A stretch of DNA of 64,000 bases from IMG/VR virus record IMGVR_UViG_3300037475_000211, positions 1-64,000 of that record, one strand, 5' to 3'. The position numbers and the translations under genes were made by a program. Positions within the stretch are counted from its first letter, which is position 1, and every line of letters starts with the position of its first letter. Source of the stretch: a virus. The notes beneath the pieces are model-generated. The model was given only the letters and a program-made list of their open reading frames with translations. It had not been told where the DNA came from and searched no databases. Positions 1 to 64,000 of this stretch are shown piece after piece.

Positions 1-31
1 AGGTTTGTAATTGGTATAAAGAAAACAAATA

Positions 32-247
32 ATGTCTGATCAATTAAAAAAGTTACAAGATTGTTTAATCGGCAAAACAGTTGTCTCTGTAGAAATCTCT
101 TTTAGAGATGAAGCTTATTGGTATATTACTACTTCTGATGGTGAAAGCTTTCATATCTGTGCTACTGATATGGGCAGCTGGATAGAGCATGGACCCAATA
201 TTTCTTATGATTCAGAGCTAAGTGATAAAGCTAAAGCTGACTTATAA
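32..247 (+). CDS. hypothetical protein, 71 aa
   Basis: Not recognised. A small soluble protein of mixed charge with an aromatic patch (residues 29-32, YWYI) and no signal peptide or membrane segment. It starts at the first ATG after an A-rich leader with only a weak ribosome site. The reading frame continues for 30 sensible codons after its TAA at 245-247, so the present C-terminus may be a truncation. Confidence 0.7.
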   Translation: MSDQLKKLQDCLIGKTVVSVEISFRDEAYWYITTSDGESFHICATDMGSWIEHGPNISYDSELSDKAKADL

Positions 248-340
248 GCAGGTTTAGATAGCGCTAGTCGCGGCGAGATTGCCCCTATGGGCTCGTTTAC
301 GTCGTATGTTGACGACGAGGAGCCTGACGGCAGTAAGTAA
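248..340 (+). pseudogene. in-frame continuation behind a stop codon
   Basis: Directly after the TAA at 245-247 the same frame runs 30 codons to the next TAA at 338-340. It encodes a segment with RGEIAPMGSFTSYVDDEE. The composition is protein-like and GC-richer than its surroundings, and the pattern resembles the acidic ends of small antitoxin-like proteins (impression only). It has no start of its own with a good ribosome site. It is either the decayed end of the preceding gene or a readthrough extension. Confidence 0.4.
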
Positions 341-362
341 GTGCATACTAAATATATACGCC

Positions 363-378
363 TCCCATCGCTTAACGG
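363..378 (+). repeat. TCCCATC-N3-TAACGG motif, copy 1
   Basis: Perfect match to the 16-base intergenic motif found nine times in this window, always on the + strand. Here N3 is GCT. It lies about 25 bases upstream of the ATG at 404. The continuation CAGTCAT resembles that of copies 4-6. Confidence 0.75.
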
Positions 379-403
379 CAGTCATACTGTAATTACAGGT
401 ACA

Positions 404-592
404 ATGAAAACCAAGATTCAATTCGAAATTTTAGAATTAGAAGTAAATCGTCAATTCGACGAGTCTTTAAATTTAAAAAATGACAATGAAATCTCCGAAA
501 AATTAAATTTAATTAGAGAATTTATTGAGAGTTGCGGCTGGACCTATGATGATTATACTGCTCGCCAATGGGGTTGGTCCTTATTAAACTAA
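404..592 (+). CDS. hypothetical protein, 62 aa
   Basis: Small soluble protein ending CGWTYDDYTARQWGWSLLN. An upstream GTG at 341 is open in the same frame, but that extension would translate the repeated intergenic motif, so the ATG at 404 is preferred. The pattern of a CGW segment followed by a late W and a terminal LN resembles the proteins at 50287 and 5331, suggesting a small shared fold. Function unknown. Confidence 0.7.
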   Translation: MKTKIQFEILELEVNRQFDESLNLKNDNEISEKLNLIREFIESCGWTYDDYTARQWGWSLLN

Positions 593-593
593 T

Positions 594-770
594 ATGAAAC
601 ACAATATTTTAATCACTATTGTACAGTCAATTGCTGTATGGATATTTGTTGCAGTATTTTATATCCTATTTTCTCTTTGGCTTTCATTTAGTTGGCTAAG
701 AGATCATGGATTTAAATTTATGCGCCCGCTATTCGTTTGGTTAGCAGGTTTACCTTTAAAGAATAATTAA
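594..770 (+). CDS. small membrane protein, 58 aa
   Basis: One or two hydrophobic segments cover residues 4-35, followed by a short basic stretch (LRDHGFKFMR) and a second hydrophobic patch near the end. It starts two bases after the preceding stop. It is probably an inner-membrane peptide; no family was recognised. Confidence 0.6.
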   Translation: MKHNILITIVQSIAVWIFVAVFYILFSLWLSFSWLRDHGFKFMRPLFVWLAGLPLKNN

Positions 771-775
771 TATTT

Positions 776-934
776 ATGCGCGAATTACAAATATCTACTT
801 GTATACATCTTGTAATGGCGAATATTCTATTTGTAATTAGTGTTCTATTTAATGGAGCATTAGGTTGGTGTATTTATTTTGCCGGATTATCTTTACTATT
901 AAATAGTTGTTGGAATTTAATAGCGGATAAATGA
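776..934 (+). CDS. small membrane protein, 52 aa
   Basis: Almost entirely hydrophobic from residue 11 to 45, consistent with two transmembrane helices joined by a Gly-Ala-Leu-Gly turn. The stop overlaps the next start (ATGA at 931-934), implying translational coupling. Function unknown. Confidence 0.6.
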   Translation: MRELQISTCIHLVMANILFVISVLFNGALGWCIYFAGLSLLLNSCWNLIADK

Positions 935-1143
935 ATATAATTAATTATATATTAGATTGGTTTAAACCTAAACCATATAAATATTATACCCCGATTAATA
1001 ATCGTTGTTGGGTTTGTGGAGAATTATCTAAAATTAATTGTCCAGGATATCATACATTAGAACAAAAGAAACGTATGATTAAACATTATAAAAAACTTGG
1101 ATATACACATGGTATTCCAAGTATTAATAATACTAGATACTAA
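931..1143 (+). CDS. small zinc-knuckle protein, 70 aa
   Basis: The centre contains CWVCGELSKINCPGYH, which could bind zinc through C-x2-C and C-x3-H. Both ends are rich in Lys and Tyr, which fits nucleic-acid contact. It is translationally coupled to the preceding membrane peptide. No named family. Confidence 0.65.
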   Translation: MNIINYILDWFKPKPYKYYTPINNRCWVCGELSKINCPGYHTLEQKKRMIKHYKKLGYTHGIPSINNTRY

Positions 1144-1153
1144 ATAAACTGAA

Positions 1154-1166
1154 TCGGTTAAACCGA
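1154..1166. promoter_or_regulatory. 13-base palindrome upstream of basic protein gene
   Basis: TCGGTT-A-AACCGA is a perfect inverted repeat in the 40-base leader of the gene at 1185. It could be an operator or a tiny hairpin. Only the symmetry is seen. Confidence 0.4.
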
Positions 1167-1184
1167 GTGCATAGGAGCAGTAAT

Positions 1185-1448
1185 ATGGAAAATAATAATC
1201 GTGGTTCGAATGGTGTTCTTGGTGAATCTACGGCTGGTGATCGTGTTAAAGCACGTTATGCCAAGTCTGGTAAGAGCGTTTCTCTAAAGCAATTTGCTCG
1301 TGGGCTTGTGAAAGCGGGCGATCAAGATGCTACCGATTGGTTTGCAGCTAAGGCTGGAGCTTTGAATCTATCTCGTTCAGACAAGAATAAGACTCGCGTT
1401 TCTCTGGAGAAAAGTATGACGAAAGCTGCGAAGTCGAAGAAGAAGTAA
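1185..1448 (+). CDS. small basic DNA-binding-like protein, 87 aa
   Basis: Strongly basic Ala/Lys/Ser-rich protein ending KAAKSKKK, with a central helical region around FARGLVKAG. The start at 1185 is chosen because it follows AGGAG at ideal spacing; an earlier in-frame ATG at 1167 lacks one. Codons are GC-richer than in the neighbours, as in the genes at 31543 and 53431, suggesting high expression. A nucleoid-type role is inference. Confidence 0.75.
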   Translation: MENNNRGSNGVLGESTAGDRVKARYAKSGKSVSLKQFARGLVKAGDQDATDWFAAKAGALNLSRSDKNKTRVSLEKSMTKAAKSKKK

Positions 1449-2137
1449 TGCTGTTTCATGATGGGAAGAATGGTTCTAAATGGGCTAAATCTATTAACGA
1501 TGGATTTAGTTTAGGGACTAATGATCCAGTTTTTAGTTTGGGTAAATTTGAAACTCACCTTCTAAGTTTAGATAATAGAATCAAATTACTTGCTGGTTTT
1601 ATTGTCACATCAAAAATTAATGCTTATTATCCTGATAAAAATAATATTTATATTACTGTGGATGGTGTCCCTTCTGCTGCTCATGAAATTTCTCATATGG
1701 TAGAAATTAAAAAAATTGATAGGTGTATACTAAGTGATTGGGGATTTAATATGAATCCAGTCAAAGAGTATGATCCTAATTTTAATTATAAAAGTATTAA
1801 TGAATTATTAAGAGCATTAGCTTTAGAAGCAAGGGTGAGGGGAATTCAAAAAAGAATATTATTAAGTAAATTATCTTTGTCTACGCTAGATAATTTACCA
1901 CACTTTTTTGCCGGTTATCCCTATATAAAAAGCAATGAATATTTATGTAACATAATTAGGGATGAAATTAAATACACTAAATTTGTAGATACAAAAGATT
2001 CATTTAGTATTAAACGCGCTATTGAGTGGACTGACGCTATTAGTGATAGATATTTTGATCTTTATTCCTTAGATCGAATTGAATATGAATGGAAAGAAAA
2101 ATTAAATTTTATTTTTAATTGGATGGAAACAAAATGA
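1448..2137 (+). CDS. putative zinc metallopeptidase (HEISH), 229 aa
   Basis: Residues 79-83 read HEISH, the HExxH zinc signature, inside the helix-like context AAHEISHMVE. About 45 residues later LLRALALEARVRG offers a glutamate in a typical third-ligand setting of gluzincins. No signal peptide is visible, so it would act in the cytoplasm. It starts directly on the stop of the basic protein (TAATG) and overlaps the next gene by four bases. Substrate unknown; the family was not identified beyond the motif. Confidence 0.6.
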   Translation: MLFHDGKNGSKWAKSINDGFSLGTNDPVFSLGKFETHLLSLDNRIKLLAGFIVTSKINAYYPDKNNIYITVDGVPSAAHEISHMVEIKKIDRCILSDWGFNMNPVKEYDPNFNYKSINELLRALALEARVRGIQKRILLSKLSLSTLDNLPHFFAGYPYIKSNEYLCNIIRDEIKYTKFVDTKDSFSIKRAIEWTDAISDRYFDLYSLDRIEYEWKEKLNFIFNWMETK

Positions 2138-2469
2138 AGCCAGAAATTTCGTACGATGATTTTGTAAAAATTGATATTCGATCTGGAATGATTACAAAAA
2201 GTGAAGCCGTACCCAAGAGCAAAAAGCTTGTCAAGCTTGAAGTTTTCTTTGGTCCTGAAGTAGGTCCTCGTACGATTTTGGCTGGTATTGCTGGAAGTTA
2301 TAGTGTAGAAGGATTAGTAGGACAACTAGTAGTTGCTGTTATTAATCTTGCCCCTCGTGAAATAATGGGAGAAACTTCTCACGGAATGCTATTATGTGGT
2401 CACTCTGATGATGGAAAACCTCAATTAGTACAATGCTTTAGTGGCGTACTGGGTAGTGAGATTGGGTAG
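2134..2469 (+). CDS. tRNA-binding domain protein (CsaA/EMAP-II type), 111 aa
   Basis: A single OB-fold tRNA_bind domain fills the protein: FVKIDIRSGMI at the start, SKKLVKLEVFFG, then RTILAGIAGSY and LVVAVINLAPREIMG with SHGMLLC near the end. These are the hallmark strings of CsaA and of the C-terminal domain of methionyl-tRNA synthetase. Such domains bind tRNA or act as homodimeric chaperones. The length matches free-standing CsaA. The window also encodes tRNAs, an RNA ligase and a SpoU methyltransferase, so a role with tRNA is plausible. Confidence 0.85.
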   Translation: MKPEISYDDFVKIDIRSGMITKSEAVPKSKKLVKLEVFFGPEVGPRTILAGIAGSYSVEGLVGQLVVAVINLAPREIMGETSHGMLLCGHSDDGKPQLVQCFSGVLGSEIG

Positions 2470-2637
2470 ATGTTATCTATTTTTGTTGGACATTCCTTCG
2501 CTTGTACTATAATTATTCTCGGAGTATTACTTTTTATAAATAGAGTTATAAGTAATATTTTCCGCAGCATTTGTAAAGTTTTTATTGCATTTTTTAATCG
2601 TAATAAAAGAGATGAAGAGGAAGATTATGACGATTGA
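2470..2637 (+). CDS. small membrane protein, 55 aa
   Basis: A hydrophobic stretch at residues 3-24 is followed by a second at about 34-42 and by a charged tail NKRDEEEDYDD. The start abuts the preceding stop (TAGATG). The 3' end overlaps the next gene in another frame by 11 bases. Unknown function. Confidence 0.6.
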   Translation: MLSIFVGHSFACTIIILGVLLFINRVISNIFRSICKVFIAFFNRNKRDEEEDYDD

Positions 2638-2809
2638 TTCCATCTTAATTAGGCAGAGCGATAAAAAAGAATTTAGAGTTAAGTATCTTTCTCATTGGTC
2701 TTCGATCATATCAGAAGATGGTGAAACTGATACTGTAAAGATCTTAGGCGGGCGTGAGTACGTGTCTGCGTATAAGGGATTTGGATATTATCTTCAGGAT
2801 CAAACATGA
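2627..2809 (+). CDS. hypothetical protein, 60 aa
   Basis: Start set at the ATG that follows GAAGAGGAAG; a longer reading from 2585 would run inside the previous gene without a ribosome site. Contains a beta-rich pattern with ILGGREYVSAYKGFGYYL at the end. No recognised family. Confidence 0.65.
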   Translation: MTIDSILIRQSDKKEFRVKYLSHWSSIISEDGETDTVKILGGREYVSAYKGFGYYLQDQT

Positions 2810-3045
2810 AAATATTTTTACTTATAGTTATGGTTTTTTCATTATCGTCTTGCGATAATCAAGAGTCATTTCCACAAATTGTTCCAGGCATGATTTATAT
2901 GGGTATGTCTAAAGATCAAAAAATTAGTTTATATAAGTTTGAAGATTCTGATGATCCAAATAATATTAACGAATGTTTTATAGTAAGAGAAAATTGGCAC
3001 AACGTAATTTCTATTAGTTGTGTACCAAGGGCACAAACTAAATAA
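2806..3045 (+). CDS. small lipoprotein, 79 aa
   Basis: N-terminal signal MKIFLLIVMVFSLSSC ends in a lipobox with Cys16, so it is probably lipid-anchored. The mature part has two further cysteines (FIV...C and ISCVP) that could form a disulfide in the periplasm. It overlaps the preceding gene by ATGA. No homologue recognised. Confidence 0.7.
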   Translation: MKIFLLIVMVFSLSSCDNQESFPQIVPGMIYMGMSKDQKISLYKFEDSDDPNNINECFIVRENWHNVISISCVPRAQTK

Positions 3046-3051
3046 ATTTAG

Positions 3052-3067
3052 TCCTACTACTGTAGGA
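3052..3067. promoter_or_regulatory. hairpin that embeds a Shine-Dalgarno-like sequence
   Basis: TCCTAC and GTAGGA are perfectly complementary around a TACT loop, and the 3' arm leads into AGGAG. If this is the ribosome site for the gene at 3088 it lies unusually far (about 20 bases) from the ATG and would be masked by the stem. Confidence 0.4.
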
Positions 3068-3087
3068 GAAAGTAAGTGTAAATAGAT

Positions 3088-3390
3088 ATGTTTAAATTCA
3101 ATGCGTTTTATCAAGATGATAAGGTTACTTATGTTGGTCAACGTTGGGCAAAAGAGCTTGGCGGAAAAATGGGCTGGGTCATTGGTCCAGTTACTAATGA
3201 AGAAAATGTCTACGTAGTAGAGTTTGAAGGCGATTCATATATTATGCCTCTCACCTCTCTTACTAAATTCACCGCATCTTCTGCCCGTGATTCTGGTCCA
3301 GAGATTCGTCAAATCCGAAAACGCTCTATTGAAGATGAACCTGGCACGAATGTTGCTAAACGTCCTAAATATAGTGCTGGGCAGAAGTAA
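3088..3390 (+). CDS. KOW/Tudor-like small protein with basic tail, 100 aa
   Basis: Residues 10-60 resemble an SH3-like barrel: DKVTYVG, GGKMGWVIGPV, VYVVEFEGDSYIMPLTSLTKF, a pattern seen in small phage KOW-type proteins that bind nucleic acid or ribosomes. The tail is basic and disordered (RKRSIEDEP, AKRPKY). It is followed at once by the gene at 3392. The function is inferred from the fold pattern only. Confidence 0.65.
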   Translation: MFKFNAFYQDDKVTYVGQRWAKELGGKMGWVIGPVTNEENVYVVEFEGDSYIMPLTSLTKFTASSARDSGPEIRQIRKRSIEDEPGTNVAKRPKYSAGQK

Positions 3391-3391
3391 T

Positions 3392-3814
3392 ATGAATAAA
3401 TTATTTAATGTGGGTGATGTTGTTTATGCCGACATTGAAGAACGAGAAAATTTGGATTTATCTAAGTTAACTCCTGATGATATTGAAAGTAATTTTGAGG
3501 AGGGCATCATCAAATTTATTGATGAAAGTGGTGTTGGAATACGAACAAATCATAAGAATATAGAAATGTATCCAGCATCAGCTCTTTATAGTCAAGAATT
3601 TTTTCTTGAACAAAAAAATCTAGCAGAAGAAAACTATTCTAAATTAGAAAAAGAACTTATGTTAGAAGTTCAAAAAGGCGTTCAAATTTTGAAAGCCGCC
3701 AATCTTAAGGCTCAAGAACAGAATCTTTCTTTATCTGAATTAGATAATGCGGCTCGATTACTTAGAGGCTTAATTGATGATATTGGTTGGAGCAGCTCTT
3801 CTTTAAGTTGTTAA
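3392..3814 (+). CDS. coiled-coil protein with terminal-cysteine motif, 140 aa
   Basis: The N-terminal half (VGDVVYADIEE...GIIKFIDESGVGI) looks like a small beta barrel. The C-terminal half is a helix with heptad spacing (LEKELMLEVQKGVQILKAANLKAQ). It ends IGWSSSSLSC, the same end as the five proteins at 9016-11223, so it is a distant member fused to an extra domain. An upstream open frame (from 3224) is a shadow of the previous gene; the ATG at 3392 sits right after that stop. Confidence 0.75.
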   Translation: MNKLFNVGDVVYADIEERENLDLSKLTPDDIESNFEEGIIKFIDESGVGIRTNHKNIEMYPASALYSQEFFLEQKNLAEENYSKLEKELMLEVQKGVQILKAANLKAQEQNLSLSELDNAARLLRGLIDDIGWSSSSLSC

Positions 3815-3839
3815 TTTTAATTAAAAGGAATATATTATA

Positions 3840-4085
3840 ATGTTTAAATGTCAAGTATTAAATCGCATGTCGCAGCACGGAGATAAGTGTAACAAGATTG
3901 TTGTTGCAAAACGCGACAAGACTTATACCAGTTGGTTCCGTAATGAGGATACTGGTAAGTGGGAAGAACATGAAGTGGGTCGAGGTTGGGAAATTGTAAA
4001 AGAAGTGAATGCCACAGATGCTGGTCTTGCACTTTGGGAGTCTTGGTCTGAAGCAGACAAGGCTCTATTTGCAAAGGCAGTTTAA
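3840..4085 (+). CDS. hypothetical protein, 81 aa
   Basis: Follows AAGGAATATATT at good spacing. Contains two cysteines (C4, C17) and a Trp-rich centre (SWFRNEDTGKWEEHEVGRGWEIV). The stop overlaps the next start (TAATG). Not recognised. Confidence 0.7.
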   Translation: MFKCQVLNRMSQHGDKCNKIVVAKRDKTYTSWFRNEDTGKWEEHEVGRGWEIVKEVNATDAGLALWESWSEADKALFAKAV

Positions 4086-4309
4086 TGGAACGCAAAGCTG
4101 CCTCCGAATTAACAGCAGAAGAAATTCTAAAGGGAGTTATAGAGGAGGTTGAAGAAATTAGATCCGAATCAGAGCGTAAGCTTCGAAAGGCTCTAAGTGT
4201 TCTTGGGCATCATCACTCAGCTGATATAGCTAATTACTTTTTTGGAGCAAATCCAAAATTGCGAGAGCTGACTAATGAGCTTCTTAAAGAGCTAGGTATT
4301 ACTAAATAG
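4085..4309 (+). CDS. hypothetical helical protein, 74 aa
   Basis: Predominantly helical and charged (EEILKGVIEEVEEIRSESER) with HHHSADIANYFFG in the middle. Coupled to the previous gene by a one-base stop/start overlap. No family recognised. Confidence 0.65.
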   Translation: MERKAASELTAEEILKGVIEEVEEIRSESERKLRKALSVLGHHHSADIANYFFGANPKLRELTNELLKELGITK

Positions 4310-4316
4310 GAAAATA

Positions 4317-4517
4317 ATGCACTCAGAAGTTAAATTAATTGATGAGCTTGATGTAGAAATTAAGCAATATCAAAAAGAGATGTCTGATTTACGTCGACGT
4401 ATTCTAGACTTAGAAACTGAGTGCATTGGTCTTATCTTACGAAAGAAAAAAGCCGAAGAAGATTTAAGGATCTATCAGTTAAGAAAGGGATTATTTTCTG
4501 ATGGAACCGCACAGTAA
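4317..4517 (+). CDS. short coiled-coil protein, 66 aa
   Basis: Heptad-like repeats run through residues 8-55 (IDELDVEIKQYQKEMSDLRR). The 3' end overlaps the start of a membrane protein gene at 4501. It may form a complex with the coiled-coil membrane proteins that follow; this is inference. Confidence 0.65.
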   Translation: MHSEVKLIDELDVEIKQYQKEMSDLRRRILDLETECIGLILRKKKAEEDLRIYQLRKGLFSDGTAQ

Positions 4518-4776
4518 AGGCATTAAACTTATTAGCATAATATTATTATGCACTATGATTGGTCTTTCATTAGGTTTAATCATTGGTATTCGTTTAGGTT
4601 TGACTGCGGTTGAGTCAGGAATTAAAACTGACATTTATAATCTAAAACTAGAATTAGATAGGGTAGATTCTCCTGCTAATAAATGCACCCCACCTATTCC
4701 TTTTGATTTTAATGATTCTGATTTAGAAAAAGAAAATAATCGTAAACCACAAAAGATGCCACCAATTAGGTTATAA
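4501..4776 (+). CDS. single-pass membrane protein, 91 aa
   Basis: A short polar N-terminus is followed by a strong transmembrane helix (residues 9-33, LISIILLCTMIGLSLGLIIG), then a Pro/Asn-rich tail with one cysteine (NKCTPPIP). The layout of inner-membrane helix plus periplasmic tail, followed by two lipoprotein-like coiled-coil genes, recalls spanin pairs, but no spanin homology is visible. Confidence 0.65.
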   Translation: MEPHSKGIKLISIILLCTMIGLSLGLIIGIRLGLTAVESGIKTDIYNLKLELDRVDSPANKCTPPIPFDFNDSDLEKENNRKPQKMPPIRL

Positions 4777-5009
4777 TGGAAACTTATAATATTTATATGT
4801 TAATGATTTTGAGTGTTTGGTGTTTTGGATTAACTGTAGGTAGTTGTGGTCCAAATTATAACTGGAAAATAATGAACTTAGATTCAAAAATAAGTTCACA
4901 AAATTACAAAATAACTAATTTAGAATCAAATTTATCTTGGGCAGAATATAGATTAAAACAAACACAAAACAAATTAGATGATTTGGAAATTAAATGTAAT
5001 GCCAGATAA
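4776..5009 (+). CDS. membrane-anchored coiled-coil protein, 77 aa
   Basis: N-terminal hydrophobic segment ending GLTVGSCGPN resembles a lipobox region. The rest is a coiled coil (MNLDSKISSQNYKITNLESN) ending LEIKCNAR. The next small gene repeats the same plan (GTCGPG ... LEIKC), so the two are probably tandem duplicates. Confidence 0.65.
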   Translation: METYNIYMLMILSVWCFGLTVGSCGPNYNWKIMNLDSKISSQNYKITNLESNLSWAEYRLKQTQNKLDDLEIKCNAR

Positions 5010-5157
5010 TCATTCACATATTATAATTTATTTATTATTATTTTGGTTATTTACCGGTACTTGTGGACCGGGTCAAGATGTAGATAAACTTAAATCTAAA
5101 GTTGATTCCTTAGAATCTAAAGTAAATAGTTTGGAAATTAAATGTACTTCTCATTAG
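4999..5157 (+). CDS. short coiled-coil lipoprotein-like peptide, 52 aa
   Basis: Hydrophobic segment at residues 8-22 ending GTCGPG, then three near-perfect heptads (LKSKVDSLESKVNSLEIKC). It is a shortened paralogue of the 77-aa protein at 4776. It overlaps both neighbours. Confidence 0.6.
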   Translation: MPDNHSHIIIYLLLFWLFTGTCGPGQDVDKLKSKVDSLESKVNSLEIKCTSH

Positions 5158-5327
5158 AAATAGAGCCTAATGATGTTTTGCTAATGACTCAGCAAGATGT
5201 TGCTCAGGCATTATGGGTACTATCTCAAAAGTTAATGGTAGATTTGGAAATGCCTATTGGTCCTAATATGGGTCCAGTTATTGATAGTTATGGAAATACA
5301 GTGGGTCATTGGTTGTTAAAGAAATAA
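5142..5327 (+). CDS. hypothetical protein, 61 aa
   Basis: Small soluble protein with an amphipathic helix (QQDVAQALWVLSQKLMVDL) and a short beta-like end. Starts inside the end of the previous gene in another frame. Unknown. Confidence 0.6.
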   Translation: MYFSLEIEPNDVLLMTQQDVAQALWVLSQKLMVDLEMPIGPNMGPVIDSYGNTVGHWLLKK

Positions 5328-5330
5328 ATT

Positions 5331-5501
5331 ATGTATTATGTATTAGTTCAGAATGGACTTGTCTTTGAAGGAAGTTTAAATGACTTCAAAAGTAAGTTTT
5401 ATGATTATCCTTTAACTTGGACTGATGAACAAATCATTGCTCATGCCCAAAATTGGGCAGAAGAAAATGGTTGGACGTTTGAATTTAATTTATTAAACTA
5501 A
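5331..5501 (+). CDS. hypothetical protein, 56 aa
   Basis: Pattern of a beta hairpin (YYVLVQNGLVFEG) and a helix (DEQIIAHAQNWAEE) ending NGWTFEFNLLN. The end resembles that of the protein at 404. The stop overlaps the next ATG by one base. Confidence 0.6.
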   Translation: MYYVLVQNGLVFEGSLNDFKSKFYDYPLTWTDEQIIAHAQNWAEENGWTFEFNLLN

Positions 5502-5728
5502 TGTTATCTAAATTACAATCAGATACTTTACTGCTTCTGTCTAAAAGAAAAAGAAAAAATAGATTATATTTAAATTATTATAGTCATTCTTGGTGTGCTT
5601 ATAAAAATATTAATAGTAAAGTTGGCATTTGTTTTATTTGTGATAAAGAATTTATTATGTCCACTGAAGATTGGTGTGAGCACGGATTACAACATTTAAA
5701 AGAATCAAATTTATTACCTTTTATGTAA
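5501..5728 (+). CDS. C2H2-type zinc-finger protein, 75 aa
   Basis: Contains CFICDKEF followed by EHGLQH, that is C-x2-C then H-x3-H, matching the finger of the proteins at 7838-8666. The N-terminus is a basic helix (LLLLSKRKRKNRL). A nucleic-acid-binding role is inferred. The C-terminus is hydrophobic (LLPFM). Confidence 0.65.
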   Translation: MLSKLQSDTLLLLSKRKRKNRLYLNYYSHSWCAYKNINSKVGICFICDKEFIMSTEDWCEHGLQHLKESNLLPFM

Positions 5729-5751
5729 GATAAAACAGGACAATAATTGTT

Positions 5752-6045
5752 ATGAAAATCAAAGATTTTGCTGAAAAACATATAGGTGTCATTGCGTGTC
5801 TTTCTGGAATTTTATTTGGCATTTTGTTATTACGTAGTTCTACTTTTAAACAAGGTCCAAAAGAATCACATCGTGAAGATGTTGTTAGGGCATCTAATAT
5901 AGTTAATAGTAAAGAGCTATATTACGTTAAAGATAAACGTGTTAATATTTGTTATGCAGTTCATGAGTTTGGATGGAATAGTGGATTACTAACATATGTT
6001 CCATGTACTCCTGAAGTTGAGTTAGCCCTCATTAATAGGGAATAA
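5752..6045 (+). CDS. single-pass membrane protein, 97 aa
   Basis: Transmembrane helix at residues 11-28 (IGVIACLSGILFGILLL), then a periplasmic or cytosolic domain with YYVKDKRVNICYAVHE and TYVPCTPEVE. The pair of cysteines in the contexts NICYA and VPCTP is a pattern I associate with small phage proteins of unknown function. It is followed by a motif copy and then a transporter gene. Confidence 0.7.
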   Translation: MKIKDFAEKHIGVIACLSGILFGILLLRSSTFKQGPKESHREDVVRASNIVNSKELYYVKDKRVNICYAVHEFGWNSGLLTYVPCTPEVELALINRE

Positions 6046-6046
6046 C

Positions 6047-6062
6047 TCCCATCATATAACGG
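6047..6062 (+). repeat. TCCCATC-N3-TAACGG motif, copy 2
   Basis: Perfect 16-base match with N3 = ATA. Here the motif also sits inside a hairpin: ACTCCC (6045-6050) pairs with GGGAGT (6061-6066). It overlaps the end of the previous gene's leader region and ends about 8 bases before the ATG at 6070. Confidence 0.75.
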
Positions 6063-6069
6063 GAGTATT

Positions 6070-6336
6070 ATGTATATAAAGATTCTAGGCTATGCCGCAA
6101 TGATGTTTTTAATGCTCGGTGGTTTACCACAAGCTTATAAAACATTTAAGCAAGGTCATGCTAATGGAGTATCTTCATATTATATTAATTTTTTATTAAC
6201 TGGCTTTATATTAATGTTAATTTTTGTTTGTTTAACAAACAAATCAATTCCTTTGATTGTTAATTATATTGTAAATATAATAGCCTTCTTAATTTTAGCA
6301 TGGTTTAAATCATTTCCTAGAGTAAAGAATGTCTAA
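6070..6336 (+). CDS. SemiSWEET / PQ-loop sugar transporter, 88 aa
   Basis: Three hydrophobic helices and a PQ-loop signature: GGLPQAYKTFKQGHANGVSS, with Pro20-Gln21 after helix 1, then a second helix and PLIVNYIVNIIAFLILAWFK as helix 3. Length (88 aa) and order match bacterial SemiSWEETs, which dimerise to form a pore for mono- or disaccharides in the inner membrane. A sugar or other small-solute facilitator carried by a phage is unusual. A PQ-loop protein with another substrate is possible. Confidence 0.75.
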   Translation: MYIKILGYAAMMFLMLGGLPQAYKTFKQGHANGVSSYYINFLLTGFILMLIFVCLTNKSIPLIVNYIVNIIAFLILAWFKSFPRVKNV

Positions 6337-6502
6337 TGTAGAAATTGCAATAGAAGTAGCAACAGATCTAATTAGGTCAGGGGCATCAGAAGATCTTGTT
6401 AGATCAATTTTGTTACAAACTAGTGAGTTTACATCTGATAAAGTAGACACAATTTTATTGTGGGCAATTAATTTTAATAAAAAAATGAGGTTTATTAAAT
6501 GA
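6329..6502 (+). CDS. hypothetical helical protein, 57 aa
   Basis: All-helical, starting inside the end of the transporter gene and ending on the ATG of the next (ATGA). Sequence VEIAIEVATDLIRSGASEDLV suggests a small helical bundle. Unknown. Confidence 0.6.
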   Translation: MSNVEIAIEVATDLIRSGASEDLVRSILLQTSEFTSDKVDTILLWAINFNKKMRFIK

Positions 6503-6702
6503 CTTTCGAGCAAATAACTGATAATGAAAAGGTAATAAATCTAACTTCTTTAGATTTAGTGGTCCACGCTCGGCATCAATTGCTTTCTGCCGCCAAAGAT
6601 CTAATTAAAGGACCACATCCTGGTGATGTAGAGTTCGGATTATCTTGTTCAGAACGTGCTGAAGCCCTGCAAATAGCTATTGATTTAGAGCAAAATGTCT
6701 AG
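6499..6702 (+). CDS. hypothetical protein, 67 aa
   Basis: Helical small protein (VVHARHQLLSAAKDLIKG) with a loop GPHPGDVEFGLSC. Coupled to both neighbours by overlaps. Unknown. Confidence 0.65.
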   Translation: MTFEQITDNEKVINLTSLDLVVHARHQLLSAAKDLIKGPHPGDVEFGLSCSERAEALQIAIDLEQNV

Positions 6703-7129
6703 TAGGTTTTTAAAATTAAAAGAAAATCATCCAACACTTATTAAGTTAGAACAAATTTTTAGCTTAATGGAAGAGCTTCAAATAAGTTTTGATTTCTCTA
6801 ATGTTGGTATGAGAGTAACTGATCAAAGTCAGGAACGATTTACTTTCTTTTATATGGAAGATTTAGAGGATGATCATAGTCCTATGAGTAATCTTCCACC
6901 AACTTTTGAATATAAAGTTCTTGCAGATAATCCTAAATTTCTAGAAGAACAAGAATTGGCTACAAAGCAACGTCTTGAACAAGCTCTTAAGAAAAGAGAA
7001 GAGGCTGCCTTAAAAGAAGCTGAAGCAAAAAAGCAAGAGAAAATTCTTCATCTGGCAGAAAGAAAAGCCGCAGCTGTCTCGCTAGAAAAGCAGATTAAAG
7101 ACTTAGAAAAGGAGTTAGGAAATGAGTAG
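6695..7129 (+). CDS. coiled-coil protein, 144 aa
   Basis: N-terminal 85 residues look globular; from about residue 90 to 142 a continuous charged helix runs (KQRLEQALKKREEAALKEAE ... LEKQIKDLEKEL). It overlaps a winged-helix gene by eight bases, so the two products may act together. No family recognised. Confidence 0.7.
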   Translation: MSSRFLKLKENHPTLIKLEQIFSLMEELQISFDFSNVGMRVTDQSQERFTFFYMEDLEDDHSPMSNLPPTFEYKVLADNPKFLEEQELATKQRLEQALKKREEAALKEAEAKKQEKILHLAERKAAAVSLEKQIKDLEKELGNE

Positions 7130-7343
7130 CAATAAATCAAATTTGTTTGATCTTTCTAAAGAAGAAATTTCTGAAACGTTATCAGATATTTCTGAAGAAG
7201 AAATAACGGAAGTACTAGAATCAATGGTAGAAAAAGGTTATCTTCGTGCCTTTATTAAAGACGGTGAACGTGTTTATGAAATAACTGAAGAAGGAAAATT
7301 AGCCAGAGATCACTCTGATTCCGATCCAAAACTTAGAAACTAA
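7122..7343 (+). CDS. winged-helix DNA-binding-like protein, 73 aa
   Basis: Residues 22-62 fit a winged-helix pattern: EEEITEVLESMVEKGYLRAF (helices, with a G-Y-L turn) followed by the wing DGERVYEITEEGK. This is common to MarR/PadR-like regulators and phage repressors. It lies immediately upstream of the putative structured RNA, so a regulatory role is possible. Confidence 0.65.
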   Translation: MSSNKSNLFDLSKEEISETLSDISEEEITEVLESMVEKGYLRAFIKDGERVYEITEEGKLARDHSDSDPKLRN

Positions 7344-7349
7344 AACTTA

Positions 7350-7795
7350 ATTCAAATTCATTAATCTAAGAAAGAATTCGCTTAGAATAATGGGGTAGTT
7401 GCGCGACTACTTTTAGTATTATGAAGGGAGAGCCTTTAAGGCTTGAAGTTAAAATATTAGATTTGAACGGGTCTCAATAACCGAATAATTGAGGGCGCAG
7501 GCGGTCTGCCTTATACTAGCTCCAGTTTATGTTAGTTGTTAATCTGGTAATTAAAATAACTTCCTTAGCTCTGTCTCTATGAGCGAATATAATCTAAGAG
7601 GGCTTTCCACTATGATTAAGCCATAAAATAAAATCATAGAGGCACTGTCTCGCCATATCGACAGCAACATAATTACCTGCTTATCTGTTGTTAAATAGGT
7701 AATCCTCACCCTATAATTAATTTGCAAATATGTTAATGGGTCTGGGTTATAAGCAGGAACAATTTTATTCCCACTATATGTGAGGCTTTTTGTAT
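7350..7795 (+). ncRNA. candidate large structured RNA
   Basis: A 440-base stretch without a gene in an otherwise packed genome, full of complementary segments. Local stems: TCTAAG/CTTAGA (7365/7381), GTAGT/ACTAC (7395/7406), AGCCT/AGGCT (7431/7439), CTATGATT/AATCATAG (7610/7632). Long-range helices: GAAGTTA 7445-7451 with TAACTTC 7557-7563; CCTGCTTAT 7676-7684 with ATAAGCAGG 7749-7757; CCTCAC 7704-7709 with GTGAGG 7780-7785, the last running into a T-rich end. CGG/CCG (7468/7481) crosses CTCAAT/ATTGAG (7473/7488), a possible pseudoknot. Large ornate phage RNAs such as GOLLD and ROOL are known; membership was not established. Strand is assumed from the genes. Confidence 0.6.
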
Positions 7796-7837
7796 TTTAA
7801 AAGTAATAGTGATTATATTTCTCAAGGAGAATTAAGT

Positions 7838-8218
7838 ATGCTGCGATTGCTTGCGGCAATAAAAACTCCTTCTTTATCATTCAAAGATGGATGGGGAGAA
7901 ATAAAATCAATTCCTGATAAAGGTTTTGTTTTAAATTGTTTCATTTGTAATGATAGTTTGGAATCAAACTATGATGTTAATATGATTGTTATTCATGGTA
8001 AGTTACATTTAAATAATTTAATGAATAAATTTTCTATAGAAGAAATTCTCAAATTAGAGTCTATGGCAAACTCTAACTGTTGGTGGAAAATAATTGACCA
8101 TCAAATTGTTTGCAATATTTGTAATGTAAACATTGGTGATGTACTTTTATCAACTGATATTTTTGATAAAGTTATTCTTCATGGAAGAAGACATATTGCT
8201 TTAATTTCCTTCTCATGA
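7838..8218 (+). CDS. double C2H2-like zinc-finger protein, 126 aa
   Basis: Two fingers: NCFICNDSLE ... IHGKLH and CNICNVNIGD ... LHGRRH, each C-x2-C then H-x3-H with a conserved HG before the second histidine. Ends ALISFS. Start chosen at the ATG after AAGGAGAA; an upstream TTG in the same frame (7790) lies in the terminator-like end of the RNA candidate. First of three consecutive finger genes. Presumed nucleic-acid binding. Confidence 0.7.
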   Translation: MLRLLAAIKTPSLSFKDGWGEIKSIPDKGFVLNCFICNDSLESNYDVNMIVIHGKLHLNNLMNKFSIEEILKLESMANSNCWWKIIDHQIVCNICNVNIGDVLLSTDIFDKVILHGRRHIALISFS

Positions 8219-8436
8219 CAGATTTAAATAAAGATGAAATTGAAGTTGCATGTCAGCTTTCTTTAAGAAATAAAAATTTATCTCCAGAAGATCGTGCCGA
8301 AGTAATACAAGGGTTTTGTGGAAAATGGATAAATTCCGGTATCTTTTGTTTTATTTGTAATGATAAATTAAAACAAGATGAGCCTTTTTCTAATCATATT
8401 AGGTCTCACATAAAAAAATTCATGGTTTATATTTGA
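8215..8436 (+). CDS. C2H2-like zinc-finger protein, 73 aa
   Basis: One finger, CFICNDKLKQDEPFSNHIRSH, preceded by a helical segment starting NKDEIEVACQLSLRNK. Ends KKFMVYI. Overlaps the previous gene (ATGA). Paralogue of the genes at 5501, 7838 and 8433. Confidence 0.7.
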   Translation: MTDLNKDEIEVACQLSLRNKNLSPEDRAEVIQGFCGKWINSGIFCFICNDKLKQDEPFSNHIRSHIKKFMVYI

Positions 8437-8666
8437 AGCCTTTATCTGAAAATCAAATTTCATGTTTATTACTTTTAGCTAAAAGGTCAGGTAGTACTGA
8501 AGACCGCTGGATGTCATCTTATGATGAGTTTAAATTCAAATGTAATATTTGTAATAAAATTTTAAGTAATGATTTTATTTATGATTTTGAATATGAAGGT
8601 AATATAATGCCAGATGTTATTCTTCATGGAAGTGAACATTTAATTAGTTTAAATATTTTTATATGA
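8433..8666 (+). CDS. C2H2-like zinc-finger protein, 77 aa
   Basis: One finger, CNICNKILS ... ILHGSEH. The first codon appears to be TTG overlapping the preceding TGA; no ATG in a useful position exists. Ends SLNIFI. Tandem paralogue of the two genes before it. Confidence 0.65.
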   Translation: MKPLSENQISCLLLLAKRSGSTEDRWMSSYDEFKFKCNICNKILSNDFIYDFEYEGNIMPDVILHGSEHLISLNIFI

Positions 8667-8998
8667 AATACTTAGAATTAGCTTGTCGAATTGCCGCGGG
8701 CGCTAGCTGGCAAGAAAAACATTTTCTTTTAGCAGCCGTTGCCATCCGTCAAGATGGTGCTATAGTAACCGCAACTAATTTAAGAACTCAAGATCGCGAA
8801 CATTCGGCGCATGCTGAGCATCGCACACTTCGCAAGGCAGGGGCAGGAGCTATTCTTTATGTTGCTCGTATTGATCGATATGGTCAATGGGCAATGGCAA
8901 AGCCTTGTATTAAGTGTCAAGCGCTTATAAAGAACAAAAGAGTTAAGCGTGTTTTCTATACTGTTTCACCTGGAATTTATTCAGTGTGGGATGTTTAA
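8663..8998 (+). CDS. cytidine/tRNA deaminase-fold protein, 111 aa
   Basis: Zinc-deaminase signature: HAE at 50-52 (His50, Glu52) and PCIKC at 81-85 (Cys82, Cys85), with the usual order beta-beta-helix. The family deaminates cytosine or adenine bases in nucleosides, nucleotides or tRNA. The motif alone does not separate dCMP deaminase from TadA-like enzymes; the small size and lack of an allosteric site argue against a classic dCMP deaminase. It shares an overlap with the finger genes upstream. Confidence 0.75.
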   Translation: MKYLELACRIAAGASWQEKHFLLAAVAIRQDGAIVTATNLRTQDREHSAHAEHRTLRKAGAGAILYVARIDRYGQWAMAKPCIKCQALIKNKRVKRVFYTVSPGIYSVWDV

Positions 8999-9015
8999 TT
9001 TGAAAGAAATTTATT

Positions 9016-9300
9016 ATGACTGAACAATCAGATTTAGAAAAAGAATTTAAAGAGTCTGCCGAAAAATATTCAAGATTAATTGCTGCTAAAGTAGCACAAG
9101 CATGTCAATTGCTTTCTGAAGCTTGTGCTATTTCAGAAGAGCATGGCATTCCTTTTGATTCCAATATATCTTTCCTTAGTCAAGGATATGTTCCAGATTC
9201 CTTTGCAACTAAATTCAAAGGATTAGATCGAGAAATAATGTATGAAGTTACTGGAGTGTATAACGAATATGAAGGTTGGCAGCATAGCCAAGTGTGTTAA
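9016..9300 (+). CDS. coiled-coil protein with terminal cysteine (family A), 94 aa
   Basis: Helical N-terminal part (LEKEFKESAEKY ... VAQACQLLSEACAISEEHGI) and a short end EGWQHSQVC. Closest paralogue is the product at 9988 (shared GYVPDSF/GYVPRSF, GVY, YEGW-H). The two copies are separated by an HNH endonuclease gene on the other strand. Function unknown. Confidence 0.75.
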   Translation: MTEQSDLEKEFKESAEKYSRLIAAKVAQACQLLSEACAISEEHGIPFDSNISFLSQGYVPDSFATKFKGLDREIMYEVTGVYNEYEGWQHSQVC

Positions 9301-9959
9301 TTAGAGTTATGTCTAATTCCAGTTACTCCTTCTAATAAATTTTGTTTAGAACTTAATGGTCTTAAGTTGTTAAGTGACCAGCATAGTTTAAAGTTATCAT
9401 CCTCCATAGATGTATATGGTAATGTTGACTGTGGTATAATATGATCTATGCTCCAAGTCCAAGTTGACTGGTCATTATCATTCCATGTTTCTCTTTTATA
9501 GGGACCATGATTTTCCCAAGTCATCCAAGTTTCAAACTTAGACTTCAAGTAAAGTTTAAATTCATCCATAGTATATGGTACAAATTTCAAAAAACTCATT
9601 TGTTTACAGCTACCATTTGATTTAAGTGCTCTTGTTACTTTAGATGATAAATATTTTCGTAATTTCCAGGCAGGATTATTTTTTCTTTTATTACGCTCTC
9701 TAATATTAGTCGAAGATTTGGTTCTTTGTTTAGATAATCTATTTTGCTCTCTTCGCTTTGCAGTAATATTTCTTTCTCTAAATAATTCTTTATTATTTTC
9801 TCTGTATAGTTTCCTTTGTTTTTTAATTGTTTCGATATTATCTTCATGATATTTTTTAGAACAAAGAATACATGTTGCTCGTCTAGCTAATTTTTTAGAG
9901 TTTATAAAATAAAAATCTTCATCAGTTTTTAAAACTTGACATTTATTACAGGTTTTCAT
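9297..9959 (-). CDS. HNH homing endonuclease, 220 aa
   Basis: N-terminal zinc finger CNKCQVLK ... CILCSKKYH, a basic middle, then a C-terminal HNH core: WSIDHIIPQSTL with NLRPLSSKQN. Antisense to all neighbours and lodged between two paralogues of family A, overlapping the end of one by four bases. Such free-standing endonucleases cut a related phage at the insertion site and spread by repair. Confidence 0.9.
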   Translation of the reverse strand: MKTCNKCQVLKTDEDFYFINSKKLARRATCILCSKKYHEDNIETIKKQRKLYRENNKELFRERNITAKRREQNRLSKQRTKSSTNIRERNKRKNNPAWKLRKYLSSKVTRALKSNGSCKQMSFLKFVPYTMDEFKLYLKSKFETWMTWENHGPYKRETWNDNDQSTWTWSIDHIIPQSTLPYTSMEDDNFKLCWSLNNLRPLSSKQNLLEGVTGIRHNSN

Positions 9960-9964
9960 ATAAA

Positions 9965-9973
9965 ATATATATC
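9965..9973 (-). promoter_or_regulatory. GATATATA element before HNH gene
   Basis: GATATATAT on the minus strand, about 8 bases before the start at 9959. Similar elements precede other endonuclease genes (19035, 30734, 43709). Possibly a phage promoter core; the A+T content makes chance matches common. Confidence 0.3.
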
Positions 9974-9987
9974 GTAAGGAAAATAAA

Positions 9988-10302
9988 ATGACTAATTCAA
10001 ATGAAGAATCTAAATCAGATCTTGAAATAGAATTTCAAGCAGCGTATGATAAAGCATTACCTTTAATTAATCTTCATATAAAGGAAGCTAAAGAAGCGAT
10101 TGCAAAAGCAATTGAAATTGCAAACCAATATGGTATACCATTTAGTGCGGCAGTTTCTCCATTAAGAAATGGATATGTTCCGCGTTCTTTTGAAAGTAAA
10201 TTTTCTGAACTTGATTCAGAAATAGTAAGTGAAATTTCTGGAGTATATGATCCAAATGGTGATGCTTTATATGAAGGATGGATTCATAGCGCAGTATGTT
10301 GA
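9988..10302 (+). CDS. coiled-coil protein with terminal cysteine (family A), 104 aa
   Basis: Same plan as the product at 9016: acidic start, helix (LEIEFQAAYDKALPLINLHI, KEAIAKAIEIANQYGIPF), then GYVPRSFESKF and the end YEGWIHSAVC. Good ribosome site (AAGGAAAATAAA). Unknown function. Confidence 0.75.
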   Translation: MTNSNEESKSDLEIEFQAAYDKALPLINLHIKEAKEAIAKAIEIANQYGIPFSAAVSPLRNGYVPRSFESKFSELDSEIVSEISGVYDPNGDALYEGWIHSAVC

Positions 10303-10332
10303 TAAGTATATGTAATCATCAGGTAATTTAAT

Positions 10333-10572
10333 ATGTCAAATTTAGATAAAGAATTCGATTCAGTTGTATCTGAAGTACAAGATAAGTTAGAACAAGCTCA
10401 AAAATTGCTTGCTGAAGCCTTAGCCTTAAGTAAGAATAATAGTCTTACTTTAGATAAAAATCAAGTTAATACATTATTAGATGCAGTATATGATTTACCA
10501 ACCAATCAAAATTGGTCTGAGTCAGATGATACTACTGGCATTTGGAGCTCTTCATTAAATTATAATTGTTAA
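10333..10572 (+). CDS. coiled-coil protein with terminal cysteine (family A), 79 aa
   Basis: Helix LDKEFDSVVSEVQDKLEQAQ and KLLAEALALSKNN, then a short linker and IWSSSLNYNC at the end. Shorter member of the family, with the same L-x2-EF start and Trp-Ser-Ser...Cys end. Confidence 0.75.
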   Translation: MSNLDKEFDSVVSEVQDKLEQAQKLLAEALALSKNNSLTLDKNQVNTLLDAVYDLPTNQNWSESDDTTGIWSSSLNYNC

Positions 10573-10583
10573 AGGAAATTAAT

Positions 10584-10958
10584 ATGAATGATTATGCAAT
10601 GGGGGCAATGCCTCCACAACAACATAAATGGATGTTAGGTCGTTCTGTTGAAGAAATTAGAGCGATAACATTAACCTCAGAAGAATCTGGCAAATCAATT
10701 GATGAAGTAATATCTTCTGGTTCTTGGAAACATAAATTTAATGAGCTTGAAATAGAGTATAATAATACTATTAATAGGATTAAATTAAAGATTTCTGAAT
10801 CTGCTCTTCTCTTAAAAGAAGCTCAAGATTTAGCTGCGAGTATAAATCAAGAAGGATTATATAATCTTTTTGATGAAGAGAATGAAAACGATATTATTCA
10901 ACCTATATTTAATGAATTAGAAAACATTGGTTGGGCAACATCATCCTTGAGTTGTTAA
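10584..10958 (+). CDS. coiled-coil protein with terminal cysteine (family A), 124 aa
   Basis: An extra 45-residue start rich in Met/Pro/Gln (MGAMPPQQHKWMLGRSVEEI), then the family helix (ELEIEYNNTINRIKLKIS, LLLKEAQDLAASI) and the end IGWATSSLSC, nearly identical to the end of the product at 3392. Start set at 10584 after AAAGGAAA. Confidence 0.75.
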   Translation: MNDYAMGAMPPQQHKWMLGRSVEEIRAITLTSEESGKSIDEVISSGSWKHKFNELEIEYNNTINRIKLKISESALLLKEAQDLAASINQEGLYNLFDEENENDIIQPIFNELENIGWATSSLSC

Positions 10959-10959
10959 T

Positions 10960-11223
10960 ATGAAAAAAAAGAAACTTTTACCAATAGAAAAAGAATTTAT
11001 TCTTTTAACTAAGAATATTAATAAGAAATTAGAGATTGCTAGGCTTGCCTTACTTGAAGCAAATGCTTTGGCTCAATCCAAAGGTCATATATTAGTTGAC
11101 TTTGAATATTCATTTGATAATGAGAGATGGGGTTTGCCTCCTGATTTTGAGCTTCCAGAAATTAAAGTTGATGGCATCAAAGAAGCTTTTAATAAAGTGG
11201 GGTGGAGTTCTTCTCACTGTTAG
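10960..11223 (+). CDS. coiled-coil protein with terminal cysteine (family A), 87 aa
   Basis: Family helix (IEKEFILLTKNINKKLEIAR, LALLEANALAQSKG), a short linker, and the end VGWSSSHC. Last of the tandem series 9016-11223. The invariant C-terminal cysteine has no partner cysteine within the same chain. Confidence 0.75.
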   Translation: MKKKKLLPIEKEFILLTKNINKKLEIARLALLEANALAQSKGHILVDFEYSFDNERWGLPPDFELPEIKVDGIKEAFNKVGWSSSHC

Positions 11224-11233
11224 GATTTGATTT

Positions 11234-12142
11234 ATGATTTTAATTGGTAGTCGTGCCTTAAAATTAAGGACTCCTTTTTTTAAAAGGGAGTGTAAAGATT
11301 TTGACTGGATTTGTACTCAAGAAGAATTAAACCTTTGGCTTGAGAAAAATCTATCTAAAATTGGTGAGCATAAGGCTTATTATTTAGAAGGCAAAGATAA
11401 TAAATATATTATTGAAGGTGAATCTATTTGTGAATTCGAAATAGTAAAGCCTAATACTTCTACAGAGTTATTTTATAATTTAGTAAAGTCAGATCCTGAT
11501 TCTATTGAATCTTCTTTTGGTTTAATTCCAAGTTTAGATTTATTATTTACTCTTAAATCATCTCACAAATATCTTAAGAATAGTCCCCATTTTTGGAAGA
11601 ATTTAAAAGACTATCATTTAATGAAAAATTTAGGAGCTAAAGTTCGTCCTGAATATAAAGATTTTCTTAAGATGCGAGAAAAAGAAACTTATACTTATCT
11701 TCATCCTAAGCTCAATCAAAATAAAAAAGACTTCTTTGCTGACGATGGATTGACATATACTTATGATCATGATGATATTCATAAAGCAGTAGCTTTATAT
11801 GATCGTCCTGCCTATACTTATTACATGAAAGATGGAGAACAAGTCTTTTCAGATAAGGAAAAGTTCTTTGCTTGCCCAAGAGAAATTCAGTTAGCAGGGG
11901 TTCTTGAGGAAAGTTCAGTGCTTGCAATTGAAAGATCTTTAGTTCCGCATCCTGGTGTAATGACGCCAGAACAAGCTTGGCACTTTGCTTATGGAAAAGT
12001 TTGCAGTTCTATAACTTCCGGATGGTTTAGAGAATTTGGTTATGATAATGCTCCAGAACTTCTTAAATTATATCCAAAAGATTATTATGATAAGTTTCAA
12101 AAAGCATTAGCTGATGGAATGGTTAAGCCCCATAAAGGATAA
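11234..12142 (+). CDS. nucleotidyltransferase-like protein, 302 aa
   Basis: The N-terminus has the pol-beta-type signature GSRA (residues 5-8) followed by KDFDW with Asp22 and Asp24, as in minimal nucleotidyltransferases. Then comes a helical region with SHKYLKNSPHFWKNLKDYHLMK and a His-rich segment (YTYDHDDIHKAVALYDRPAY). Similar proteins occur in large phages, where their substrate is unknown. It could modify a tRNA, a protein or a nucleotide. It is followed closely by a membrane protein gene. Confidence 0.6.
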   Translation: MILIGSRALKLRTPFFKRECKDFDWICTQEELNLWLEKNLSKIGEHKAYYLEGKDNKYIIEGESICEFEIVKPNTSTELFYNLVKSDPDSIESSFGLIPSLDLLFTLKSSHKYLKNSPHFWKNLKDYHLMKNLGAKVRPEYKDFLKMREKETYTYLHPKLNQNKKDFFADDGLTYTYDHDDIHKAVALYDRPAYTYYMKDGEQVFSDKEKFFACPREIQLAGVLEESSVLAIERSLVPHPGVMTPEQAWHFAYGKVCSSITSGWFREFGYDNAPELLKLYPKDYYDKFQKALADGMVKPHKG

Positions 12143-12145
12143 AAT

Positions 12146-12850
12146 ATGTTTCCGATTATAATTACAGCAATAATTATTGCAATGTTTATTGCCAATGTTT
12201 TCTTTGTAGAATATGAAAGCTATGGCTGGACTACACTATCAATGATAGTAACTGGTGTTGCAATTTATTGGTTTAAATTATGGGGACTCCCTCAATGGAT
12301 TGTAAATCATGGACTATTATGTTTAGCCTTTGATGGAGCTTATATTGTAATAGGAATAATTTGGTCTTTCATTAAATGGTTTTCATATCTAATTTCTTAT
12401 CGAGATCATTTTTTAGATATTAAAAATGATTATGTTAATTCAAGGAATGATTTAATTGAAAGTCAATGGAAATGGATTCAAGATAATTATATTCTCAATG
12501 ATGAAGGCAATTTAATTACAAAAGATATTTTGCCATTCATTCATCCTTATGGAATGAAAACAAATAATGTAATTGAAAAGTATCTTTCACAAGTAAAAGA
12601 TGGCAATAAATTATATCATAATTTTTCTGATGATAAAAGAAAATATTGTAAATTTTACAAACCATTAGCTTATGATAATAAAAGTAAAATCGTAGCGTGG
12701 ATTTGTTATTGGCCATTCAGTTTAATTGGTACATTGATTAATGATCCTCTTCGTCGATTGGTAAACTTTTGCTTTGCAAAGCTTAAAGCAACTTATCAAA
12801 AAATGTCTGATAGTGTCTTTAAAGAGTTTCCAGATAAAAATGAGTACTAA
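12146..12850 (+). CDS. multi-pass membrane protein, 234 aa
   Basis: Hydrophobic segments at about 3-20, 30-50, 53-85 and 180-200, with a soluble loop between (residues 90-175). The last segment carries WICYWPFSLIGTLINDPLRR, a string I recall from conserved phage membrane proteins of unknown role. Its 3' end overlaps the next gene. Confidence 0.7.
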   Translation: MFPIIITAIIIAMFIANVFFVEYESYGWTTLSMIVTGVAIYWFKLWGLPQWIVNHGLLCLAFDGAYIVIGIIWSFIKWFSYLISYRDHFLDIKNDYVNSRNDLIESQWKWIQDNYILNDEGNLITKDILPFIHPYGMKTNNVIEKYLSQVKDGNKLYHNFSDDKRKYCKFYKPLAYDNKSKIVAWICYWPFSLIGTLINDPLRRLVNFCFAKLKATYQKMSDSVFKEFPDKNEY

Positions 12851-13064
12851 TTATTTGTTTGATTATAAAACAAAAACTGGAGTATATGTTGATACCCTTA
12901 ACAAATCTAAATGGCATTATTTTAATGGAGTTCTTCATAGATTAGATGGACCAGCAATAGAATATGAGTCTGGTGTTTGTTATTGGGTTTATAATGGTAA
13001 ACATATAGCATGTGAATCTCAAGAAGAATTTGAGAGAATAGTTAAACTATTGGTATTTATATGA
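12840..13064 (+). CDS. HRxDGPA-repeat small protein with C-terminal tail motif, 74 aa
   Basis: Contains LHRLDGPAIEYESG and YWVYNGKHI, the H-R-x-D-G-P-A ... W-x-N-G unit found as repeats in many phage and giant-virus proteins. It continues with SQEEFERIVKLLVFI, resembling the SQEEF ... WKLRAF end of the MCNEC genes that follow. Start set at the ATG overlapping the previous gene. Function unknown. Confidence 0.7.
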   Translation: MSTNYLFDYKTKTGVYVDTLNKSKWHYFNGVLHRLDGPAIEYESGVCYWVYNGKHIACESQEEFERIVKLLVFI

Positions 13065-13339
13065 CATTTGAAAAAATAATAATAGAAATTAGAAGAATTC
13101 ACTATATTGCTACTAACAAAGATAGTGATGTGCATATTGTTTATAAGGGAACTTCTCATGGTATAACCAAGCCTTGGAACATTAAAGTAGATAATAAAGA
13201 ATCAGATGGAACAACTGAATTAGAGGCTGCATTAAATCTTTTTAATCTTGTTAAGAATGATCTATCTGATAGAATTAAGTTTATGGAAAATCAAGCAGCA
13301 TCTTGGAAAGAAGCTTTAAACGGATCTAGAGCAAATTAA
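13061..13339 (+). CDS. hypothetical protein, 92 aa
   Basis: Beta-rich first half (DVHIVYKGTSHG, PWNIKVDNKESD) and a helical second half (LEAALNLFNLVKNDLSDRIK). Overlaps the previous gene (ATGA) and abuts the MCNEC series. Unlike its neighbours it lacks the tail motif. Confidence 0.65.
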   Translation: MTFEKIIIEIRRIHYIATNKDSDVHIVYKGTSHGITKPWNIKVDNKESDGTTELEAALNLFNLVKNDLSDRIKFMENQAASWKEALNGSRAN

Positions 13340-13663
13340 ATGTGTAATGAGTGTACTTTCTCTGAAAGTAAAAATGTTAAACATAATACTCTAAATTTAA
13401 TTAGAGTGGATAAGGATGGAAAATATCATTGTAAAACTTATCCGTGTTATGAATTGTTTTTTGAAAATAAAAAGCTTTGGTCTGCATATAAAATTCATGG
13501 TCGACTTCACAGAGAAGACGGACCAGCTGTTATTGAAATTTCTAAAGATGGCGTAGAACATTATAGTTGGTATATTGACGGATTTTCGTTGAAGGTTTCT
13601 TCTCAAGAAGAATTTGTAAATTCTACCTCTTATAAAGAGTGGAAACTAAGAGCATTCAAATAA
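13340..13663 (+). CDS. MCNEC family protein 1 with LRAF tail, 107 aa
   Basis: First of five tandem paralogues. Starts MCNEC, has a CKTYPCYELF segment aligned with HCLTxPAR of the others, keeps the LHREDGPAV repeat seen at 12840, then WYIDGF, SSQEEF and the end YKEWKLRAFK. The two N-terminal cysteines and the central Cys could bind zinc. This member links the HRxDGPA protein to the rest of the array. Confidence 0.75.
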   Translation: MCNECTFSESKNVKHNTLNLIRVDKDGKYHCKTYPCYELFFENKKLWSAYKIHGRLHREDGPAVIEISKDGVEHYSWYIDGFSLKVSSQEEFVNSTSYKEWKLRAFK

Positions 13664-13917
13664 TGTGTGATGAATGTTTTGCAGAAGACATTGATAGTGA
13701 AAAACTTATTAATACAAATTATATTAAAATAACTAATCATTTTAGAATAAATACAGACAAATTTCATTGTTTAACTGGTCCAGCAAGAACTTTTGTTTCT
13801 AAAAATAAAATTTATTATTACTGGTATGTTGATGATATTTGGATACATTGTTTTTCTCAAAAAGAATTTGAGTCTTCTAAAGAGTATAGAGTTTGGAAGT
13901 TAAAGGCTTTCACATAA
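13663..13917 (+). CDS. MCNEC family protein 2 with LKAF tail, 84 aa
   Basis: MCDEC start, FHCLTGPARTF, YWYVDDIW, SQKEFESS and the end VWKLKAFT. An upstream in-frame ATG (13639) lies within the previous gene; the TAATG junction at 13661-13665 supports this start. Tandem duplicate of its neighbours. Confidence 0.75.
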   Translation: MCDECFAEDIDSEKLINTNYIKITNHFRINTDKFHCLTGPARTFVSKNKIYYYWYVDDIWIHCFSQKEFESSKEYRVWKLKAFT

Positions 13918-14147
13918 TGTGTAACGAATGCTTTGAAGTTAAAGAGGGTTGTAATTTAATGAGAAGATCAATTAGTAATGGATCTTCTCATTGTTTATCT
14001 GATCATGCAATTATACTTAATTATTATAAGGCTGGATTAAAAATAGCTGATTGGTATATTAATGGGATTCGTATTAATGTAGGATCTCAAGAAGAATTTG
14101 AAAAGAGCAAAGAATATAGAGAGTGGAAGCTGCGAGTGTTTAAATAA
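13917..14147 (+). CDS. MCNEC family protein 3 with LRVF tail, 76 aa
   Basis: MCNEC start, HCLSDHAIIL (the PAR of the family is altered to HAI), DWYINGIRINVGSQEEF and the end EWKLRVFK. TAATG junctions on both sides. Confidence 0.75.
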   Translation: MCNECFEVKEGCNLMRRSISNGSSHCLSDHAIILNYYKAGLKIADWYINGIRINVGSQEEFEKSKEYREWKLRVFK

Positions 14148-14407
14148 TGTGTAATGAATGTTTTATCAAAGAGTTTAACTATTTTCACGGAAAATTAGTT
14201 CAAAGAATTCAAAGATTTAATAAAAGTCATTATCATTGTTTAACTGAACCCGCTAGATTATTCATTTATAATGATAATTTTGGCAGTTCTTTTGCCGACG
14301 TCGAAAAAGGTTGGTTCATTAATGGTATTGAAGTAAAAGTTTCTTCCCAAGAAGAACTAAAGAATTCTAATGAATATAGGATATGGAAGATGAGGGCATT
14401 TCATTAA
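14147..14407 (+). CDS. MCNEC family protein 4 with MRAF tail, 86 aa
   Basis: MCNEC start, YHCLTEPARLF, GWFINGIEVKVSSQEEL and the end IWKMRAFH. Starts on the stop of copy 3. Confidence 0.75.
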   Translation: MCNECFIKEFNYFHGKLVQRIQRFNKSHYHCLTEPARLFIYNDNFGSSFADVEKGWFINGIEVKVSSQEELKNSNEYRIWKMRAFH

Positions 14408-14411
14408 AATA

Positions 14412-14645
14412 ATGTGCAATGAATGTACTAAAAAAGATTTTAATCTTGCTGATGGAGTTTTAATTCAAAGAATTAATAAAGGATATTATCATTGTTTAAC
14501 TTCTCCTGCTAGAGTTTTTATTAATAACTCTGGTAAAGTAGATAAAGATTGGTATATTGGTGGCATGCGAGTTAGAGTTTCTTCCAAAGAAGAGCTTGAG
14601 AAATCTTTAGAGTATAGAGAGTGGAAGATAAAAGCATTTAAGTGA
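14412..14645 (+). CDS. MCNEC family protein 5 with IKAF tail, 77 aa
   Basis: MCNEC start, YHCLTSPARVF, DWYIGGMRVRVSSKEEL and the end EWKIKAFK. Last of the tandem array; followed by the RNA ligase gene with its own ribosome site. Confidence 0.75.
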   Translation: MCNECTKKDFNLADGVLIQRINKGYYHCLTSPARVFINNSGKVDKDWYIGGMRVRVSSKEELEKSLEYREWKIKAFK

Positions 14646-14654
14646 GGAACAAAT

Positions 14655-15761
14655 ATGTCAAACTGGGAACCACAAGTAGTAAAAATAGAAAAAGTAATTC
14701 ATCATCCTAATGGTGATGCTTTAGATATTGCTTATGTTCTAGGAGATTATCCAGTTGTTGTACGACGAGGCGAATATAAAGTTGATGATTTAGCGGCGTA
14801 TTTACAAGTTGATACGATAACTCCTGACACAAATCAATTTTATTTTTTATGTCCAAAGGAATATGAAAAATATCTAGATGGTGATGAAATTAAACAAAGA
14901 CAAATAGGTCCAAAATATCCTGTCGGTTCTGTTCCAGAAAAATATAGAGTTCTTAAGGCAAAGAAAATAAGAAATTTCTATTCAGAAGGAATGTTAGTTC
15001 CAGTACCAATTGTTAAACCTATACCTTTATCTTTAGGAGATTCAGTTGTAGAAGCTTTATCTCTTAAAAAATATGAGGAAGAAAACGAAGAGAATCTACC
15101 TAATGTATTTAAAGCTAAAGGAACTAATGCTGCCCCACCGCCAAAAGGTTGGAGCATTCCGTATTATGACCTTGAAAATGTTAGGAAATATATTAAGTGT
15201 GTTGAAGAAGAAAAAGATATTATTCTTACTGAAAAATTGAATGGTAGTAACGCCTCATTTTGTTTTGATGGCAATGATTTAGTTGTTAAGTCTCGTAACT
15301 ATTATAAAAAATTAGATGAAGAAGATGATATGTGGATCGAGCTTGCTACAAGATTAAATCTAAAAGAGAAGCTATCTAAATATCCTATGATGGTTTTGTT
15401 TGGAGAATGTATTAATCAAGTAAAGGGATTTAGATATCACACCAATTTAGTTGATGGTAAGTTATTAACAAATCTTATTTGTTTTGATATCTTTGATGTT
15501 AAAGCTGGAAAGTATTTAGACTATGATGACTTTATCACGATAATAAAAGATCTAGATTTAGAATCTGCACCTTTGTTATATAGAGGTCCTTGGACTTCAA
15601 AAGAGGAAATGTATTCTTTTGCCGAAGGTAAATCTATTTTAAATGATAAAATAGTTAGAGAAGGATGGGTCCTTTCATTAGGTAAGGAAAGATTTGAGCC
15701 GAAACTTAATTCTAGATGTAAATTAAAATTAATTGGAGAAGGTTATAATTTATCAAAATGA
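14655..15761 (+). CDS. RNA ligase, Rnl5 (DraRnl) family, 368 aa
   Basis: The N-terminal OB-fold-like region (residues 5-125: HHPNGDALDIAYVLG ... EGMLVPVP) precedes an adenylyltransferase domain. Motif I is EKLNGS with the AMP-accepting Lys194; motif III LFGECIN; motif IV REGWVLS; motif V KCKLKL-like (SRCKLKLIGEG). This order, OB domain first and ligase second, is that of Deinococcus RNA ligase, which seals nicked RNA with 3'-OH and 5'-phosphate ends. A role in repairing cleaved tRNA is inferred, supported by cREC (19066) and the tRNA genes. Confidence 0.9.
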   Translation: MSNWEPQVVKIEKVIHHPNGDALDIAYVLGDYPVVVRRGEYKVDDLAAYLQVDTITPDTNQFYFLCPKEYEKYLDGDEIKQRQIGPKYPVGSVPEKYRVLKAKKIRNFYSEGMLVPVPIVKPIPLSLGDSVVEALSLKKYEEENEENLPNVFKAKGTNAAPPPKGWSIPYYDLENVRKYIKCVEEEKDIILTEKLNGSNASFCFDGNDLVVKSRNYYKKLDEEDDMWIELATRLNLKEKLSKYPMMVLFGECINQVKGFRYHTNLVDGKLLTNLICFDIFDVKAGKYLDYDDFITIIKDLDLESAPLLYRGPWTSKEEMYSFAEGKSILNDKIVREGWVLSLGKERFEPKLNSRCKLKLIGEGYNLSK

Positions 15762-16015
15762 TAAGTTATGATGAAATTAATGTTTTAGCTGATGAAGTGC
15801 ATCATACTTTTTATTATGGTAGATTTAAAATAGAATTTAATAAAAAAATAGTTATGCTTCATGATGGTAAAAATGATGGTTTTTATTTTGAATTTTTTAA
15901 TGATAAAATAAATTGGGAACAATTTCCTAAAAACTCTAAATTAATATCAAAAAAAGTTAAAGATTTTGCAGACATTAAATATAAACAATTTATTAAGTTA
16001 TCAGCCTTTCTTTAA
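15758..16015 (+). CDS. small protein with IKLSAFL tail, 85 aa
   Basis: A beta-rich core (GRFKIEFNKKIVMLHDG, GFYFEFFNDKINWEQF) resembles the DWEPAF genes at 25616 and 25864. The protein ends IKYKQFIKLSAFL, the shared C-terminal tail. It overlaps the ligase stop by ATGA. Confidence 0.7.
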   Translation: MISYDEINVLADEVHHTFYYGRFKIEFNKKIVMLHDGKNDGFYFEFFNDKINWEQFPKNSKLISKKVKDFADIKYKQFIKLSAFL

Positions 16016-16024
16016 AATCTTATA

Positions 16025-16516
16025 ATGCAAATTGAAGATATAATAAATCAACTTCCAAACCATTGGGAAATGTGGTCTAGCGAAGAAGCTTCTGGTTGGG
16101 ATGACCATTATAGAGATGCTAATAAGCCAGGATTTATTAGGAAAGATAGATTAGCAAGAATTTACTTCCATAACACCTTAGACATATTTGGTATAGAGTT
16201 TGATTATCATAATGATGGTTATTTTAAACAGACACTTAAGTTAGCAATAACTTATGCTGATAATTATATAAACCAATATCCTTTAGAGTTTCATGTCTGT
16301 CAAGTATGTCAATGCAAAGCTACTTGGTATTACGTTCCTGCATCAGAAATGTTTTTAGATGATAAGTTCTATTGTGCAGAGCATGTTCCAAGAGGATGTA
16401 GTTGTAATTTAAACTCTAATGGTACAGAAGATTTAGATGATGATGGTACTACATTAAGACAGTTGCCTTGTATAGAGTACGAGTTTAATAACTTTGGATT
16501 TCCGAAAGAACTATAA
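16025..16516 (+). CDS. zinc-binding hypothetical protein, 163 aa
   Basis: N-terminal half mixed alpha/beta; the C-terminal half has CQVCQCKATWYYV ... FYCAEHVPRGCSCN, at least six cysteines and a histidine in a treble-clef-like arrangement. I associate this kind of protein with phages, but the function is unknown. The stop overlaps the next start. Confidence 0.7.
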   Translation: MQIEDIINQLPNHWEMWSSEEASGWDDHYRDANKPGFIRKDRLARIYFHNTLDIFGIEFDYHNDGYFKQTLKLAITYADNYINQYPLEFHVCQVCQCKATWYYVPASEMFLDDKFYCAEHVPRGCSCNLNSNGTEDLDDDGTTLRQLPCIEYEFNNFGFPKEL

Positions 16517-16791
16517 TGAATCATAAAACAATTATAATTGTGTTTACTACTATTGCTATTATTTTTGTAAGTTTTATATTGGTAACAGCTATTAAATCTA
16601 CAGGTCCAGAATATCATAATGCTTTAATTAAAGAAGCACATCAATGGTGTTTTGATATGAAATTAAATTGTGATGCCATTAATTGTCCAGATGATCATGA
16701 GTTTAGTATTTGTGATGTTAAATATGGAAATAATTTAGTGTCATTAAATTGTGGCGGTGGATTCTGTTCTATTAGAGAGTTAAAGAAATAA
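16516..16791 (+). CDS. membrane-anchored cysteine-rich protein, 91 aa
   Basis: N-terminal transmembrane helix (TIIIVFTTIAIIFVSFILV), then a short outside domain with six cysteines (WCFD, NCDAINC, ICDV, NCGGGFC), probably disulfide-bonded in the periplasm. No family. Confidence 0.7.
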   Translation: MNHKTIIIVFTTIAIIFVSFILVTAIKSTGPEYHNALIKEAHQWCFDMKLNCDAINCPDDHEFSICDVKYGNNLVSLNCGGGFCSIRELKK

Positions 16792-16793
16792 AC

Positions 16794-17117
16794 ATGAGTC
16801 AATATGATTTGCCTGGCGAAGAAGACGATTTAGCTTTAGTAAAATTAATAGCTGAAAAATGGGGATATGGAAGATTAATGCAATTTTTATCCCAAGAATG
16901 GTATAAGAAAGATCCGATAGGAGCCTTAACTATTGGTCCAGCATATCAGCATTATGAAAAAGTTAATTCTATGTTAGATAATTTAATTGGAGATTATAAA
17001 TCTAATGAAGAAGAATTGACCGCAGAAGATTTAGATGTTTTAAATATGATTTTTAAAGAACGCCATGAGGAAGAACATTCTGTATTAGATCCTGATGGCG
17101 AGATAGATGATACCTAA
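16794..17117 (+). CDS. hypothetical protein, 107 aa
   Basis: Helical and acidic, with EKWGYGRLMQFLSQEWYKKD and GALTIGPAYQHYE. The sequence resembles conserved small phage proteins of unknown role. Starts right after the preceding stop. Confidence 0.7.
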   Translation: MSQYDLPGEEDDLALVKLIAEKWGYGRLMQFLSQEWYKKDPIGALTIGPAYQHYEKVNSMLDNLIGDYKSNEEELTAEDLDVLNMIFKERHEEEHSVLDPDGEIDDT

Positions 17118-17614
17118 TGAATCAATATAAAAATATAAATTATTATAGCACTTTAAATTTAAATGGTGGCAGCTTATCGTTCAGTGATAACCTTCTTGAT
17201 ATTTATGCCATAATAGAATTCAAAGATTTTAGAATAATTTTAAAAAACATTGGAGATAATTTTGAAATTATTGGAACAAGAAAATCAGATTTATTAAATT
17301 TTTATTCCTTAAAAATAAAAGAACATGATTTATTGAATTATATTCAAAAATTAATTGATTCTGCATCAGAAAAAATGTTAGCAATACCAGAAAGAAAATC
17401 GTCTCAATTTGCACCCTTTGATAAATCTACACATGAAGCTAGAATGAAGCGCATCAAAGCATTGTCTAAGAGACAATATATGGATGATGGTCCTGTAGCA
17501 TTGTATCATGCTTTGCTTCAATTAAAAGAAAAAGGTTTCGATGGTACTTTGGAGTGGGCTTTGCTAGAGCTGGAAAAACTTTATAAATTGAATGAGGAAG
17601 CTCCCATCGAGTAA
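17117..17614 (+). CDS. two-part protein: L(D/N)xNxG domain plus helical domain, 165 aa
   Basis: Residues 8-90 match the small tail-motif protein at 27940 (YYSTLNLNGGSLSFS versus FYSKLDLNKGILNLG, then IIEFKDFRIILKNIG versus NIEYENFCIDIRRIS). Instead of ending in the tail, it continues into an unrelated helical domain (residues 95-160, AFVALYHALLQL-like, GTLEWALLELEKL). It looks like a gene fusion across a lost tail. The last codons overlap motif copy 3. Confidence 0.65.
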   Translation: MNQYKNINYYSTLNLNGGSLSFSDNLLDIYAIIEFKDFRIILKNIGDNFEIIGTRKSDLLNFYSLKIKEHDLLNYIQKLIDSASEKMLAIPERKSSQFAPFDKSTHEARMKRIKALSKRQYMDDGPVALYHALLQLKEKGFDGTLEWALLELEKLYKLNEEAPIE

Positions 17615-17617
17615 CGG
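17602..17617 (+). repeat. TCCCATC-N3-TAACGG motif, copy 3
   Basis: Perfect match with N3 = GAG. Its first half encodes the last residues of the preceding gene and its TAA is that gene's stop. It lies about 30 bases upstream of the phosphoesterase start. Confidence 0.7.
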
Positions 17618-17645
17618 TGGTGTGACTTTAGATAGGATAAATAAA

Positions 17646-18212
17646 ATGTTATGGCTAACTTCAGATAATCATTATTTTCATAATAATGTGATAAAATATT
17701 CATCTCGCCCATTTGCTGATGTTCAAGAAATGAATGAAACACTAATTAAAAATTGGAATGCAGTAGTCAAACCTAATGATGAGGTTTGGGATCTTGGCGA
17801 CTTTTCATTTGGAAATTATATGCAAACCTGTGCGATCTTATCGAGATTAAATGGTAAGCATCATTTTGTCATGGGAAACCATGATAAAATTATTGCTCAA
17901 AATAAACAAGATTTATTGAAATCAAAACTACTTCATAGTATTCAAGATTACAAAGAATTAAAATATAATGGTAATAATATTGTTCTGTTTCATTTCCCAA
18001 TGAGAACTTGGAATCGTGCACATCATAACAGTATATTATGCCACGGACATTGTCATGGTAATATTGATATGTGGGGTAAATCAGTTGATATTGGCGTAGA
18101 TGCAAAGTTTATTCATTCAGAATATAGACCAACTTCACTTGATGAAATTATAGAATTTATGAATAAAGTTCCTGTAAAGATTGTTGATCATCATGATGGA
18201 AGCAGAATGTAA
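17646..18212 (+). CDS. metallophosphoesterase, 188 aa
   Basis: All calcineurin-like motifs are present: DNH (Asp7, His9), GDF (51-53), GNHD (77-80), FHFP (His116) and GHCHG (134-138). The N-terminus LTSDNHYFHNNVIKYSSRPF is typical of small phage phosphoesterases. Substrate not deducible; RNA 2',3'-cyclic phosphate or nucleotide hydrolysis are possibilities. An upstream in-frame start (17592) would translate the repeated motif and is rejected. Confidence 0.85.
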   Translation: MLWLTSDNHYFHNNVIKYSSRPFADVQEMNETLIKNWNAVVKPNDEVWDLGDFSFGNYMQTCAILSRLNGKHHFVMGNHDKIIAQNKQDLLKSKLLHSIQDYKELKYNGNNIVLFHFPMRTWNRAHHNSILCHGHCHGNIDMWGKSVDIGVDAKFIHSEYRPTSLDEIIEFMNKVPVKIVDHHDGSRM

Positions 18213-18343
18213 TGCTAAGAACTATAACTGATGATAAAAATTTAGAAATTTGTATATCTGATCTTGTATCAGGAGGATATGTAATATTACATATTGTTCC
18301 AATTAAATTCTGGAAATATGCTTCCAAGCATATCCTAATCTGA
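18212..18343 (+). pseudogene. short gene probably truncated by the GIY-YIG insertion, 43 aa
   Basis: Starts on the phosphoesterase stop (TAATG) with a plausible beta/alpha start (RTITDDKNLEICISDL, GGYVILHIVPIKF). After about 30 residues it runs into the antisense 3' end of the endonuclease gene (from 18303), where the sequence turns to KYASKHILI. This suggests that the mobile gene cut off the original 3' part. Confidence 0.5.
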
Positions 18344-19028
18344 TTTTTCCAATAGTTATTGATGATACATTAAATTCTAACGCTATTTCATTATCTTTAA
18401 TATTGTTTTTAATTTTGTTTATAATTAATAAAACATCATTTTCTTTTAATTTAGCCCTTGAATTATTTTCACCTTTACTCTGTTCAGACATCTTTTTTCT
18501 TGTTTCTGTTGTTGGAATAACAGATATCCCTTTTCTTCCACGTGAAATTGCAGCGCAAGTTGCAGCAGACCGCTTTTTACCTTTACGTTGTTCCGACCAC
18601 TTTTTTCTTGTTTCACTTGTATGTTTCATGCCAATTTTAGCTTGGCTAATTTTTAATTTTGTTTCTTCTGTTTGGCGTCTGCCAAGCATATTTTTTCTAT
18701 GTTTCTCTCTTGTTTCATCAGAAACAATTTTTTTAGATAAATTTCCTCCAAGCTCTATATTGTAGCCTCGGCATTCATCTCTACTTTGTAAATATTCAAT
18801 CCAAAATATTTCTGCTTCATCAATAATATCTGACGAATATTCTGCAAATACAATAAATTCAAAATTATTTATACCATATTTTCTCATAGAACTATATAAT
18901 TTACCAGGAGCTAACCTAGAAAAACAATCATATTTATGTTGATTTTTCCTTCGTGTAGGATTTACAGTTTGTCCTATATAAATTTTATTATTTAAAATAT
19001 TTCTAAATATATAGATATAATGTGTCAT
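18303..19028 (-). CDS. GIY-YIG homing endonuclease, 241 aa
   Basis: GIY-YIG core at the start (YIYIFRNILNNKIYIGQTVN, with Arg and Glu further on: EIFWIEYLQ). Middle has NUMOD3-type repeats (EKHRKNMLGRRQTEETKLKI, ETRKKMSEQSKG). The end is a helix-turn-helix (DNEIALEFNVSSITIGKIRL). Antisense to the surroundings, like the other endonucleases here. Confidence 0.9.
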   Translation of the reverse strand: MTHYIYIFRNILNNKIYIGQTVNPTRRKNQHKYDCFSRLAPGKLYSSMRKYGINNFEFIVFAEYSSDIIDEAEIFWIEYLQSRDECRGYNIELGGNLSKKIVSDETREKHRKNMLGRRQTEETKLKISQAKIGMKHTSETRKKWSEQRKGKKRSAATCAAISRGRKGISVIPTTETRKKMSEQSKGENNSRAKLKENDVLLIINKIKNNIKDNEIALEFNVSSITIGKIRLGYAWKHISRI

Positions 19029-19034
19029 ATCTTT

Positions 19035-19043
19035 TTATATATC
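19035..19043 (-). promoter_or_regulatory. GATATATAA element before GIY-YIG gene
   Basis: GATATATAA on the minus strand about 7 bases before the endonuclease start; same string as at 43709 and 61300. Candidate promoter core, low certainty. Confidence 0.3.
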
Positions 19044-19065
19044 AACGTTAACTGGATTGAGGAAA

Positions 19066-19371
19066 ATGAAAGTTTATTTAGATGATGAGCGTAAAACGCC
19101 TGATGGTTGGACGAGAACATACTCTGTTAAAGATACGATTGAGTTACTTAAAACATATCAAGTAAAAGAATTATCTTTAGATCATGATTTGGGAGACGAT
19201 CAAAAATTAGGAACCGGCTATGATTGCATTTTATGGATTGAAGAGAAAGTCTTTAATGATCCGAATTATATTCCACCTATTATGACAATTCATTCTGCTA
19301 ATCCGGCTGGTAGAAAGAATATGGAATTAGGAATTAATTCCATTAAAAGAATTATTGAAAATAGAAAATGA
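19066..19371 (+). CDS. cyclic-phosphate processing receiver-like (cREC) protein, 101 aa
   Basis: Starts KVYLDDERKTPDGW and has LSLDHDLGDD, TGYDCILWIEE and TIHSANPAGRKNM, the signature strings of the cREC family, a receiver-like domain predicted to process cyclic phosphate ends of RNA. The start is set at the ATG following GAGGAAA. In a window with an RNA ligase and a phosphoesterase this supports an RNA-repair module. Catalysis is a prediction for the family. Confidence 0.75.
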   Translation: MKVYLDDERKTPDGWTRTYSVKDTIELLKTYQVKELSLDHDLGDDQKLGTGYDCILWIEEKVFNDPNYIPPIMTIHSANPAGRKNMELGINSIKRIIENRK

Positions 19372-19634
19372 ATTGTCCTTTATGTTCAAACAAAGATAAT
19401 CGACATGAAGATTTAGATCATGAATTTGTTTTAAACACTGTATATTGGTATCTTTATAAAAGAGATTTAGATCGAGAATCTTTTAATTTAATAGGACAGT
19501 CATCAGCCGGTGAATATTATGTAGCAAAAAATTATATAACTACTAATAGAGTTAATTTAAATCTAAAATATTTAGATATTAAAGATGCTCCACAACTTTT
19601 AATTAAAATCAATAAATTAAAATTATACTTATGA
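19368..19634 (+). CDS. CPxC zinc-ribbon protein with LKLYL tail, 88 aa
   Basis: Starts MNCPLC, then DHEFVLNTVYWYL and a beta-rich body. Ends INKLKLYL. Same plan as the products at 19631, 20709, 22714, 36039 and 36360: N-terminal C-P-x-C, a D/N-H-x-F element after a second cysteine (missing here), an aromatic strand, and the tail. Confidence 0.7.
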   Translation: MNCPLCSNKDNRHEDLDHEFVLNTVYWYLYKRDLDRESFNLIGQSSAGEYYVAKNYITTNRVNLNLKYLDIKDAPQLLIKINKLKLYL

Positions 19635-19909
19635 TTTGTCCTTACTGTAAAAAAGATCATACTGGTGATGTTTATGGTAAAATCTTTTGTAAAGATTTTA
19701 ATCATATATTTGTTTTCCTTCTTGAAAATAAATGTTGGTATCTTTTTTTAGGAAAAAATTGTAAGCCCTATAACCAAATAGGTATGGCAGATAATCATTC
19801 TAAATTTTACATTAGAAATGCTGATGAAATAATTTCAATTTCAGAATTTAAAATAGATAATTGTTTTGAAGTATTAAAAAGATTTAATAGATTAAAAGCG
19901 TTTAGTTAA
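19631..19909 (+). CDS. CPxC zinc-ribbon protein with LKAFS tail, 92 aa
   Basis: MICPYCKKDH, FCKDFNHIFVF, CWYLFLGK, and the end RFNRLKAFS. Overlaps the previous gene (ATGA). Likely a zinc ribbon formed by Cys3, Cys6 and the CKDFNH segment. Confidence 0.7.
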   Translation: MICPYCKKDHTGDVYGKIFCKDFNHIFVFLLENKCWYLFLGKNCKPYNQIGMADNHSKFYIRNADEIISISEFKIDNCFEVLKRFNRLKAFS

Positions 19910-19920
19910 AAGGATAATTA

Positions 19921-20109
19921 ATGAGCTCAAACATAATAACATATATAGTTGTCATTATTAATGAGGATGGCACTAAAACAAATTACGGATCTGTTCGTCA
20001 TCCTGATGGAAAAATTAAAGCAGAGAAGGTTGCAGAAGCTCTTAGAGCTGAAGGTAAAGTAGTAGAAGTTATTCCTTATATTGGACCAACAACAAGGTTT
20101 GATGTATAA
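19921..20109 (+). CDS. hypothetical protein, 62 aa
   Basis: Beta hairpin and helix pattern (YIVVIINEDGTKTNYG, KAEKVAEALRAEGKVVEV). It might be a small regulatory or inhibitor fold; not recognised. Has AAAGGATAATTA as ribosome site. Confidence 0.65.
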   Translation: MSSNIITYIVVIINEDGTKTNYGSVRHPDGKIKAEKVAEALRAEGKVVEVIPYIGPTTRFDV

Positions 20110-20491
20110 TATAGATTATATGTTTTTTCTTAAAAAAGAATTATCTGATTGGACAAATGATCATGATCATGGCTATAATCATATAAGATTTATTAAATCA
20201 GATTTAGGAAAAAATTCTGGTTATTTTATTGGATTGAATTGTATAGAAAGTTTAATAGATCACTCAAAACCTTACATGTATGCAAGTTATGCATTAGATC
20301 TTAAGTATAAAAAAATAAATCTTAAAATATTGAGGTGGAATATTTTTGGATCAGAAGTATTTGATGAGCTTATTAAGCATTATAATAAATCATTTAATGA
20401 TCCTAAATATACATTTGATCAATTAGATTATGCTAAAAATAATATAGATAATTTTATAGTTAAGTTTGATAAACTAAAGGTATACATATGA
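20102..20491 (+). CDS. small protein with LKVYI tail, 129 aa
   Basis: N-terminal helix (FFLKKELSDW) followed by DHDHGYNH and beta-rich parts; ends FIVKFDKLKVYI. The start overlaps the end of the previous gene. Belongs to the tail-motif set by its end only. Confidence 0.7.
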   Translation: MYNIDYMFFLKKELSDWTNDHDHGYNHIRFIKSDLGKNSGYFIGLNCIESLIDHSKPYMYASYALDLKYKKINLKILRWNIFGSEVFDELIKHYNKSFNDPKYTFDQLDYAKNNIDNFIVKFDKLKVYI

Positions 20492-20712
20492 TTTGTGTAA
20501 AACATAAAGACGGCAGAATTATTTTAATGGCAGCAGAAAATAATCTTAAACCTATGCTCTTTTATCCCCAAAGTAAGAATTGGGAGCCTGCTCTTATTTC
20601 TGGGGAAGAATTAAATGATTTCTCTGATATTAGAGATACTAATTTAGTCAATTTGTTGTTAACAGATGCTAAGATTTTTGCCGAAAAGAACCCTCAATTT
20701 AAAATTAAATGA
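20488..20712 (+). CDS. hypothetical protein, 74 aa
   Basis: Beta strands (ICVKHKDGRIILMAA) and a helix towards the end (NLVNLLLTDAKIFAEK). Coupled by overlaps to two tail-motif genes but lacks the tail itself. Unknown. Confidence 0.65.
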   Translation: MICVKHKDGRIILMAAENNLKPMLFYPQSKNWEPALISGEELNDFSDIRDTNLVNLLLTDAKIFAEKNPQFKIK

Positions 20713-20972
20713 ATTGTCCTTGTTGTAAGGTTCCATCTATAGAACGCGATAGTCTGTTTGTATGTGATACAGAAGATCATGAATTTACCTTTGTTAAAAG
20801 TTCAGGTAGCTGGTGGTTTAATATGATTAAACCTAATTATCAAATAGGGCGTGATATTAATTCTGATTATTATGTGGGCATCAAACATAATATATTTAAT
20901 ATTTCAAAAATTAACGTGCAAGATTGTGTAGATTATTTAAATAGATTTTTAAAATTAAAGAGCTTTCTTTAA
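20709..20972 (+). CDS. CPxC zinc-ribbon protein with LKSFL tail, 87 aa
   Basis: MNCPCCKVPSI ... VCDTEDHEFTFVKSSGSWW, then a strand-rich part and the end RFLKLKSFL. Four candidate zinc ligands (Cys3, Cys6 or Cys5, Cys in VCDT, His of DHEF). Confidence 0.7.
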   Translation: MNCPCCKVPSIERDSLFVCDTEDHEFTFVKSSGSWWFNMIKPNYQIGRDINSDYYVGIKHNIFNISKINVQDCVDYLNRFLKLKSFL

Positions 20973-20985
20973 AAAGGAGTTGAAT

Positions 20986-21171
20986 ATGGAAGAACAGTTT
21001 TTAGGTTTGACTAAAAAAGGCGCTCAACAAAAAGCAGAACAAATGAATCTAATATTTAGATTAATTAGTGTTAATGGGGAGCCTATGTTTTCATATCCCT
21101 CTGATATTAGAACAGACCGTATTTGTGTGGAAATTAATAATGGAGCTGTAACTGTAGCGAAATTACAATGA
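20986..21171 (+). CDS. I78 / potato-inhibitor-like protease inhibitor, 61 aa
   Basis: The sequence runs LGLTKKGAQQKAEQ, a helix, then an exposed loop and DIRTDRICVEINNGAVTVAK. The D-x-R-x-D-R-I/L-x-V-x-x-x-x-G-x-V pattern is the core of peptidase inhibitor I78 and related inhibitors. There is no signal peptide, so it would act inside the cell. The identification is by pattern; the final Cys-Gly of typical I78 is absent. Confidence 0.6.
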   Translation: MEEQFLGLTKKGAQQKAEQMNLIFRLISVNGEPMFSYPSDIRTDRICVEINNGAVTVAKLQ

Positions 21172-21635
21172 TTAGAGCTATTGCCTTTAAAGGTGGATAT
21201 GTTGAGGGTAATACTTGTTCTTGGATGGTATATCAAGTATCAGATAATTTTGCCTTTTCAACTGCTAAAGAAGCATTAGCCTCTTTATCACATTATTTAT
21301 TTCATAAATTTTCTTTAGATTATAAACATATTAATATTGATGATTGGAACCAATTTATTTGGTCTCTGTTTGGATCAGATAATGATAGTTATGGATATGA
21401 TTCTTCTGAAGAAGCTCAGCAGGCTTGTGGTGCTGATTGGCTATATTATGTTTATGGATTTGATGTCCCATTAAATGAAATGATAGTTATTCATGAACGA
21501 GCAGAGAATATTTTTCTGTGTTCTTTAAATGATAATCATAAAGAATTTTATGCTAAGTTTGATGAGGATGATGATTTTTCTGATGGTCCAAATGATATGG
21601 ATTTAGAAGCTTATAAAGAGTTAATTGAGGAATAA
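21168..21635 (+). CDS. hypothetical acidic protein, 155 aa
   Basis: Mixed alpha/beta with STAKEALASLSHYLFHKFSL, a stretch naming YGYDSSEEAQQACGADWLYYVYG and a strongly acidic end (FDEDDDFSDGPNDMD). Overlaps the inhibitor gene by ATGA-type junction. Not recognised. Confidence 0.65.
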   Translation: MIRAIAFKGGYVEGNTCSWMVYQVSDNFAFSTAKEALASLSHYLFHKFSLDYKHINIDDWNQFIWSLFGSDNDSYGYDSSEEAQQACGADWLYYVYGFDVPLNEMIVIHERAENIFLCSLNDNHKEFYAKFDEDDDFSDGPNDMDLEAYKELIEE

Positions 21636-21637
21636 AA

Positions 21638-21961
21638 ATGGATCCAAGACTTGAATTAGCTCTTACAGAAGGAGCAATTGCTCAAATGAAAAATAAAGAA
21701 AAAGCAGATCTTCTTCTTAAGAAAAGAATTTATAAAGAATTGCCTCGTGCAAAGAAATGGATTTCTAAATATTTATTTAAAAAAATTAAAGAAGATCTTT
21801 CTAAAGGAGAAAAGTTTACTTATATTTCTTGGCATAGCCCAACTTTTCCTGTCTTTTTTAAGTTTAGTATGATTGCTTTGTTTGATGAAATATCTAAAAT
21901 AGATGGACTGACTGTTAAGTGGTCAATATTTAAAAATGATATTATGATTTATTGGGATTAA
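21638..21961 (+). CDS. hypothetical basic protein, 107 aa
   Basis: Lys-rich helices in the first 60 residues (KKRIYKELPRAKKWISKYLF) and a short alpha/beta end (LTVKWSIFKNDIMIYWD). Located just upstream of the channel gene. Unknown. Confidence 0.65.
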   Translation: MDPRLELALTEGAIAQMKNKEKADLLLKKRIYKELPRAKKWISKYLFKKIKEDLSKGEKFTYISWHSPTFPVFFKFSMIALFDEISKIDGLTVKWSIFKNDIMIYWD

Positions 21962-21962
21962 T

Positions 21963-22721
21963 ATGACGGACAAATTAAAGAAAAAGATTTATGATCTTGT
22001 AGAAGCTGAAGGTGAGCACGACTTCTTTGATCATTTTATTCTTACTTTAGTTGTACTTAATATTTTTGCCGTAGGATTAGAAACAATTGAAAGTATTAAA
22101 GCACATTATTATAATCAATTCTTTTACTTTAGATATTTTTCTATTCTAATATTTTCAATAGAATATGTTTTAAGAATTTGGTGCTGTAATATTCTTCCAG
22201 AATATAGTCATCCTTTGTGGGGTAGATTAAAGTTTGCAATTAGACCAATTGTTTTAATAGATTTAATATCTATTTTCCCATTCTATTTTCCAATTGGCAA
22301 ATTAGATTTAAGGCATCTTCAAATGTTTAAGATGCTTCGATACTCACATTCTGTTCAAGATTTGATTAAAATAATTAAAACACAGGGTAAAGCATTGCTT
22401 AGTGGTATTATTTTAATTGGTATGTTAATGGTAATTTCTGGATCTATTCTTTATTATTTAGAATATCCAGAACAACCAAAGGTTTTTTCTAGTATACCAG
22501 CTTCTATGTGGTGGGCAATTGTCACCATTACTACTGTTGGATATGGAGATATGTTTCCAATATCTTTCTTAGGTAAGCTATTTGCAGCAATAACTGCTAT
22601 ATGTGGCATTGGTTTATTTGCCTTGCCAGCAGGTATTATGGGTGCAGCTTTCTTAGATAATGTGAAAGAACAAAGGGCTCCATCTAAGTTTTGTGGCAAT
22701 TGTGGAAGTAAACATGACTGA
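21963..22721 (+). CDS. voltage-gated-type potassium channel, 252 aa
   Basis: Six hydrophobic segments in the order of Kv-type channels: S1 about 24-40, S2 about 53-75, S3 about 95-110, a short S4 region with LRHLQMFKMLRYSHS, S5 about 147-166, pore loop SMWWAIVTITTVGYGD with the selectivity filter TVGYGD at 191-196, and S6 to about 230. Length and order match bacterial ion transport family channels. S4 has fewer regular arginines than usual, so voltage sensing is uncertain. The C-terminus ends CGNCGSKHD, a small possible zinc knuckle. It would sit in the inner membrane and pass K+. Confidence 0.9.
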   Translation: MTDKLKKKIYDLVEAEGEHDFFDHFILTLVVLNIFAVGLETIESIKAHYYNQFFYFRYFSILIFSIEYVLRIWCCNILPEYSHPLWGRLKFAIRPIVLIDLISIFPFYFPIGKLDLRHLQMFKMLRYSHSVQDLIKIIKTQGKALLSGIILIGMLMVISGSILYYLEYPEQPKVFSSIPASMWWAIVTITTVGYGDMFPISFLGKLFAAITAICGIGLFALPAGIMGAAFLDNVKEQRAPSKFCGNCGSKHD

Positions 22722-23022
22722 TACTATACCAAATTGTCCTGTTTGTAAAACTAAACTTATTGCTGATTCTAGATATCTTTTAGGTCCTCCAGAAGATATG
22801 TATATGTGTGACACCAGTTATCATAGTTTTGTTTATTTTAAATCTACAAATAGATTTGGTTTAGTTATTGAAATTAATAAAGATCAAATAATAGCATCTA
22901 TTGATTTAATTTCAATTAATAAAAATAATTTTCATGTTCCAGAAAATTATTGTGTAAATAATTGTTATGAAATTTTAATGAGTTTATATGAAAAATATAA
23001 TAGTAATAGAGCATTCTCATGA
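22714..23022 (+). CDS. CPxC zinc-ribbon protein with NRAFS tail, 102 aa
   Basis: TIPNCPVCKTKL, then MCDTSYHSFVYF and a beta-rich part; ends KYNSNRAFS. The start at 22714 overlaps the channel stop. The tail is a diverged form (NRAFS) of LKAFS. Confidence 0.7.
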   Translation: MTDTIPNCPVCKTKLIADSRYLLGPPEDMYMCDTSYHSFVYFKSTNRFGLVIEINKDQIIASIDLISINKNNFHVPENYCVNNCYEILMSLYEKYNSNRAFS

Positions 23023-23282
23023 TTTTAACAGATGAAATTAAAGCAAAGTTAACAGCAGAACAACTGGTTGTTGTTGAGAAATGGATTCTTGAACGTCAAG
23101 AAAGAGAAAAGATTATCTCTAAATTAGAAGCAGGAGAACTTTCGCCTTTAGAAGCCATGTATCAATTGACTGCTACTTCTCCAGAATATTGTGAACACAA
23201 TAGATCAATAATGAGTAATTGTCATTGTTGTGATGAAATAGAACAAATTATTAATCCTGATTTTTCTAAAGAATTAGAATAA
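23019..23282 (+). CDS. hypothetical protein with C-terminal Cys/His cluster, 87 aa
   Basis: N-terminal helices (DEIKAKLTAEQLVVVEKWIL), then EYCEHNRSIMSNCHCCDEIE, a possible zinc site. Followed by a leader with motif copy 4. Unknown. Confidence 0.65.
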   Translation: MILTDEIKAKLTAEQLVVVEKWILERQEREKIISKLEAGELSPLEAMYQLTATSPEYCEHNRSIMSNCHCCDEIEQIINPDFSKELE

Positions 23283-23303
23283 TATTATTGTCTCCCTGGA
23301 ACG

Positions 23304-23319
23304 TCCCATCGTATAACGG
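23304..23319 (+). repeat. TCCCATC-N3-TAACGG motif, copy 4
   Basis: Perfect match with N3 = GTA, continuing TAGTCATCAG. Located 25 bases upstream of the ATG at 23344 in a 61-base gap. Confidence 0.75.
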
Positions 23320-23343
23320 TAGTCATCAGCACTATAAGTAACC

Positions 23344-24546
23344 ATGCAATCAGTTATATTTGATATTCCTGCCACGAAAAAGTCTTCTGTTGAAGTTCAA
23401 CTCTCTAAGTTTAATAAGAGAGCTGAGAGGCTTAATATGGAAGCTATTGTTTGGTCTTGGGGAAAAGCTTTTAATAAAACTATTGATCGTGTTATCAATA
23501 CTGGCGTTGATTCATTTACTGAAACTCAAAGTGTTTTATTTATTCCAATTACTATTGAGGGCAATTTAGATGTTTCTTTTGATGGATGGGAGTTTGTTGC
23601 AACTCTTCAACATTTAAAAACTGGCGAGAATATTATTAGAACTTTAAAAGGATCTAATTACGAGATTCCGGTTCAATATAGAAATTCTGGTAGTGCTTGT
23701 GAACATTGTCGAGTTAAAAGATATCGTAAGGATACTTATTTATTAAGCCATAAAAATGGTGATACTGTCCAAGTCGGAAGCAGTTGCATTAAAGACTTTC
23801 TAGGAGATAATACTCCAGAAAATATTTTAAACAAAGCAAGTCTTGTTTCTGAGCTTCATTGGTACTTAAGCGGCTCTGCTACTGGTGGTGCTGGTGGGGA
23901 CATAGTATTTCCTATCTTAGATTTTTTAAGTAAAACATCTGCTATTATTTCTAAATATGGCTGGGTTAGTAAGTCAAAAGCTTATGAAGAAGGAGCAATG
24001 TCTACTGCATCAATGGTTTTGGATGATTTACTTCCCCCTCAAAATGCAGGATGTCGACCCATTCATGTTTCAAATGCTGATATTTTCAAGGCACAAGACG
24101 CATTAAATTGGGTAGAATCATTGACTGATGAACAGTGTTTAGAGTCTGATTATTGTTATAATATTAGAACCATTTGTAGGAGCGGAATGGTTGGCATGAA
24201 AACGGTTGGATTTGCTGCTAGTATCATTTCTAGTTATGAAAACCATTTAAAGAAAACTACAGCAAAAGTAAAGGCTGTCTCTAATCATGTTGGTAATGTA
24301 AAAGATAAAGTGGAGTTTAAATTAACTCTAAAGGTAGAATCTACTTTTGCAACCAGATATGGTCTTACTCGACTTTATATTTTTAATGATAAAGATGGAA
24401 ATGAATTTGTTTGGATGACATCTAAAGATGAAATGTTGAAAGAGAAATCTAAATATTTAGTTAGTGGTACTATTAAAGCGCATGATAATTATAAAGGGAC
24501 GGCACAAACACATTTAACTCGTTGTAAGGTTTCAACTTCATTATGA
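23344..24546 (+). CDS. zinc-finger/OB-fold hypothetical protein, 400 aa
   Basis: The N-terminal 100 residues are alpha/beta. Residues about 117-155 hold CEHCRVKRYRKDTYLLSHKN and VGSSCIKDFLG, which I recognise from a widespread phage and plasmid family of unknown function. The C-terminal 80 residues look like an OB fold (DKVEFKLTLKVESTF ... KYLVSGTIKAHDNYKG), so nucleic-acid binding is likely. It is one of the longest genes here and follows a motif copy, so it may head a transcription unit. Confidence 0.7.
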   Translation: MQSVIFDIPATKKSSVEVQLSKFNKRAERLNMEAIVWSWGKAFNKTIDRVINTGVDSFTETQSVLFIPITIEGNLDVSFDGWEFVATLQHLKTGENIIRTLKGSNYEIPVQYRNSGSACEHCRVKRYRKDTYLLSHKNGDTVQVGSSCIKDFLGDNTPENILNKASLVSELHWYLSGSATGGAGGDIVFPILDFLSKTSAIISKYGWVSKSKAYEEGAMSTASMVLDDLLPPQNAGCRPIHVSNADIFKAQDALNWVESLTDEQCLESDYCYNIRTICRSGMVGMKTVGFAASIISSYENHLKKTTAKVKAVSNHVGNVKDKVEFKLTLKVESTFATRYGLTRLYIFNDKDGNEFVWMTSKDEMLKEKSKYLVSGTIKAHDNYKGTAQTHLTRCKVSTSL

Positions 24547-25253
24547 ACGATTCAATTATTGAAAAAATTCAGCATCTTCGTAAGCTTTCTGCCAGCTCTA
24601 ATATTGCGGAAGCTACTACAGCAGCTTTGATTGCTGACAAATTAATTTCTAAATTTAGGATTTCTGAAGAAGAAATTAATGCTCATGCTACTGAAAAGCC
24701 CGAGCAATCTGGTGATATTTTATATGAATCAGCCAGATCAATTACTTGGAAATCTAATCTTGCCAGCCGCCTTTCTAAACATTATGGCTGCTTTATCTAT
24801 AATGATACTGCTCGTTCTGAGAAAGGGCGGCAGTTAACTCGCCTTAGATTAGTGGGTCTTAAATCAGATATGAGTTTAGTGCATTACATGTTTAACTGGT
24901 TAGTATTTGAGATCGAAAGGCTTAATAAGAAGAATAAGGGACAAGGACATATATTCTGCAATTCATTCTGTGAAGGGGCAGTTTCAGGAATTACCCAACA
25001 ACTTCAAGCCTCCAAAGAAGAAGAAAAGAAAGAAGCCACCGTTAATAATCAGTCTCAAGCATTAGCTACATTAGATGCTCGTCATGCTTTAGCTGAATCT
25101 TATATTAGAGGTATTATGAAGTTAAAGACAGTTAATAAGCCTAACTATAGTCATCTTGATGGTAATGCTTATGATGATGGAGTAAAAGCTGGAAAAAATC
25201 TTCATTTGGGAAAAGTAATGACTGGTGTTGGCAACAAGTTGTTGTCTAAGTAA
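24543..25253 (+). CDS. DUF2786-type protein, 236 aa
   Basis: The N-terminus matches the DUF2786 pattern: IIEKIQHLRKLSAS, EATTAALIADKLISKFRISE. The remainder (residues 65-230) resembles the DUF7168-type region that often follows it, with SNLASRLSKHYGCFIY and FCEGAVSGI. Both occur in phages and plasmids with unknown role. Overlaps the previous gene by ATGA, indicating joint expression. Confidence 0.75.
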   Translation: MNDSIIEKIQHLRKLSASSNIAEATTAALIADKLISKFRISEEEINAHATEKPEQSGDILYESARSITWKSNLASRLSKHYGCFIYNDTARSEKGRQLTRLRLVGLKSDMSLVHYMFNWLVFEIERLNKKNKGQGHIFCNSFCEGAVSGITQQLQASKEEEKKEATVNNQSQALATLDARHALAESYIRGIMKLKTVNKPNYSHLDGNAYDDGVKAGKNLHLGKVMTGVGNKLLSK

Positions 25254-25257
25254 CAAT

Positions 25258-25310
25258 ACTTATGGTGTTTCACTCGCCGTAAGTGGTGGAGGTGATCAAA
25301 TCTGATCGCC
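25258..25310 (+). promoter_or_regulatory. two adjacent hairpins with an extended anti-16S complement
   Basis: ACTTATGG/CCGTAAGT (25258/25277) forms an 8-pair stem with one wobble, and GGTGATCA/TGATCGCC (25291/25303) forms another. The second contains GGAGGTGATC, a ten-base complement to the 3' end of bacterial 16S rRNA, yet no start codon follows at translation distance. May be a terminator, an attenuator or a leader element of the next gene. Confidence 0.45.
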
Positions 25311-25352
25311 CTATAAGTTTTAGTATTTTCTTTAAAAAAATACATTTTTATT

Positions 25353-25614
25353 ATGAATAATACATATGATATTCTTATTAACAATAGGCTAATAAATATA
25401 GAATTTGATTTACATATATCGCGGCACTATCCATTAAAATCATTTTTATATACTAATTGGAGTGAGCCCTTTGAAGATAAAATATATCATGATTTTTTTA
25501 GTCCTTAAGGATCAAATTGATTGGACTGTAGGTCCAATATATTATCCTGCTGAGTTTCGTAATTTTTGTGATTCTTATATTAAAAGACTTTTAAATTTGA
25601 AAGCATTTATTTAA
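25353..25614 (+). pseudogene. DWEPAF-family gene with a frameshift at a T7 run
   Basis: The frame from 25353 encodes a family N-terminus (YDILINNRLINIEFDL, TNWSEPFEDKIYHDFF) and stops early at a TAA just after a run of seven T. Removing one T restores the homologous continuation (LKDQIDWTVGPIYYPAEF ... RLLNLKAFI) up to 25614. Two intact paralogues follow directly. It is a mutation, a sequencing error in the run, or slippage. Confidence 0.75.
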
Positions 25615-25615
25615 T

Positions 25616-25861
25616 ATGGAATTAAGTTATATTTTGAATATAAACAACATAAAGTATGATGTTTCTATTGCAATTTATAATGATCGTACAATTTTTACGG
25701 ATTGGGAACCGGCTTTTAATGATGGATATGCTCATGATTTTGCCATTAGAAATAATAAAATTCAATGGTGGACACATAATGAAGATAAATTTCCTCCCGA
25801 ATTTAAAGATTATTGCGACAATTTAGTAAAAAAATTTATTAAATTAAAAGCGTTTATTTAA
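25616..25861 (+). CDS. DWEPAF-family protein with LKAFI tail, 81 aa
   Basis: Beta-rich (YILNINNIKYDVSIAIYN), the family string TDWEPAFNDGYAHDFAI, then KIQWWT, PPEFKDYCDNLVKKFIKLKAFI (last part is the tail). Tandem paralogue of both neighbours. Unknown function. Confidence 0.75.
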   Translation: MELSYILNINNIKYDVSIAIYNDRTIFTDWEPAFNDGYAHDFAIRNNKIQWWTHNEDKFPPEFKDYCDNLVKKFIKLKAFI

Positions 25862-25863
25862 TT

Positions 25864-26115
25864 ATGGAATTTAAATTTACTATATCTATAAATAATATTA
25901 ATTATAATATTGAAGGTTTAATTCATGAAAGTAAAACTTCAGGAATGATTCTTACGAATTGGGAACCAGCATTCCATAATGATATGATTCATGATTTTAA
26001 TATCTATAATAAAAAGATTAATTGGATATTTGGAAATACAAAATATCCGTATGAGTTTATTGATTACTGCAATAATATTGTAGATAAGTTTTTTAAATTA
26101 AAAGCATTTTCGTAG
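25864..26115 (+). CDS. DWEPAF-family protein with LKAFS tail, 83 aa
   Basis: Same plan as the previous gene: INNINYNIEGLIHE, TNWEPAFHNDMIHDFNI, KINWIFG, PYEFIDYCNNIVDKFF and the end KLKAFS. The tail differs from that of its sister only in the last residue. Confidence 0.75.
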   Translation: MEFKFTISINNINYNIEGLIHESKTSGMILTNWEPAFHNDMIHDFNIYNKKINWIFGNTKYPYEFIDYCNNIVDKFFKLKAFS

Positions 26116-26142
26116 CGGTATATAGATTTATTGAGAGGTTTT

Positions 26143-26490
26143 ATGAAATATTTATTAATTACAGCATGTTTACTTTCGGCTAGTATTGCGGTTGCATCTC
26201 CTATAGAGAGAACAATTTTCTCTTCATTAGAATCTGGCAAATCTAAATCATATGATTTAACAGTATCAAAAGGTAAGACTTCTATTGCTGTAGAGCAAAC
26301 AGATGATGGAACTAAACCAGTATTAACATGTACCTTTTCTTCAGATGGTGAAGTTGGGTTGGAGCAAAAGAAAGTAACTCGATGTCTTGGCAAACTTGAT
26401 TTAAAGAAAGAAATTAAGTTAACTGTTAAAATTACTAATGAATCTTCTAAGACTTTAGACTTTCAAGTAAAACAGTTTGCCGTTAAATGA
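26143..26490 (+). CDS. secreted periplasmic protein, 115 aa
   Basis: Classic signal peptide MKYLLITACLLSASIAVAS with cleavage near residue 19. The mature part is a beta-rich domain of about 95 residues with two cysteines (LTCTF and TRCLG), a likely disulfide. Start set at 26143 after GAGAGG. No family recognised. Confidence 0.75.
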   Translation: MKYLLITACLLSASIAVASPIERTIFSSLESGKSKSYDLTVSKGKTSIAVEQTDDGTKPVLTCTFSSDGEVGLEQKKVTRCLGKLDLKKEIKLTVKITNESSKTLDFQVKQFAVK

Positions 26491-27086
26491 TAACATTTGC
26501 AATTACTGGGAACATTGCTACAGGCAAAAGTACTGTTACTAAAACCATATCTGAAAAATATGGAATACCAATTGTAGATGTTGATCTAATCATTAGACAG
26601 GTAGTTGAGCCTGGTAAGCCTGGATTGCAGTATTTAGTAAATGCATTAGGTAGTGGTATTTTAAAAGATGATGGATATTTAAATAGAGCCTACATAAGTA
26701 ATTTAGTTTTTAACGATAAATTATCAATGAATAAACTAAATGCAATTATGGATCCTCTTGTTAAAGAAGAAGTATTTAATCAAGTTCAAGATCTTCATAG
26801 CCAGGGGCATTATTTAGTTGGTGTCGATTATCCTCTTCTATTTGAATCTGGTGTAAATAATTTATATTATCCAATTATTGTAATTTCTTGTTCTCCAGAA
26901 TTACAACTTAAAAGACTTATGGCTCGCAATAATTTCACTAAAGAACAAGCTTTAGTTCGTATTGATAGTCAAATGTCTTTACAAGATAAGATGGCAAAGT
27001 CAGATTTTGTCATTCATAATAACAATGGATTATCAGAGTTATCTTCTGATATACATTCTATTGTTAATAAATTGAAACAATTATAA
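26487..27086 (+). CDS. coaE: dephospho-CoA kinase
   Basis: P-loop GNIATGKST at residues 8-16, then IPIVDVDLIIRQVVEPG (the D-x-D substrate region), DDGYLNRAYISNLVF, VGVDYPLLFESG and the LID-like RLMARNNFTKEQALVRIDSQ. Full-length at 199 aa. It performs the last step of coenzyme A synthesis, phosphorylating the ribose 3'-OH. The window also holds PanD, which feeds the same pathway. Confidence 0.9.
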   Translation: MITFAITGNIATGKSTVTKTISEKYGIPIVDVDLIIRQVVEPGKPGLQYLVNALGSGILKDDGYLNRAYISNLVFNDKLSMNKLNAIMDPLVKEEVFNQVQDLHSQGHYLVGVDYPLLFESGVNNLYYPIIVISCSPELQLKRLMARNNFTKEQALVRIDSQMSLQDKMAKSDFVIHNNNGLSELSSDIHSIVNKLKQL

Positions 27087-27113
27087 AAACGCCTGACGGC
27101 AAAGGAAAATAAT

Positions 27114-27620
27114 ATGGAACTAACACTTATTAAAATGGCTCTTGCCGTAGCATGTCAGACACTACCTACAGCATCTGTTAATGCTTATGCTGATATTATT
27201 CACGCACAATCAGTTAAATTAAATCAAGACCCCCTTATTACTGTTGCTATTATTAAACATGAAAGTAAATGTAATAGTAGTGTTATTTCTGATGACAAAT
27301 TTGACTGGGGTTTAATGCAAATTAGAGCTATGTATTATAAGGGTCCAGCTGTTAATTTACTTAATCCTTGGATCAATATTACTGTTGGTTCTTATTGGAT
27401 TCAATCAAGTTATGAATTTTGTGAGAAGCAACTTGGCAGAGAACCTGTAACTCAAGAGTGGTTGTCATGCTTCCAGGGTACTTGTAAACATCATGGTAAA
27501 TGGTGTCAGCCAACAAAAATGACTAATAGGGTAGAAGAATATGCTACTTGCTTGCAACATAACGTTATATCTAATATGAGTGTAGAAAATTGTGATGCAA
27601 TTTATGCTCAAAGGTTATGA
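27114..27620 (+). CDS. lytic transglycosylase (SLT-like), 168 aa
   Basis: SLT signature: IKHESKCNSSVIS with catalytic Glu50, then FDWGLMQIR (66-71) and a later TNRVEEYATCL. A weak hydrophobic N-terminus (LIKMALAVACQTL) may be a signal. Six cysteines suggest an exported, disulfide-stabilised enzyme. It would cleave peptidoglycan between MurNAc and GlcNAc. A GCC-TGAC-GGC mini-hairpin lies in its leader (27091-27100). Confidence 0.8.
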   Translation: MELTLIKMALAVACQTLPTASVNAYADIIHAQSVKLNQDPLITVAIIKHESKCNSSVISDDKFDWGLMQIRAMYYKGPAVNLLNPWINITVGSYWIQSSYEFCEKQLGREPVTQEWLSCFQGTCKHHGKWCQPTKMTNRVEEYATCLQHNVISNMSVENCDAIYAQRL

Positions 27621-27943
27621 AATTTTATTATAATTTTTTAAAAGATTCAAAGTTCAAAGAAGATATTGAGCTGTGTTGGGCTACTGGTAATGCTAATCCA
27701 GGAAAAGAATTTTTTGAAACTGAATATGTTAATGGGTTTTTATTTGAAATTTTTTATAAAGGATTCTGTCTTGCCTTTTACAAGCATTCATTTCCTATAG
27801 AATATTTATATTCTGTTTTATATTTTGATAATAAAATTATTAAAGATAATAATGAAAATTTTCCTATTACAGAAATTATTTCCTTTATTGAAAGAGAGAT
27901 AGAATATTGTAATAAATATTTAAACCTGAAATCATTTTCATGA
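27617..27943 (+). CDS. small protein with LKSFS tail, 108 aa
   Basis: Aromatic and beta-rich body (FYYNFLKDSKFKEDIELCW, FYKGFCLAFYKHSF), a helix near the end (ISFIEREIEYCNKYL) running into NLKSFS. First of five consecutive tail genes with ATGA overlaps. Confidence 0.7.
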   Translation: MKFYYNFLKDSKFKEDIELCWATGNANPGKEFFETEYVNGFLFEIFYKGFCLAFYKHSFPIEYLYSVLYFDNKIIKDNNENFPITEIISFIEREIEYCNKYLNLKSFS

Positions 27944-28284
27944 ATAATCTTCTTAAAAAATCTTTCTATTCTAAATTAGATTTAAATAAAGGAATTCTAA
28001 ATTTAGGATCCAAAATATATTTAGATGCTGGATGGATTTACTGTAATATAGAATATGAAAACTTCTGCATAGATATTAGAAGAATTTCTTCTTCTCTTCT
28101 TAAAGAAGATGAATTTGAAATTATGGTTAAAGATTATAAAAATATAGTTGAGAGCCATTTTAGTGGGTCCAGTTATGCTATTGTATTTAAAGAAATTTGT
28201 GGTAGAAGTTCAATATTAGAATCTATGCAAAAAGCCATAGATTATGGTCATAAAAGGTTTAATAGGTTAAGAGCTTTCTTATGA
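27940..28284 (+). CDS. LDxNxG-family protein with LRAFL tail, 114 aa
   Basis: N-terminus FYSKLDLNKGILNLG, then DAGWIYCNIEYENFCIDIRR; a C-terminal helix (ESMQKAIDYGHKRFNRL) passes into RAFL. Homologous to the first half of the product at 17117. Confidence 0.7.
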   Translation: MNNLLKKSFYSKLDLNKGILNLGSKIYLDAGWIYCNIEYENFCIDIRRISSSLLKEDEFEIMVKDYKNIVESHFSGSSYAIVFKEICGRSSILESMQKAIDYGHKRFNRLRAFL

Positions 28285-28589
28285 AGTATTCAGAATTAGA
28301 TTTTAATGATGGAAAAATAACTTGGGACTCATATAAAAATTATCCTGAAGAGTCTCATTTTAAAAAACATATGCTTGATCAAGATATGTTATGTATACAA
28401 TATAAAGATTATACAATTGATTTAGGTTGGTATCAAACAGTATATTTGATTGCAATTATTGATAATAATTCTTTAGAATGGAATCCACTTTACTCAATTA
28501 AAGTATTAAATCATGATGAGGTTTTTGATAAGCTTCAAGAAGTAATTAATAACGCTGAAAGTCTTTTTAATTTAAAAGTGTTTTTATGA
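28281..28589 (+). CDS. LDxNxG-family protein with LKVFL tail, 102 aa
   Basis: Starts YSELDFNDGKITWDSY, body with YKDYTIDLGWYQTVYLIA, ends NNAESLFNLKVFL. Same N-terminal signature as the products at 27940, 28586 and 31077. Confidence 0.7.
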   Translation: MKYSELDFNDGKITWDSYKNYPEESHFKKHMLDQDMLCIQYKDYTIDLGWYQTVYLIAIIDNNSLEWNPLYSIKVLNHDEVFDKLQEVINNAESLFNLKVFL

Positions 28590-28921
28590 AGTTTTCTGAA
28601 ATAGATTTTAAAGGTTATAAAACTACCTGGCTGATTACGCCAGCAGCTATTAAAAAATTATTTAAAACAAAATTTACACATAAATATTCTCGTACTATCG
28701 GTACAATTCATTTAAATAAATATTATATTTCTTTTTGGTGGTATTGTAGAGAGAAAAATAGTTATATGTCTGTAACGGTTTTTGAAAGAGCCACTAAACT
28801 TTTTATGTCTTCAGTTTTTATAATAGATTTTAAAGCTTATCAATTTAAAGATTTTTGCGCTTTATTAAATGATCAAATTTCTTATTATCATAGATTAGAA
28901 AATTTACAATGTTTTGCGTAG
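28586..28921 (+). CDS. LDxNxG-family protein with diverged LQCFA tail, 111 aa
   Basis: Starts FSEIDFKGYKTTW, contains YYISFWWYCREKNSYMSVTV and ends YHRLENLQCFA. The tail is a degenerate version, useful for judging which positions tolerate change. Confidence 0.65.
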   Translation: MKFSEIDFKGYKTTWLITPAAIKKLFKTKFTHKYSRTIGTIHLNKYYISFWWYCREKNSYMSVTVFERATKLFMSSVFIIDFKAYQFKDFCALLNDQISYYHRLENLQCFA

Positions 28922-28930
28922 ATTACATTA

Positions 28931-29188
28931 ATGATTAAATTGGGTCCAAAATTTTTATCATCATTAGAAATATATAATGGCAGATTGCATTATAATAAAT
29001 CAGGACTAGATATTGAATACCCAATTTATGCCATTTGGTTTGATTTAGAAAATAAAACTGTGGCTATCTCAGATTTAATAATATTTAAAGATTGGTATAT
29101 TATTAAATCAAATTTAAAGAAAAAAGAAATTCAATCTCTAATAACTAAATATTTTAACACTTATAATAATTTAAAAGTGTTTTATTAA
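28931..29188 (+). CDS. small protein with LKVFY tail, 85 aa
   Basis: Short beta-rich body (SLEIYNGRLHYNKSG, YAIWFDLENKTVAISDL) and a helix (KKEIQSLITKYFNTYNNL) leading into KVFY. Last of the five-gene run. Confidence 0.65.
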   Translation: MIKLGPKFLSSLEIYNGRLHYNKSGLDIEYPIYAIWFDLENKTVAISDLIIFKDWYIIKSNLKKKEIQSLITKYFNTYNNLKVFY

Positions 29189-29207
29189 AACAAAAGGAAA
29201 CAAACAA

Positions 29208-29594
29208 ATGAGCACACGAATTATGTATCTACGAGACAATAACAATCCTCAGGGCAAAGGCAATCCGATTGGCTGTTTGGCTATTGGAATTAATGATGTG
29301 CCTAATGGAACTTCCACAGGCAAAATCATTTGCGCTAATATCTTTTATCAATTATCAATTTGTCATCCAAATGATAAATTTGATCGCCAATTTGGGCAAT
29401 CAAGGGCTATGGGTAAACTTCAAGGTCTCCCAATTTATGCAGGCAACATTCAAGAAAAAGAAATATCAATTCATCAAATTACTTCTATGGTCATGAGTCA
29501 TGTATCAAAGAATAAAGATTTTCCTGTTCGTATTCGTCAATCTGCACAACGCTGGCTTTCTGGCGCCATGTTAAAAGCTGTAGCAGTACTGTAA
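29208..29594 (+). CDS. conserved hypothetical protein, 128 aa
   Basis: Good ribosome site (AAAGGAAACAAAC). Alpha/beta sequence with PIGCLAIGIND and RQFGQSRAMGKLQGLPI; the C-terminus is helical. The residues FGQSRAMGKL remind me of conserved phage proteins of unknown role. Confidence 0.7.
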   Translation: MSTRIMYLRDNNNPQGKGNPIGCLAIGINDVPNGTSTGKIICANIFYQLSICHPNDKFDRQFGQSRAMGKLQGLPIYAGNIQEKEISIHQITSMVMSHVSKNKDFPVRIRQSAQRWLSGAMLKAVAVL

Positions 29595-29598
29595 ACGC

Positions 29599-29614
29599 TC
29601 CCATCATCTAACGG
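29599..29614 (+). repeat. TCCCATC-N3-TAACGG motif, copy 5
   Basis: Perfect match with N3 = ATC, continuing TAATCATCCAG. Followed by a small hairpin GCC-GTAA-GGC (29638-29647) with a GNRA-type loop. Confidence 0.75.
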
Positions 29615-29671
29615 TAATCATCCAGAGAATGAAGGTTGCCGTAAGGCTGGAGCCTGAACACAAGTGAAGGT

Positions 29672-29687
29672 TCCCATCATCTAACGG
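29672..29687 (+). repeat. TCCCATC-N3-TAACGG motif, copy 6
   Basis: Perfect match with N3 = ATC, continuing TAGTCATCCAG. It is 73 bases after copy 5 with the same flank, so this gap holds a local duplication. About 43 bases before the ATG at 29731. Confidence 0.75.
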
Positions 29688-29730
29688 TAGTCATCCAGTA
29701 AGTGAGACGGTAACGAGGAAGCAAAGTTAA

Positions 29731-30174
29731 ATGGTAAATTTAATAGCAACAATTGGCGGACTGTTCGCAGTCTTTACATTTGTGTATTTCTTTGTGGACT
29801 GGTTACTGCAAACTCATGCTGAGGCAATGGTTAAACATAATAACTGGAAGGTTAGAGCTAGGCACTGTGTAATTTATACTGTAGGATTTATTCCTCTAAT
29901 GTGGTTAGTAAAATTTACTGCACTAGAGGTTGTGATTGGTTTGAATATTTTATTCTGGTCTCACTTTTATTTAGATACATATCACGGAGTTTATCTTTGG
30001 TGTAAATATATTAGAAAGCCTCCCGAAATTGTTAATGCAAAAGACCCTAAAGAGGGCTTCGTTGCATTTGTACAAACAACTTTAGGCAAAATATTATTAA
30101 TAGCCGTTGATCAAATTTTTCATCTACTATTTTTATTATTGATTTGTTGTTGCTTTGTTATCTCTAAAATCTAA
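29731..30174 (+). CDS. DUF3307-like membrane protein, 147 aa
   Basis: Four hydrophobic segments; the first part FVDWLLQTHAEAMVKHNNWK followed by ARHCVIYTVGFIPLMW resembles DUF3307 (F-x-x-D-x-x-L-Q, A-x-x-K, H-x-x-I-Y). Unknown function. The last 13 codons overlap the antisense HNH gene, hinting that the insertion altered its end. Confidence 0.6.
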   Translation: MVNLIATIGGLFAVFTFVYFFVDWLLQTHAEAMVKHNNWKVRARHCVIYTVGFIPLMWLVKFTALEVVIGLNILFWSHFYLDTYHGVYLWCKYIRKPPEIVNAKDPKEGFVAFVQTTLGKILLIAVDQIFHLLFLLLICCCFVISKI

Positions 30175-30714
30175 AAGAGATAAAATCATTACTTTAGTTT
30201 CTTCAACTGTAAATTTATCAGAACGAATTTGATTACAAGTAGTACAGCAAGGCAAAACATTATCAATGTGATATCCGTGACTATTGTCAATACGATCTAA
30301 TCCTCTACCAAATGAAGGTGTATTCATTTTGTCATTACAATAATAACAAGGTTTAGAGATTAAATCAGTGTATTCTTCTAATGTTAAAGAAACCTGTAAT
30401 TCATATAATTTACCTTGATTTATTAAATATTTATATCTTACATCAGGGCGTGATTTATTTTTTTGACGAGATAGTCTCAGTATTTCTTTTATCTTTAGTT
30501 TTTGTTCAGGGGTAAAATTTTTACGTCTTTGTATATCATATGCGCGCTTTGCCGCCTTCTTTTCATTTGCTTTGATTTGAATTTCTTCTGGCGTCATTTC
30601 TTTTTTATTTTTCCTTCTTTTATTATGATATCTTTCATTATCATATTGTCGAATTATTTTTAATTCCTCTGGAGTTAAATCGCTTCGTTTTTTTGAAAAA
30701 ATACTTTTTATCAT
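30136..30714 (-). CDS. HNH homing endonuclease, 192 aa
   Basis: Basic helical N-terminus (KKRSDLTPEELKIIRQYD, NKRRKNKKEMTPEE) and a C-terminal HNH core with zinc cysteines: CYYCNDKMN, LDRIDNSHGYHIDNVLPCCT, CNQIRSDKF. Antisense to its surroundings and overlapping the 3' end of a + strand gene. Confidence 0.9.
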   Translation of the reverse strand: MIKSIFSKKRSDLTPEELKIIRQYDNERYHNKRRKNKKEMTPEEIQIKANEKKAAKRAYDIQRRKNFTPEQKLKIKEILRLSRQKNKSRPDVRYKYLINQGKLYELQVSLTLEEYTDLISKPCYYCNDKMNTPSFGRGLDRIDNSHGYHIDNVLPCCTTCNQIRSDKFTVEETKVMILSLLDFRDNKATTNQ

Positions 30715-30733
30715 TTGGTAATTCCTTAATGAT

Positions 30734-30742
30734 TAATATATC
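30734..30742 (-). promoter_or_regulatory. GATATATTA element before HNH gene
   Basis: GATATATTA on the minus strand about 20 bases before the HNH start; a TATAAT also lies close by on the + strand (30746-30751) and could serve the gene at 30816. Low certainty for both. Confidence 0.3.
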
Positions 30743-30815
30743 GTTATAATCATAGATTTGTTACCAAGTTAATCGTTTAGTTAATTAACAACATTAAGCA
30801 GTGGAGATATTACAT

Positions 30816-31076
30816 ATGAGCAATCAACAACACATTGACGATTCTTTGGCAAAAATTCGAGTTATCTTTGAGAAAGCTTCGGCTCGTATTGAAGCACTGG
30901 CTCCTGGCGAAAAGATTCCTGCTACAACTTTAGCAGCTGAATTGGCAACAGAGATTGGATTAACTGGTCCAGGACTCTATCCTACATTGAAATTTTTATT
31001 TGATGGTTATCCTGGCGTTGAAGTTCGCCGCGGCGCCCATGGTGGTATCGTTAGATTGCCAATTAAATCAGAGTAA
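30816..31076 (+). CDS. winged-helix-like abundant protein, RGxHGG type, 86 aa
   Basis: Helical body (QHIDDSLAKIRVIFEKASAR, TTLAAELATEIGLTGPGLYP, LKFLFDGYPGV) followed by a wing-like VRRGAHGGIVRLP. The same ending plan occurs at 60877 (VTRGAHGGIMR) and 31543 (AKGKGGGVSR). Start at 30816 after GTGGAG. Probable DNA-binding, nucleoid-type or regulatory protein by pattern. Confidence 0.7.
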   Translation: MSNQQHIDDSLAKIRVIFEKASARIEALAPGEKIPATTLAAELATEIGLTGPGLYPTLKFLFDGYPGVEVRRGAHGGIVRLPIKSE

Positions 31077-31454
31077 ATGAACTATAAAGATTTGGATTTT
31101 AAAAATGGTGAGTTAAAAACTAATCATTTAAGTAAAGTAATCACGTTAAAAAACTCTATTAAAAAAAATATAATTGACATTAATTTAGATGTTAGTGATT
31201 GTATTTTATGGTTACATTTCCCTAAAGTTTTTAGTATAGATTCTCATTTTTCTAATCGTACAACATCTTTTTCTATAAGGCAGTTTGAATATATAAAACC
31301 AATAGATAGTCATCGTGATAATGATGATCTTTATGATTATAAACTCATAAACTCATATCATGATTTTAAAAATATTAAAGAATATTTAAATAGACTTCAA
31401 TATACTATAAATTATAATTATAAATTATACAAAACTTTAAAAGCTTTTAGCTAA
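31077..31454 (+). CDS. LDxNxG-family protein with LKAFS tail, 125 aa
   Basis: Starts NYKDLDFKNGELKTN, body with IDINLDVSDCILWLHF and FSIRQFEYI; ends YNYKLYKTLKAFS. It is isolated from the other members by 2 kb and lies directly behind the stop of the previous gene. Confidence 0.7.
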   Translation: MNYKDLDFKNGELKTNHLSKVITLKNSIKKNIIDINLDVSDCILWLHFPKVFSIDSHFSNRTTSFSIRQFEYIKPIDSHRDNDDLYDYKLINSYHDFKNIKEYLNRLQYTINYNYKLYKTLKAFS

Positions 31455-31470
31455 ATAATTAGCTAATATA

Positions 31471-31504
31471 TCCAACTATATTTAGAATTCTTCTAAAAGT
31501 TGGA
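31471..31504 (+). promoter_or_regulatory. long imperfect hairpin in leader of gene 31543
   Basis: Two nested arms: TCCAACT/AGTTGGA (31471/31498) and TTTAGAA/TTCTAAA (31481/31491) around a three-base loop. No T-run follows, so a 5' stabiliser or processing site for the abundant downstream message is more likely than a terminator. Confidence 0.5.
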
Positions 31505-31542
31505 CCAAATAAACAAAAACAAGTAACGTAGGAGAATATCAA

Positions 31543-31881
31543 ATGGATAAGTTTACGAAGCGTGGTACTGATGGTTCTGTGGATGTGTTGGCGTCGGCTG
31601 CTGCTTACACGGCGGCTCTTGAGAATTGGATTGGCGAGAATGAGATTCCCGCTAACCAAATTGAGACGGCTGTGAATGCGGTCTTGGATCTGTATCCGAG
31701 CCAAAGCGTTCCGATGCCGGCGCTTTTGAGTGCGGCAGTTGCCAATCTCAATGGTACGCCCGCGCAATTCGGTGCTTTGAGCAAGCGCGTTCATGCCTTC
31801 GTGACTGGTCAGAAGACTGCTGGTCTTTTGACTGTCGCTAAGGGCAAAGGCGGCGGCGTTTCGCGTCCTGCTGCTAAGTAA
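31543..31881 (+). CDS. winged-helix-like abundant protein, KGxGGGV type, 112 aa
   Basis: Ala-rich helical protein (VLASAAAYTAALENWIGE, IETAVNAVLDLYPS, MPALLSAAVANLNG) ending with a wing-like VAKGKGGGVSRPAAK. Its codons are clearly GC-richer than those of neighbours. With a strong leader (AGGAGAATATCAA) and structured flanks this suggests very high expression. Related in plan to the products at 30816 and 60877. A DNA-coating role is inference. Confidence 0.75.
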   Translation: MDKFTKRGTDGSVDVLASAAAYTAALENWIGENEIPANQIETAVNAVLDLYPSQSVPMPALLSAAVANLNGTPAQFGALSKRVHAFVTGQKTAGLLTVAKGKGGGVSRPAAK

Positions 31882-31896
31882 TACTTAGCAAAGCAG

Positions 31897-31985
31897 CATC
31901 AACTATATAAAGCTTTTTATTAAGAGTTGATGTGCGAATCTGATTATAGGGTGCTATATTGTAAAAGATATAGCGCCCTTTAATT
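31897..31985 (+). terminator. stem-loop pair with strong terminator-like hairpin
   Basis: CATCAACT/AGTTGATG (31897/31925) is an 8-pair stem. It is followed by an 11-pair stem from GGGTGCTATAT (31949-31959) to ATATAGCGCCC (31968-31978), with one G-T pair and a TTTAATTATTTG tail. It sits right after the highly expressed gene. The T-tract is imperfect, so it may terminate only partly. Confidence 0.65.
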
Positions 31986-32015
31986 ATTTGTACTGTTTTT
32001 ATTAGGAGAATTAAT

Positions 32016-32231
32016 ATGCTTTTGATCGAATTAGAAGAAGCTTTAGATGACCTTTTGCCACCGGGATATTCAATTGAAACTAATCGTAAAGGAGAATTAA
32101 TTATCCGCACCAATTGTCGTAAAGATGATGATGGTGAATTAATTAGCCTTGATGAGGATTTTAATGAGGATGAAGATCCTTCCTTTGATGATGATACTGT
32201 TTCATTAGAAGATGATAGCGATGATGACTAA
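32016..32231 (+). CDS. acidic small protein, 71 aa
   Basis: Start follows TAGGAGAATTAAT. The first half is mixed (LEEALDDLLPPGYSIETN), the second half strongly acidic (FNEDEDPSFDDDTVSLEDD). Acidic tails of this kind are found in DNA-mimic and inhibitor proteins, but nothing specific is seen. Confidence 0.7.
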   Translation: MLLIELEEALDDLLPPGYSIETNRKGELIIRTNCRKDDDGELISLDEDFNEDEDPSFDDDTVSLEDDSDDD

Positions 32232-32454
32232 ATTAGTTATTTTATTTTCATGTATATCTTTATTTGGATGTTCATCTATTTATTTTAGTCCTATATCATG
32301 GTTTGATTTCAGAACTGATGAAGTTAAGACATCTGCTACGATATATGGAGATTGCACGACTGATCTTCAATGTGAAGAATTAGTTCCTGGTCAACATTTC
32401 TTTTGCTATAAAGAACAATCTTATGTTGGTCAGTGCGTTCAAGTCTTACAATAA
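32224..32454 (+). CDS. small lipoprotein, 76 aa
   Basis: Signal MTKLVILFSCISLFGCSS with a lipobox LFGC (Cys16 from this start). Mature part has four further cysteines (GDCTTDLQCEEL, FFCYKE, GQCVQ), likely two disulfides. Three possible ATGs (32212, 32221, 32224) lie within the end of the previous gene; the last gives the most usual signal peptide. Confidence 0.7.
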   Translation: MTKLVILFSCISLFGCSSIYFSPISWFDFRTDEVKTSATIYGDCTTDLQCEELVPGQHFFCYKEQSYVGQCVQVLQ

Positions 32455-32469
32455 TGTTATATTTAATGT

Positions 32470-32748
32470 ATGCCTTTGAACAGAAAATCTAGAGTGTCTA
32501 CAAGGAAAAAAGTGTTTAATAAAACATTATTCAAGTTACATCAAAATGGTGTTATTAGTAAACAAACTTTATTGGATAATGATGATTTTCCATCCGGAAC
32601 TATTATTTTAACTGATGGTGAGCAGATTATTAAAAATAATTCCGCTACCGGTTGCACTTGCATGAAGTGTGGTCAAATTAACGAATATGCGGAGCCCAAT
32701 CAAAGTGATGGAACTTTCTTATGCTTCACATGTAAAAATGGCTATTAG
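32470..32748 (+). CDS. zinc-ribbon protein, 92 aa
   Basis: Basic N-terminus (PLNRKSRVSTRKKVFNK), a middle beta region, then CTCMKCGQIN ... FLCFTCKNG, a four-cysteine ribbon. The fold is common in nucleic-acid-binding small phage proteins. Confidence 0.7.
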   Translation: MPLNRKSRVSTRKKVFNKTLFKLHQNGVISKQTLLDNDDFPSGTIILTDGEQIIKNNSATGCTCMKCGQINEYAEPNQSDGTFLCFTCKNGY

Positions 32749-32761
32749 ACATGGAATAATG

Positions 32762-32770
32762 TGATATATA
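32762..32770 (+). promoter_or_regulatory. TGATATATA element before tRNA pair
   Basis: TGATATATA 12 bases before tRNA-Gln; the same string precedes several endonuclease genes and the gene at 61324. Candidate promoter core. Confidence 0.3.
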
Positions 32771-32781
32771 GTTTACGTTAT

Positions 32782-32856
32782 TGTGGAATCTTCTAACTGG
32801 CAGGAAAAACGGCTTTGAACCGTTCAATATAGGATCGTTCCCTATTTCCACAACCA
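32782..32856 (+). tRNA. tRNA-Gln(TTG)
   Basis: 75 bases with encoded CCA. Acceptor TGTGGAA/TTCCACA with the U1-A72 pair typical of glutamine tRNAs, D-arm TTCT/GGAA, anticodon stem AACGG/CCGTT with loop CTTTGAA (anticodon TTG, reads CAA), T-arm ATAGG/CCTAT. The T-loop ATCGTTC departs from the usual TTCRANY, so its activity is not certain. Confidence 0.8.
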
Positions 32857-32861
32857 AACAT

Positions 32862-32944
32862 GGTGATATGGCGTAACTGGTAGCCGCACAATACTTAAAA
32901 TATTGCGTTAATTCGTGGGGGTTCAAATCCCTCTATCACCACCA
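32862..32944 (+). tRNA. tRNA-Leu(TAA)
   Basis: 83 bases with encoded CCA. Acceptor GGTGATA/TATCACC, anticodon stem CAATA/TATTG with loop CTTAAAA (anticodon TAA at 32896-32898, reads TTA), a long variable arm, T-loop TTCAAAT. Five bases after tRNA-Gln. TTA is the main leucine codon in these AT-rich genes, so it fits phage codon use. Confidence 0.9.
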
Positions 32945-32967
32945 ATTAATTATTAAGGAAATATATT

Positions 32968-33273
32968 ATGTCATTATTACAAGAAGCCAAAAATAATACA
33001 ATCAATTTTCGCATTAAAGAATCAGCCTATAAAGTTACGTCTGCATTAAAAGATGTAATTGATTTAATTAAAAGTCGATCATTAAATGGTTATGATTATT
33101 GTTTAATAGAACTATCTATCCTAAAAATAGGTGTTCATGAAGCTGAACAACTTATAGTTCATCCATCTTTAACTGGATTTATTTGTTCAGTTGAAAAGAC
33201 ATTCATAACAGACGATTCTTCCTCAGTTTGCGGAGGATATAACGCTGATTGTCTTAAGATAAGTTGGAAGTAA
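32968..33273 (+). CDS. hypothetical protein, 101 aa
   Basis: Good ribosome site (AAGGAAATATATT). Helical N-terminal half (LLQEAKNNTINFRIKESAYK, LKDVIDLIKSRSL) and a beta-rich end with CGGYNADCLKISW. Not recognised. Confidence 0.7.
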   Translation: MSLLQEAKNNTINFRIKESAYKVTSALKDVIDLIKSRSLNGYDYCLIELSILKIGVHEAEQLIVHPSLTGFICSVEKTFITDDSSSVCGGYNADCLKISWK

Positions 33274-33296
33274 TATTAATAATATTTAATTTATGT

Positions 33297-33443
33297 ATGA
33301 AAAAGAAAAAGGAACTGCCCAAAAGAAATGAATACGTGATTGCTATGAAGAAATCACGTAAAGGTGGTCCTATGGCTAATAAGAAAGCTAAAAGAAAAAA
33401 CGGAAAGAATAAGCAGAAAGAATTGTTAGATGAAAACTATTAA
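33297..33443 (+). CDS. very basic small protein, 48 aa
   Basis: About 40% Lys/Arg (MKKKKELPKRN, MKKSRKGGP, KKAKRKNGKNK). Too short for a domain call. Probably binds nucleic acid or is a disordered accessory peptide. Overlaps the next gene by 14 bases. Confidence 0.5.
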   Translation: MKKKKELPKRNEYVIAMKKSRKGGPMANKKAKRKNGKNKQKELLDENY

Positions 33444-33636
33444 TTTGGTGGCAGAGGGTTTTCCATTAGGGCTTGTTTGTGAAACAAAAACCTATAAAAG
33501 TATCTGGGTTAAGGATGTTAAAAGTTGTATGATTCGTAACTTCTTTGAAGAGCAACAATTAAAACCGATACATCTTCGTCAAACTTTTTGTATGATTTCT
33601 TGTCCTTGTGAGAATTGTTCTCCAGGTAGATTGTAA
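33430..33636 (+). CDS. cysteine-containing small protein, 68 aa
   Basis: Beta-rich with a C-terminal cluster TFCMISCPCENCSPGRL offering four cysteines, possibly a metal site. Unknown. Confidence 0.6.
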   Translation: MKTINLVAEGFPLGLVCETKTYKSIWVKDVKSCMIRNFFEEQQLKPIHLRQTFCMISCPCENCSPGRL

Positions 33637-33700
33637 AATTTCACCATTCAAATTTATTGCTTCTTTTATTAATAAAATAATCTTAGAAAGAAAATTGAAT

Positions 33701-34162
33701 ATGCCATACACTTTGGTGGTTGTAGATTTCCAATATGAGTTTAAAGCTTCTCGCAAACGTAAGACGATTGAAGCTTGTAAAAATGCCATTATTAAAGCCA
33801 TTAATGATGAGGCTGTCATTGTATTTTTAGAATATATTGGTTGTGGTCGTACAATGAAATCATTATTTAATTTAGTTGATACTTATGAATCAGTTCATTT
33901 TATTCGTAAAGTTGGATGTGACGGTTCTTTAGAAATTAAAGTTATTGAAAATATGTTAGCTACTGAGCACTTCAGGGTTTGCGGTGTTAATACTGATGCT
34001 TGTGTTGAAGAAACTGTTTTAGGTCTTAATTCAGAGTATCCAGAAGCGGTTATAGAAGTGTTAGAACAAGCTTGTAACTCTGATTTAAGTCATGAACAAG
34101 GCATTTTAAATATGCTTGCTTGTAAGCAAGTAGTGATTAATAAGTCACCAATTAAGTTATGA
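33701..34162 (+). CDS. isochorismatase-fold cysteine hydrolase, 153 aa
   Basis: Triad positions of the family are visible: Asp9 in LVVVDFQ, Lys70 in HFIRKVG, and Cys101 in VCGVNTDACVEET. The short length (family usually 180-220) gives a minimal enzyme. Members hydrolyse nicotinamide, isochorismate or related amides; a nicotinamidase-like role would match the NAD genes in this window but is not proven. The start is set at 33701; an upstream frame open from 33608 lacks a ribosome site. Confidence 0.75.
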   Translation: MPYTLVVVDFQYEFKASRKRKTIEACKNAIIKAINDEAVIVFLEYIGCGRTMKSLFNLVDTYESVHFIRKVGCDGSLEIKVIENMLATEHFRVCGVNTDACVEETVLGLNSEYPEAVIEVLEQACNSDLSHEQGILNMLACKQVVINKSPIKL

Positions 34163-34575
34163 TTAATAATAATACATTAATAACTATTATCATCTTTGCA
34201 TGGGGTACTGGCGCTATCTTTACTAAGATGGCAAGCGATCAATTACATCCAATGATGATTGCAGTAGTAAGTACTTTGCTTTATATTTTTGTAGAAATTC
34301 CAATAGCTTTAGTTATTTTTAAAATTAATACGCATGTAACAGTCAGTGGAATTGTATATGCATTACTTAGTGCATTACTTATGAGTATTGGATCTATTAC
34401 ATATTTTTTCGCCTTACAGAAGGGTGGAGCAGCTGAAGTTACTTCTGTAACAAGTTTATATCCTGTTCTGACTTTAGTTTTAGCTTATTTATTCTTAAGT
34501 GAAGAGATGAGTTTAAGAAAAGTTATTGGATGTTTGTTGGCGGTTGCATCTATAATTCTGATTACAAAGAAATAA
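34159..34575 (+). CDS. EamA/DMT-family half transporter, 138 aa
   Basis: Five hydrophobic helices with IFAWGTGAIFTKMASDQL, FALQKGGAAEVTSVTSLYPV and LAYLFLSEEMSLRKVIGCLL, the EamA hallmarks. A single domain like this corresponds to half of a ten-helix transporter and would work as a dimer. Substrate unknown. Confidence 0.85.
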   Translation: MINNNTLITIIIFAWGTGAIFTKMASDQLHPMMIAVVSTLLYIFVEIPIALVIFKINTHVTVSGIVYALLSALLMSIGSITYFFALQKGGAAEVTSVTSLYPVLTLVLAYLFLSEEMSLRKVIGCLLAVASIILITKK

Positions 34576-34577
34576 AA

Positions 34578-34856
34578 ATGTCTGTTCAAATAAAAGAAAA
34601 AATTCTTTCTGTTAAAGAAATTATGGAATTTAATCTTGATAAAGATGATAAAGATAATGATCTTTATATTCTTGTAAAGAAAGAAAGCCCTCCTTTATTT
34701 TTAAAGATAAATGGATTATTAGAAAAATTTTGTCTTAATAAAATGGATATTGCTCTTTATTATTTTGAAGATGCATATATTCAATCATTGAGATTTAATC
34801 TTGATATAGTTAAAAAGCCAGCAGAGTGGAAATATATTTTACCAGGAAATTTATGA
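34578..34856 (+). CDS. hypothetical protein, 92 aa
   Basis: Start at 34578 two bases after the EamA stop. Lys/Asp-rich (NLDKDDKDNDLYILVKK) with an alpha/beta pattern. Overlaps the next gene (ATGA). Unknown. Confidence 0.65.
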   Translation: MSVQIKEKILSVKEIMEFNLDKDDKDNDLYILVKKESPPLFLKINGLLEKFCLNKMDIALYYFEDAYIQSLRFNLDIVKKPAEWKYILPGNL

Positions 34857-35545
34857 TTAATAAATTGCTTAAAGATTATGAATCTTACCCTTTGGCATCT
34901 GAATGGGTAAAGGAAAATGTTCCAGACTCAAATCTTATTTATAAGAGTGGAGTAGGTAATCAAATTAAAACTGGTTTAGCAATGACTGATTTAGTTAGGT
35001 TTGAATTGCCAGAACCTCGAGTAGCAAGTACTCACAATAGTAAGTCCTGTAAATTACCAGTTTTAGCTTATAAAGTTTGGCACTATGAAAATGGTGGAGC
35101 TATTTGTTTTGTTAGAGATAATTTTTATAATATTAAATTATCTGTAATATCAGAATTTCCAATTAGTATGCATTATGCACTTATGCATCACGAAATGTCT
35201 CAAGAAGAATATAATGCAGAGCGTCAACGTTGTATTGATTACGATAGTAAAGGTAGTCCAAGGCTGACAATAGCTGAAGTAACTACTGATTTGTGGATGA
35301 AGGGATGGTCTGGAAATAAGATTATCCGTAAAGATAATAAAATTTGGAAGGCTTATAATGTTAACAGTTGTTATTGTGAAGGTATTAATCGTTTAGATTT
35401 ACCTCCAGAGGTCTTTGAGCCTTATGAAGATAATAAATCAATGTTTACTATTGAGCTAGCATCTCATGCCCATGTTGGTTATCTATTAGAACACATTCAT
35501 AATAATGTTGAACATGGAGCTTATCTTAAGCTAAAAGAAAATTAG
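34853..35545 (+). CDS. hypothetical protein, 230 aa
   Basis: An alpha/beta protein with short motif-like strings CKLPVLAYKVWHYENGGAIC and MHYALMHHEMSQEEYNAER. His-rich near the middle and end (SHAHVGYLLEHIHNNVEHG), which might bind metal. No recognised family. Followed by a cupin gene. Confidence 0.65.
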   Translation: MINKLLKDYESYPLASEWVKENVPDSNLIYKSGVGNQIKTGLAMTDLVRFELPEPRVASTHNSKSCKLPVLAYKVWHYENGGAICFVRDNFYNIKLSVISEFPISMHYALMHHEMSQEEYNAERQRCIDYDSKGSPRLTIAEVTTDLWMKGWSGNKIIRKDNKIWKAYNVNSCYCEGINRLDLPPEVFEPYEDNKSMFTIELASHAHVGYLLEHIHNNVEHGAYLKLKEN

Positions 35546-35553
35546 GGAACAAA

Positions 35554-36042
35554 ATGAAAGTAATTCAAAGAATTTGTGAGAAATTATCCAAAGCTTTACC
35601 GAGTTTAACAATTCGTTTACCAGATCCTAAGACTGGAATTAAGCAAGATTACTTAAGCAGATTTTATGTTTTCTTGGCTGATAGAGAATTTGGTAATATT
35701 TTCATTCATGAATTTCATAGTTCAGATTTAGATATTGGTGAAAAAGGGTTTGGATTATTGCATAACCACCCTTTTCGTTGGTCTTTTTCTTTTGTATTAA
35801 TTAATGGTTATTGGGAAGAAAGATTAAATCCAGATCAATCTATAACCAAAAAATTCATTAAACCTTTCTCTTTTAATTTCTTGTCAAGAAAAGATTTTCA
35901 TCGGGTTGATTTAGTTGATGGCAAGAAAGCTTGGACTTTATTTTTTACTGGTCCAAGATCATCGCGAGGCAGTTGGGGATTCTATGATAGAGTTACAAAA
36001 CAATATCGTGACTGGACTACATCACCTAATGCAATTAAATGA
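35554..36042 (+). CDS. cupin-like protein, 162 aa
   Basis: Cupin strings: IFIHEFHSSD, LLHNHPFRW with two His, FVLINGYWEE, then FHRVDL and WTLFFTGPRS, a typical motif-1/motif-2 arrangement. The ending WGFYDRVT is shared by a conserved phage family. Metal-bound sugar or small-molecule chemistry is possible; the reaction is unknown. Confidence 0.7.
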   Translation: MKVIQRICEKLSKALPSLTIRLPDPKTGIKQDYLSRFYVFLADREFGNIFIHEFHSSDLDIGEKGFGLLHNHPFRWSFSFVLINGYWEERLNPDQSITKKFIKPFSFNFLSRKDFHRVDLVDGKKAWTLFFTGPRSSRGSWGFYDRVTKQYRDWTTSPNAIK

Positions 36043-36359
36043 TTTGTTTCTTTTGTAAGAAAGATTTAAGTTCAGGATTTCATATTTATAAATGTATTAA
36101 AAAAGATCATGAATTTATTTATAGTGGAATGAGTAAATGTTGGTATTTATATTCATCAATAGATGATTTTAGAATAGGCTGTAAATTTAAATCTATATCA
36201 GAATCTATTCATAGTTATTATATAATTCCAAATTATAGTTCTTATCTTTTTTCTTATACTCCATGTAATTTTGAGATTGATCCATTTCATATGGATGATG
36301 CTTTAGAAATTGGAAGAAAATTTATTGAGCGTTTTAATACTTTAAAAGTTTTTATATAA
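36039..36359 (+). CDS. CPxC-type zinc-ribbon protein with LKVFI tail, 106 aa
   Basis: MICFFCKKDL, KCIKKDHEFIY, CWYLYSS, and the end RFNTLKVFI. A member of the ribbon plus tail family (see 19368). Overlaps the cupin stop by ATGA. Confidence 0.7.
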   Translation: MICFFCKKDLSSGFHIYKCIKKDHEFIYSGMSKCWYLYSSIDDFRIGCKFKSISESIHSYYIIPNYSSYLFSYTPCNFEIDPFHMDDALEIGRKFIERFNTLKVFI

Positions 36360-36650
36360 ATGAACTGCCCTTATTGTAATAAAATATTGTCAAGTAATCC
36401 AAATCCAATCACTTATAATTGTTTTTTGAATAATGATAAACATGAATTTTCTTGTGGAGATAAGAAAGACGATTTATGGTATTTATTATTAGATAATGAG
36501 AAAATCCAGGTTGGAAAATATCCCGGCGGACATTATATTTTATTTAAAAATAAAGCTGGTGGAGAAAAAATAATTAAAATTGAGCCATTTGCAATTGAAG
36601 ATTCATTATTAATTATTGATAAATATAAAAATTTAAGAGCTTTTAGTTGA
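36360..36650 (+). CDS. CPxC-type zinc-ribbon protein with LRAFS tail, 96 aa
   Basis: MNCPYCNKIL, NCFLNNDKHEFSC, WYLLLDNEKIQVG, and the end KYKNLRAFS. Tandem with the previous gene. Confidence 0.7.
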   Translation: MNCPYCNKILSSNPNPITYNCFLNNDKHEFSCGDKKDDLWYLLLDNEKIQVGKYPGGHYILFKNKAGGEKIIKIEPFAIEDSLLIIDKYKNLRAFS

Positions 36651-36683
36651 TAGATAATGTTTCGATGAAAGATAAGTGATTTT

Positions 36684-37421
36684 ATGAAATTTAAAGATAT
36701 TTTAAAAAATAAATGGTTTTTGGGAGTTACTTTCTTTCTAGTTTATGCAGTTTTAATTAATTGGAAATTTGCAATTATATTAATGGTATCTCTTGGCTTT
36801 CATGAAAGCGGTCATGTTTGGGCGATGAAAAGAAAAGGAATTAAAACTTCTGGGTTTTATTTCATTCCTTTTATTGGTGGGGCGGCAATTGCAGAAGAAC
36901 AATTTAAATCATTTAAGCAACAAGCTTACATTGCTATTATGGGTCCTGTTTGGGGGATGAGTTTAGCGTTTTTAACAATGATTATTGGATTTATAACTAA
37001 AAATAGTTATTGTGGAATAATAGCTTCATTGATGGCAATATTTAATCTTTTTAACTTATTACCTTTAACATTATTAGATGGAGGGCAAGTATTAAAAACT
37101 ATTGTTTTATCTGTGAATCCGTTGAAAGGATTCTACATTATTAATATAATATCTATTATAACGGCAATTATAGCATTTTTAATTTTTAAAACTCCTTTTA
37201 TTATAATATTTGCGCTGCTATCTGTTATTCAAACTAATATTGAAAAATCAAATTTTATTAAAAGTAAAGGAAGTGCTTTACTTAAAAGGCTAAATAAAAA
37301 AGAAATTATGATTGTTTCTGCACATTGGATTCTAACTACTATAGGATTAATGTTTATCTATTTCCTTAGTCAAGGATTAGTTTTTGTATTACTAGGTCAT
37401 ACTTCTATTAAGATTGATTAA
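36684..37421 (+). CDS. M50 site-2-protease-like metalloprotease, 245 aa
   Basis: HESGH at 40-44 within a hydrophobic helix (SLGFHESGHVWAM) gives the zinc motif, and LLPLTLLDGGQV supplies the second-site Asp132 of the LDG motif. Six or so membrane helices. M50 enzymes cleave substrates inside the membrane, for example anti-sigma factors or signal peptides. Unusual cargo for a phage; the target might be host envelope regulators. Full length for a minimal member. Confidence 0.85.
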   Translation: MKFKDILKNKWFLGVTFFLVYAVLINWKFAIILMVSLGFHESGHVWAMKRKGIKTSGFYFIPFIGGAAIAEEQFKSFKQQAYIAIMGPVWGMSLAFLTMIIGFITKNSYCGIIASLMAIFNLFNLLPLTLLDGGQVLKTIVLSVNPLKGFYIINIISIITAIIAFLIFKTPFIIIFALLSVIQTNIEKSNFIKSKGSALLKRLNKKEIMIVSAHWILTTIGLMFIYFLSQGLVFVLLGHTSIKID

Positions 37422-37628
37422 TTAAATTTATAGTTAAGTTATGTAATACATTACTCTCCTATAGATCCTCTCATCAGTTGTCGAGAAAAAGTTCGTTTAA
37501 TTTTATTAAATAATCATAAGCTTCATAAGTTATTTAATAAATAACTTAGTCTTGCATGATGTCGAGATAAGGGTTAGGCTACCTTAGAAATTTATAAAAT
37601 GCTTGCTGAAAATAATAAAAAGGTTTAA
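37422..37628 (+). other. 207-base intergenic region with hairpins
   Basis: No gene seen. TTATTAAATAA (37503-37513) pairs perfectly with TTATTTAATAA (37530-37540), and GTCGAGA occurs twice (about 37479 and 37562). It could be a leader RNA for the NAD gene behind it or a terminator and promoter region; no clear sigma70 promoter is visible. Confidence 0.45.
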
Positions 37629-38789
37629 ATGTCGATTCAACAATTACTAGATATTCCATTTCGAACATTCATTTATACAACAGGTTGCGGCGCTGGTATC
37701 CAAAATAAACTTTGGAAATTACCTGGATGCTCTTCGTTTTTAGCTGGCTGTGGTTTTCCATATGCTCCCGAGTTAACATCTGAAGTTATTGGATATACTC
37801 CAAGTAAGTTTGTTTCTAAAGAAACTGCTATTGAATTAGCAATGTCAGCGTATATGAAAGCATTTGATGCTAGTAAATCAGATATGAATGTAATTGGTAT
37901 TGGTTTATCTGGTTCAGTAGCATCGGCTATTGAGCATAGAGGGGATCATAGGTTGTATGTAGCAGCTGTTCATAACAAAGGTTGTGATGTTACTTACGTT
38001 AAACTATCTAAAGGTAGTGGTGCTATTAAACGAGAAGAAGATGGTGATATTTCCAATTCTTTAATTTTAAAAACTCTATATGGTGTTCTTGGTCTAGAAG
38101 ATAAGATGATGTTTAAATGGTCTTATCAAGGATCTTGTTATACTCCAGAAATTGAATTATCAGAAGAGTCTGAGTTACTTTATTCCTTAATTCAAGAACG
38201 ACCATTTTTTAAATCAGATGGCAGCAAGTGTTCTAGCCCAGAATTCTTTTCTGGAGAAGATTATTCAAATTATGTTTTTTATCCAGGTAGTTTTAATCCA
38301 CTTCACTATGGACACCTGAATGCTAAGAAGGCTGCATTTAATGCAGCGGTTCATTTAAATAATGATATAAAGGATACTATTTTTACGACTTGTGTTAATC
38401 CTCCGCATAAAAATAAACTATCTTCTGTTGAAATTTTACAAAGAATTAAGCAGATGCGCGGACAAAATTTTCTATTAACTTGGGACGATCCATATTATAC
38501 TCACAAAGCAAAGATGTTTCCAGGGAGCAATATTATTATAGGAACAGATGTTTTGTTATCGATATTTGATCCTAAATGGAATCTTGATCCAATAGAGATG
38601 CTTAATTCTTTTAAAGAAAATAGAGTTAGATTTTTAGTTCGAGGAAGACTTATCGATGGTAAGTTTATTAGTTTAGCTGATTGTAGGGCACAAATAAAAT
38701 TATTAAATGATAATAATTATTATAATTTGTTTGCTCATGTTGATGGTAGAGATGATATTTCTTCTACTGAATTAAGAAATAAAAAATGA
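37629..38789 (+). CDS. nadD: fusion of CinA/PncC-like domain and NadD-like adenylyltransferase, 386 aa
   Basis: Residues 1-170 resemble the CinA C-terminal domain, NMN deamidase (PncC): TTGCGAG, LPGCSSFLAGC, VSKETAIELAMSAY, IGIGLSGSVAS, HRGDHRLYVA. Residues 215-386 are a nicotinate/nicotinamide mononucleotide adenylyltransferase: FYPGSFNPLHYGHL with HxGH at 226-229 and the late ISSTELR (377-383). Together they could convert NMN to NaMN and then adenylate it, or adenylate NMN directly. Strong leader AAAAAGG. A rare domain pairing. Confidence 0.85.
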   Translation: MSIQQLLDIPFRTFIYTTGCGAGIQNKLWKLPGCSSFLAGCGFPYAPELTSEVIGYTPSKFVSKETAIELAMSAYMKAFDASKSDMNVIGIGLSGSVASAIEHRGDHRLYVAAVHNKGCDVTYVKLSKGSGAIKREEDGDISNSLILKTLYGVLGLEDKMMFKWSYQGSCYTPEIELSEESELLYSLIQERPFFKSDGSKCSSPEFFSGEDYSNYVFYPGSFNPLHYGHLNAKKAAFNAAVHLNNDIKDTIFTTCVNPPHKNKLSSVEILQRIKQMRGQNFLLTWDDPYYTHKAKMFPGSNIIIGTDVLLSIFDPKWNLDPIEMLNSFKENRVRFLVRGRLIDGKFISLADCRAQIKLLNDNNYYNLFAHVDGRDDISSTELRNKK

Positions 38790-39016
38790 AGTTTACTGAT
38801 GCTAATGCAAGAGACTGGTTATTTAAAACTGGCATTGAGTTAGCTAGTGATTGCTTATACGAAGATGGTGGCACACTTATTTATTATGCTAAATCTCATA
38901 AAGACAAGATAGATGAGGAGCATTTTCGTAAAATTATTAAAACTGTATTGTGGTGGGATGATGAAGACATAGATTCTGCAGTTATTGAAATTAAAAAATT
39001 AACAGCTTTTATTTGA
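38786..39016 (+). CDS. small protein with LTAFI tail, 76 aa
   Basis: Mostly helical (ANARDWLFKTGIELASDCLY, EEHFRKIIKTVLWW) and ends VIEIKKLTAFI. Differs from most tail genes in lacking a beta-rich body. Overlaps the NAD fusion gene by ATGA. Confidence 0.65.
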   Translation: MKFTDANARDWLFKTGIELASDCLYEDGGTLIYYAKSHKDKIDEEHFRKIIKTVLWWDDEDIDSAVIEIKKLTAFI

Positions 39017-39024
39017 GGATTAAA

Positions 39025-39660
39025 ATGAGCAAAGTATATTGTGAAAAAACTAAGAAGTATATTAATCAAGACGATCGAAAGAAGTATTCTTTTACTGGAG
39101 AAACTCGCAAACTTGGAACAACTCGTTGTGCAGTTTTAAAGCATGCTGATACTAAACAAACCTATTTAAAGCCTTGGGATGACTTCGGATTCTTGGTAAG
39201 GAAGAAAGGCGAAGCTAATATGTATGCTAAGCTTGACAATAAGAAAGTACGAACCTTAGTCAAGGACTTCTATACTTCTTCCTTAGATGAAGAACAATTT
39301 AAAGATAAGGTTGAATCTTATGCTCGTCAATATGGAGTATGTAACGAGACGATTTTGTCAGTAATTAATGGTGAATCATGGCGTCATATTACAGTTAATT
39401 ATATTAAACAACTTCAGGCAGGTAATACTAAAGTGGTTGAAAATGTTATTGCTGCCACCAATAAAGTAAAGGGAAGAAATAAGCTTAGTCCTAATCTTGC
39501 TAAATTTATGATTCGAGACCACTTTATCAACAAAGTTCCAGTTGTTGATCTATCAAAGAAGTTTTTAGTGTCTATCTCGACCGCTCGTCGAGTTATTGCA
39601 GGAAAAGCTTTTAAAGAAGTAACTGTACCTGCCCTTGCTGAAGTTTCTAAGTGGAAATAA
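39025..39660 (+). CDS. helix-turn-helix protein with two repeats, 211 aa
   Basis: N-terminal 90 residues mixed, then two similar segments: QYGVCNETILSVINGESWRHIT and FLVSISTARRVIAGKAFKEVT, each a helix-turn-helix followed by a W/F-x-x-I/V-T. This repeat type is common at the ends of homing endonucleases, so the gene may be a domesticated DNA-binding relative. Start after GAGGATTAAA. Confidence 0.7.
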   Translation: MSKVYCEKTKKYINQDDRKKYSFTGETRKLGTTRCAVLKHADTKQTYLKPWDDFGFLVRKKGEANMYAKLDNKKVRTLVKDFYTSSLDEEQFKDKVESYARQYGVCNETILSVINGESWRHITVNYIKQLQAGNTKVVENVIAATNKVKGRNKLSPNLAKFMIRDHFINKVPVVDLSKKFLVSISTARRVIAGKAFKEVTVPALAEVSKWK

Positions 39661-39849
39661 ATGAGCACAAAAAATTCAATATATCCTTGTCCCATATGTC
39701 AATTACCTATGTTTATAACTGGAACAGATAATAAAAATAGAAAAATAGGAAGTTGTGGACATGTTTGGTCGTTTAAAAAAACTAGATCAGCAAAGAAATT
39801 AGATAGAAAATATGTGGTTACACCATTCGGATTAGAATTGAGAAAGTAA
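39661..39849 (+). CDS. zinc-ribbon small protein, 62 aa
   Basis: YPCPICQLPMF and IGSCGHVW give a C-x2-C ... C-x-H site; basic end (KKTRSAKKLDRKY). It directly follows the HTH gene. Confidence 0.65.
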   Translation: MSTKNSIYPCPICQLPMFITGTDNKNRKIGSCGHVWSFKKTRSAKKLDRKYVVTPFGLELRK

Positions 39850-39878
39850 TTTTAAAATTTAAATAAATTTTAAATAAT

Positions 39879-39907
39879 TTGACACGCCCTCGTTGAGTGT
39901 TAATTAT
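39879..39907 (+). promoter_or_regulatory. possible sigma70 promoter before YgiB/YgiC-like genes
   Basis: TTGACA at 39879-39884 lies behind a very A+T-rich stretch and 17 bases before TAATTA. The -35 is perfect; the -10 is weak. It is the only gap before the pair of genes at 39935 and 40308. Confidence 0.4.
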
Positions 39908-39934
39908 TGATTTTCAATCAAAGGATAATAAATT

Positions 39935-40306
39935 ATGAAACAAAGTAAGAATATTAATTTAATATTTATCAATGTTGTGGCGGCTTCTTTATTAGCTGGC
40001 TGTTCTACACCACAAGATAATAAGCAATGTGTTGATGAAAATGGTGTAGTGATTGATGAATCTAATTGTAATCCTGATAGTGTTGGTTATAGCCCTCACT
40101 ATCGCTGGTATTATGGTGGAGGTTTGTTTAATAGGGGCATGCGAGTAAATGGTGGCAGCTATTATCCTAACAATGGTCGTTCTTATGTAACACCTTCACA
40201 AAGAGCTATTTCTGGTGGAGAAAGTGTTTCTGGAGGATCGAAAGTATCTTCTCCAATTAGTCGTGGTGGATTTGGAACAACCGGGCATTCTTCAGGCGGA
40301 GAATAA
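39935..40306 (+). CDS. YgiB-like (DUF1190-type) lipoprotein, 123 aa
   Basis: Lipoprotein signal ending LLAGCS (Cys23). The mature part has paired cysteines (QCVDENG, SNCNPD), a Tyr/Gly-rich segment (YRWYYGGGLF) and a Ser/Gly-rich tail ending GFGTTGHSSGGE. In enterobacteria ygiB (DUF1190) stands directly before ygiC, and here a YgiC-like synthetase follows. The name rests on context and composition more than on sequence. Confidence 0.65.
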   Translation: MKQSKNINLIFINVVAASLLAGCSTPQDNKQCVDENGVVIDESNCNPDSVGYSPHYRWYYGGGLFNRGMRVNGGSYYPNNGRSYVTPSQRAISGGESVSGGSKVSSPISRGGFGTTGHSSGGE

Positions 40307-40307
40307 G

Positions 40308-41456
40308 ATGTTAAGAAAAACTACTTCTGTAAGAAAAAATTGGGAAAAGACTATTGAATCTCAAGGGTTTTTATTTCATTCAGTTGAAGGTAAACCTTAT
40401 TGGGATGAGTCTGCATATTATGAGTTTACTTCTGCACAAGTAGATGAATTAGAAGCTGCTACTAATACTTTACATGAGATGTGTTTAGCTGCTGTACAGC
40501 ACGTTATTGACAACAAACTATATGCTAAGCTTCATATTCCTGAATGGGCAATTCCTTTAATTGAATATTCTTGGAACAACGAAACACCTGCTATTTATGG
40601 TCGATTTGATTTTTCTTATGATGGAAAATCTTCTCCCAAGATGTTAGAGTATAATGCGGACACTCCGACTTCTTTATTAGAGTCTGGTGTTATTCAGTGG
40701 TTTTGGATGAAGGATAAGTTTCCTGCCGCCGATCAATTTAATTCTATTCATGAAAAATTGGTTGCCAAATGGACTGAGTTAAAAGACTATTTGAATTTTG
40801 GTCCCTTATATTTTACTGGACTTGATATGATTGAAGACTATATGAATCTTCAATATATGATGGAGACTGCTAAGCAAGGTGGACTTGAAGTAAAGGAAAT
40901 TAATATTGCCGATATTGGTTGGCATAATATTGATCAAAAGTTTATTGATAATGAGTACTATACCATTACTAATATGTTTAAACTTTATCCTTGGGAGTGG
41001 TTATTGCATGAAGAATTTGGCAAAAACATTGCAGCATGCTTTGATAAGACTTTTTGGATTGAACCACCATGGAAACTTATCCTTTCTAATAAAGGAATTC
41101 TACCTATTTTATGGGAATTAAATCCAAATCATCCTAACTTGTTGCCGGCATTCTTTGATAAGAATCCTGCTCTTGGAGATAAATTTATTACAAAACCGCT
41201 TTATTCTCGTGAAGGTTCTAATATAACTATTTTTGATGAATCTTCTAAAGAGCTAAAGGTGATGGAAACTGATGGTGAATATGGTGAAGAAGGAGTTATC
41301 TTCCAAAAGTTTGCACCATTAGCTGATTTTGATGGCAATCATCCAATGATTGGTAGTTGGGTGATTGATGGAGTTTCGGCTGGTATTGGTATCAGAGAAG
41401 ATAAGACTTTGATTACTGGAAATTTTAGTCGCTTTGTTCCGCACATCTTTAAATAA
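40308..41456 (+). CDS. glutathionylspermidine synthase-family ATP-grasp protein (YgiC-like), 382 aa
   Basis: Recognisable GSP-synthase strings: GRFDFSYDGKSSPKMLEYNA, DTPTSLLESGVIQW, WIEPPWKLILSNKGILPILW, HPNLLPAFF, KPLYSREGSNI, and QKFAPLADFDG-H-MIGSWV near the end. These are the ATP-grasp C-terminal domain shared by Gss and YgiC/YjfC. It lacks the amidase domain. It would join an amine and a carboxylate using ATP; the substrate is unknown. Start set at 40308. Confidence 0.85.
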   Translation: MLRKTTSVRKNWEKTIESQGFLFHSVEGKPYWDESAYYEFTSAQVDELEAATNTLHEMCLAAVQHVIDNKLYAKLHIPEWAIPLIEYSWNNETPAIYGRFDFSYDGKSSPKMLEYNADTPTSLLESGVIQWFWMKDKFPAADQFNSIHEKLVAKWTELKDYLNFGPLYFTGLDMIEDYMNLQYMMETAKQGGLEVKEINIADIGWHNIDQKFIDNEYYTITNMFKLYPWEWLLHEEFGKNIAACFDKTFWIEPPWKLILSNKGILPILWELNPNHPNLLPAFFDKNPALGDKFITKPLYSREGSNITIFDESSKELKVMETDGEYGEEGVIFQKFAPLADFDGNHPMIGSWVIDGVSAGIGIREDKTLITGNFSRFVPHIFK

Positions 41457-41460
41457 TTTA

Positions 41461-41754
41461 ATGTCTTTATCTAAAATTTACAGAGTTTCACCCAAGAAAG
41501 AATATAATGGTAGAACCGGAAGAAACTTTACATTTATTTGCCAAAAAAGAATAAAGTTTTTCTTTCTTTATTTTTGGACTAATATAGATAGTAATTCATA
41601 TTATACGTCAGAAGACGCAGAAGTTTTTCTTAAATCTTATTTAAGAGAAAAGTATTATGTTAAATATTTTTGTATTGAAAATAACTTATCTATTTTTGAT
41701 GGTGAAACTCTAATTGAGTTAGAAAAGAAAACAAAATTGAAAGCATTTCTTTAA
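41461..41754 (+). CDS. small protein with LKAFL tail, 97 aa
   Basis: Basic aromatic first half (IYRVSPKKEYNGRTGRNF, RIKFFFLYFWTN), then SEDAEVFLKSYLREKYYVKY and the end KTKLKAFL. Paralogue of the next gene (S-x-x-x-A-E-x-F/Y-L-x-x-x-L pattern). Confidence 0.65.
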   Translation: MSLSKIYRVSPKKEYNGRTGRNFTFICQKRIKFFFLYFWTNIDSNSYYTSEDAEVFLKSYLREKYYVKYFCIENNLSIFDGETLIELEKKTKLKAFL

Positions 41755-42026
41755 TGTATAGAATAAAAAGTCAACGTTTAAGTGATGATTATTATATTTA
41801 TTATATAGAATTGAAAACAAAATTCTTATTCTTCTCTTATTGGAAGAGGCAGGCACATAAACTTTTATATTCTCAAAAAGAAGCTGAAGATTATTTACCT
41901 TTTCTTCTTGCTGAAAAAGAAGCAAGTAAAAAGATTAAATATTATCATATTATTGGTGATGAAATTTCATCAGGAAACTCTGAATCTGAAGCAATTAAAA
42001 AATTTAAGTTAAGGGCGTTTTCATAA
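41754..42026 (+). CDS. small protein with LRAFS tail, 90 aa
   Basis: Resembles the previous product: basic start with YYIYYIELKTKFLFFSYW, then QKEAEDYLPFLLAEKE and the end KFKLRAFS. TAATG junction. Confidence 0.65.
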   Translation: MYRIKSQRLSDDYYIYYIELKTKFLFFSYWKRQAHKLLYSQKEAEDYLPFLLAEKEASKKIKYYHIIGDEISSGNSESEAIKKFKLRAFS

Positions 42027-42033
42027 TTAAAAT

Positions 42034-42360
42034 ATGTATATATCAAAAGTTGTAGAGTGTAAGTCTCTTTTAGAAATTTTCTTTTTTATAAAAGAAGAGT
42101 TATTAAATGGCGTAAAGCCCGTAGAGATTTATAGATCACAAGTATCTTGTGATGAAAAGTATAGAACATTATTAGATAATGATTATTATTTTTGGCCATT
42201 CGAAAGTGGTATAGCATACTCTATACATTTTAATAATTATTATAAAGACAATTTTTTTTATAAAGATATTAGAGACTTAAATACAGAAGATTATTTTAAA
42301 TTTATTATTAATAATGCTGATAGAATTGATAAAATGTATAAGATGAAAGCTTTTTTATAA
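42034..42360 (+). CDS. small protein with MKAFL tail, 108 aa
   Basis: Helical N-terminus (LLEIFFFIKEELLNGVKPVE), aromatic middle (NDYYFWPFESGIAYSIHF), end KMYKMKAFL. Third of a run of three tail genes. Confidence 0.65.
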   Translation: MYISKVVECKSLLEIFFFIKEELLNGVKPVEIYRSQVSCDEKYRTLLDNDYYFWPFESGIAYSIHFNNYYKDNFFYKDIRDLNTEDYFKFIINNADRIDKMYKMKAFL

Positions 42361-42369
42361 AGGAAAATT

Positions 42370-43218
42370 ATGTGTATTTCAACTAGTTTGAGCAGAATGT
42401 CAGATACTTTATTGTATTCTGGAGAAGGTACTTATAATGATAAGTATGTTCATGTGATGGCATATCAAAATTCAGCCTATAATTTATCTAATGTCGCCAA
42501 TGCTATGATTCTTCCGTTTCCGACTTCTCAGGAAATGAATGAGAATAACATTATAGATACGACTACCTTCTCTTCTTTCTTAAAAAATATCTCTGATGCA
42601 ACCAAGTTACACAGTAAAATGTTGGGAGGGTTCGCACTTAATAGTGATAAATTAGGATCTCGAAGCTTTAAAGTTTTTGATAAGGGATCTTATACTGTAG
42701 TTCTGGCAAATGATTTAAATAAGATTCAAGATGCATTACAGTTTGTTCCAGAGCATAAGAGACCTATCATCACTGATGAGTTCTTAGAAGGTTATGGATC
42801 TTTATATAAAGATCTTCCAGTCGCTATTTGTTGTTGGGCTGGCAATGTAAAAGCCGAGCCTTTGTTATGGTGGTATGAGCCTAAGGATAAGGAAACATTC
42901 TTTATTCCAACTATGGATGCTCATGATGGTAAAGCACCAATGCCACGAGTTACAGTTGATACAGATCATATCATCTCGGTAGGATCTGCAGTAAATGACT
43001 TATCTACGTCTAAAGTTTATTATAATCAAAAAATTCCAACCAGTGTAGCCGGTCTTTTACCAACTTCAGTATATGGAACTAAAATAAATTTTGGCATTCC
43101 TAATGGTGATATGTGGATTGATGTTAGGCAGCCGGGTCATTTTCCGCTACTTAACAGAGGTCTATTTAATACTAGAGAAGTGTTCGCTAGAGATATTAGA
43201 ATGGATGGATGGTACTAA
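42370..43218 (+). CDS. hypothetical protein, 282 aa, N-terminal MCIS
   Basis: Strong start after AAAGGAAAATT. Begins MCISTSLSRMSDTLLYSGEG; a Cys2 exposed after Met removal is the set-up of N-terminal nucleophile hydrolases, but no other Ntn motif is clear. Contains NAMILPFPT, DEFLEGYGSLYKDLPVAICC and WWYEPKDKETFFIPTMDAHDG. Possibly a conserved bacterial family; its function is unknown to me. Confidence 0.65.
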   Translation: MCISTSLSRMSDTLLYSGEGTYNDKYVHVMAYQNSAYNLSNVANAMILPFPTSQEMNENNIIDTTTFSSFLKNISDATKLHSKMLGGFALNSDKLGSRSFKVFDKGSYTVVLANDLNKIQDALQFVPEHKRPIITDEFLEGYGSLYKDLPVAICCWAGNVKAEPLLWWYEPKDKETFFIPTMDAHDGKAPMPRVTVDTDHIISVGSAVNDLSTSKVYYNQKIPTSVAGLLPTSVYGTKINFGIPNGDMWIDVRQPGHFPLLNRGLFNTREVFARDIRMDGWY

Positions 43219-43224
43219 AATAGT

Positions 43225-43240
43225 TCCCATCATCTAACGG
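43225..43240 (+). repeat. TCCCATC-N3-TAACGG motif, copy 7
   Basis: Perfect match with N3 = ATC, continuing TGGTGTTACATG. Located 23 bases before the tRNA-like sequence at 43263. Confidence 0.75.
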
Positions 43241-43262
43241 TGGTGTTACATGAATTAACAAT

Positions 43263-43339
43263 GTCTCGATACCGGCTCATTTTTCTAAATTGAGTACCGT
43301 AATTGGATTATGTAGGTTCGATCCCTACTCGAGATGCCA
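43263..43339 (+). tRNA. tRNA-like element without a normal D-arm
   Basis: Acceptor GTCTCGA pairs with TCGAGAT, followed by G and CCA. The T-arm is canonical (GTAGG TTCGATC CCTAC). Between acceptor and T-arm there are 42 bases that fold as one hairpin (CTCA/TGAG with CGG/CCG below) whose loop holds TTTTTCTAAAT; read as an anticodon loop TTTCTAA it would carry TCT (Arg). No D-arm is seen. It is either an armless or decayed tRNA or a tRNA mimic. Confidence 0.5.
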
Positions 43340-43356
43340 GGCAATTGTAAATTAAT

Positions 43357-43683
43357 ATGAATTTTAACGAAGCTTTTAAATCTTTTAAAGATAAATATTT
43401 ATCTACTCCAAGAGTAATTAATATCATTGAGAATGATTTTGGTGGAAATGATATTACTGTTCTTTATTATGATAAGCATGATAAGTCTCCGCCTTTAACT
43501 ATGTCTTCTTGGGAAGGCTATCCTGTTGTTCATAGGGGAATGATTGAACTTAGAGATATGTGGGAACATATATTTGATATTCAGGTATTGAATGATCCCA
43601 ACTCTTGGGAGCAAGAAGTCCCAATGTCTTGTCATTATAAGTCTGTTGCTAAAAAGATAGCTGAATATGAATTGAGGAAATAA
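43357..43683 (+). CDS. hypothetical protein, 108 aa
   Basis: Alpha/beta protein with IIENDFGGNDITVLYYDKHD and WEGYPVVHRGMIELRDMWEH. Follows the tRNA-like element. Not recognised. Confidence 0.65.
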   Translation: MNFNEAFKSFKDKYLSTPRVINIIENDFGGNDITVLYYDKHDKSPPLTMSSWEGYPVVHRGMIELRDMWEHIFDIQVLNDPNSWEQEVPMSCHYKSVAKKIAEYELRK

Positions 43684-43708
43684 TTCTACTACACAGAAAT
43701 GAAATAAC

Positions 43709-43718
43709 TGATATATAA
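43709..43718 (+). promoter_or_regulatory. TGATATATAA element before LAGLIDADG gene
   Basis: TGATATATAA six bases before the ATG at 43725; identical to the element at 61300. No Shine-Dalgarno is visible between it and the ATG. Confidence 0.35.
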
Positions 43719-43724
43719 TAACGT

Positions 43725-44465
43725 ATGAGTTGTTTAAATTGTAGTGAATTAATTAAGTGTAAGCATTGTTATGATAAAGAACGATATTTAAAAATAAAAG
43801 AGGGTAGTTGGAAATTCAATCCAACACCACCAAATCATTTAACTGATGTTCAAGAGCAAGTTTTAATAGGCGGTCTTTTAGGAGATTTACACTTATATCA
43901 ATATAAGAATCAAATAAACTCAGGTATTGCTGTAGGTCGCTCAATTAAAGATAAAGAATATTTAGAATATCAATTTAATTTGTTCAAAGGTTTTTGTTCA
44001 TCAGGAATTAAAATTAGAGATACTTTTGACAAAAGAACTAATAAAAAATACAGTGGATGTTCTTTTAGAACACAAGTGGCTCCCATTTTTCAATCATTTA
44101 AAAATAAATGGTATCCTAATAATATTAAAACTATTCCTTTAGATTTAAAATTAACTCCAAAGATATGTGCTATCTGGTTTTGTGATGATGGTAGTGTTAA
44201 TAATGTTTCTAAAAGTGGAAGAATAACTTTATCTTTATATACTGATGGCTTTCTTAAAAAAGAAGTAGAGTTTTTAAGAGACATTCTAAATAAAGAATTA
44301 GATAGTAATTTTAAAATTGGTAAGAAAAATTCTACTAAAGATCCAGATAAAGGATATTATATGTGTGGACAACATGAAAGCTCAATGAAATTGATTAAAT
44401 ATATGAAACCAGAATTTCCTATCTCTATGAGTCGAAAGTCTGATAAATGGAAAGGTTTAATTTAA
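43725..44465 (+). CDS. LAGLIDADG homing endonuclease, 246 aa
   Basis: Two LAGLIDADG-type helices: VLIGGLLGDLHLY near residue 46 and ICAIWFCDDGSVN near residue 145, as in LAGLIDADG_2 enzymes. An N-terminal CLNCSELIKCKHC adds a zinc knuckle. Unlike the other four endonucleases it is on the + strand, in an intergenic gap. Confidence 0.9.
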   Translation: MSCLNCSELIKCKHCYDKERYLKIKEGSWKFNPTPPNHLTDVQEQVLIGGLLGDLHLYQYKNQINSGIAVGRSIKDKEYLEYQFNLFKGFCSSGIKIRDTFDKRTNKKYSGCSFRTQVAPIFQSFKNKWYPNNIKTIPLDLKLTPKICAIWFCDDGSVNNVSKSGRITLSLYTDGFLKKEVEFLRDILNKELDSNFKIGKKNSTKDPDKGYYMCGQHESSMKLIKYMKPEFPISMSRKSDKWKGLI

Positions 44466-44603
44466 ATGCCATTTCACGTGTGTTCTGATGAAATTTTAAT
44501 GCTCATGGCTATGATTCCTTTTATAGGTTTCTATTTTAAGAAGCTTCATCTTTGGTATCATATTAAAATGAAACATAGAGACCATAACGGTAACAAAGCA
44601 TGA
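44466..44603 (+). CDS. small membrane-associated peptide, 45 aa
   Basis: One hydrophobic helix (EILMLMAMIPFIGFYF) followed by a His/Lys-rich end (KKLHLWYHIKMKHRDHNG). Overlaps the next gene (ATGA), so it may be a partner of the 547-aa protein. Confidence 0.55.
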   Translation: MPFHVCSDEILMLMAMIPFIGFYFKKLHLWYHIKMKHRDHNGNKA

Positions 44604-46243
44604 ATGATTTTTATAATTTATTAAATACTGTATGTGTAACTCCAACTGGGATTAAAGTAAAATCTATTGCATTTTATGATGAATTTGGTTATCCAGTTTA
44701 TGATCCACAAAGTTTATCTCCAGTTTCACAAAAAGCAAAATCTATCATTCATGGCATTCCATTCTTTGAAAGAAAAGAATTAAACAAGTATGTCTCACTA
44801 CGAGACCCAGCCAATTGTGCTTTTTCTTATTCTAAGACTTTAGAATTAATACAAGTAGCAGACGATATAGAAAGTCTTCCAAATAAGATTTGGACACAAA
44901 AGAAAACTATTTTCGCCCGTCCCTGTCCCATTTCTCCTCGTCATGGGTTCGTAGATAGTAGAGTTATTTCTTCAAGAAAACAATTAGAAGATCTTCTTAT
45001 TGAAGTTAAAGCGGCAGACTCTAAGGGAGAAATTATTTTAGCTCCATTTATAGAAGCCGAATATAGCGCAGTCTTATGTAGTAATGGATTTTTATCAGTT
45101 GGACCAGGTCATGATGGTGCAACTTCAGGAACCAATAGTATTGCTTTTCCTGTAGCACCAGTTATTATTTCTAATAAAGTTAGATTTGCTTCTGGATTAT
45201 CATCAAAGTCTACAATTTTTATTGAGGGAGTTATTAAGAAAGACCCTCCTAGAAATGCAAATATTGCAGCTTATCCTAAGACGTTTTACGTAACTCAGCT
45301 ACGGGGAGGACCAAACATTAATGTAATGAATGATTTTATTCCATCAGATTTGGTAGTAAAAAAGATTGTTGTTCCACATAACAATCTTTTAAAATGGGAG
45401 AGTGATGTTAAAGATTTTAAAGCTGGTACCGTTGTATATGGCAAAGGACATACATTAACTAGTCATGCCGCAATCCATTGTGTAATCAATAAAATTCCAT
45501 TTATTACTTCTTTTGAACCTAAAATTAATCAATCTTTAAAACCTTCCTCGCAAGACAAATTCATTTTTAATAAAGAAAGTTTCTTAAAAGGAGTTCATGT
45601 TGGATTATATGGCAATATTAATAAAAGAAAGATGCTGCATTTTGCAGCTATTGTACTGCACAACTGGACATATCTAAGATGTTCTGAACATTCTTCTTGG
45701 TTATTAGGTATTGCAGCTTGCTATACAACAAGAATACTTGCTGCTTTGTCTTATGGAGAGTATAGACATTGTAATAAAAAAACAGTTAAACTGAAAAATA
45801 TTGCCAGTCATAAGACTAGACAATCAGTTTATTCATCGGTTTTAGATCCATCTACCTTTAGTTTATATATTAAAAATGCTTATAAAATTAAGAAAGATTT
45901 TCTTAATAAAGATAAGTTTAGACGCGGTTTTGGTGGAAAAACATGGTCAGAAGCTATAAAACATTCTATTATAATGTGGAATGCAATTATTGATTTACAA
46001 AATAGTAAAGTTTCAAGCACTATTAAAATTAATAAATTAATTTCTTTAATTAATAAATCTGTTAATTTGGTTCATAATAATGGCTGGTTATTTAATAAAA
46101 TATCAGATCAAAATACTATGAAAAAAATTGCAGATATGCCAGGAATGTCTGCATTTGAGTTAGCAGACGTGTTTCATATTAATTTTTGTAGAGTTCAAAG
46201 TGTTAAGAAAATTAAATCTTATCTTAAGGTGCAGGTAAATTAA
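44600..46243 (+). CDS. PEP-utilizer-like / ATP-grasp-like protein, 547 aa
   Basis: Residues about 275-305 read FKAGTVVYGKGHTLTSHAAI and NKIPFIT, close to the swivelling phosphohistidine domain of PEP-utilising enzymes (G-x-T-S-H-A-A-I, with His as phosphate carrier). The 200 residues before it (TIFARPCPISPRHG, EIILAPFIEAEYSAV, LRGGPNINV) could be a diverged ATP-grasp module. The C-terminal 220 residues are helical and basic. It might be a phosphotransferase related to PEP synthase or rifampin phosphotransferase; this is a motif-level guess. Confidence 0.55.
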   Translation: MNDFYNLLNTVCVTPTGIKVKSIAFYDEFGYPVYDPQSLSPVSQKAKSIIHGIPFFERKELNKYVSLRDPANCAFSYSKTLELIQVADDIESLPNKIWTQKKTIFARPCPISPRHGFVDSRVISSRKQLEDLLIEVKAADSKGEIILAPFIEAEYSAVLCSNGFLSVGPGHDGATSGTNSIAFPVAPVIISNKVRFASGLSSKSTIFIEGVIKKDPPRNANIAAYPKTFYVTQLRGGPNINVMNDFIPSDLVVKKIVVPHNNLLKWESDVKDFKAGTVVYGKGHTLTSHAAIHCVINKIPFITSFEPKINQSLKPSSQDKFIFNKESFLKGVHVGLYGNINKRKMLHFAAIVLHNWTYLRCSEHSSWLLGIAACYTTRILAALSYGEYRHCNKKTVKLKNIASHKTRQSVYSSVLDPSTFSLYIKNAYKIKKDFLNKDKFRRGFGGKTWSEAIKHSIIMWNAIIDLQNSKVSSTIKINKLISLINKSVNLVHNNGWLFNKISDQNTMKKIADMPGMSAFELADVFHINFCRVQSVKKIKSYLKVQVN

Positions 46244-46244
46244 T

Positions 46245-46823
46245 ATGAAAGGTTTAAGATTTTTAAAACAATGTGAACATTATCCACAAAGTGTTTTCAT
46301 ACATGATGGTGTAGAATATTTTGCAAGTGATGCTGATAATGTTTTCTCTTTTAAAGGAGATTTGGTCGTCAATTTAACGCTTGAACCGGGAATTAGAACA
46401 CTTGGTACGGCATATAATATTCCGGAGCTATCTTCTCATCTAATTAATTTGCCATCAGAGTTAGTTTTAGCTTGGCCAGATATGTCTAGCCCACCAGTAA
46501 AAACTTCTTTTTGGGAAGCTTTTCATCTTTATTGTAAAAAGAAAAAATATAAAAAAGTTTTATTCCATTGTCATCATGGTCATGGAAGAACTGGCACCGC
46601 CTTATGTGCAATGCAAATTTCTTTGTTAAAGAAAAAGGCTGATTCTGCTATTAGAAGTATAAGAAGAACATACTGTAATCATGCAGTTGAGTCACCAAAT
46701 CAAATTCAATATCTAATCTTTTTAGATGAAGATTTAAATAATAGAAAATATCCAGAGGATGAGATTGAGTTTGAAAAATTAATTAATGATTTAAGCTCTT
46801 TAAGAGGAAATAAAAAAATATAA
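46245..46823 (+). CDS. dual-specificity protein phosphatase, 192 aa
   Basis: Catalytic loop HCHHGHGRTGT with Cys109 and Arg115, preceded by KKVLFHC and by a general-acid region around residues 77-82 (WPDMSS). Followed by helices with RSIRRTYCNHAVESPNQIQY as in PTP-like phosphatases. It could act on phosphotyrosine, phosphoserine or RNA ends. A kinase-like gene is at 58921. Confidence 0.85.
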   Translation: MKGLRFLKQCEHYPQSVFIHDGVEYFASDADNVFSFKGDLVVNLTLEPGIRTLGTAYNIPELSSHLINLPSELVLAWPDMSSPPVKTSFWEAFHLYCKKKKYKKVLFHCHHGHGRTGTALCAMQISLLKKKADSAIRSIRRTYCNHAVESPNQIQYLIFLDEDLNNRKYPEDEIEFEKLINDLSSLRGNKKI

Positions 46824-47932
46824 TGATTACATTAACTATTCCAGATCAAGATATAACCAGTGGCTCTATTCCAATTTCGTGGTGTTTAGATCATGAATCC
46901 ATTAAAGAGTTAATGGATAAAGGAAATACTAATCCTACAGTTTTAGTTGTAGTTGCTCCACATGAAGGTTATCATATCAAAAAAGAAAATCGTTATGTTT
47001 GTGCATTAAGTGACTTAATGACTTACATTTCTTTCCGACGTTCAGGGCTAAATAGGATTCATGTAATTCTTTTTAATGATAATGTTGCTTATGTTAAAGA
47101 TAATTATTTAGCCAAATCGCGCGGCGAGTATATAACTACTGTTCTTAAAGGGTCAGATCCATTAGTTTCTTGGTATGAAAATAATTATATTCAAACATCA
47201 ATAGATGTAGATGTTCCAAGTAATGTTTTTGCTAAAGAACCATCAGAATGGGAAAAGAATTGGGTTTTATGGTTAGTTAAAGATAAAGGATTAGATCAAT
47301 GTGATTTTCGTCGAAAGCGTCTGTTTGCTTATACTATTCAGCTATTTATCTTTTTAGTAAATTTTTTAATCAGACTTTTAATGACACTTTTATCAGCCTC
47401 GTTCTTATTAAGAGGGTTTTCTTTTAAATATGTTATACATCCTTTATCTACAGAATTCTCTGATTCTATAGAGCTTTTTTCAAAACCTTCTATTTTACTT
47501 GTAAAGTCTGATAGAGAAAGTGCAATTTCGAAAGATCCATTGAAATTTTCCAATTATATAAAAGATATTTGGTTTGCATTTAAAACACACTTTTCAATTG
47601 TATTTACACCTTTTATGACGTGTTTTATTATTTGGCTTATATATGCTCTAGGCACCGAAACACTTGTCTTTTTACTTATGATTTTTACTATTATTCCGGC
47701 TGTTATTTTTATTAGCCTATTAGGTTGTTGGTCTTATTGTAAAATTAAAAATAACCAACCAATTTTACTAGAGCCTCTTAAAGATAAAGAAGAAATTGAT
47801 TGGCTTATTTGTAATCCAGATAATACTAAATCATCCTTTGTAAAAGTCTCTTCTTTACCTTCTAAGAAACGTACTGTTAAGTTGCGTTATCAACAAGTAA
47901 AATCCAAAATTTGTCGACCATTTTCAGGTTAA
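46823..47932 (+). CDS. membrane protein with soluble N-terminal domain, 369 aa
   Basis: Residues 1-165 soluble (TVLVVVAPHEGYHIKKENRY, SDLMTYISFRRSG), then a basic junction (CDFRRKRLFAY), a pair of helices at about 173-197, a loop, and another pair at about 256-300. The N-terminal part faces the cytoplasm by the positive-inside rule. Conserved phage protein by impression; function unknown. Starts on the phosphatase stop. Confidence 0.7.
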   Translation: MITLTIPDQDITSGSIPISWCLDHESIKELMDKGNTNPTVLVVVAPHEGYHIKKENRYVCALSDLMTYISFRRSGLNRIHVILFNDNVAYVKDNYLAKSRGEYITTVLKGSDPLVSWYENNYIQTSIDVDVPSNVFAKEPSEWEKNWVLWLVKDKGLDQCDFRRKRLFAYTIQLFIFLVNFLIRLLMTLLSASFLLRGFSFKYVIHPLSTEFSDSIELFSKPSILLVKSDRESAISKDPLKFSNYIKDIWFAFKTHFSIVFTPFMTCFIIWLIYALGTETLVFLLMIFTIIPAVIFISLLGCWSYCKIKNNQPILLEPLKDKEEIDWLICNPDNTKSSFVKVSSLPSKKRTVKLRYQQVKSKICRPFSG

Positions 47933-47933
47933 T

Positions 47934-48311
47934 ATGTTTGCTTTAGGACACATTCATTTTAAAAACTATACTGTTTGGGTGATACCACCTGTCTTTACCA
48001 TTAAACCTTATCAGCAAGGTGCTGATGAATTATCTTATTATGAAGTCCTTCTTACTGAAAAGGGACAAGCTAAAGAAGATAGTACAACACCCAAACACTT
48101 ACAGTATAATTTTTATATAGATATTGCTACTTCATCTTTATTTAAACATCTTTTAGATTTAAATGAAAGAAATCAGCCGATTGAAGGTAAGACCGATATG
48201 GTTCAGTATCAGTCCTACTTAGATCGTAAGAGTAGCTCGCAGCCTCTTTATAAACTATCTAAGAAGAGTGTTGAGAGATTGCTTCAGAGTATCTCAGAGG
48301 CTGAGGCGTAA
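47934..48311 (+). CDS. hypothetical protein, 125 aa
   Basis: Beta-rich first half (GHIHFKNYTVWVIPPVFTIK), helical second half (KLSKKSVERLLQSISEAEA). Codon choice and charge normal for the window. Unknown. Confidence 0.7.
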   Translation: MFALGHIHFKNYTVWVIPPVFTIKPYQQGADELSYYEVLLTEKGQAKEDSTTPKHLQYNFYIDIATSSLFKHLLDLNERNQPIEGKTDMVQYQSYLDRKSSSQPLYKLSKKSVERLLQSISEAEA

Positions 48312-48334
48312 TATTATAAATTGATTGTAGAGGC

Positions 48335-48350
48335 TCCCATCAAGTAACGG
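48335..48350 (+). repeat. TCCCATC-N3-TAACGG motif, copy 8
   Basis: Perfect match with N3 = AAG, continuing TTGATAC. Lies in the 290-base non-coding region that ends with tRNA-Leu(AAG). Confidence 0.75.
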
Positions 48351-48376
48351 TTGATACTCTATAGTTATTAGGGACG

Positions 48377-48476
48377 TGATATAGCAATATCATGATATAA
48401 ACTTTGAAGTAGGTTATTGGAAAATTAAAGATAATTCCCCTCCTTTTTATTTTTGAATAGAAAAATAATCTACTTC
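48377..48476 (+). other. structured leader upstream of tRNA-Leu
   Basis: A hairpin TGATAT-AGCA-ATATCA (48377-48392) and a longer-range helix GAAGTAG (48406-48412) with CTACTTC (48470-48476) enclosing CCCCTCCTTTTTATTTTTG. No open frame. It could be a processing leader or part of an RNA. Confidence 0.4.
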
Positions 48477-48482
48477 ATTTAT

Positions 48483-48567
48483 GCTGTTATGATGGAACTG
48501 GCAGACATCCACGTCTAAGAAGCGTGTGCCGTAAGGTGTACAGGTTCAAGTCCTGTTAACAGCACCA
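48483..48567 (+). tRNA. tRNA-Leu(AAG)
   Basis: 85 bases with encoded CCA and A73. Acceptor GCTGTTA/TAACAGC, D-arm ATG/CAT, anticodon stem CACGT/GCGTG with loop CTAAGAA (anticodon AAG at 48517-48519), long variable arm, T-loop TTCAAGT. An unmodified A34 would read CUU; if deaminated to inosine it would also read CUC and CUA. A34 is rare in bacterial leucine tRNAs. Confidence 0.85.
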
Positions 48568-48601
48568 AACAACATATTTTTACATTGGTATATTATAATT
48601 C

Positions 48602-49606
48602 ATGCATGAAATTTTATTAGCTAAACCAAAATTAGATCCTTCATTTATAGATTCCAGTGTGGGTGAACCATATCTTATCAGAGATAATCTCTTTGAGATG
48701 TTTACTTGGGATGAAGATGTTGGCGGAGTAGATTTATCTTATCCTTATCCTCAAGGTTATGAACCATTAGTTAAGATGCTGGAAGATAAACATCAAGCTC
48801 CAGTAATAGTAACTAATGGCGCGAAACAAGCCTTAGGAGCCGCCTTTTATACTCTTCATAAGTTAGGCAAAACTAATATGAAGATGCGTAGTCCTTACTG
48901 GGCATTGATTCCACCATTAGCTGATATGCACGGAATAACTCCTGTCTTTGATGAATCAAATAAAGATATTAACAGTTATTTGTGTATAGCACCTAATAAT
49001 CCTGATGGGTGGCATCCACTTAATTTAAAGGCATTAGCACAAGAATATAAAGATAAAGGTATTCCATTTATACATGATGGGGCGTACTATAATAGGATTT
49101 ATATTCAAAATCAAGACTATAATGCACCTATTGGTGATGTTCAAATTTATACATTCTCTAAATCATTAGGATTATCTGGACTTAGATTAGGCTATGCGGT
49201 TTGTCACAATACAGAATTTTATAATCATATGTCGGCTTATATGGAAGCTATGACGGTGGGAGTTTCAACGGTATCTCAACGCTATTTGTATAATTTATTA
49301 CAGGTTATGAATTTAGATAAGCCTTTGACTGAAGCGTTTGAAGATAAATGCTTTGAGGAATTAAATCAAAATAAATATCTTTGTGATAATATAAATCCTG
49401 AAGTATTAGAAGTTCCCATGGAGGCAGTTCAAATGCCAGGTATGTTTGGTTGGTATAAAGTTGGACCTAAGGCTGACTTTAATAAAGCAAAAATACATTT
49501 TGTTGGTGGTAAACTATTTGGAGCTGAGGATATGGTTAGACTTAACTTAGCTTTCAAAAAAGAAACAATTAAAGAGATAGTTAACAGATTAAATAATTTA
49601 GTATGA
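48602..49606 (+). CDS. PLP-dependent aminotransferase, fold type I, 334 aa
   Basis: Class I/II hallmarks: TNGAKQALG, APNNPDGW, FIHDGAYYNRIY, and the lysine loop YTFSKSLGLSGLRLGY, with VRLNLAF near the end supplying the carboxylate-binding Arg. About 60 residues shorter than typical family members at the N-terminus. It may be a tryptophan- or alliinase-like branch. The reaction is not deducible. An aminotransferase in a phage is uncommon. Confidence 0.85.
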   Translation: MHEILLAKPKLDPSFIDSSVGEPYLIRDNLFEMFTWDEDVGGVDLSYPYPQGYEPLVKMLEDKHQAPVIVTNGAKQALGAAFYTLHKLGKTNMKMRSPYWALIPPLADMHGITPVFDESNKDINSYLCIAPNNPDGWHPLNLKALAQEYKDKGIPFIHDGAYYNRIYIQNQDYNAPIGDVQIYTFSKSLGLSGLRLGYAVCHNTEFYNHMSAYMEAMTVGVSTVSQRYLYNLLQVMNLDKPLTEAFEDKCFEELNQNKYLCDNINPEVLEVPMEAVQMPGMFGWYKVGPKADFNKAKIHFVGGKLFGAEDMVRLNLAFKKETIKEIVNRLNNLV

Positions 49607-49938
49607 CATATATTGCCACTATATTTTGCTTAACTTCAGAATATCATAAGCAAATTCCATCTGAACTTATAAATTTAGGATATGAAGTTTCATCATCTTT
49701 TGATGATGGCAAATGTTTTTTTGTTAAAAATATTGTTACTATAATTATATATAAGTTAAGAACTGAAGATGATAAAAAATGTATTGATGTAACCAGAGAT
49801 ATTAAAATTGCTATTAATAATATTAAAGGATATTGTTATGGAATAGTAGTTAATAAAGGTCAATCACATTCTGCATTTGGAAATATAGATGGTGCGACAG
49901 ATCCCACAAGGATTTTGCAATTAAAAGCATTATGGTAA
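49603..49938 (+). CDS. small protein with LKALW tail, 111 aa
   Basis: IFCLTSEYHKQIPSELINLGYEV, FDDGKCFFVKNIVTI, AFGNIDGATDPTRI, then LQLKALW. The sister of the next gene. The end is a variant of the tail motif with W as last residue. Overlaps the aminotransferase by ATGA. Confidence 0.7.
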   Translation: MTYIATIFCLTSEYHKQIPSELINLGYEVSSSFDDGKCFFVKNIVTIIIYKLRTEDDKKCIDVTRDIKIAINNIKGYCYGIVVNKGQSHSAFGNIDGATDPTRILQLKALW

Positions 49939-49946
49939 AATAGCAT

Positions 49947-50285
49947 ATGAGTTCATATATAGTTTTTATTACTTGTTTAACTGGGGAGTATCATAAACAA
50001 TTGCCTTCACTCTTGCTTGAAGCAGGCTATGAAATTAAAGCAGGATATGATAACGGAATGTGTTTTTTCACAAAAGGTATTGTGACAAATATATGTTATA
50101 TGTTAACATCGAATAATAATGATTCTGTATCTATTCGTAATGATGTTAAAATTTGTTTAGAAAAAATGAAAGCTTACTATTATGCTATAGTAGTATTTTC
50201 AGCCGGAGAAAGTGCTGTTTGTCTTGGAAATATAAACGGAGAAACTGATCCGTCTAGAGTTTTACAACTAAAATCTTTGTGGTAA
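49947..50285 (+). CDS. small protein with LKSLW tail, 112 aa
   Basis: ITCLTGEYHKQLPSLLLEAGYEI, YDNGMCFFTKGIVTNI, CLGNINGETDPSRV, then LQLKSLW. Clear tandem duplicate of the previous gene, with conserved tail. Confidence 0.7.
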   Translation: MSSYIVFITCLTGEYHKQLPSLLLEAGYEIKAGYDNGMCFFTKGIVTNICYMLTSNNNDSVSIRNDVKICLEKMKAYYYAIVVFSAGESAVCLGNINGETDPSRVLQLKSLW

Positions 50286-50286
50286 A

Positions 50287-50487
50287 ATGAAAAAGATTCC
50301 TTATGATTTAATTGCCATTGAGGCAGATAAATTAATTTCAAGAATGGTTTTATCTTCAGAGATAAAAAATTATTATGTAATGTATCTTTTATATATTAAT
50401 GCTTGTGGTTGGTCCGAAAGAGATTTTGATAAAGAAACTCTTTCAAGAATAGATTCTTCTTGGGAAGAAAATAGATTTTTAAATTAA
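50287..50487 (+). CDS. hypothetical protein, 66 aa
   Basis: Helical with ACGWSERDFDKETLSRIDSS and a terminal ENRFLN; resembles the product at 404 (CGW, late W, terminal LN). Unknown. Confidence 0.65.
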   Translation: MKKIPYDLIAIEADKLISRMVLSSEIKNYYVMYLLYINACGWSERDFDKETLSRIDSSWEENRFLN

Positions 50488-50497
50488 AGAGTTAATT

Positions 50498-50887
50498 ATG
50501 GAAATATTTTATATTTTAGCAGTACCAATGACATTTGCTATTGTAGTTATGAGTGTTGGCGCTTACTTTGCCTCCAGAAAAGAAAAAATTAAGCCATTAG
50601 TTAAGTTTACTAGTGAAGTAATTGCTGCTACTTTTTATTTTGATAATGGAGATTCTTTGAAAAAAGAGTTTCAAACTTTTATTTATAAAAAATCTAGAGT
50701 AGTTTATAATCGAATATTATATTATTATCAAACGAAAGATGCTGATAAAAATTTATTAGAATATTTAGAGAAAATTAATAAGGTTGGTTTTATTTTTGTC
50801 GATGATGATACATTGGTTCCAATATCAAAAATCTCTCAAATTGGTTTAGAGAGAAGTGAAACAGTAATCGAGGTTGAATCATTATGA
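50498..50887 (+). CDS. single-pass membrane protein, 129 aa
   Basis: N-terminal transmembrane helix (IFYILAVPMTFAIVVMSVGA), a basic stop-transfer (SRKEKIK), then a cytoplasmic alpha/beta domain (ATFYFDNGDSLKKEFQTF, GFIFVDDDTLVPIS). Unknown. Confidence 0.65.
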   Translation: MEIFYILAVPMTFAIVVMSVGAYFASRKEKIKPLVKFTSEVIAATFYFDNGDSLKKEFQTFIYKKSRVVYNRILYYYQTKDADKNLLEYLEKINKVGFIFVDDDTLVPISKISQIGLERSETVIEVESL

Positions 50888-50979
50888 GTGTTGAAAGCAT
50901 AAATGTATTTGGGGTTATATTTTTACTAATAGTTATTATTATCTGTCTTAAAATTAAGTCAGGAAAGTGGAATCAATAA
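50884..50979 (+). CDS. membrane micropeptide, 31 aa
   Basis: One transmembrane helix (INVFGVIFLLIVIIICL) and a short basic end (KIKSGKWNQ). Overlaps both neighbours by ATGA/TAATG-type junctions, which supports its reality. Confidence 0.5.
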   Translation: MSVESINVFGVIFLLIVIIICLKIKSGKWNQ

Positions 50980-51107
50980 TGTTTGATTTATATTTCTGGA
51001 CCTTAGTTCTAATGATTGGTTTATTAAATTTTAATTATAATGCTGAGTTGGAAAAGAATTTAAGATATGAAAGAGCGCGTAAAAACAAAACCCAATATCG
51101 CCGCTAA
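50979..51107 (+). CDS. membrane micropeptide, 42 aa
   Basis: Hydrophobic start (LYFWTLVLMIGLLNF) and a basic tail (YERARKNKTQYRR). Overlaps the start of the methyltransferase gene by 41 bases in another frame. Confidence 0.45.
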   Translation: MFDLYFWTLVLMIGLLNFNYNAELEKNLRYERARKNKTQYRR

Positions 51108-51675
51108 CTCTCCTGCTCATCAAAAGGCTTTGCAAGATGGAGTGGCTCATTATTCTTCTTGGCAGTTTAATGTAATAGATAAGTTTAAAGAACTTCCTCC
51201 AGAAGAAATTAGATTAGAGCTACAAAGGACAGCTTTTCCATATGCTGTGCTTTTTGAGCACCTTATTGGAGACTTTAATTTTGGTACAGGAATTCGGAAT
51301 GCCAATGCTTTTAATGCAAGAGAAGTTTATTATTTAGGTGATAAGCGTTGGGATAAAAGAGCAGCATTGGGTGTTTATAATTACACTGATGTAAAGTTTA
51401 TTTCTTCTTTAGAAGAGCTGTCTCTATTACAAAACCAATATACTTTTATTGGAATAGATAATGTTCCTGGTAGTGAACCATTAGAAAACCATACTTGGGA
51501 AGCTAATACTATGCTTGTTTTTGGTGAAGAAGGAGTCGGTTTAACTCCAGCTATGCAAGCATTTTGTAAACAGATAGTTCATATAAAGCAATATGGATCA
51601 GTTAGGTCTTTGAATGTTGGTACTGCAAGCGGAATTGTTATGCACGATTTTGTAAGTAAATATAAGGAAATATAA
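51067..51675 (+). CDS. SpoU (TrmH-like) RNA 2'-O-methyltransferase, 202 aa
   Basis: SPOUT motifs: motif 1 NFGTGIRNANAF (with N and R), motif 2 LVFGEEGVGL, motif 3 SVRSLNVGTASGIVMHDF. The short N-terminal extension is helical (ELPPEEIRLELQRTAFPYAV). These enzymes methylate ribose in tRNA or rRNA, using AdoMet bound in a knot. A target among the phage tRNAs is possible. Confidence 0.9.
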   Translation: MKERVKTKPNIAANSPAHQKALQDGVAHYSSWQFNVIDKFKELPPEEIRLELQRTAFPYAVLFEHLIGDFNFGTGIRNANAFNAREVYYLGDKRWDKRAALGVYNYTDVKFISSLEELSLLQNQYTFIGIDNVPGSEPLENHTWEANTMLVFGEEGVGLTPAMQAFCKQIVHIKQYGSVRSLNVGTASGIVMHDFVSKYKEI

Positions 51676-51676
51676 T

Positions 51677-51913
51677 ATGTTTTTTGGAATAGTTTATATT
51701 ATAGTTCTATTGATTTTATTGTTATTAATTGGCGGGCTTTTTGGTCAACACGAACAAGATTTTTATATTTGTATGGCTATTTTATGGCCAATTGTAATAA
51801 TAGCAGTATTTGTGCTAAGTATTGTGCATGTATTATTTGTTATTCCAGGTAGATTTATACTTAGATGTGGCAGTTATCTCGGGAAGAGATTTTTTAAAAT
51901 TGATGCCACTTGA
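51677..51913 (+). CDS. small membrane protein, 78 aa
   Basis: Two hydrophobic helices at residues 3-22 and 32-57, with a basic end (RCGSYLGKRFFKID). The gene ends at the -35 of a strong promoter. Confidence 0.65.
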   Translation: MFFGIVYIIVLLILLLLIGGLFGQHEQDFYICMAILWPIVIIAVFVLSIVHVLFVIPGRFILRCGSYLGKRFFKIDAT

Positions 51914-51937
51914 CATCCAATTTTAAAAAATTATAAT
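51910..51937 (+). promoter_or_regulatory. consensus sigma70 promoter
   Basis: TTGACA (51910-51915) and TATAAT (51932-51937) are both perfect with a 16-base spacer. A start about 7 bases downstream gives a short leader with AGGAG (51951-51955) before the ATG at 51960. It is the only consensus host promoter I found, and it points along the + strand. Confidence 0.85.
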
Positions 51938-51959
51938 ATTTGTGTCACAAAGGAGCCTT

Positions 51960-52316
51960 ATGACTTTAAAGATAAAGTTTAATGAAAAATTTAATCATAA
52001 TGGAACTGGTGTAGCTTCTAGTGTATCTTGGGATACATTAAAGCCTCATCTTGAAAAAGCTTTTGATCTTTCTGAGTCAGAAGAATTGTTGGGACTTTCA
52101 GTAACTGAAAGTGGAGTTACAGCTTTTTTTGGTCGTAAATTAACTAGAGAATTTATTGCTGAAAATTTCAACAAAATAATTGATCACAGCAATAGTAATG
52201 CATTAAATATTCATTGTGATTTTTGTTATCATAGATATGTGGGCACATTAAATGGATTCGAATGTTGTTTAAACCATCTAGAGGGCTTAAAAAGATTTAT
52301 AAGTATTAATACTTAA
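51960..52316 (+). CDS. hypothetical protein with C-terminal zinc site, 118 aa
   Basis: Directly behind the consensus promoter, so likely an early or strongly expressed gene. Body with VSWDTLKPHLEKAF and SESEELLGLSVTESG, then IHCDFCYHRYVG and FECCLNHLEG, a possible zinc site. A longer frame from 51942 would start before the ribosome site. Unknown function; a host-takeover role is possible by position. Confidence 0.7.
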   Translation: MTLKIKFNEKFNHNGTGVASSVSWDTLKPHLEKAFDLSESEELLGLSVTESGVTAFFGRKLTREFIAENFNKIIDHSNSNALNIHCDFCYHRYVGTLNGFECCLNHLEGLKRFISINT

Positions 52317-52319
52317 AGG

Positions 52320-52590
52320 ATTGCATGCAGAGTGACTTTCTGCTAGTGAGGTCTAAGCTCATGAATACGGGAATAGTCTCCCGAAGAAGTTTCCTGCTTG
52401 GAAGTTCCACAAGAACTAAAGTTCGTTGCTAAGGACAGCGATATAATTAACATAATAGTTTTTATGAAATTCAAGACGATCTCTTGATATAAGTAAATTT
52501 TAAAAGTTATATAGAAGTGATTATAGTTAGATAACACAGATAGCAAGTTTTCGGATTTGTTGTTGCTGAAACTAATTGAACCACATCCGT
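52320..52590 (+). ncRNA. candidate structured RNA
   Basis: 296 bases without a gene, transcribable from the promoter at 51910. Complementary segments: GCAGA/TCTGC (52327/52339), CGGGA/TCCCG (52368/52379), GAACT/AGTTC (about 52411/52420), TCAAGA/TCTTGA (52471/52482), and a longer-range CGGAT/ATCCG (52552/52585). Less ordered than the 7.35 kb candidate, with no clear terminator. Strand assumed. Confidence 0.45.
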
Positions 52591-52612
52591 AATTTTAATT
52601 TATAAGGAAAAT

Positions 52613-53026
52613 ATGAATCAAGCAGCAGTTATGTTAGTCTTAAATGAAGAAGGTAAAATTTTGTCGGTTGCACGCCGTAATAACCCAACTAAATTTGGAC
52701 TACCAGGCGGTAAAAAGAATGAATGGGAAACTGATTATTTGGCAGCAGTAAGAGAAACAATGGAAGAGACTTCAATTAAAGTTACTGGCTGCACTGAAAT
52801 TTATGTTAGAGTTGAGCCCAAAGATTCTCCTGATGGAGAAGATTTTAATACTCATTGCTTTTATGCTCTTACTTGGAAAGGCACACCGACTTCTTCTGAA
52901 GAAGGTGAAGTAAAGTGGCTAACATCTGCCGAGTTAACTTCTTCTGAGCATGGAGCGTTTCCAGATTATAATGCAAAGACCCTAGAAGTTTTTAAATCAA
53001 AATATCCGAATGTTAAAATTTTATGA
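52613..53026 (+). CDS. Nudix hydrolase, 137 aa
   Basis: Nudix box LPGGKKNEWETDYLAAVRET followed by MEETSI: the spacing G-x5-E-x7-R-E-x2-E-E holds, although the usual Gly after EE-T is Ser. An N-terminal strand AAVMLVLNEEGKILSVARRN is normal. It cleaves a nucleoside diphosphate linked to X. Starts after AAGGAAA. Confidence 0.85.
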   Translation: MNQAAVMLVLNEEGKILSVARRNNPTKFGLPGGKKNEWETDYLAAVRETMEETSIKVTGCTEIYVRVEPKDSPDGEDFNTHCFYALTWKGTPTSSEEGEVKWLTSAELTSSEHGAFPDYNAKTLEVFKSKYPNVKIL

Positions 53027-53415
53027 AAAAGATTCCTTTAAAATTAAAACCAACTTTAAATGTGGCAGGAAATGGTTTATGGTCTAGTTCAAATAAAACT
53101 ATTTCCATTTCTAAAATGGAAGTTCATTACTGGACAGATTATTGGGTTGATATTAATGATGCCCCAAAGTGGGGTGAATTAAGAGTTTTCTTCCATAAAA
53201 AAATATGGGATGTAAGTAAATTAGGTCTTATTTATACTGATACTTTATTTTTAAAAGAATTAAAGATTCATTTAAAAAAGTTAAAAATTGAAGGATATGT
53301 AGATTACTCTGAGCAAGGAATGCAAGGAAATAATTATGTTAGTTTGGATGTAGATAGACAATTTATTAATTGTTGGATGAAAAATAAATTTAAGACTGTC
53401 AAAAAGATTTATTAA
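53023..53415 (+). CDS. hypothetical protein, 130 aa
   Basis: Beta-rich start (KPTLNVAGNGLWSSSNKTIS), EVHYWTDYWVDINDA, GELRVFFHKKIWDVS, and basic end. Overlaps the Nudix gene (ATGA). No family known to me. Confidence 0.65.
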   Translation: MKKIPLKLKPTLNVAGNGLWSSSNKTISISKMEVHYWTDYWVDINDAPKWGELRVFFHKKIWDVSKLGLIYTDTLFLKELKIHLKKLKIEGYVDYSEQGMQGNNYVSLDVDRQFINCWMKNKFKTVKKIY

Positions 53416-53430
53416 GAAAGGTATTTTGAA

Positions 53431-54072
53431 ATGAAATTATATAATATTGCGTGTGCATTTATGCTTGCTACTTGTGCCCTAGCTTCAACTGGCTGTGGTC
53501 TTTTAGATAAAGGTGTCGAGAAATATGATACTTTAGTTGATAAAGACGAGAAGTGCAATCAAAAGTGGGCTGATTATGAAGGTAAGTTGCAGCGCCGCGC
53601 TGACTTGATTCCTAATCTTGTTGCCGTCGTTAAAGGTTCCGCTGCTCATGAGCACAGCACTTTAAAGGATGTAATTGAAGCTCGTGCTAGTGCAACGCAA
53701 GTTAAGCTTAGTGCTGATGATTTAACAGACCCAAAGAAAGTTGAGGCTTTCAAAGAAGCTCAAAAGGGTTTGACTGGTGCTCTTAGCAAGCTTATGAACA
53801 TTCAAGAGAGCTATCCTACGCTTGCAGCTAACGCTCAATTCCATGATCTTATGATTCAAATGGAAGGTTGTGAGAATCGTATTAGTACGGCTCGTGATGA
53901 TTATAATGCCACTGTTCAAAGCTTTAACTTAGAGCTTCGTCGTGTCTCTGGTAAGGTGATTAATCCTATTACGAATAAGGAATTTAAACCTAGAGTTTAT
54001 TTTTCTGCCGATGCTGACGCTAAGGCAGCGCCTAAGGTTTCTTTCGATCAACCGGCTATCCCAACTAAGTAA
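53431..54072 (+). CDS. lemA: LemA family lipoprotein, 213 aa
   Basis: Lipobox LASTGC (Cys22), then the LemA helical core: NQKWADYEGKLQRRADLIPN, LVAVVKGSAAHEHSTLKDVI, EARASATQVK, ESYPTLAANAQFHDL, ARDDYNATVQSFNLELR. LemA proteins often stand next to TPM-domain proteins, as here. Codons are GC-richer than in the neighbours. Probably anchored in the envelope; function in hosts is unclear. Confidence 0.9.
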   Translation: MKLYNIACAFMLATCALASTGCGLLDKGVEKYDTLVDKDEKCNQKWADYEGKLQRRADLIPNLVAVVKGSAAHEHSTLKDVIEARASATQVKLSADDLTDPKKVEAFKEAQKGLTGALSKLMNIQESYPTLAANAQFHDLMIQMEGCENRISTARDDYNATVQSFNLELRRVSGKVINPITNKEFKPRVYFSADADAKAAPKVSFDQPAIPTK

Positions 54073-54079
54073 TAAATAA

Positions 54080-54286
54080 ATGACATTATTTCTAATTGTA
54101 TTAGCTGTTATAGTATTGATCCTATCTATTCGTTATGGATTCTTTGGACTAATACTTGATATTATATTTGCCATCTTAGGTTCCAAAGGTGGTGATTCTT
54201 CTAGTTCCGATTCGTCAGGTTCATCTAATGGAAATGGATTTGGTGGAGGAGATTCTGGTGGTGGCGGAGCTTCCAGTGATTGGTAA
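54080..54286 (+). CDS. membrane peptide with Gly/Ser tail, 68 aa
   Basis: One long transmembrane helix (LIVLAVIVLILSIRYGFFGL) and a low-complexity tail ending GNGFGGGDSGGGGASSDW, like the ends of TPM proteins. It looks like a detached tail module. Located between lemA and the TPM gene. Confidence 0.65.
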   Translation: MTLFLIVLAVIVLILSIRYGFFGLILDIIFAILGSKGGDSSSSDSSGSSNGNGFGGGDSGGGGASSDW

Positions 54287-54304
54287 CTAAGAAAGATTAA
54301 ATTT

Positions 54305-55417
54305 ATGAAAAAATATATTACACTATTGATTGCCGTACTTGCTACGGTCTTTACGGCGAATGCTTTTGCATTTACTCCCCCAGATAAGCCTGCTAGTGGC
54401 TGGTATATCCTTGATCAAGCCAATAAATTAACTGAAGATCAAAAAACCAATCTCAATAAAAAGATTGATGGAATTAATAAAAATACTAAAAATGAATTTG
54501 GTGTTTTAATTATTCAGTCAATGGATGGAGATAACATTGAAGATGTTGCTCAGAATACTTTCCGAGCTTGGGGAGTTGGTAAGGCTGGATTAAATAACGG
54601 AGTACTATTAGTTATTTCTGTAGGTGATCGTAAGATGCGATTGCAAACTGGCAAAGGTGTTGAAGGTGATTTGCCAGACTTACGAGCAAAAGATATTTTA
54701 GATGAAAATCTTAAACCTTTCCTTAAGAAGGGAGATTATTATGGCGGTATTGATTCTACTATTAGTGCAGCCTCTTCTTTCTTAGAGAGTAGAGCTAATG
54801 CTCCAGTGGAAACTGTATCAAATACTTCTGGTGCAACTTCGAAAAATTCTGGAGTGGAATGGCTAATAGTATTATTGTTCTTGGGAATTTTTGGTGGAGT
54901 TGGTCTTATTTCTTGGCTTGTAAGCCGAAGTAAACGTAAACGAGAAGAAGAAAGCAATCGTCTTTATGAGTCTTCAAGAATCTTTGCGCTTCAGCAAGAA
55001 AGAGCTAGACTTCAAGAAGCTATGTTCGCAAAACCTTATCACATAGATAATAGCTTTACTTCAACCCACACTTCAAAAACTGAAATTTCAGCAACTGCCA
55101 TTGGTGTTGGTGCAGTAGCCGCCGCAGCGGGTATTGGTGGTATTGCAATAGCAACAACTGCAGTTAGTCGTGCTGCTGAAGCTAAGAAGCGTAAAGCTGC
55201 TGAAGAACGAGAGGCTGAAGCTGTTAAGCGTAAAAAGGAAGAAGAAGATGCGACGGCGCGTAGACGTAGTGAAGAAAGTTCATATTCGTCATATTCTTCT
55301 TCAGATAGTGGAAGCAGCTATAGTAGCTATGATAGTGGAAGTAGTTCCAGCTATGATAGTGGTGGAGGATTTGGTGGTGGTGACAGCGGCGGCGACGGCG
55401 GGTCTAGTGATTTCTAG
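54305..55417 (+). CDS. TPM-domain (YgcG-like) membrane protein, 370 aa
   Basis: Signal peptide about 1-22 (ends TANAFA), a TPM domain at about 30-165 (YILDQANKLTEDQKTNLNKK, EFGVLIIQSMDG, NNGVLLVISVGDRKMRLQTG, PFLKKGDYYGGID), a transmembrane helix at about 180-207, a helical charged segment (KRKREEESNRLYE), a second hydrophobic Ala/Gly stretch, and a Ser/Gly-rich end GFGGGDSGGDGGSSDF. Typical of TPM partners of LemA. Confidence 0.85.
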   Translation: MKKYITLLIAVLATVFTANAFAFTPPDKPASGWYILDQANKLTEDQKTNLNKKIDGINKNTKNEFGVLIIQSMDGDNIEDVAQNTFRAWGVGKAGLNNGVLLVISVGDRKMRLQTGKGVEGDLPDLRAKDILDENLKPFLKKGDYYGGIDSTISAASSFLESRANAPVETVSNTSGATSKNSGVEWLIVLLFLGIFGGVGLISWLVSRSKRKREEESNRLYESSRIFALQQERARLQEAMFAKPYHIDNSFTSTHTSKTEISATAIGVGAVAAAAGIGGIAIATTAVSRAAEAKKRKAAEEREAEAVKRKKEEEDATARRRSEESSYSSYSSSDSGSSYSSYDSGSSSSYDSGGGFGGGDSGGDGGSSDF

Positions 55418-55436
55418 TTTAGAAAGATTATAATAA

Positions 55437-56156
55437 ATGATAAGTGGAGTAAAGTATGTTGTTGATTCAAGCAATAGTAAAATTGCTGGTTCAAATAAAG
55501 TTGATAGTACTTATGCTTCAATTGAAGCATCATGTTCTTCAGCCTGCCCGCTGAAGCAGGGAGAATGTTACGCCCAAAATTCATTTACAGGCTTTCATGT
55601 TAGAAAATTAGATGAAGCTTCAAAAGGAAAGTCACCATTACAAATAGCAAGACAAGAGGCTGCTTCTATAAATGACTCTTATAATGGAAAGAAAATTCCA
55701 GCAGGCAGGGATTTAAGGATTCATGTATCTGGTGATTCAAGAACCATTCAAGGTACAAGATTAATTAATAAAGCTGTTGGGAATTGGAAACTTAGGGGAG
55801 GGAATGATGTTTGGACATATACTCATTCATGGAGGCATGTTCCAAGAAAAGAATGGAGCAATGTTTCTATTTTAGCTTCTGTTGATTCTATTAAAGATGT
55901 TAATGCAGCAAGAAAGCAAGGTTATGCGCCAGCCTTAATAGTAGCAGAACATATTTCAGATAAAGCTTATTCTTTACCAGAATCAAAGATAAAATGGATT
56001 CCATGTCCCAATCAGACTAAAGAAGATGTTAGTTGCTCATCATGCCGATTATGTTTTAATGCAGACAGGTTATTTCAAGGACATTATGGAATTGCCTTTG
56101 CTGCCCACGGGATTAATAAGAATAAAATTAAAAGAAGATTAGCAGTCATCCAATGA
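55437..56156 (+). CDS. GP88-like / DUF7227-like protein, 239 aa
   Basis: Two cysteine clusters: SCSSACPLKQGECYA at the start and VSCSSCRLCFNADRL near the end. Between them RIHVSGDSRTIQG, VWTYTHSWRHVPRKEW and SILASVDSIKD. This order (C-x3-C-P ... CYA, RxHVSGD, TYTH) characterises a phage/plasmid family (gp88-like) of unknown biochemical role; the cysteines might hold a metal or iron-sulfur cluster. Confidence 0.75.
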   Translation: MISGVKYVVDSSNSKIAGSNKVDSTYASIEASCSSACPLKQGECYAQNSFTGFHVRKLDEASKGKSPLQIARQEAASINDSYNGKKIPAGRDLRIHVSGDSRTIQGTRLINKAVGNWKLRGGNDVWTYTHSWRHVPRKEWSNVSILASVDSIKDVNAARKQGYAPALIVAEHISDKAYSLPESKIKWIPCPNQTKEDVSCSSCRLCFNADRLFQGHYGIAFAAHGINKNKIKRRLAVIQ

Positions 56157-56659
56157 AGTCTAAAGATACTTTTTGCAGTTACTGTGGTAATATTTTTAAT
56201 CCAAATCAAATTTATCCCAAAGTTTGTTTGAGTTGTGCCAATATAACTTATAATAATCCTTTAGCAGTTACAGCAACGGTTATTCCAGTTATAGATTATT
56301 TAAATGATAATCGTCATGGAGTCCTGGTAGTAAAAAGAAACATTGAACCTAAGAAAGGTCAATGGGCATTACCTGGAGGATTTCTTGAACAAGGAGAGTC
56401 TTGGAAAGAAGGCGCAGCAAGAGAAGTGTTTGAAGAAACAGGTTTAGATTTAAACAATAATGAATTTGGATTACTTTCTGTAGAGACTGCGTCTAATGGA
56501 AATCTAATAATATTATGTGATTGTGGTGCAATCAATTTATCTGAAATTGATTTTCATTCTAATGAAGAGGTTACTGAAATTAAAGTAATATATGAGTTCG
56601 AAGAATTAGCTTTTCCAACTCATACTGAAGCTCTGCGACTTATGTTAATGCCAGAATAA
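56153..56659 (+). CDS. Nudix hydrolase with N-terminal zinc ribbon, 168 aa
   Basis: FCSYCGNIF ... KVCLSCANI is a four-Cys ribbon, followed by YNNPLAV as in NudC-type enzymes. The Nudix box is perfect: GGFLEQGESWKEGAAREVFE then ETGLDL. Candidate substrates are NADH, ADP-ribose or capped RNA. The NAD genes elsewhere in the window support an NAD-related role, but this is inference. Overlaps the previous gene (ATGA). Confidence 0.85.
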   Translation: MKSKDTFCSYCGNIFNPNQIYPKVCLSCANITYNNPLAVTATVIPVIDYLNDNRHGVLVVKRNIEPKKGQWALPGGFLEQGESWKEGAAREVFEETGLDLNNNEFGLLSVETASNGNLIILCDCGAINLSEIDFHSNEEVTEIKVIYEFEELAFPTHTEALRLMLMPE

Positions 56660-56687
56660 TTTTTATTTTATAAATTAATTTATAACG

Positions 56688-56703
56688 TCCCATCGCATAA
56701 CGG
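56688..56703 (+). repeat. TCCCATC-N3-TAACGG motif, copy 9
   Basis: Perfect match with N3 = GCA, continuing AGTAATATAC. It lies 16 bases before the ATG at 56719. Confidence 0.75.
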
Positions 56704-56718
56704 AGTAATATACTAAGT

Positions 56719-56916
56719 ATGATTAACTTAAATCTTAAAATTGGCGATAAAGTTGTTGTAAGTGGTCGTATGCCTCCCGCTCAAGTAATTGATATTATTT
56801 ATGATCCTACTACAGATCGAACAGTAATTACTATTTTGTGGGGAAATAATGAAAAGAGTACTGTTTATGCTCATGATGAAAATAGTGTGTGGTATAAATT
56901 TACAGGTAGCAACTAA
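56719..56916 (+). CDS. KOW-like small protein, 65 aa
   Basis: SH3-barrel-like pattern: LKIGDKVVVSGRMPPAQVID, TVITILWGNNEKSTVYAHD. Close in type to small phage proteins with KOW folds. Has a motif copy as leader. Confidence 0.65.
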   Translation: MINLNLKIGDKVVVSGRMPPAQVIDIIYDPTTDRTVITILWGNNEKSTVYAHDENSVWYKFTGSN

Positions 56917-57314
56917 TGGATAATAAAAAAGTTTTAATACAATGTGCTGGAAGAACTGCTTTTGATTTAGCAATGAAAGTTGCTTTTACTTCAGAGTATG
57001 ATAAAAAAGATGAAGCACCCAGAAGGAAAGCCACTCATTATTTTGAAGACTCAGAAAAAGGGTTAGTCCTTCTTTGGTCAGAAGATAAATCAGTTAATTC
57101 AGTTAAATTGCCAGTAGCTTTAGATTGGGCTGGTGCTGCTGAATTAGCTTGGCAATGGTTAGCAGAACAACCTACAGAAAAATATCAAGACTATTGTGAT
57201 CATGATGGAAGTAATAGTGAAGGGTTTCGAGTGTATAATGAGGAATGGGGTCATGTTAAATCACACTATGCTATTATAGCAGTTCTTCCTATTTGGGCTT
57301 GGCACGGCAAGTAA
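56916..57314 (+). CDS. conserved hypothetical phage protein, 132 aa
   Basis: DLAMKVAFTSEYDKKDEAPR, ALDWAGAAELAWQWLAEQPT, ALDW/HY region and ending AVLPIWAWHGK. I recognise the pattern as a phage family without known role. Starts on the preceding stop (TAATGG). Confidence 0.7.
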   Translation: MDNKKVLIQCAGRTAFDLAMKVAFTSEYDKKDEAPRRKATHYFEDSEKGLVLLWSEDKSVNSVKLPVALDWAGAAELAWQWLAEQPTEKYQDYCDHDGSNSEGFRVYNEEWGHVKSHYAIIAVLPIWAWHGK

Positions 57315-57586
57315 TGGAAAATCCCGCAACCTGGAATAAATGTATTAAGATTTTAAATGAATCTCTTAATTATGGAAATGATATTTTACTAACTGTAGAT
57401 AAGGTTTTAGAAATATTAATTAATAATGAGTTTCTTGTGGGTGAAGATTTTGATAATAATTCAATTAGAGAAATAATTAATAAAGCTTTAATTGATTTTA
57501 AATATGAAAATGATAACCAGTGTTGTGGAAACAGTATTGGTAATAAGATCTATTTTAGACTTAAAGCTTTAGGGATTATAGATTAA
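57314..57586 (+). CDS. hypothetical protein, 90 aa
   Basis: Helical (WNKCIKILNESLNYGNDILL, VDKVLEILINNEFL) with NQCCGNSIGNKIYFRLKALG near the end. It ends 5 bases before the tRNA-like gene. The sequence RLKALG superficially recalls the tail motif but is not terminal. Confidence 0.65.
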   Translation: MENPATWNKCIKILNESLNYGNDILLTVDKVLEILINNEFLVGEDFDNNSIREIINKALIDFKYENDNQCCGNSIGNKIYFRLKALGIID

Positions 57587-57591
57587 TTTAT

Positions 57592-57707
57592 GGTGAGATG
57601 GCGGAAAGGCGTACGCGGCGGGTTTATCTAAGTATATTTAGATAGACTTGCTATACTTGGAAATATACATCTAAGTATTATAGGTTCGAATCCTATTTTC
57701 ACCACCA
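57592..57707 (+). tRNA. tRNA-like gene with extended anticodon stem and variable arm
   Basis: Acceptor GGTGAGA/TTTCACC, A73, encoded CCA, D-arm GCG/CGC, and a canonical T-arm ATAGG TTCGAAT CCTAT. In place of a 5-pair anticodon stem there is a 14-pair hairpin (GCGGGTTTATCTAA with TTAGATAGACTTGC) and a 6-base loop GTATAT. A 28-base variable region with ATACTT/AAGTAT follows. ATCTAAGTAT occurs twice, which suggests an internal duplication. No anticodon can be assigned; length 116. The coding start of the next gene directly follows CCA. Confidence 0.6.
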
Positions 57708-58004
57708 ATGAATTGTTTAATAAAACAAAGAAAAGAAAGAGAAGCTCAAAAAGAATCAGAGGTTCAAAAATTTTTTAAACTAGCCAAATTAAAATTGAGA
57801 AATGATATTAGAGATATATTAATGTCAGATCCATTTGAATGGAGTAGCTCTGGTATACCGGGGACATTTATCATTCATATTTATTCTAAGTATGCTTCTG
57901 CATTTTTTGATCAACAAAAAGATGATTGGGAATATTATATATCAAATTTAAGAGTATCAGAAGATTATTTTTTTAAATATTTAAAATTGAAAGCGTTTAT
58001 TTAG
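57708..58004 (+). CDS. small protein with LKAFI tail, 98 aa
   Basis: Starts immediately after the CCA of the tRNA-like gene. Basic helical N-terminus (RKEREAQKESEVQKFFKLAK, LRNDIRDILMSDPF), a beta-rich middle, and end FKYLKLKAFI. It has no visible ribosome site of its own, so it may be leaderless after RNA processing. Confidence 0.7.
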   Translation: MNCLIKQRKEREAQKESEVQKFFKLAKLKLRNDIRDILMSDPFEWSSSGIPGTFIIHIYSKYASAFFDQQKDDWEYYISNLRVSEDYFFKYLKLKAFI

Positions 58005-58006
58005 TT

Positions 58007-58384
58007 ATGCAAATAAAAATGTTTAAGTCTAAAATTCATCGTGCCACTTTAACTGGCGCCAATTTAGACTATGAAGGTTCCATTAAAGTTGATTCTGATT
58101 TATTAGATGCTTCTAACATTTTTGAATATGAGGCGGTTTGGATTTGGAATATTAATAACGGTAATCGTCTTATGACTTATGCTTTACGAGGCGATCCAGG
58201 TACTGGTATTATTGAATTAAATGGTAGTGCTGCACGTCTTGGTCATAAAGGAGATTTGGTTATCATTTCGACCTTTGCTGACATGACTCCTTTGGAAGCA
58301 AAGGAACACAAACCGATCGTTGTTTTGGTAGATGGATTTAATAAAGTAAAGTCTATTTTAAATAGATCAGGAGGATTAGAATGA
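58007..58384 (+). CDS. panD: aspartate 1-decarboxylase, 125 aa
   Basis: Starts MQIKMFKSKIHRATLTGANL, giving exactly the Escherichia coli numbering: Lys9, His11, the self-cleavage site Gly24-Ser25 (YEGSIKVD), Arg54, Thr57 and Tyr58. Later GTGIIELNGSAARLGHKGD and VVLVDGFN fit the family. Makes beta-alanine from aspartate for pantothenate and CoA, using a pyruvoyl group formed from Ser25. A later ATG (58019) would break the conserved numbering, so 58007 is preferred. Confidence 0.95.
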   Translation: MQIKMFKSKIHRATLTGANLDYEGSIKVDSDLLDASNIFEYEAVWIWNINNGNRLMTYALRGDPGTGIIELNGSAARLGHKGDLVIISTFADMTPLEAKEHKPIVVLVDGFNKVKSILNRSGGLE

Positions 58385-58683
58385 ATCCAAGTCCATTTCC
58401 ACAAGTTGATATGGGAGCAACAGTCTGTTATCATTCAGACAGTCATGCTTATACTGTCATTGCAGTATCATCTTCTGGCAAAAAGCTTTCCTTACAAAGA
58501 GATAATGCCAAAAGAAAAGATAATAATGGAATGTCAGAGTGTCAGGAGTATGTTTATTCTCCCAATCCTAATGGAAATATTATTCAAGTTTCCCTTAGAA
58601 AAGATTTAAAATTCAGAGTAGTTAAATCTTCAATACTTGTTTTGCTAGGTGTTCGTAAAGAATATTATGATTATTCTTTTTAA
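58381..58683 (+). CDS. conserved hypothetical phage protein, 100 aa
   Basis: MGATVCYHSDSHAYTVIAVS, SGKKLSLQRDNAKRKDNNGM, then YVYSPNPNG and the end LGVRKEYYDYSF. This arrangement is one I know from many phage genomes, without assigned function. Coupled to panD by an ATGA overlap. Confidence 0.75.
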   Translation: MNPSPFPQVDMGATVCYHSDSHAYTVIAVSSSGKKLSLQRDNAKRKDNNGMSECQEYVYSPNPNGNIIQVSLRKDLKFRVVKSSILVLLGVRKEYYDYSF

Positions 58684-58710
58684 TTGTTATATTAGCAGTT
58701 AGGAGAAGTC

Positions 58711-58920
58711 ATGCCCAAAAAGAAAACGCAAAAGAAGATTGATAAAAAAGTAAAGAAAACTATTAAAAAGAAATCTTTAATTAAAAGAATTAATGAGTAT
58801 GAGTCTTTAGAATCTAAAGGTGAAGTCTTTGATAAAGTAAAGACTGAAATAGTTATAACTGATGGTGTTGTTATTGTAAATCCAATTTATAATCCTTTTG
58901 ATGAAAATAATAAAGATTAA
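58711..58920 (+). CDS. basic small protein, 69 aa
   Basis: Lys-rich first half (PKKKTQKKIDKKVKKTIKKK), acidic and hydrophobic second half (EIVITDGVVIVNPIYNPFDE). May bind nucleic acid. Leader TAGGAGAAG. Confidence 0.65.
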   Translation: MPKKKTQKKIDKKVKKTIKKKSLIKRINEYESLESKGEVFDKVKTEIVITDGVVIVNPIYNPFDENNKD

Positions 58921-59556
58921 ATGTTAACATTATCACTATGGAAAAAAGCCGAACCTCAAAGTTCATTTCAGTTTATTGGAAATAAAATTGGAGATGGGGC
59001 AGATGGTGAAGTTTTTGAGATGGCTGGTTATGAAGATAAAGTTATAAAGGTTTCTATTATTTTTGATCATGAGTTTGAAGGAGATTTAGATTTAAAATTT
59101 AAGTATGTCTCTTTATCTAGAGTATTAGATGAGTTGCAGGTAACTTGTCCAAGTATCTGCGCGTGTGTATATGAGTATGAATGCATTGGCATATTCCAGC
59201 GGGATGTATCAATTAATAATATTAAATCGCAGCAAGATTATCTCTTACATTATTATGTGATGGAAAAATGTTATAAATTGACGGAGGATGAAAAAAAATT
59301 ATTTCATACCATCCTGTCTCACGAAGATCGTAACATCGAGAAAAATTTTTCAATTGAAATGTTGCAAGAAATATTATTTGGATTATCGAAGGGGCTTGAC
59401 TTCGATAATAAAAAGGTTACATTTTTCTACAAATCTTTGATGGAATCCCCCATCAAACATTTGGATCTGCACCCTCGTAATATTATGAAAAATAAAGACG
59501 GAGATTTCAAGCTTATAGACTTTGATCAAATAAAGTTATTTCCAGGTTTTACCTGA
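58921..59556 (+). CDS. protein kinase-like protein, 211 aa
   Basis: The glycine loop GNKIGDGADGEVFE (Gly24, Gly26, Gly29), KVIKVS with Lys43, and near the end HLDLHPRNIM (Asp182, Asn187) and LIDFDQ (Asp200, replacing DFG) form the catalytic set of small kinases. The C-terminal lobe ends soon after DFD, so it is short, and its last codons run into the antisense GIY-YIG gene, perhaps a truncation. May phosphorylate host proteins or small molecules. Confidence 0.8.
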   Translation: MLTLSLWKKAEPQSSFQFIGNKIGDGADGEVFEMAGYEDKVIKVSIIFDHEFEGDLDLKFKYVSLSRVLDELQVTCPSICACVYEYECIGIFQRDVSINNIKSQQDYLLHYYVMEKCYKLTEDEKKLFHTILSHEDRNIEKNFSIEMLQEILFGLSKGLDFDNKKVTFFYKSLMESPIKHLDLHPRNIMKNKDGDFKLIDFDQIKLFPGFT

Positions 59557-60144
59557 TTTTATATAATAAATAGTAGTACTGGTTACATTAAATCTTTTAG
59601 CCAATTCAGTTATAGTACTTCCATTATTTAATTCATCTTTAATAATTTTAACGTTTTCATTGTTTAATTTGGCAAAATGACTTTTTTCTCCAGAATGTGA
59701 AATAGATTTCAGTTTTTTAGTTTCTTCAGAATCTTTTATTCCTATATGAGAGATTGACATTTTATTTTTACTTTCTTCACTAAATTTCTTTCCCCACATA
59801 GGATGATTTTTCCCGCCAGCAGAACCACCATTACCACCAGGCTTAATGTTTAAACCATTTTCAATAGATTTATATAAAATAATATATTTAATTTCGGCAT
59901 CGTAACTATCTTTTTCTATTTGAAAAGATTGAATAACTTCTAACTCAAAATTTTCAAATCCATATTTTCTCATAGATCTATATAGTTTTGTACACTCATA
60001 TTTTCCTTTGTGATTTTTAGCCAAATTAATATGAGCCTTAAATCTTTTTGTGGGATTAATAGATTTTCCAATATAAACTTTATTGTTAATTTTATTAATT
60101 ATCTTGTATACGTAAAACATTTTTTCTTGCATTTTAATATGCAA
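59536..60144 (-). CDS. GIY-YIG homing endonuclease, 202 aa
   Basis: GIY-YIG core FYVYKIINKINNKVYIGKSI at about residues 10-29, SMRKYGFENFELEVI, an acidic helix with EIKYIILYKS, then NUMOD3-like repeats (HPMWGKKFSEESKNKMSISH) and a final helix-turn-helix (GSTITELAKRFNVTSTTIYY). Antisense and overlapping the kinase-like gene by 21 bases. A nearer start at 60120 is possible. Confidence 0.9.
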   Translation of the reverse strand: MHIKMQEKMFYVYKIINKINNKVYIGKSINPTKRFKAHINLAKNHKGKYECTKLYRSMRKYGFENFELEVIQSFQIEKDSYDAEIKYIILYKSIENGLNIKPGGNGGSAGGKNHPMWGKKFSEESKNKMSISHIGIKDSEETKKLKSISHSGEKSHFAKLNNENVKIIKDELNNGSTITELAKRFNVTSTTIYYIKSGKTWK

Positions 60145-60166
60145 AAATATTCAGATTGGAGTTTGT

Positions 60167-60478
60167 ATGAAAGTAGATATTTCTTATTTAAAAGAGTTGG
60201 TTGTTGAGCTTGAAACCTTATTATCTGAAGCTGATCTTTTGAAAGATTCAAAGTCCGGTAACTCTGAAAGGGATGAAGCTTTCAATAAAAAGTTTCTTGT
60301 CACTATGTGCAAGACAGCTGGTGTTTGTATGGGTATTACCCAAGAAGGCAGCATGTTGATTGGTGATATACAAAAAGTTATTGGGTCTAGTTTTGCTTCT
60401 CCAAAAGCAAAAGAAGATGCAATTGAAGCTCTTTTAGGAAACTTTAACAAATCAATAAAAACAACCAATAATAATTAA
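60167..60478 (+). CDS. hypothetical helical protein, 103 aa
   Basis: ISYLKELVVELETLLSEADL, then KFLVTMCKTAGVCMGITQEG and KAKEDAIEALLGNF. Helical throughout. Unknown. Followed by a gap with a CCCT-TGC-AGGG hairpin (60492-60502). Confidence 0.65.
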   Translation: MKVDISYLKELVVELETLLSEADLLKDSKSGNSERDEAFNKKFLVTMCKTAGVCMGITQEGSMLIGDIQKVIGSSFASPKAKEDAIEALLGNFNKSIKTTNNN

Positions 60479-60567
60479 TAAAATTTTAAAGCCCTTGCAG
60501 GGTGAATTGCAATGATTAAATTAATAATGATTGTTAATTTTTAGCTTTTAATAATTAGGAGATTAAA

Positions 60568-60849
60568 ATGTATTCGACAGATAAAAATGATGTGAAGCAA
60601 CTTGCGCAGCAAATTGAAAATTTAGCTCGTGAAGTTGTAGTTCGTGTTGATAATGGCGGGGATTTACTATCAGTTGCTAATGAGTTAGTACGAAATAATG
60701 CTACTTTTATCTTTACTCTTGGCGAGGTTTATGCTTTAGAGCAAACAAAAACTTTTTCCAATAAGAAATCAAAGATTAAGGTCGCAAGAAGTTCTGGTGG
60801 AAACTATCATAATCTTCGCGATAGTCGTGGGCGTTTCGCTAAAGTCTAA
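60568..60849 (+). CDS. conserved hypothetical protein with basic tail, 93 aa
   Basis: DVKQLAQQIENLAREVVVRV, ANELVRNNATFIFTLGEVYA and the end NYHNLRDSRGRFAKV. The last motif (LRDSRGRFAKV) is a typical basic anchor seen in small phage proteins. Good site AGGAGAT. Unknown role, perhaps DNA- or capsid-related. Confidence 0.7.
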   Translation: MYSTDKNDVKQLAQQIENLAREVVVRVDNGGDLLSVANELVRNNATFIFTLGEVYALEQTKTFSNKKSKIKVARSSGGNYHNLRDSRGRFAKV

Positions 60850-60876
60850 TTAAAATTTTATATAGGAGTAGAAATT

Positions 60877-61239
60877 ATGAGTGATAATATTAAGAAAGCA
60901 GTGAGTGAGTTTGAAGTTATTGCCAAAGCTACTGAAGAAGCTTTAAATGAGTGGTCGGGCGAAGGTTGTTTACAGTTCCCTGCATTACTTGCTACAATGG
61001 CTGTAAAGTTTAATTGGGAAGAACAAGAGGTTCGCAAGAATGATCCTTTGGTTAGATTCTATATTAGACAGCATGCTGATTGGCATGTAACTCGTGGTGC
61101 TCATGGTGGTATTATGAGAATGTCTGAGAAGCAAAAGAAAGAGCAATCAAAGGTAGCTAAGAATGCTGCTAAGGAAGCTGCACGCGCTGCAGTAGAAGCA
61201 AAGTCTGATGCGCCTGCAACTGATTCTGTTGTAGAATAA
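60877..61239 (+). CDS. winged-helix-like protein, RGxHGG type, with Ala/Lys tail, 120 aa
   Basis: Helical first half (AVSEFEVIAKATEEALNEWS, FPALLATMAVKFNWEEQEV), wing-like VTRGAHGGIMR, and a long basic Ala-rich helix to the end (KNAAKEAARAAVEAKS). Homologous in layout to 30816. A histone-like tail suggests DNA coating. A strong terminator follows directly. Confidence 0.75.
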   Translation: MSDNIKKAVSEFEVIAKATEEALNEWSGEGCLQFPALLATMAVKFNWEEQEVRKNDPLVRFYIRQHADWHVTRGAHGGIMRMSEKQKKEQSKVAKNAAKEAARAAVEAKSDAPATDSVVE

Positions 61240-61251
61240 ATTAAATTATTT

Positions 61252-61298
61252 ATAGCGTAGGATGAGTTATAAAACTTTTTCTACGCTATTTTTATTTT
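61252..61298 (+). terminator. rho-independent terminator
   Basis: ATAGCGTAG (61252-61260) pairs perfectly with CTACGCTAT (61281-61289), followed by TTTTTATTTT. This is the clearest terminator in the window and closes the transcript of the RGxHGG protein gene. Confidence 0.85.
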
Positions 61299-61299
61299 G

Positions 61300-61309
61300 T
61301 GATATATAA
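61300..61309 (+). promoter_or_regulatory. TGATATATAA element after the terminator
   Basis: Lies 15 bases before the ATG at 61324 and directly after a terminator, the place where a new promoter is expected. Identical to the element at 43709. Confidence 0.4.
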
Positions 61310-61323
61310 AATTTGAGGTAATT

Positions 61324-61905
61324 ATGGGCTCATTAGATTCATCATTGTTTGATATTTTTTCTACCAAAATGTTATTTGGTACGTTAATGGCTGCCGGCTT
61401 AGTAAGTGTAGTATCTTGTTCTTCTTGTTCAAAAGAGAATACAGTTAGCCCGCCAAAGCCAGTTCCTACAGTCAGTGTAACTCCAGTTCCACCGCCAGCT
61501 CCAACTACTCAAGAAATAACAGATAGTAAATTTACCCTTACTATTCCTGTTGGTTTTAAAAATCAAGGATCAGATGATCCAGAGTATTTCTTGTTTGCTG
61601 ATGAAAATAATAAACAATTATTATCAATTATGCATCAAAAATATTCTTCTACATATGAAGAATATGTATTAGAAGGAATTAGATCTCTTAAAGAGCATAA
61701 TGCAATAGTTCATTCAGCTATTAAAACTACTTTAGGAAATCAAGAATTTATAGTGGTTGAATCAACTAAAGATGGGGTTATTGCTTGGTTGTGGTTTACA
61801 ACTAAAGATAATATAGGATATACAATTACTTGTGGCGGACTTGAATCATCAACTACGGTTCATGATGTTTGTTTTAATCTGGCAAAATCATTTGAGATTA
61901 AGTGA
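61324..61905 (+). CDS. lipoprotein with Pro-rich linker, 193 aa
   Basis: Long signal-like start with hydrophobic L-V-S-V-V-S-C and a lipobox Cys32 (SVVSCSSC), a Pro-rich linker (VTPVPPPAPTTQ), then a beta-rich domain of about 125 residues (KFTLTIPVGFKNQG, FIVVESTKDGVIAWLW). No named family. Confidence 0.7.
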   Translation: MGSLDSSLFDIFSTKMLFGTLMAAGLVSVVSCSSCSKENTVSPPKPVPTVSVTPVPPPAPTTQEITDSKFTLTIPVGFKNQGSDDPEYFLFADENNKQLLSIMHQKYSSTYEEYVLEGIRSLKEHNAIVHSAIKTTLGNQEFIVVESTKDGVIAWLWFTTKDNIGYTITCGGLESSTTVHDVCFNLAKSFEIK

Positions 61906-62231
61906 AAACTTGGAAAATGGAAATGGCAGTCGTTGCTGCCATTCTAATATTAGTTAACGTATTAACTCATAAATTATTTTCATTAGAATTAATATCAGCA
62001 TTAGCTGTTCTATTAACTTTTGGTCATGCTCAAATTTCTAGTAGATTAAGTGAACAACAATCATTAGAAGAGCAGCCCACAGTAGAATGTTATAGAAAAC
62101 TTCTTTTTTATTATCTTGGAAAAGAAGTTTGTTGGTTTTGGTATTTTTTAATTAGTGAATCATATTCTGCATTAGTTGGAGTTATTGTATTTTTATTTTA
62201 CCCTTTATGGCGTAAATATTATAAATCATGA
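61902..62231 (+). CDS. membrane protein, 109 aa
   Basis: Starts with GTG overlapping the previous TGA. Three hydrophobic stretches (VVAAILILVNVL, LISALAVLLTFG, FYPLW region), HAQISSRLSEQQSLEE and CYRKLLFYYLGKEVCWFWYF. The pattern is one I have seen as a phage inner-membrane protein without known role. Confidence 0.7.
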   Translation: MKTWKMEMAVVAAILILVNVLTHKLFSLELISALAVLLTFGHAQISSRLSEQQSLEEQPTVECYRKLLFYYLGKEVCWFWYFLISESYSALVGVIVFLFYPLWRKYYKS

Positions 62232-62653
62232 AAGTAAAGTGTCCCATTTGTGCAACATGGTTGACTAAGAAATCAATCAATGTTTATTGGAACTATGAAA
62301 CAATACACAACTCATTAGTTTGCAATAATTGTGTTAAAAAACAGGGCTATTCATTTAGGGTAGAATTAAGTCAATTTTATGAAAATGATCCTTATTCATC
62401 ATTAACAATGTCATTTTTGCATAAGAAATTTTACTGTAGTGGAATTATAACAAATTATAAAAACAATAAAATAGATATTTCTTTTTATGTACAAAGCAAA
62501 TTATATGGTGGCTTAGAAGATATTACATATAGAAAAAAATTCTCATTTAATGATCTATGCGATCAAAATATAGACATTTTAGATTATAATGAAGTATATT
62601 GGCTCTTTAAAAAGGAAGCTTGTCGTTGGGCTAAGTTACAATTATTTTCATAA
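62228..62653 (+). CDS. zinc-ribbon protein with diverged LQLFS tail, 141 aa
   Basis: KCPICATWLT ... LVCNNCVKKQG gives a four-cysteine ribbon, then a beta-rich body (FYCSGIITNYKNNKIDISFY) and the end RWAKLQLFS. It links the zinc-ribbon class with the tail motif. Overlaps neighbours at both ends. Confidence 0.7.
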   Translation: MKVKCPICATWLTKKSINVYWNYETIHNSLVCNNCVKKQGYSFRVELSQFYENDPYSSLTMSFLHKKFYCSGIITNYKNNKIDISFYVQSKLYGGLEDITYRKKFSFNDLCDQNIDILDYNEVYWLFKKEACRWAKLQLFS

Positions 62654-62667
62654 TGAATAGGGTTTAT

Positions 62668-63546
62668 ATGGATAAAATATTACTAATTGATGGTCATAAT
62701 CAAATGTGGAGAGCTAATACTACGTTTGGTCCTCCTATTCAACATGAATCTAAAGGCGATAAATGCGCATGTAAATCACCATGGGACATTCAAGATAACT
62801 TTTGTTATGGCGAAAGATATGGTTTAGTTTTTAATTTCTTTAGAAATTTAAGACCACTTATTGAAGCATTTGAACCAAACAAATGTTTCTTTGTATTAGA
62901 GGGTCATCCTCAATTTAGATATGATTTGTTTCCTGACTATAAAGCAAATAGAATTGTAAAACAAGGCTCTTCTTCAAAAAAAGAAGTTTTATATAAATTT
63001 GAAATTATAATCAATTTACTTCAGTATTTACCAATAACATTGGTTAGAGCTTCCAATTATGAATGCGATGATGTTATTGCAACTTTAGCTGAAAATCTAA
63101 AAGATGAAGACGTTACTATTTTGAGTAATGATTCAGATTATATTCAGCTCTTACAAAAGAGTTTTAAAAAATTAACCATTTATAATCCTATTAAGAAAGT
63201 TGATATGGAATCTCCAACATATCCTTATGTTGCTTGGAAGTGTTTGGCAGGTGATAAATCAGACAATATTCCCTCCCTATTAACGCCGAAGAAAGTTATG
63301 AAGTGTATGGAGGATCCTATAGCATTTGAGGCTTTTCTTTCGACCGAAGAAAACAGAGCTAATTTTAATATTAATCGTCAATTAATAGAATTTAGATCTG
63401 TGCCAGAAGATGAGATATCTTTAGTTGAGGGCATAACAAATTTTGCTGCTCTTAAGCTAGAATTTTCTAAAATGAAATTCGAATCAATTGTAAATGATAA
63501 AAGTTGGGAAAAGTTTACAAATAGTTTTAATTCAATTAAGTTTTAA
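62668..63546 (+). CDS. 5'-3' exonuclease / flap endonuclease, 292 aa
   Basis: PIN/FEN motifs: ILLIDGHNQMW with Asp8, CFFVLEGHPQFRYDLFPDYK, ASNYECDDVIATLA, ILSNDSDY, and the helix-hairpin-helix region CLAGDKSDNIPSLL. Related to T4 RNase H and Pol I 5'-nuclease, which remove RNA primers and flaps. Start set at 62668 after AGGGTT; 62653 is also possible. The only clear DNA-replication gene here. Confidence 0.85.
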   Translation: MDKILLIDGHNQMWRANTTFGPPIQHESKGDKCACKSPWDIQDNFCYGERYGLVFNFFRNLRPLIEAFEPNKCFFVLEGHPQFRYDLFPDYKANRIVKQGSSSKKEVLYKFEIIINLLQYLPITLVRASNYECDDVIATLAENLKDEDVTILSNDSDYIQLLQKSFKKLTIYNPIKKVDMESPTYPYVAWKCLAGDKSDNIPSLLTPKKVMKCMEDPIAFEAFLSTEENRANFNINRQLIEFRSVPEDEISLVEGITNFAALKLEFSKMKFESIVNDKSWEKFTNSFNSIKF

Positions 63547-63903
63547 ATGAAAAAATTTTCTAAAGAAGATGGCGAACAATTAGCCAAGGCTGCTCAAAAG
63601 ATATTAAATGATCCAAAGCTTTGGGCGGAGGCACAAGAGTATTTTAAAGAAGCTGCCAATGAGTTTGCTAAAAAGCTCGGATCTATTAATAGAGAGGCTG
63701 AAGATGCGCAACTTATTAAAGTTGAACAGTCGAATGATTGCGATCATGGCGTTACTTTTGATGAGGAAGATGCTAAGAAAATTGGCGACTCTCATGAAAT
63801 AAGAAAAAAATATCCAAGAGGTTATGGACTTTGCCCTAAAGGATGCGGCTATAATGGAATTGCATATGCTTCTTATATGCATTATATAATGGGAGACTAT
63901 TAA
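63547..63903 (+). CDS. hypothetical protein, 118 aa
   Basis: Helical N-terminus (QLAKAAQKILNDPKLWAEAQ), then CDHGVTFDEED and YPRGYGLCPKGCGYNGIAYA with Cys/His residues that could bind a metal. Unknown. Confidence 0.7.
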   Translation: MKKFSKEDGEQLAKAAQKILNDPKLWAEAQEYFKEAANEFAKKLGSINREAEDAQLIKVEQSNDCDHGVTFDEEDAKKIGDSHEIRKKYPRGYGLCPKGCGYNGIAYASYMHYIMGDY

Positions 63904-63904
63904 A

Positions 63905-64000
63905 ATGTTAAAACCACAAAAGCCTATTAAACCAAAATCTCCAACAGTCCCTCTTGAATTTTTAACGACAAGAAATTTAATTCATATTGATGAAAAATCT
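63905..64000 (+). CDS. hypothetical protein, 5' part only
   Basis: Open frame from an ATG two bases after the previous stop to the end of the window (32 codons). Begins MLKPQKPIKPKSPTVPLEF. The protein is incomplete, and no family can be named. Confidence 0.5.
   Translation, partial: MLKPQKPIKPKSPTVPLEFLTTRNLIHIDEKS

What the first reader, a model, noticed from the sequence alone, without database searches (positions are those of the whole stretch)
37629..38789. Phage PncC-NadD fusion: two NAD steps in one polypeptide
A CinA/PncC-like domain and an NMN adenylyltransferase with intact HxGH and ISSTELR are joined. Together with the isochorismatase-fold hydrolase (33701) and a NudC-like Nudix enzyme (56153), this suggests control of host NAD during infection. 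Many bacterial defence systems kill by NAD depletion, and phage NAD-restoring pathways are known, so a counter-defence role is a reasonable hypothesis.
Basis: partly seen in the sequence, partly recalled or inferred. Interest (0 to 1): 0.75.

Follow-up and report, generated by a model that had tools for sequence, protein, structure and literature searches.

The report
Phage NAD-making enzyme, dead-looking deamidase domain
A huge phage carries a two-part protein that probably makes the coenzyme NAD: one half is an intact NAD-building enzyme, the other looks like an NMN-converting enzyme that kept its binding pocket but lost its catalytic lysine; related phages keep the gene beside their own nicotinamide-recycling enzyme, so it looks like an undescribed part of phage NAD salvage.

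Summary
In detail: 37629-38789 encodes one 386-aa protein, a CinA/PncC-fold domain joined to an NMNAT/NadD-type nucleotidyltransferase with intact HxGH and ISSTELR (AF2 pLDDT 94.7; Foldseek and profiles agree). The fusion is not a phage invention: the same architecture occurs in many bacterial phyla and in about 20 phage lineages, including contigs of 230-512 kb. "Two NAD steps" is unlikely as stated: across 100 homologues the PncC general-base lysine is never kept and the nucleophilic serine is not conserved, while the NMN-phosphate-binding residues (G, S, Y, R) are essentially invariant. The NMNAT half keeps all hallmark motifs. The new evidence is genomic: 20 of 28 phage records with this unit carry NAMPT (NadV), in many right beside it, sometimes as an NrtR-NAMPT-fusion operon, usually with no NadM or NadR. 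The best reading is a third kind of phage NMNAT serving nicotinamide salvage (NARP2-like), carrying a deamidase-dead, probably nucleotide-binding PncC-like domain. The window record (67 kb fragment) shows no NAMPT; its closest relative (447 kb, 57% identity) has NAMPT plus NadM-Nudix 80 kb away, so a redundant or different role is possible. Counter-defence is plausible, untested.

The parts
37629..38789 (+). Whole gene: 386-aa CinA/PncC-like + NMNAT-like fusion protein
   Evidence: ORF; full-length homologues; model pLDDT 94.7
37659..38165 (+). N-terminal CinA/PncC-fold domain (about residues 11-179)
37680..37682 (+). Thr18, position of PncC nucleophile Ser31 (T/S/A/G in the family)
   Evidence: residue role from PMC5384747; the register is sure only to one residue
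37725..37733 (+). G-x-S (G33, S35): positions of PncC phosphate-binding G46/S48, invariant where aligned
37761..37763 (+). Tyr45: position of PncC phosphate-binding Tyr58, kept in 98 of 100
37776..37778 (+). Thr50: position of PncC general-base Lys63; Lys in 0 of 100 homologues
37938..37952 (+). RGDHR: family-specific [RK]-G-x-H-[RK] motif replacing the PncC TGIAGPxGG...PVG loop
38031..38033 (+). Arg135: position of PncC phosphate-binding Arg145, 100 of 100
38166..38264 (+). Linker with a phage-typical DGxR/P segment
38265..38786 (+). C-terminal NMNAT/NadD-type nucleotidyltransferase domain
38304..38315 (+). HxGH nucleotidyltransferase motif (H226-H229), invariant His
38541..38549 (+). GxD motif (G305-D307), invariant
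38757..38777 (+). ISSTELR motif (I377-R383)

Best explanation
The gene encodes a phage member of a widespread, undescribed bacterial/phage family: an NMN (or NaMN) adenylyltransferase fused behind a PncC-fold domain that still looks built to bind a pyridine mononucleotide phosphate but is very unlikely to deamidate NMN by the known Ser/Lys mechanism. In phages it serves as the NMNAT step of nicotinamide salvage: phage NAMPT (NadV) makes NMN from nicotinamide + PRPP, and the C-terminal domain joins NMN to the AMP of ATP to give NAD+. The N-domain most likely holds NMN/NaMN (or a related nucleotide) for sensing, gating or hand-over. Shown: fold and domain order, motif retention and loss, family distribution, NAMPT/NrtR linkage in relatives. 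Inferred: substrate, direction, binding role of the N-domain, presence of NAMPT in the window's own (incompletely sequenced) phage, any defence-related benefit.
For: Intact HxGH, GxD, ISSTxxR across 100 homologues; best profile and PDB matches are NadD/NMNAT, best non-CinA fold match is human NMNAT1. PncC phosphate-binding G46/S48/Y58/R145 positions kept in 98-100 of 100, K63 in 0 of 100. NAMPT family PF04095 in 20 of 28 phage records with the unit, against NadV in 33% of jumbo phages in a published survey (PMC9503650). Direct neighbours: NrtR-NAMPT-fusion in L091, L099 and L142, NAMPT-fusion in L084 and L089, NAMPT beside the split pair in L100; 8 of 14 records of 50 kb or more have NAMPT within 5 kb versus 1.1 expected by uniform placement (relatedness not corrected). 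The linked enzyme is NAMPT rather than NAPRT by PDB match (human and bacterial NAMPT, E 1e-137 to 1e-163). NadM found only in G019 and G005, a NadM-like gene in G018, NadR in none, so in most NAMPT-bearing records this unit is the only NMNAT detected.
Against: The window record itself has no NAMPT (67-kb fragment). Its closest relative G019 already has an adjacent NadM-Nudix + NAMPT pair 80 kb from the fusion, and a 485-kb relative (G001) has no NAMPT. Cellular carriers have no NAMPT (0 of 18) and usually a separate NadD (12 of 16), so the ancestral role need not be nicotinamide salvage. No enzyme activity is known to me for any member.
Confidence: 0.6

Rival explanations
1. One reading: a bifunctional PncC-NadD enzyme that first deamidates NMN to NaMN and then adenylylates NaMN to NaAD, two NAD steps in one chain.
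For: Both folds are present; a hydroxyl residue sits at the Ser31 position in most members, Thr in 18 of 21 viral ones, and Thr/Ser is mostly kept at the Thr105 position.
Against: General-base Lys63 absent in 100 of 100; Ser31 position is Ala or Gly in 18 of the 98 aligned; K63A and S31A are inactive in AtCinA (PMC5384747). NAMPT already makes NMN, which NMNAT can use directly; deamidation would call for NadE as well.
Confidence: 0.1
2. The unit makes a dinucleotide other than NAD, or adenylylates a different nucleotide or metabolite; its presence beside NadM/NAMPT and beside cellular NadD reflects a distinct reaction.
For: Coexists with NadM-Nudix in G019 and G005 and with canonical NadD in 12 of 16 bacterial genomes; no NAMPT in 18 of 18 cellular carriers; strongly conserved family-specific RGxHR motif.
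Against: NadD/NMNAT-type motifs intact; phage linkage to NAMPT and NrtR.
Confidence: 0.2
3. An ordinary accessory metabolic gene that boosts NAD for large-phage replication, with no relation to NAD-depleting immunity.
For: Linked to the ADPR-responsive regulator family NrtR, a regulator of metabolic NAD; no adjacent known anti-defence gene was seen.
Against: Published work ties phage NAD-reconstitution (NARP1/NARP2) to countering NAD depletion (PMC12043709, PMC12028318); not exclusive of a metabolic role.
Confidence: 0.3

Closest known systems
NMN deamidase PncC / CinA C-terminal domain (PF02464; AtCinA 2A9S, TtCinA 4CT8, E. coli PncC)
   Same: Fold, order of elements, phosphate-binding G/S/Y/R positions
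   Different: No Lys general base, no conserved Ser nucleophile, ESCTGG motif and TGIAGP loop replaced; fused to an NMNAT rather than to a MocF/COG1058 domain or standing alone
NadD/NMNAT (TIGR00482, PF01467; B. subtilis NadD 1KAM, human NMNAT1 1KKU)
   Same: HxGH, GxD, ISSTxxR, fold
   Different: Far below the equivalog cut-off (30 vs 112 bits); fused to the PncC-like domain; coexists with housekeeping NadD in 12 of 16 bacterial carriers
Phage NAD salvage NadV + NadM/NadR, and NARP2 (Iyer 2021, 2022; NARP2 known here from citing papers and memory only)
   Same: NAMPT plus a HIGH-superfamily NMNAT in jumbo phages, here with NrtR in several operons
   Different: NMNAT partner is a PncC-like fusion, not the Nudix fusion (NadM) or the kinase fusion (NadR); CinA and PncC are not mentioned in either survey (word search of the main text)
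Uncharacterised CinA-like + nucleotidyltransferase family of Planctomycetota, Gammaproteobacteria (incl. SAR86), Chloroflexota, Gemmatimonadota, Latescibacterota, Trueperaceae (L004-L083)
   Same: Full-length homology, same domain order, same residue pattern
   Different: Phage clade on its own long branch; cellular carriers lack NAMPT

Membership tests
NMN deamidase (PncC) | CinA/PncC fold | tested here: met
   Foldseek prob 1.00 to 2A9S, 4CT8, 6MR3; profile match
NMN deamidase (PncC) | Ser31-Lys63 catalytic dyad | tested here: not met
   Lys 0 of 100; Ser position T/S/A/G (mapping; roles PMC5384747)
NMN deamidase (PncC) | NMN phosphate-binding G46, S48, Y58, R145 | tested here: met
   98-100 of 100 conserved; Arg register
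NMN deamidase (PncC) | NMN to NaMN activity | not testable with these tools
   needs enzyme assay
NMN/NaMN adenylyltransferase (NMNAT, NadD) | H/TxGH and ISSTxxR motifs | tested here: met
   both His in 100 of 100; second Ser in 100 of 100
NMN/NaMN adenylyltransferase (NMNAT, NadD) | Curated equivalog score (TIGR00482, 112.45 bits) | tested here: not met
   30 bits
NMN/NaMN adenylyltransferase (NMNAT, NadD) | Fold | tested here: met
   human NMNAT1 1KKU prob 1.00; NadD 1KAM profile E=8e-8
NMN/NaMN adenylyltransferase (NMNAT, NadD) | Preference for NMN or NaMN, activity | not testable with these tools
   needs enzyme assay
NARP2-type phage pathway (NAMPT + NMNAT) | NAMPT and NMNAT in the same phage | tested here: inconclusive
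   Not in the 67-kb window record; present in the 447-kb sister and in 20 of 28 records
NARP2-type phage pathway (NAMPT + NMNAT) | Restores NAD+ under NAD-depleting defence | not testable with these tools
   needs infection experiments
NadM / NadR | NMNAT fused to Nudix (NadM) or kinase (NadR) | tested here: not met
   partner domain is CinA-fold
Classical bifunctional CinA | N-terminal MocF/COG1058 pyrophosphatase domain | tested here: not met
   Pfam shows none; the CinA-fold domain starts near residue 11

The most novel reading that the evidence does not exclude
The PncC-like domain is a nucleotide sensor or has a new chemistry, so that the family makes or proofreads a pyridine dinucleotide by a route not yet described, kept by diverse bacteria alongside NadD and recruited by huge phages next to NAMPT and the ADPR-responsive regulator NrtR.
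Probability: 0.25. Interest if true: 0.8.

Novelty: new variant of a known kind. Interest (0 to 1): 0.55.

Why it matters
Published surveys list two phage NMNATs (NadM, NadR) and describe jumbo phages with NadV but no NMNAT. This family gives a candidate for that missing step and an annotated route from nicotinamide to NAD+ in huge phages. It also marks a broad bacterial family, not covered by any curated NCBIfam equivalog tried here, whose PncC-like half keeps the ligand pocket without the known catalytic dyad. Both points are directly testable with one purified protein.

Tried and rejected
Direct homologue search of viral contigs with the single protein gave nothing, plasmids nothing, and a genome scan with the two-sequence alignment nothing. 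My recollection that plants carry the same architecture (At2g01220) could not be tested: no eukaryote collection, no paper hit. PMC13036487 (NMNAT-C of cyanobacteria) looked relevant but its NMNAT is not described there as this fusion. A regex for canonical PncC in host loci found none; CinA-like host proteins were aligned instead and E. coli PncC was fetched. The Pfam terminase model missed most records; phrog_2 did better, 9 of 22. The careful tree did not finish; the quick tree is used. The idea that the isochorismatase gene belongs to the module was rejected: only G000 and G019 have it among 11 records. A nicotinamidase reading of it was judged unlikely because the metal-binding His residues I know from PncA are not seen (from sequence and memory, not tested by alignment). 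The primary NARP1/NARP2 paper is not held in the library.

Full report
What is there. The ORF at 37629-38789 (+) encodes 386 aa. The window is most of a 67,329-bp IMG/VR virus record, evidently a fragment of a much larger phage: its closest relative by this protein is a 447,763-bp viral contig (G019, locus L104) with 57% identity and the same local gene order, namely isochorismatase, a cupin-like gene (PHROG cysteine dioxygenase), M50 peptidase, fusion, small ORF, glutathionylspermidine-synthase-like ATP-grasp. G019 has a TerL match.

Domains. The C-terminal half matches PF01467 above its gathering score and NadD/NMNAT models first among named enzymes. The N-terminal half is CinA-like only weakly for this protein, but 38 of 43 homologous N-domains hit PF02464, the family profile finds 2A9S and 4CT8 in the PDB, and profile-profile comparison aligns it end to end with CinA-like host proteins. 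AlphaFold2 on a 51-row alignment gave pLDDT 94.7 and pTM 0.92; Foldseek finds CinA/PncC chains and human NMNAT1. BFVD holds one near-full-length viral relative, annotated only as cytidyltransferase-like.

Not a phage invention. In a quick tree 17 phage proteins, window included, form one supported group (SH-aLRT 100) on a long stem; three divergent viral proteins fall elsewhere with long branches and unsure places. Outside IMG/VR only two uncultured, unannotated phage records match.

The PncC half. In Agrobacterium CinA, S31 and K63 are catalytic, and G46, S48, Y58 and R145 hold the NMN phosphate (PMC5384747). Mapped through the HMM and hhalign alignments, the phosphate-binding positions are G33, S35, Y45, R135 in the window and are kept in 98-100 of 100 homologues; K63 corresponds to T50 and is Lys in none; S31 corresponds to T18 and is Thr, Ser, Ala or Gly. 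The S31 register is sure to within one residue because hhalign places a gap nearby; neither neighbouring column is an invariant Ser. A new [RK]-G-x-H-[RK] motif replaces the TGIAGP loop. So the pocket for a nucleotide phosphate appears kept and the known deamidase chemistry lost. A different chemistry cannot be excluded.

The NMNAT half. Both His of HxGH, the GxD pair and the second Ser of ISSTxxR are invariant in 100 of 100, the final Arg nearly so. Activity is inferred from this, not shown.

Genomic context. NAMPT/NAPRT family PF04095 occurs in 20 of 28 virus records with the fusion or its split form. The linked enzyme is NAMPT: the L099 protein matches human and bacterial NAMPT structures at E 1e-137 to 1e-163, and NF006629 at up to 1e-187 (NCBI names that model nicotinate phosphoribosyltransferase). 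L091, L099 and L142 have NrtR-like regulator, NAMPT and fusion in a row, in L099 with overlapping genes; L084 and L089 have NAMPT one gene upstream; in L100, L102, L108 and L112 the two domains are separate neighbouring genes, with NAMPT nearby in the first three. Among 14 records of 50 kb or more, 8 have NAMPT within 5 kb against 1.1 expected by uniform placement; shared ancestry makes the true number of independent events smaller. NadM is full length only in G019 and G005, NadM-like in G018, and NadR is not found. A published survey names NadV, NadM and NadR as the phage NAD-salvage enzymes, with NadV in 33% of jumbo phages (PMC9503650), and notes jumbo phages with NadV alone (PMC7824862).

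Limits. In the window's own small clade NAMPT is unlinked (G019, G020, G023, G004) or not found (G014, G003); in G019 NAMPT sits next to a NadM-Nudix gene. Cellular carriers lack NAMPT (0 of 18) and mostly have their own NadD (12 of 16). So for the window's phage the salvage role is an inference from relatives, and a distinct reaction remains possible.

Verdict. Observation confirmed; interpretation partly supported. Best reading: a third architecture of phage NMNAT for nicotinamide salvage with a deamidase-dead PncC-like domain. Rough confidence (inference): folds 0.97, NMNAT-type activity 0.8, no deamidation 0.75, nicotinamide salvage in this phage 0.55, counter-defence role 0.35.

Noticed in passing
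L102:8001-9907; L100:6044-9094; L112:7938-9090: Phages with the two domains as separate adjacent or overlapping genes, beside NAMPT and (L102) a NadM-Nudix-like gene: possible ancestral or split state of the fusion.
   Followed up: partly
L130:2084-4595 (447-kb phage G019): Adjacent NadM-Nudix and NAMPT genes, a complete NARP2-like pair, in the phage most similar to the window.
   Followed up: yes
window 56153-56659 and 52613-53026: Two Nudix proteins; the first has an N-terminal zinc ribbon and 40-44% relatives in three other fusion-bearing phages.
   Followed up: partly
window 33701-34162: Isochorismatase-fold cysteine hydrolase, found only in the closest relative among 10 other phage records; substrate unknown.
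   Followed up: partly
window 40299-41456: Strong glutathionylspermidine-synthase-like ATP-grasp (PF03738, E=2e-149), conserved in G019.
   Followed up: no
window 46245-46823: Protein-tyrosine / dual-specificity phosphatase-like gene (PF00102), conserved in G019.
   Followed up: no
window 14655-15761; 43725-44465; 62653-63546: RNA ligase, LAGLIDADG endonuclease and 5'-3' exonuclease N-domain; three tRNA genes in the window.
   Followed up: no
G036 (SAR86A), G039, G035: No canonical NadD above cut-off in these fusion-bearing bacterial genomes; the fusion could be their NaMN/NMN adenylyltransferase, or the genomes are incomplete.
   Followed up: no
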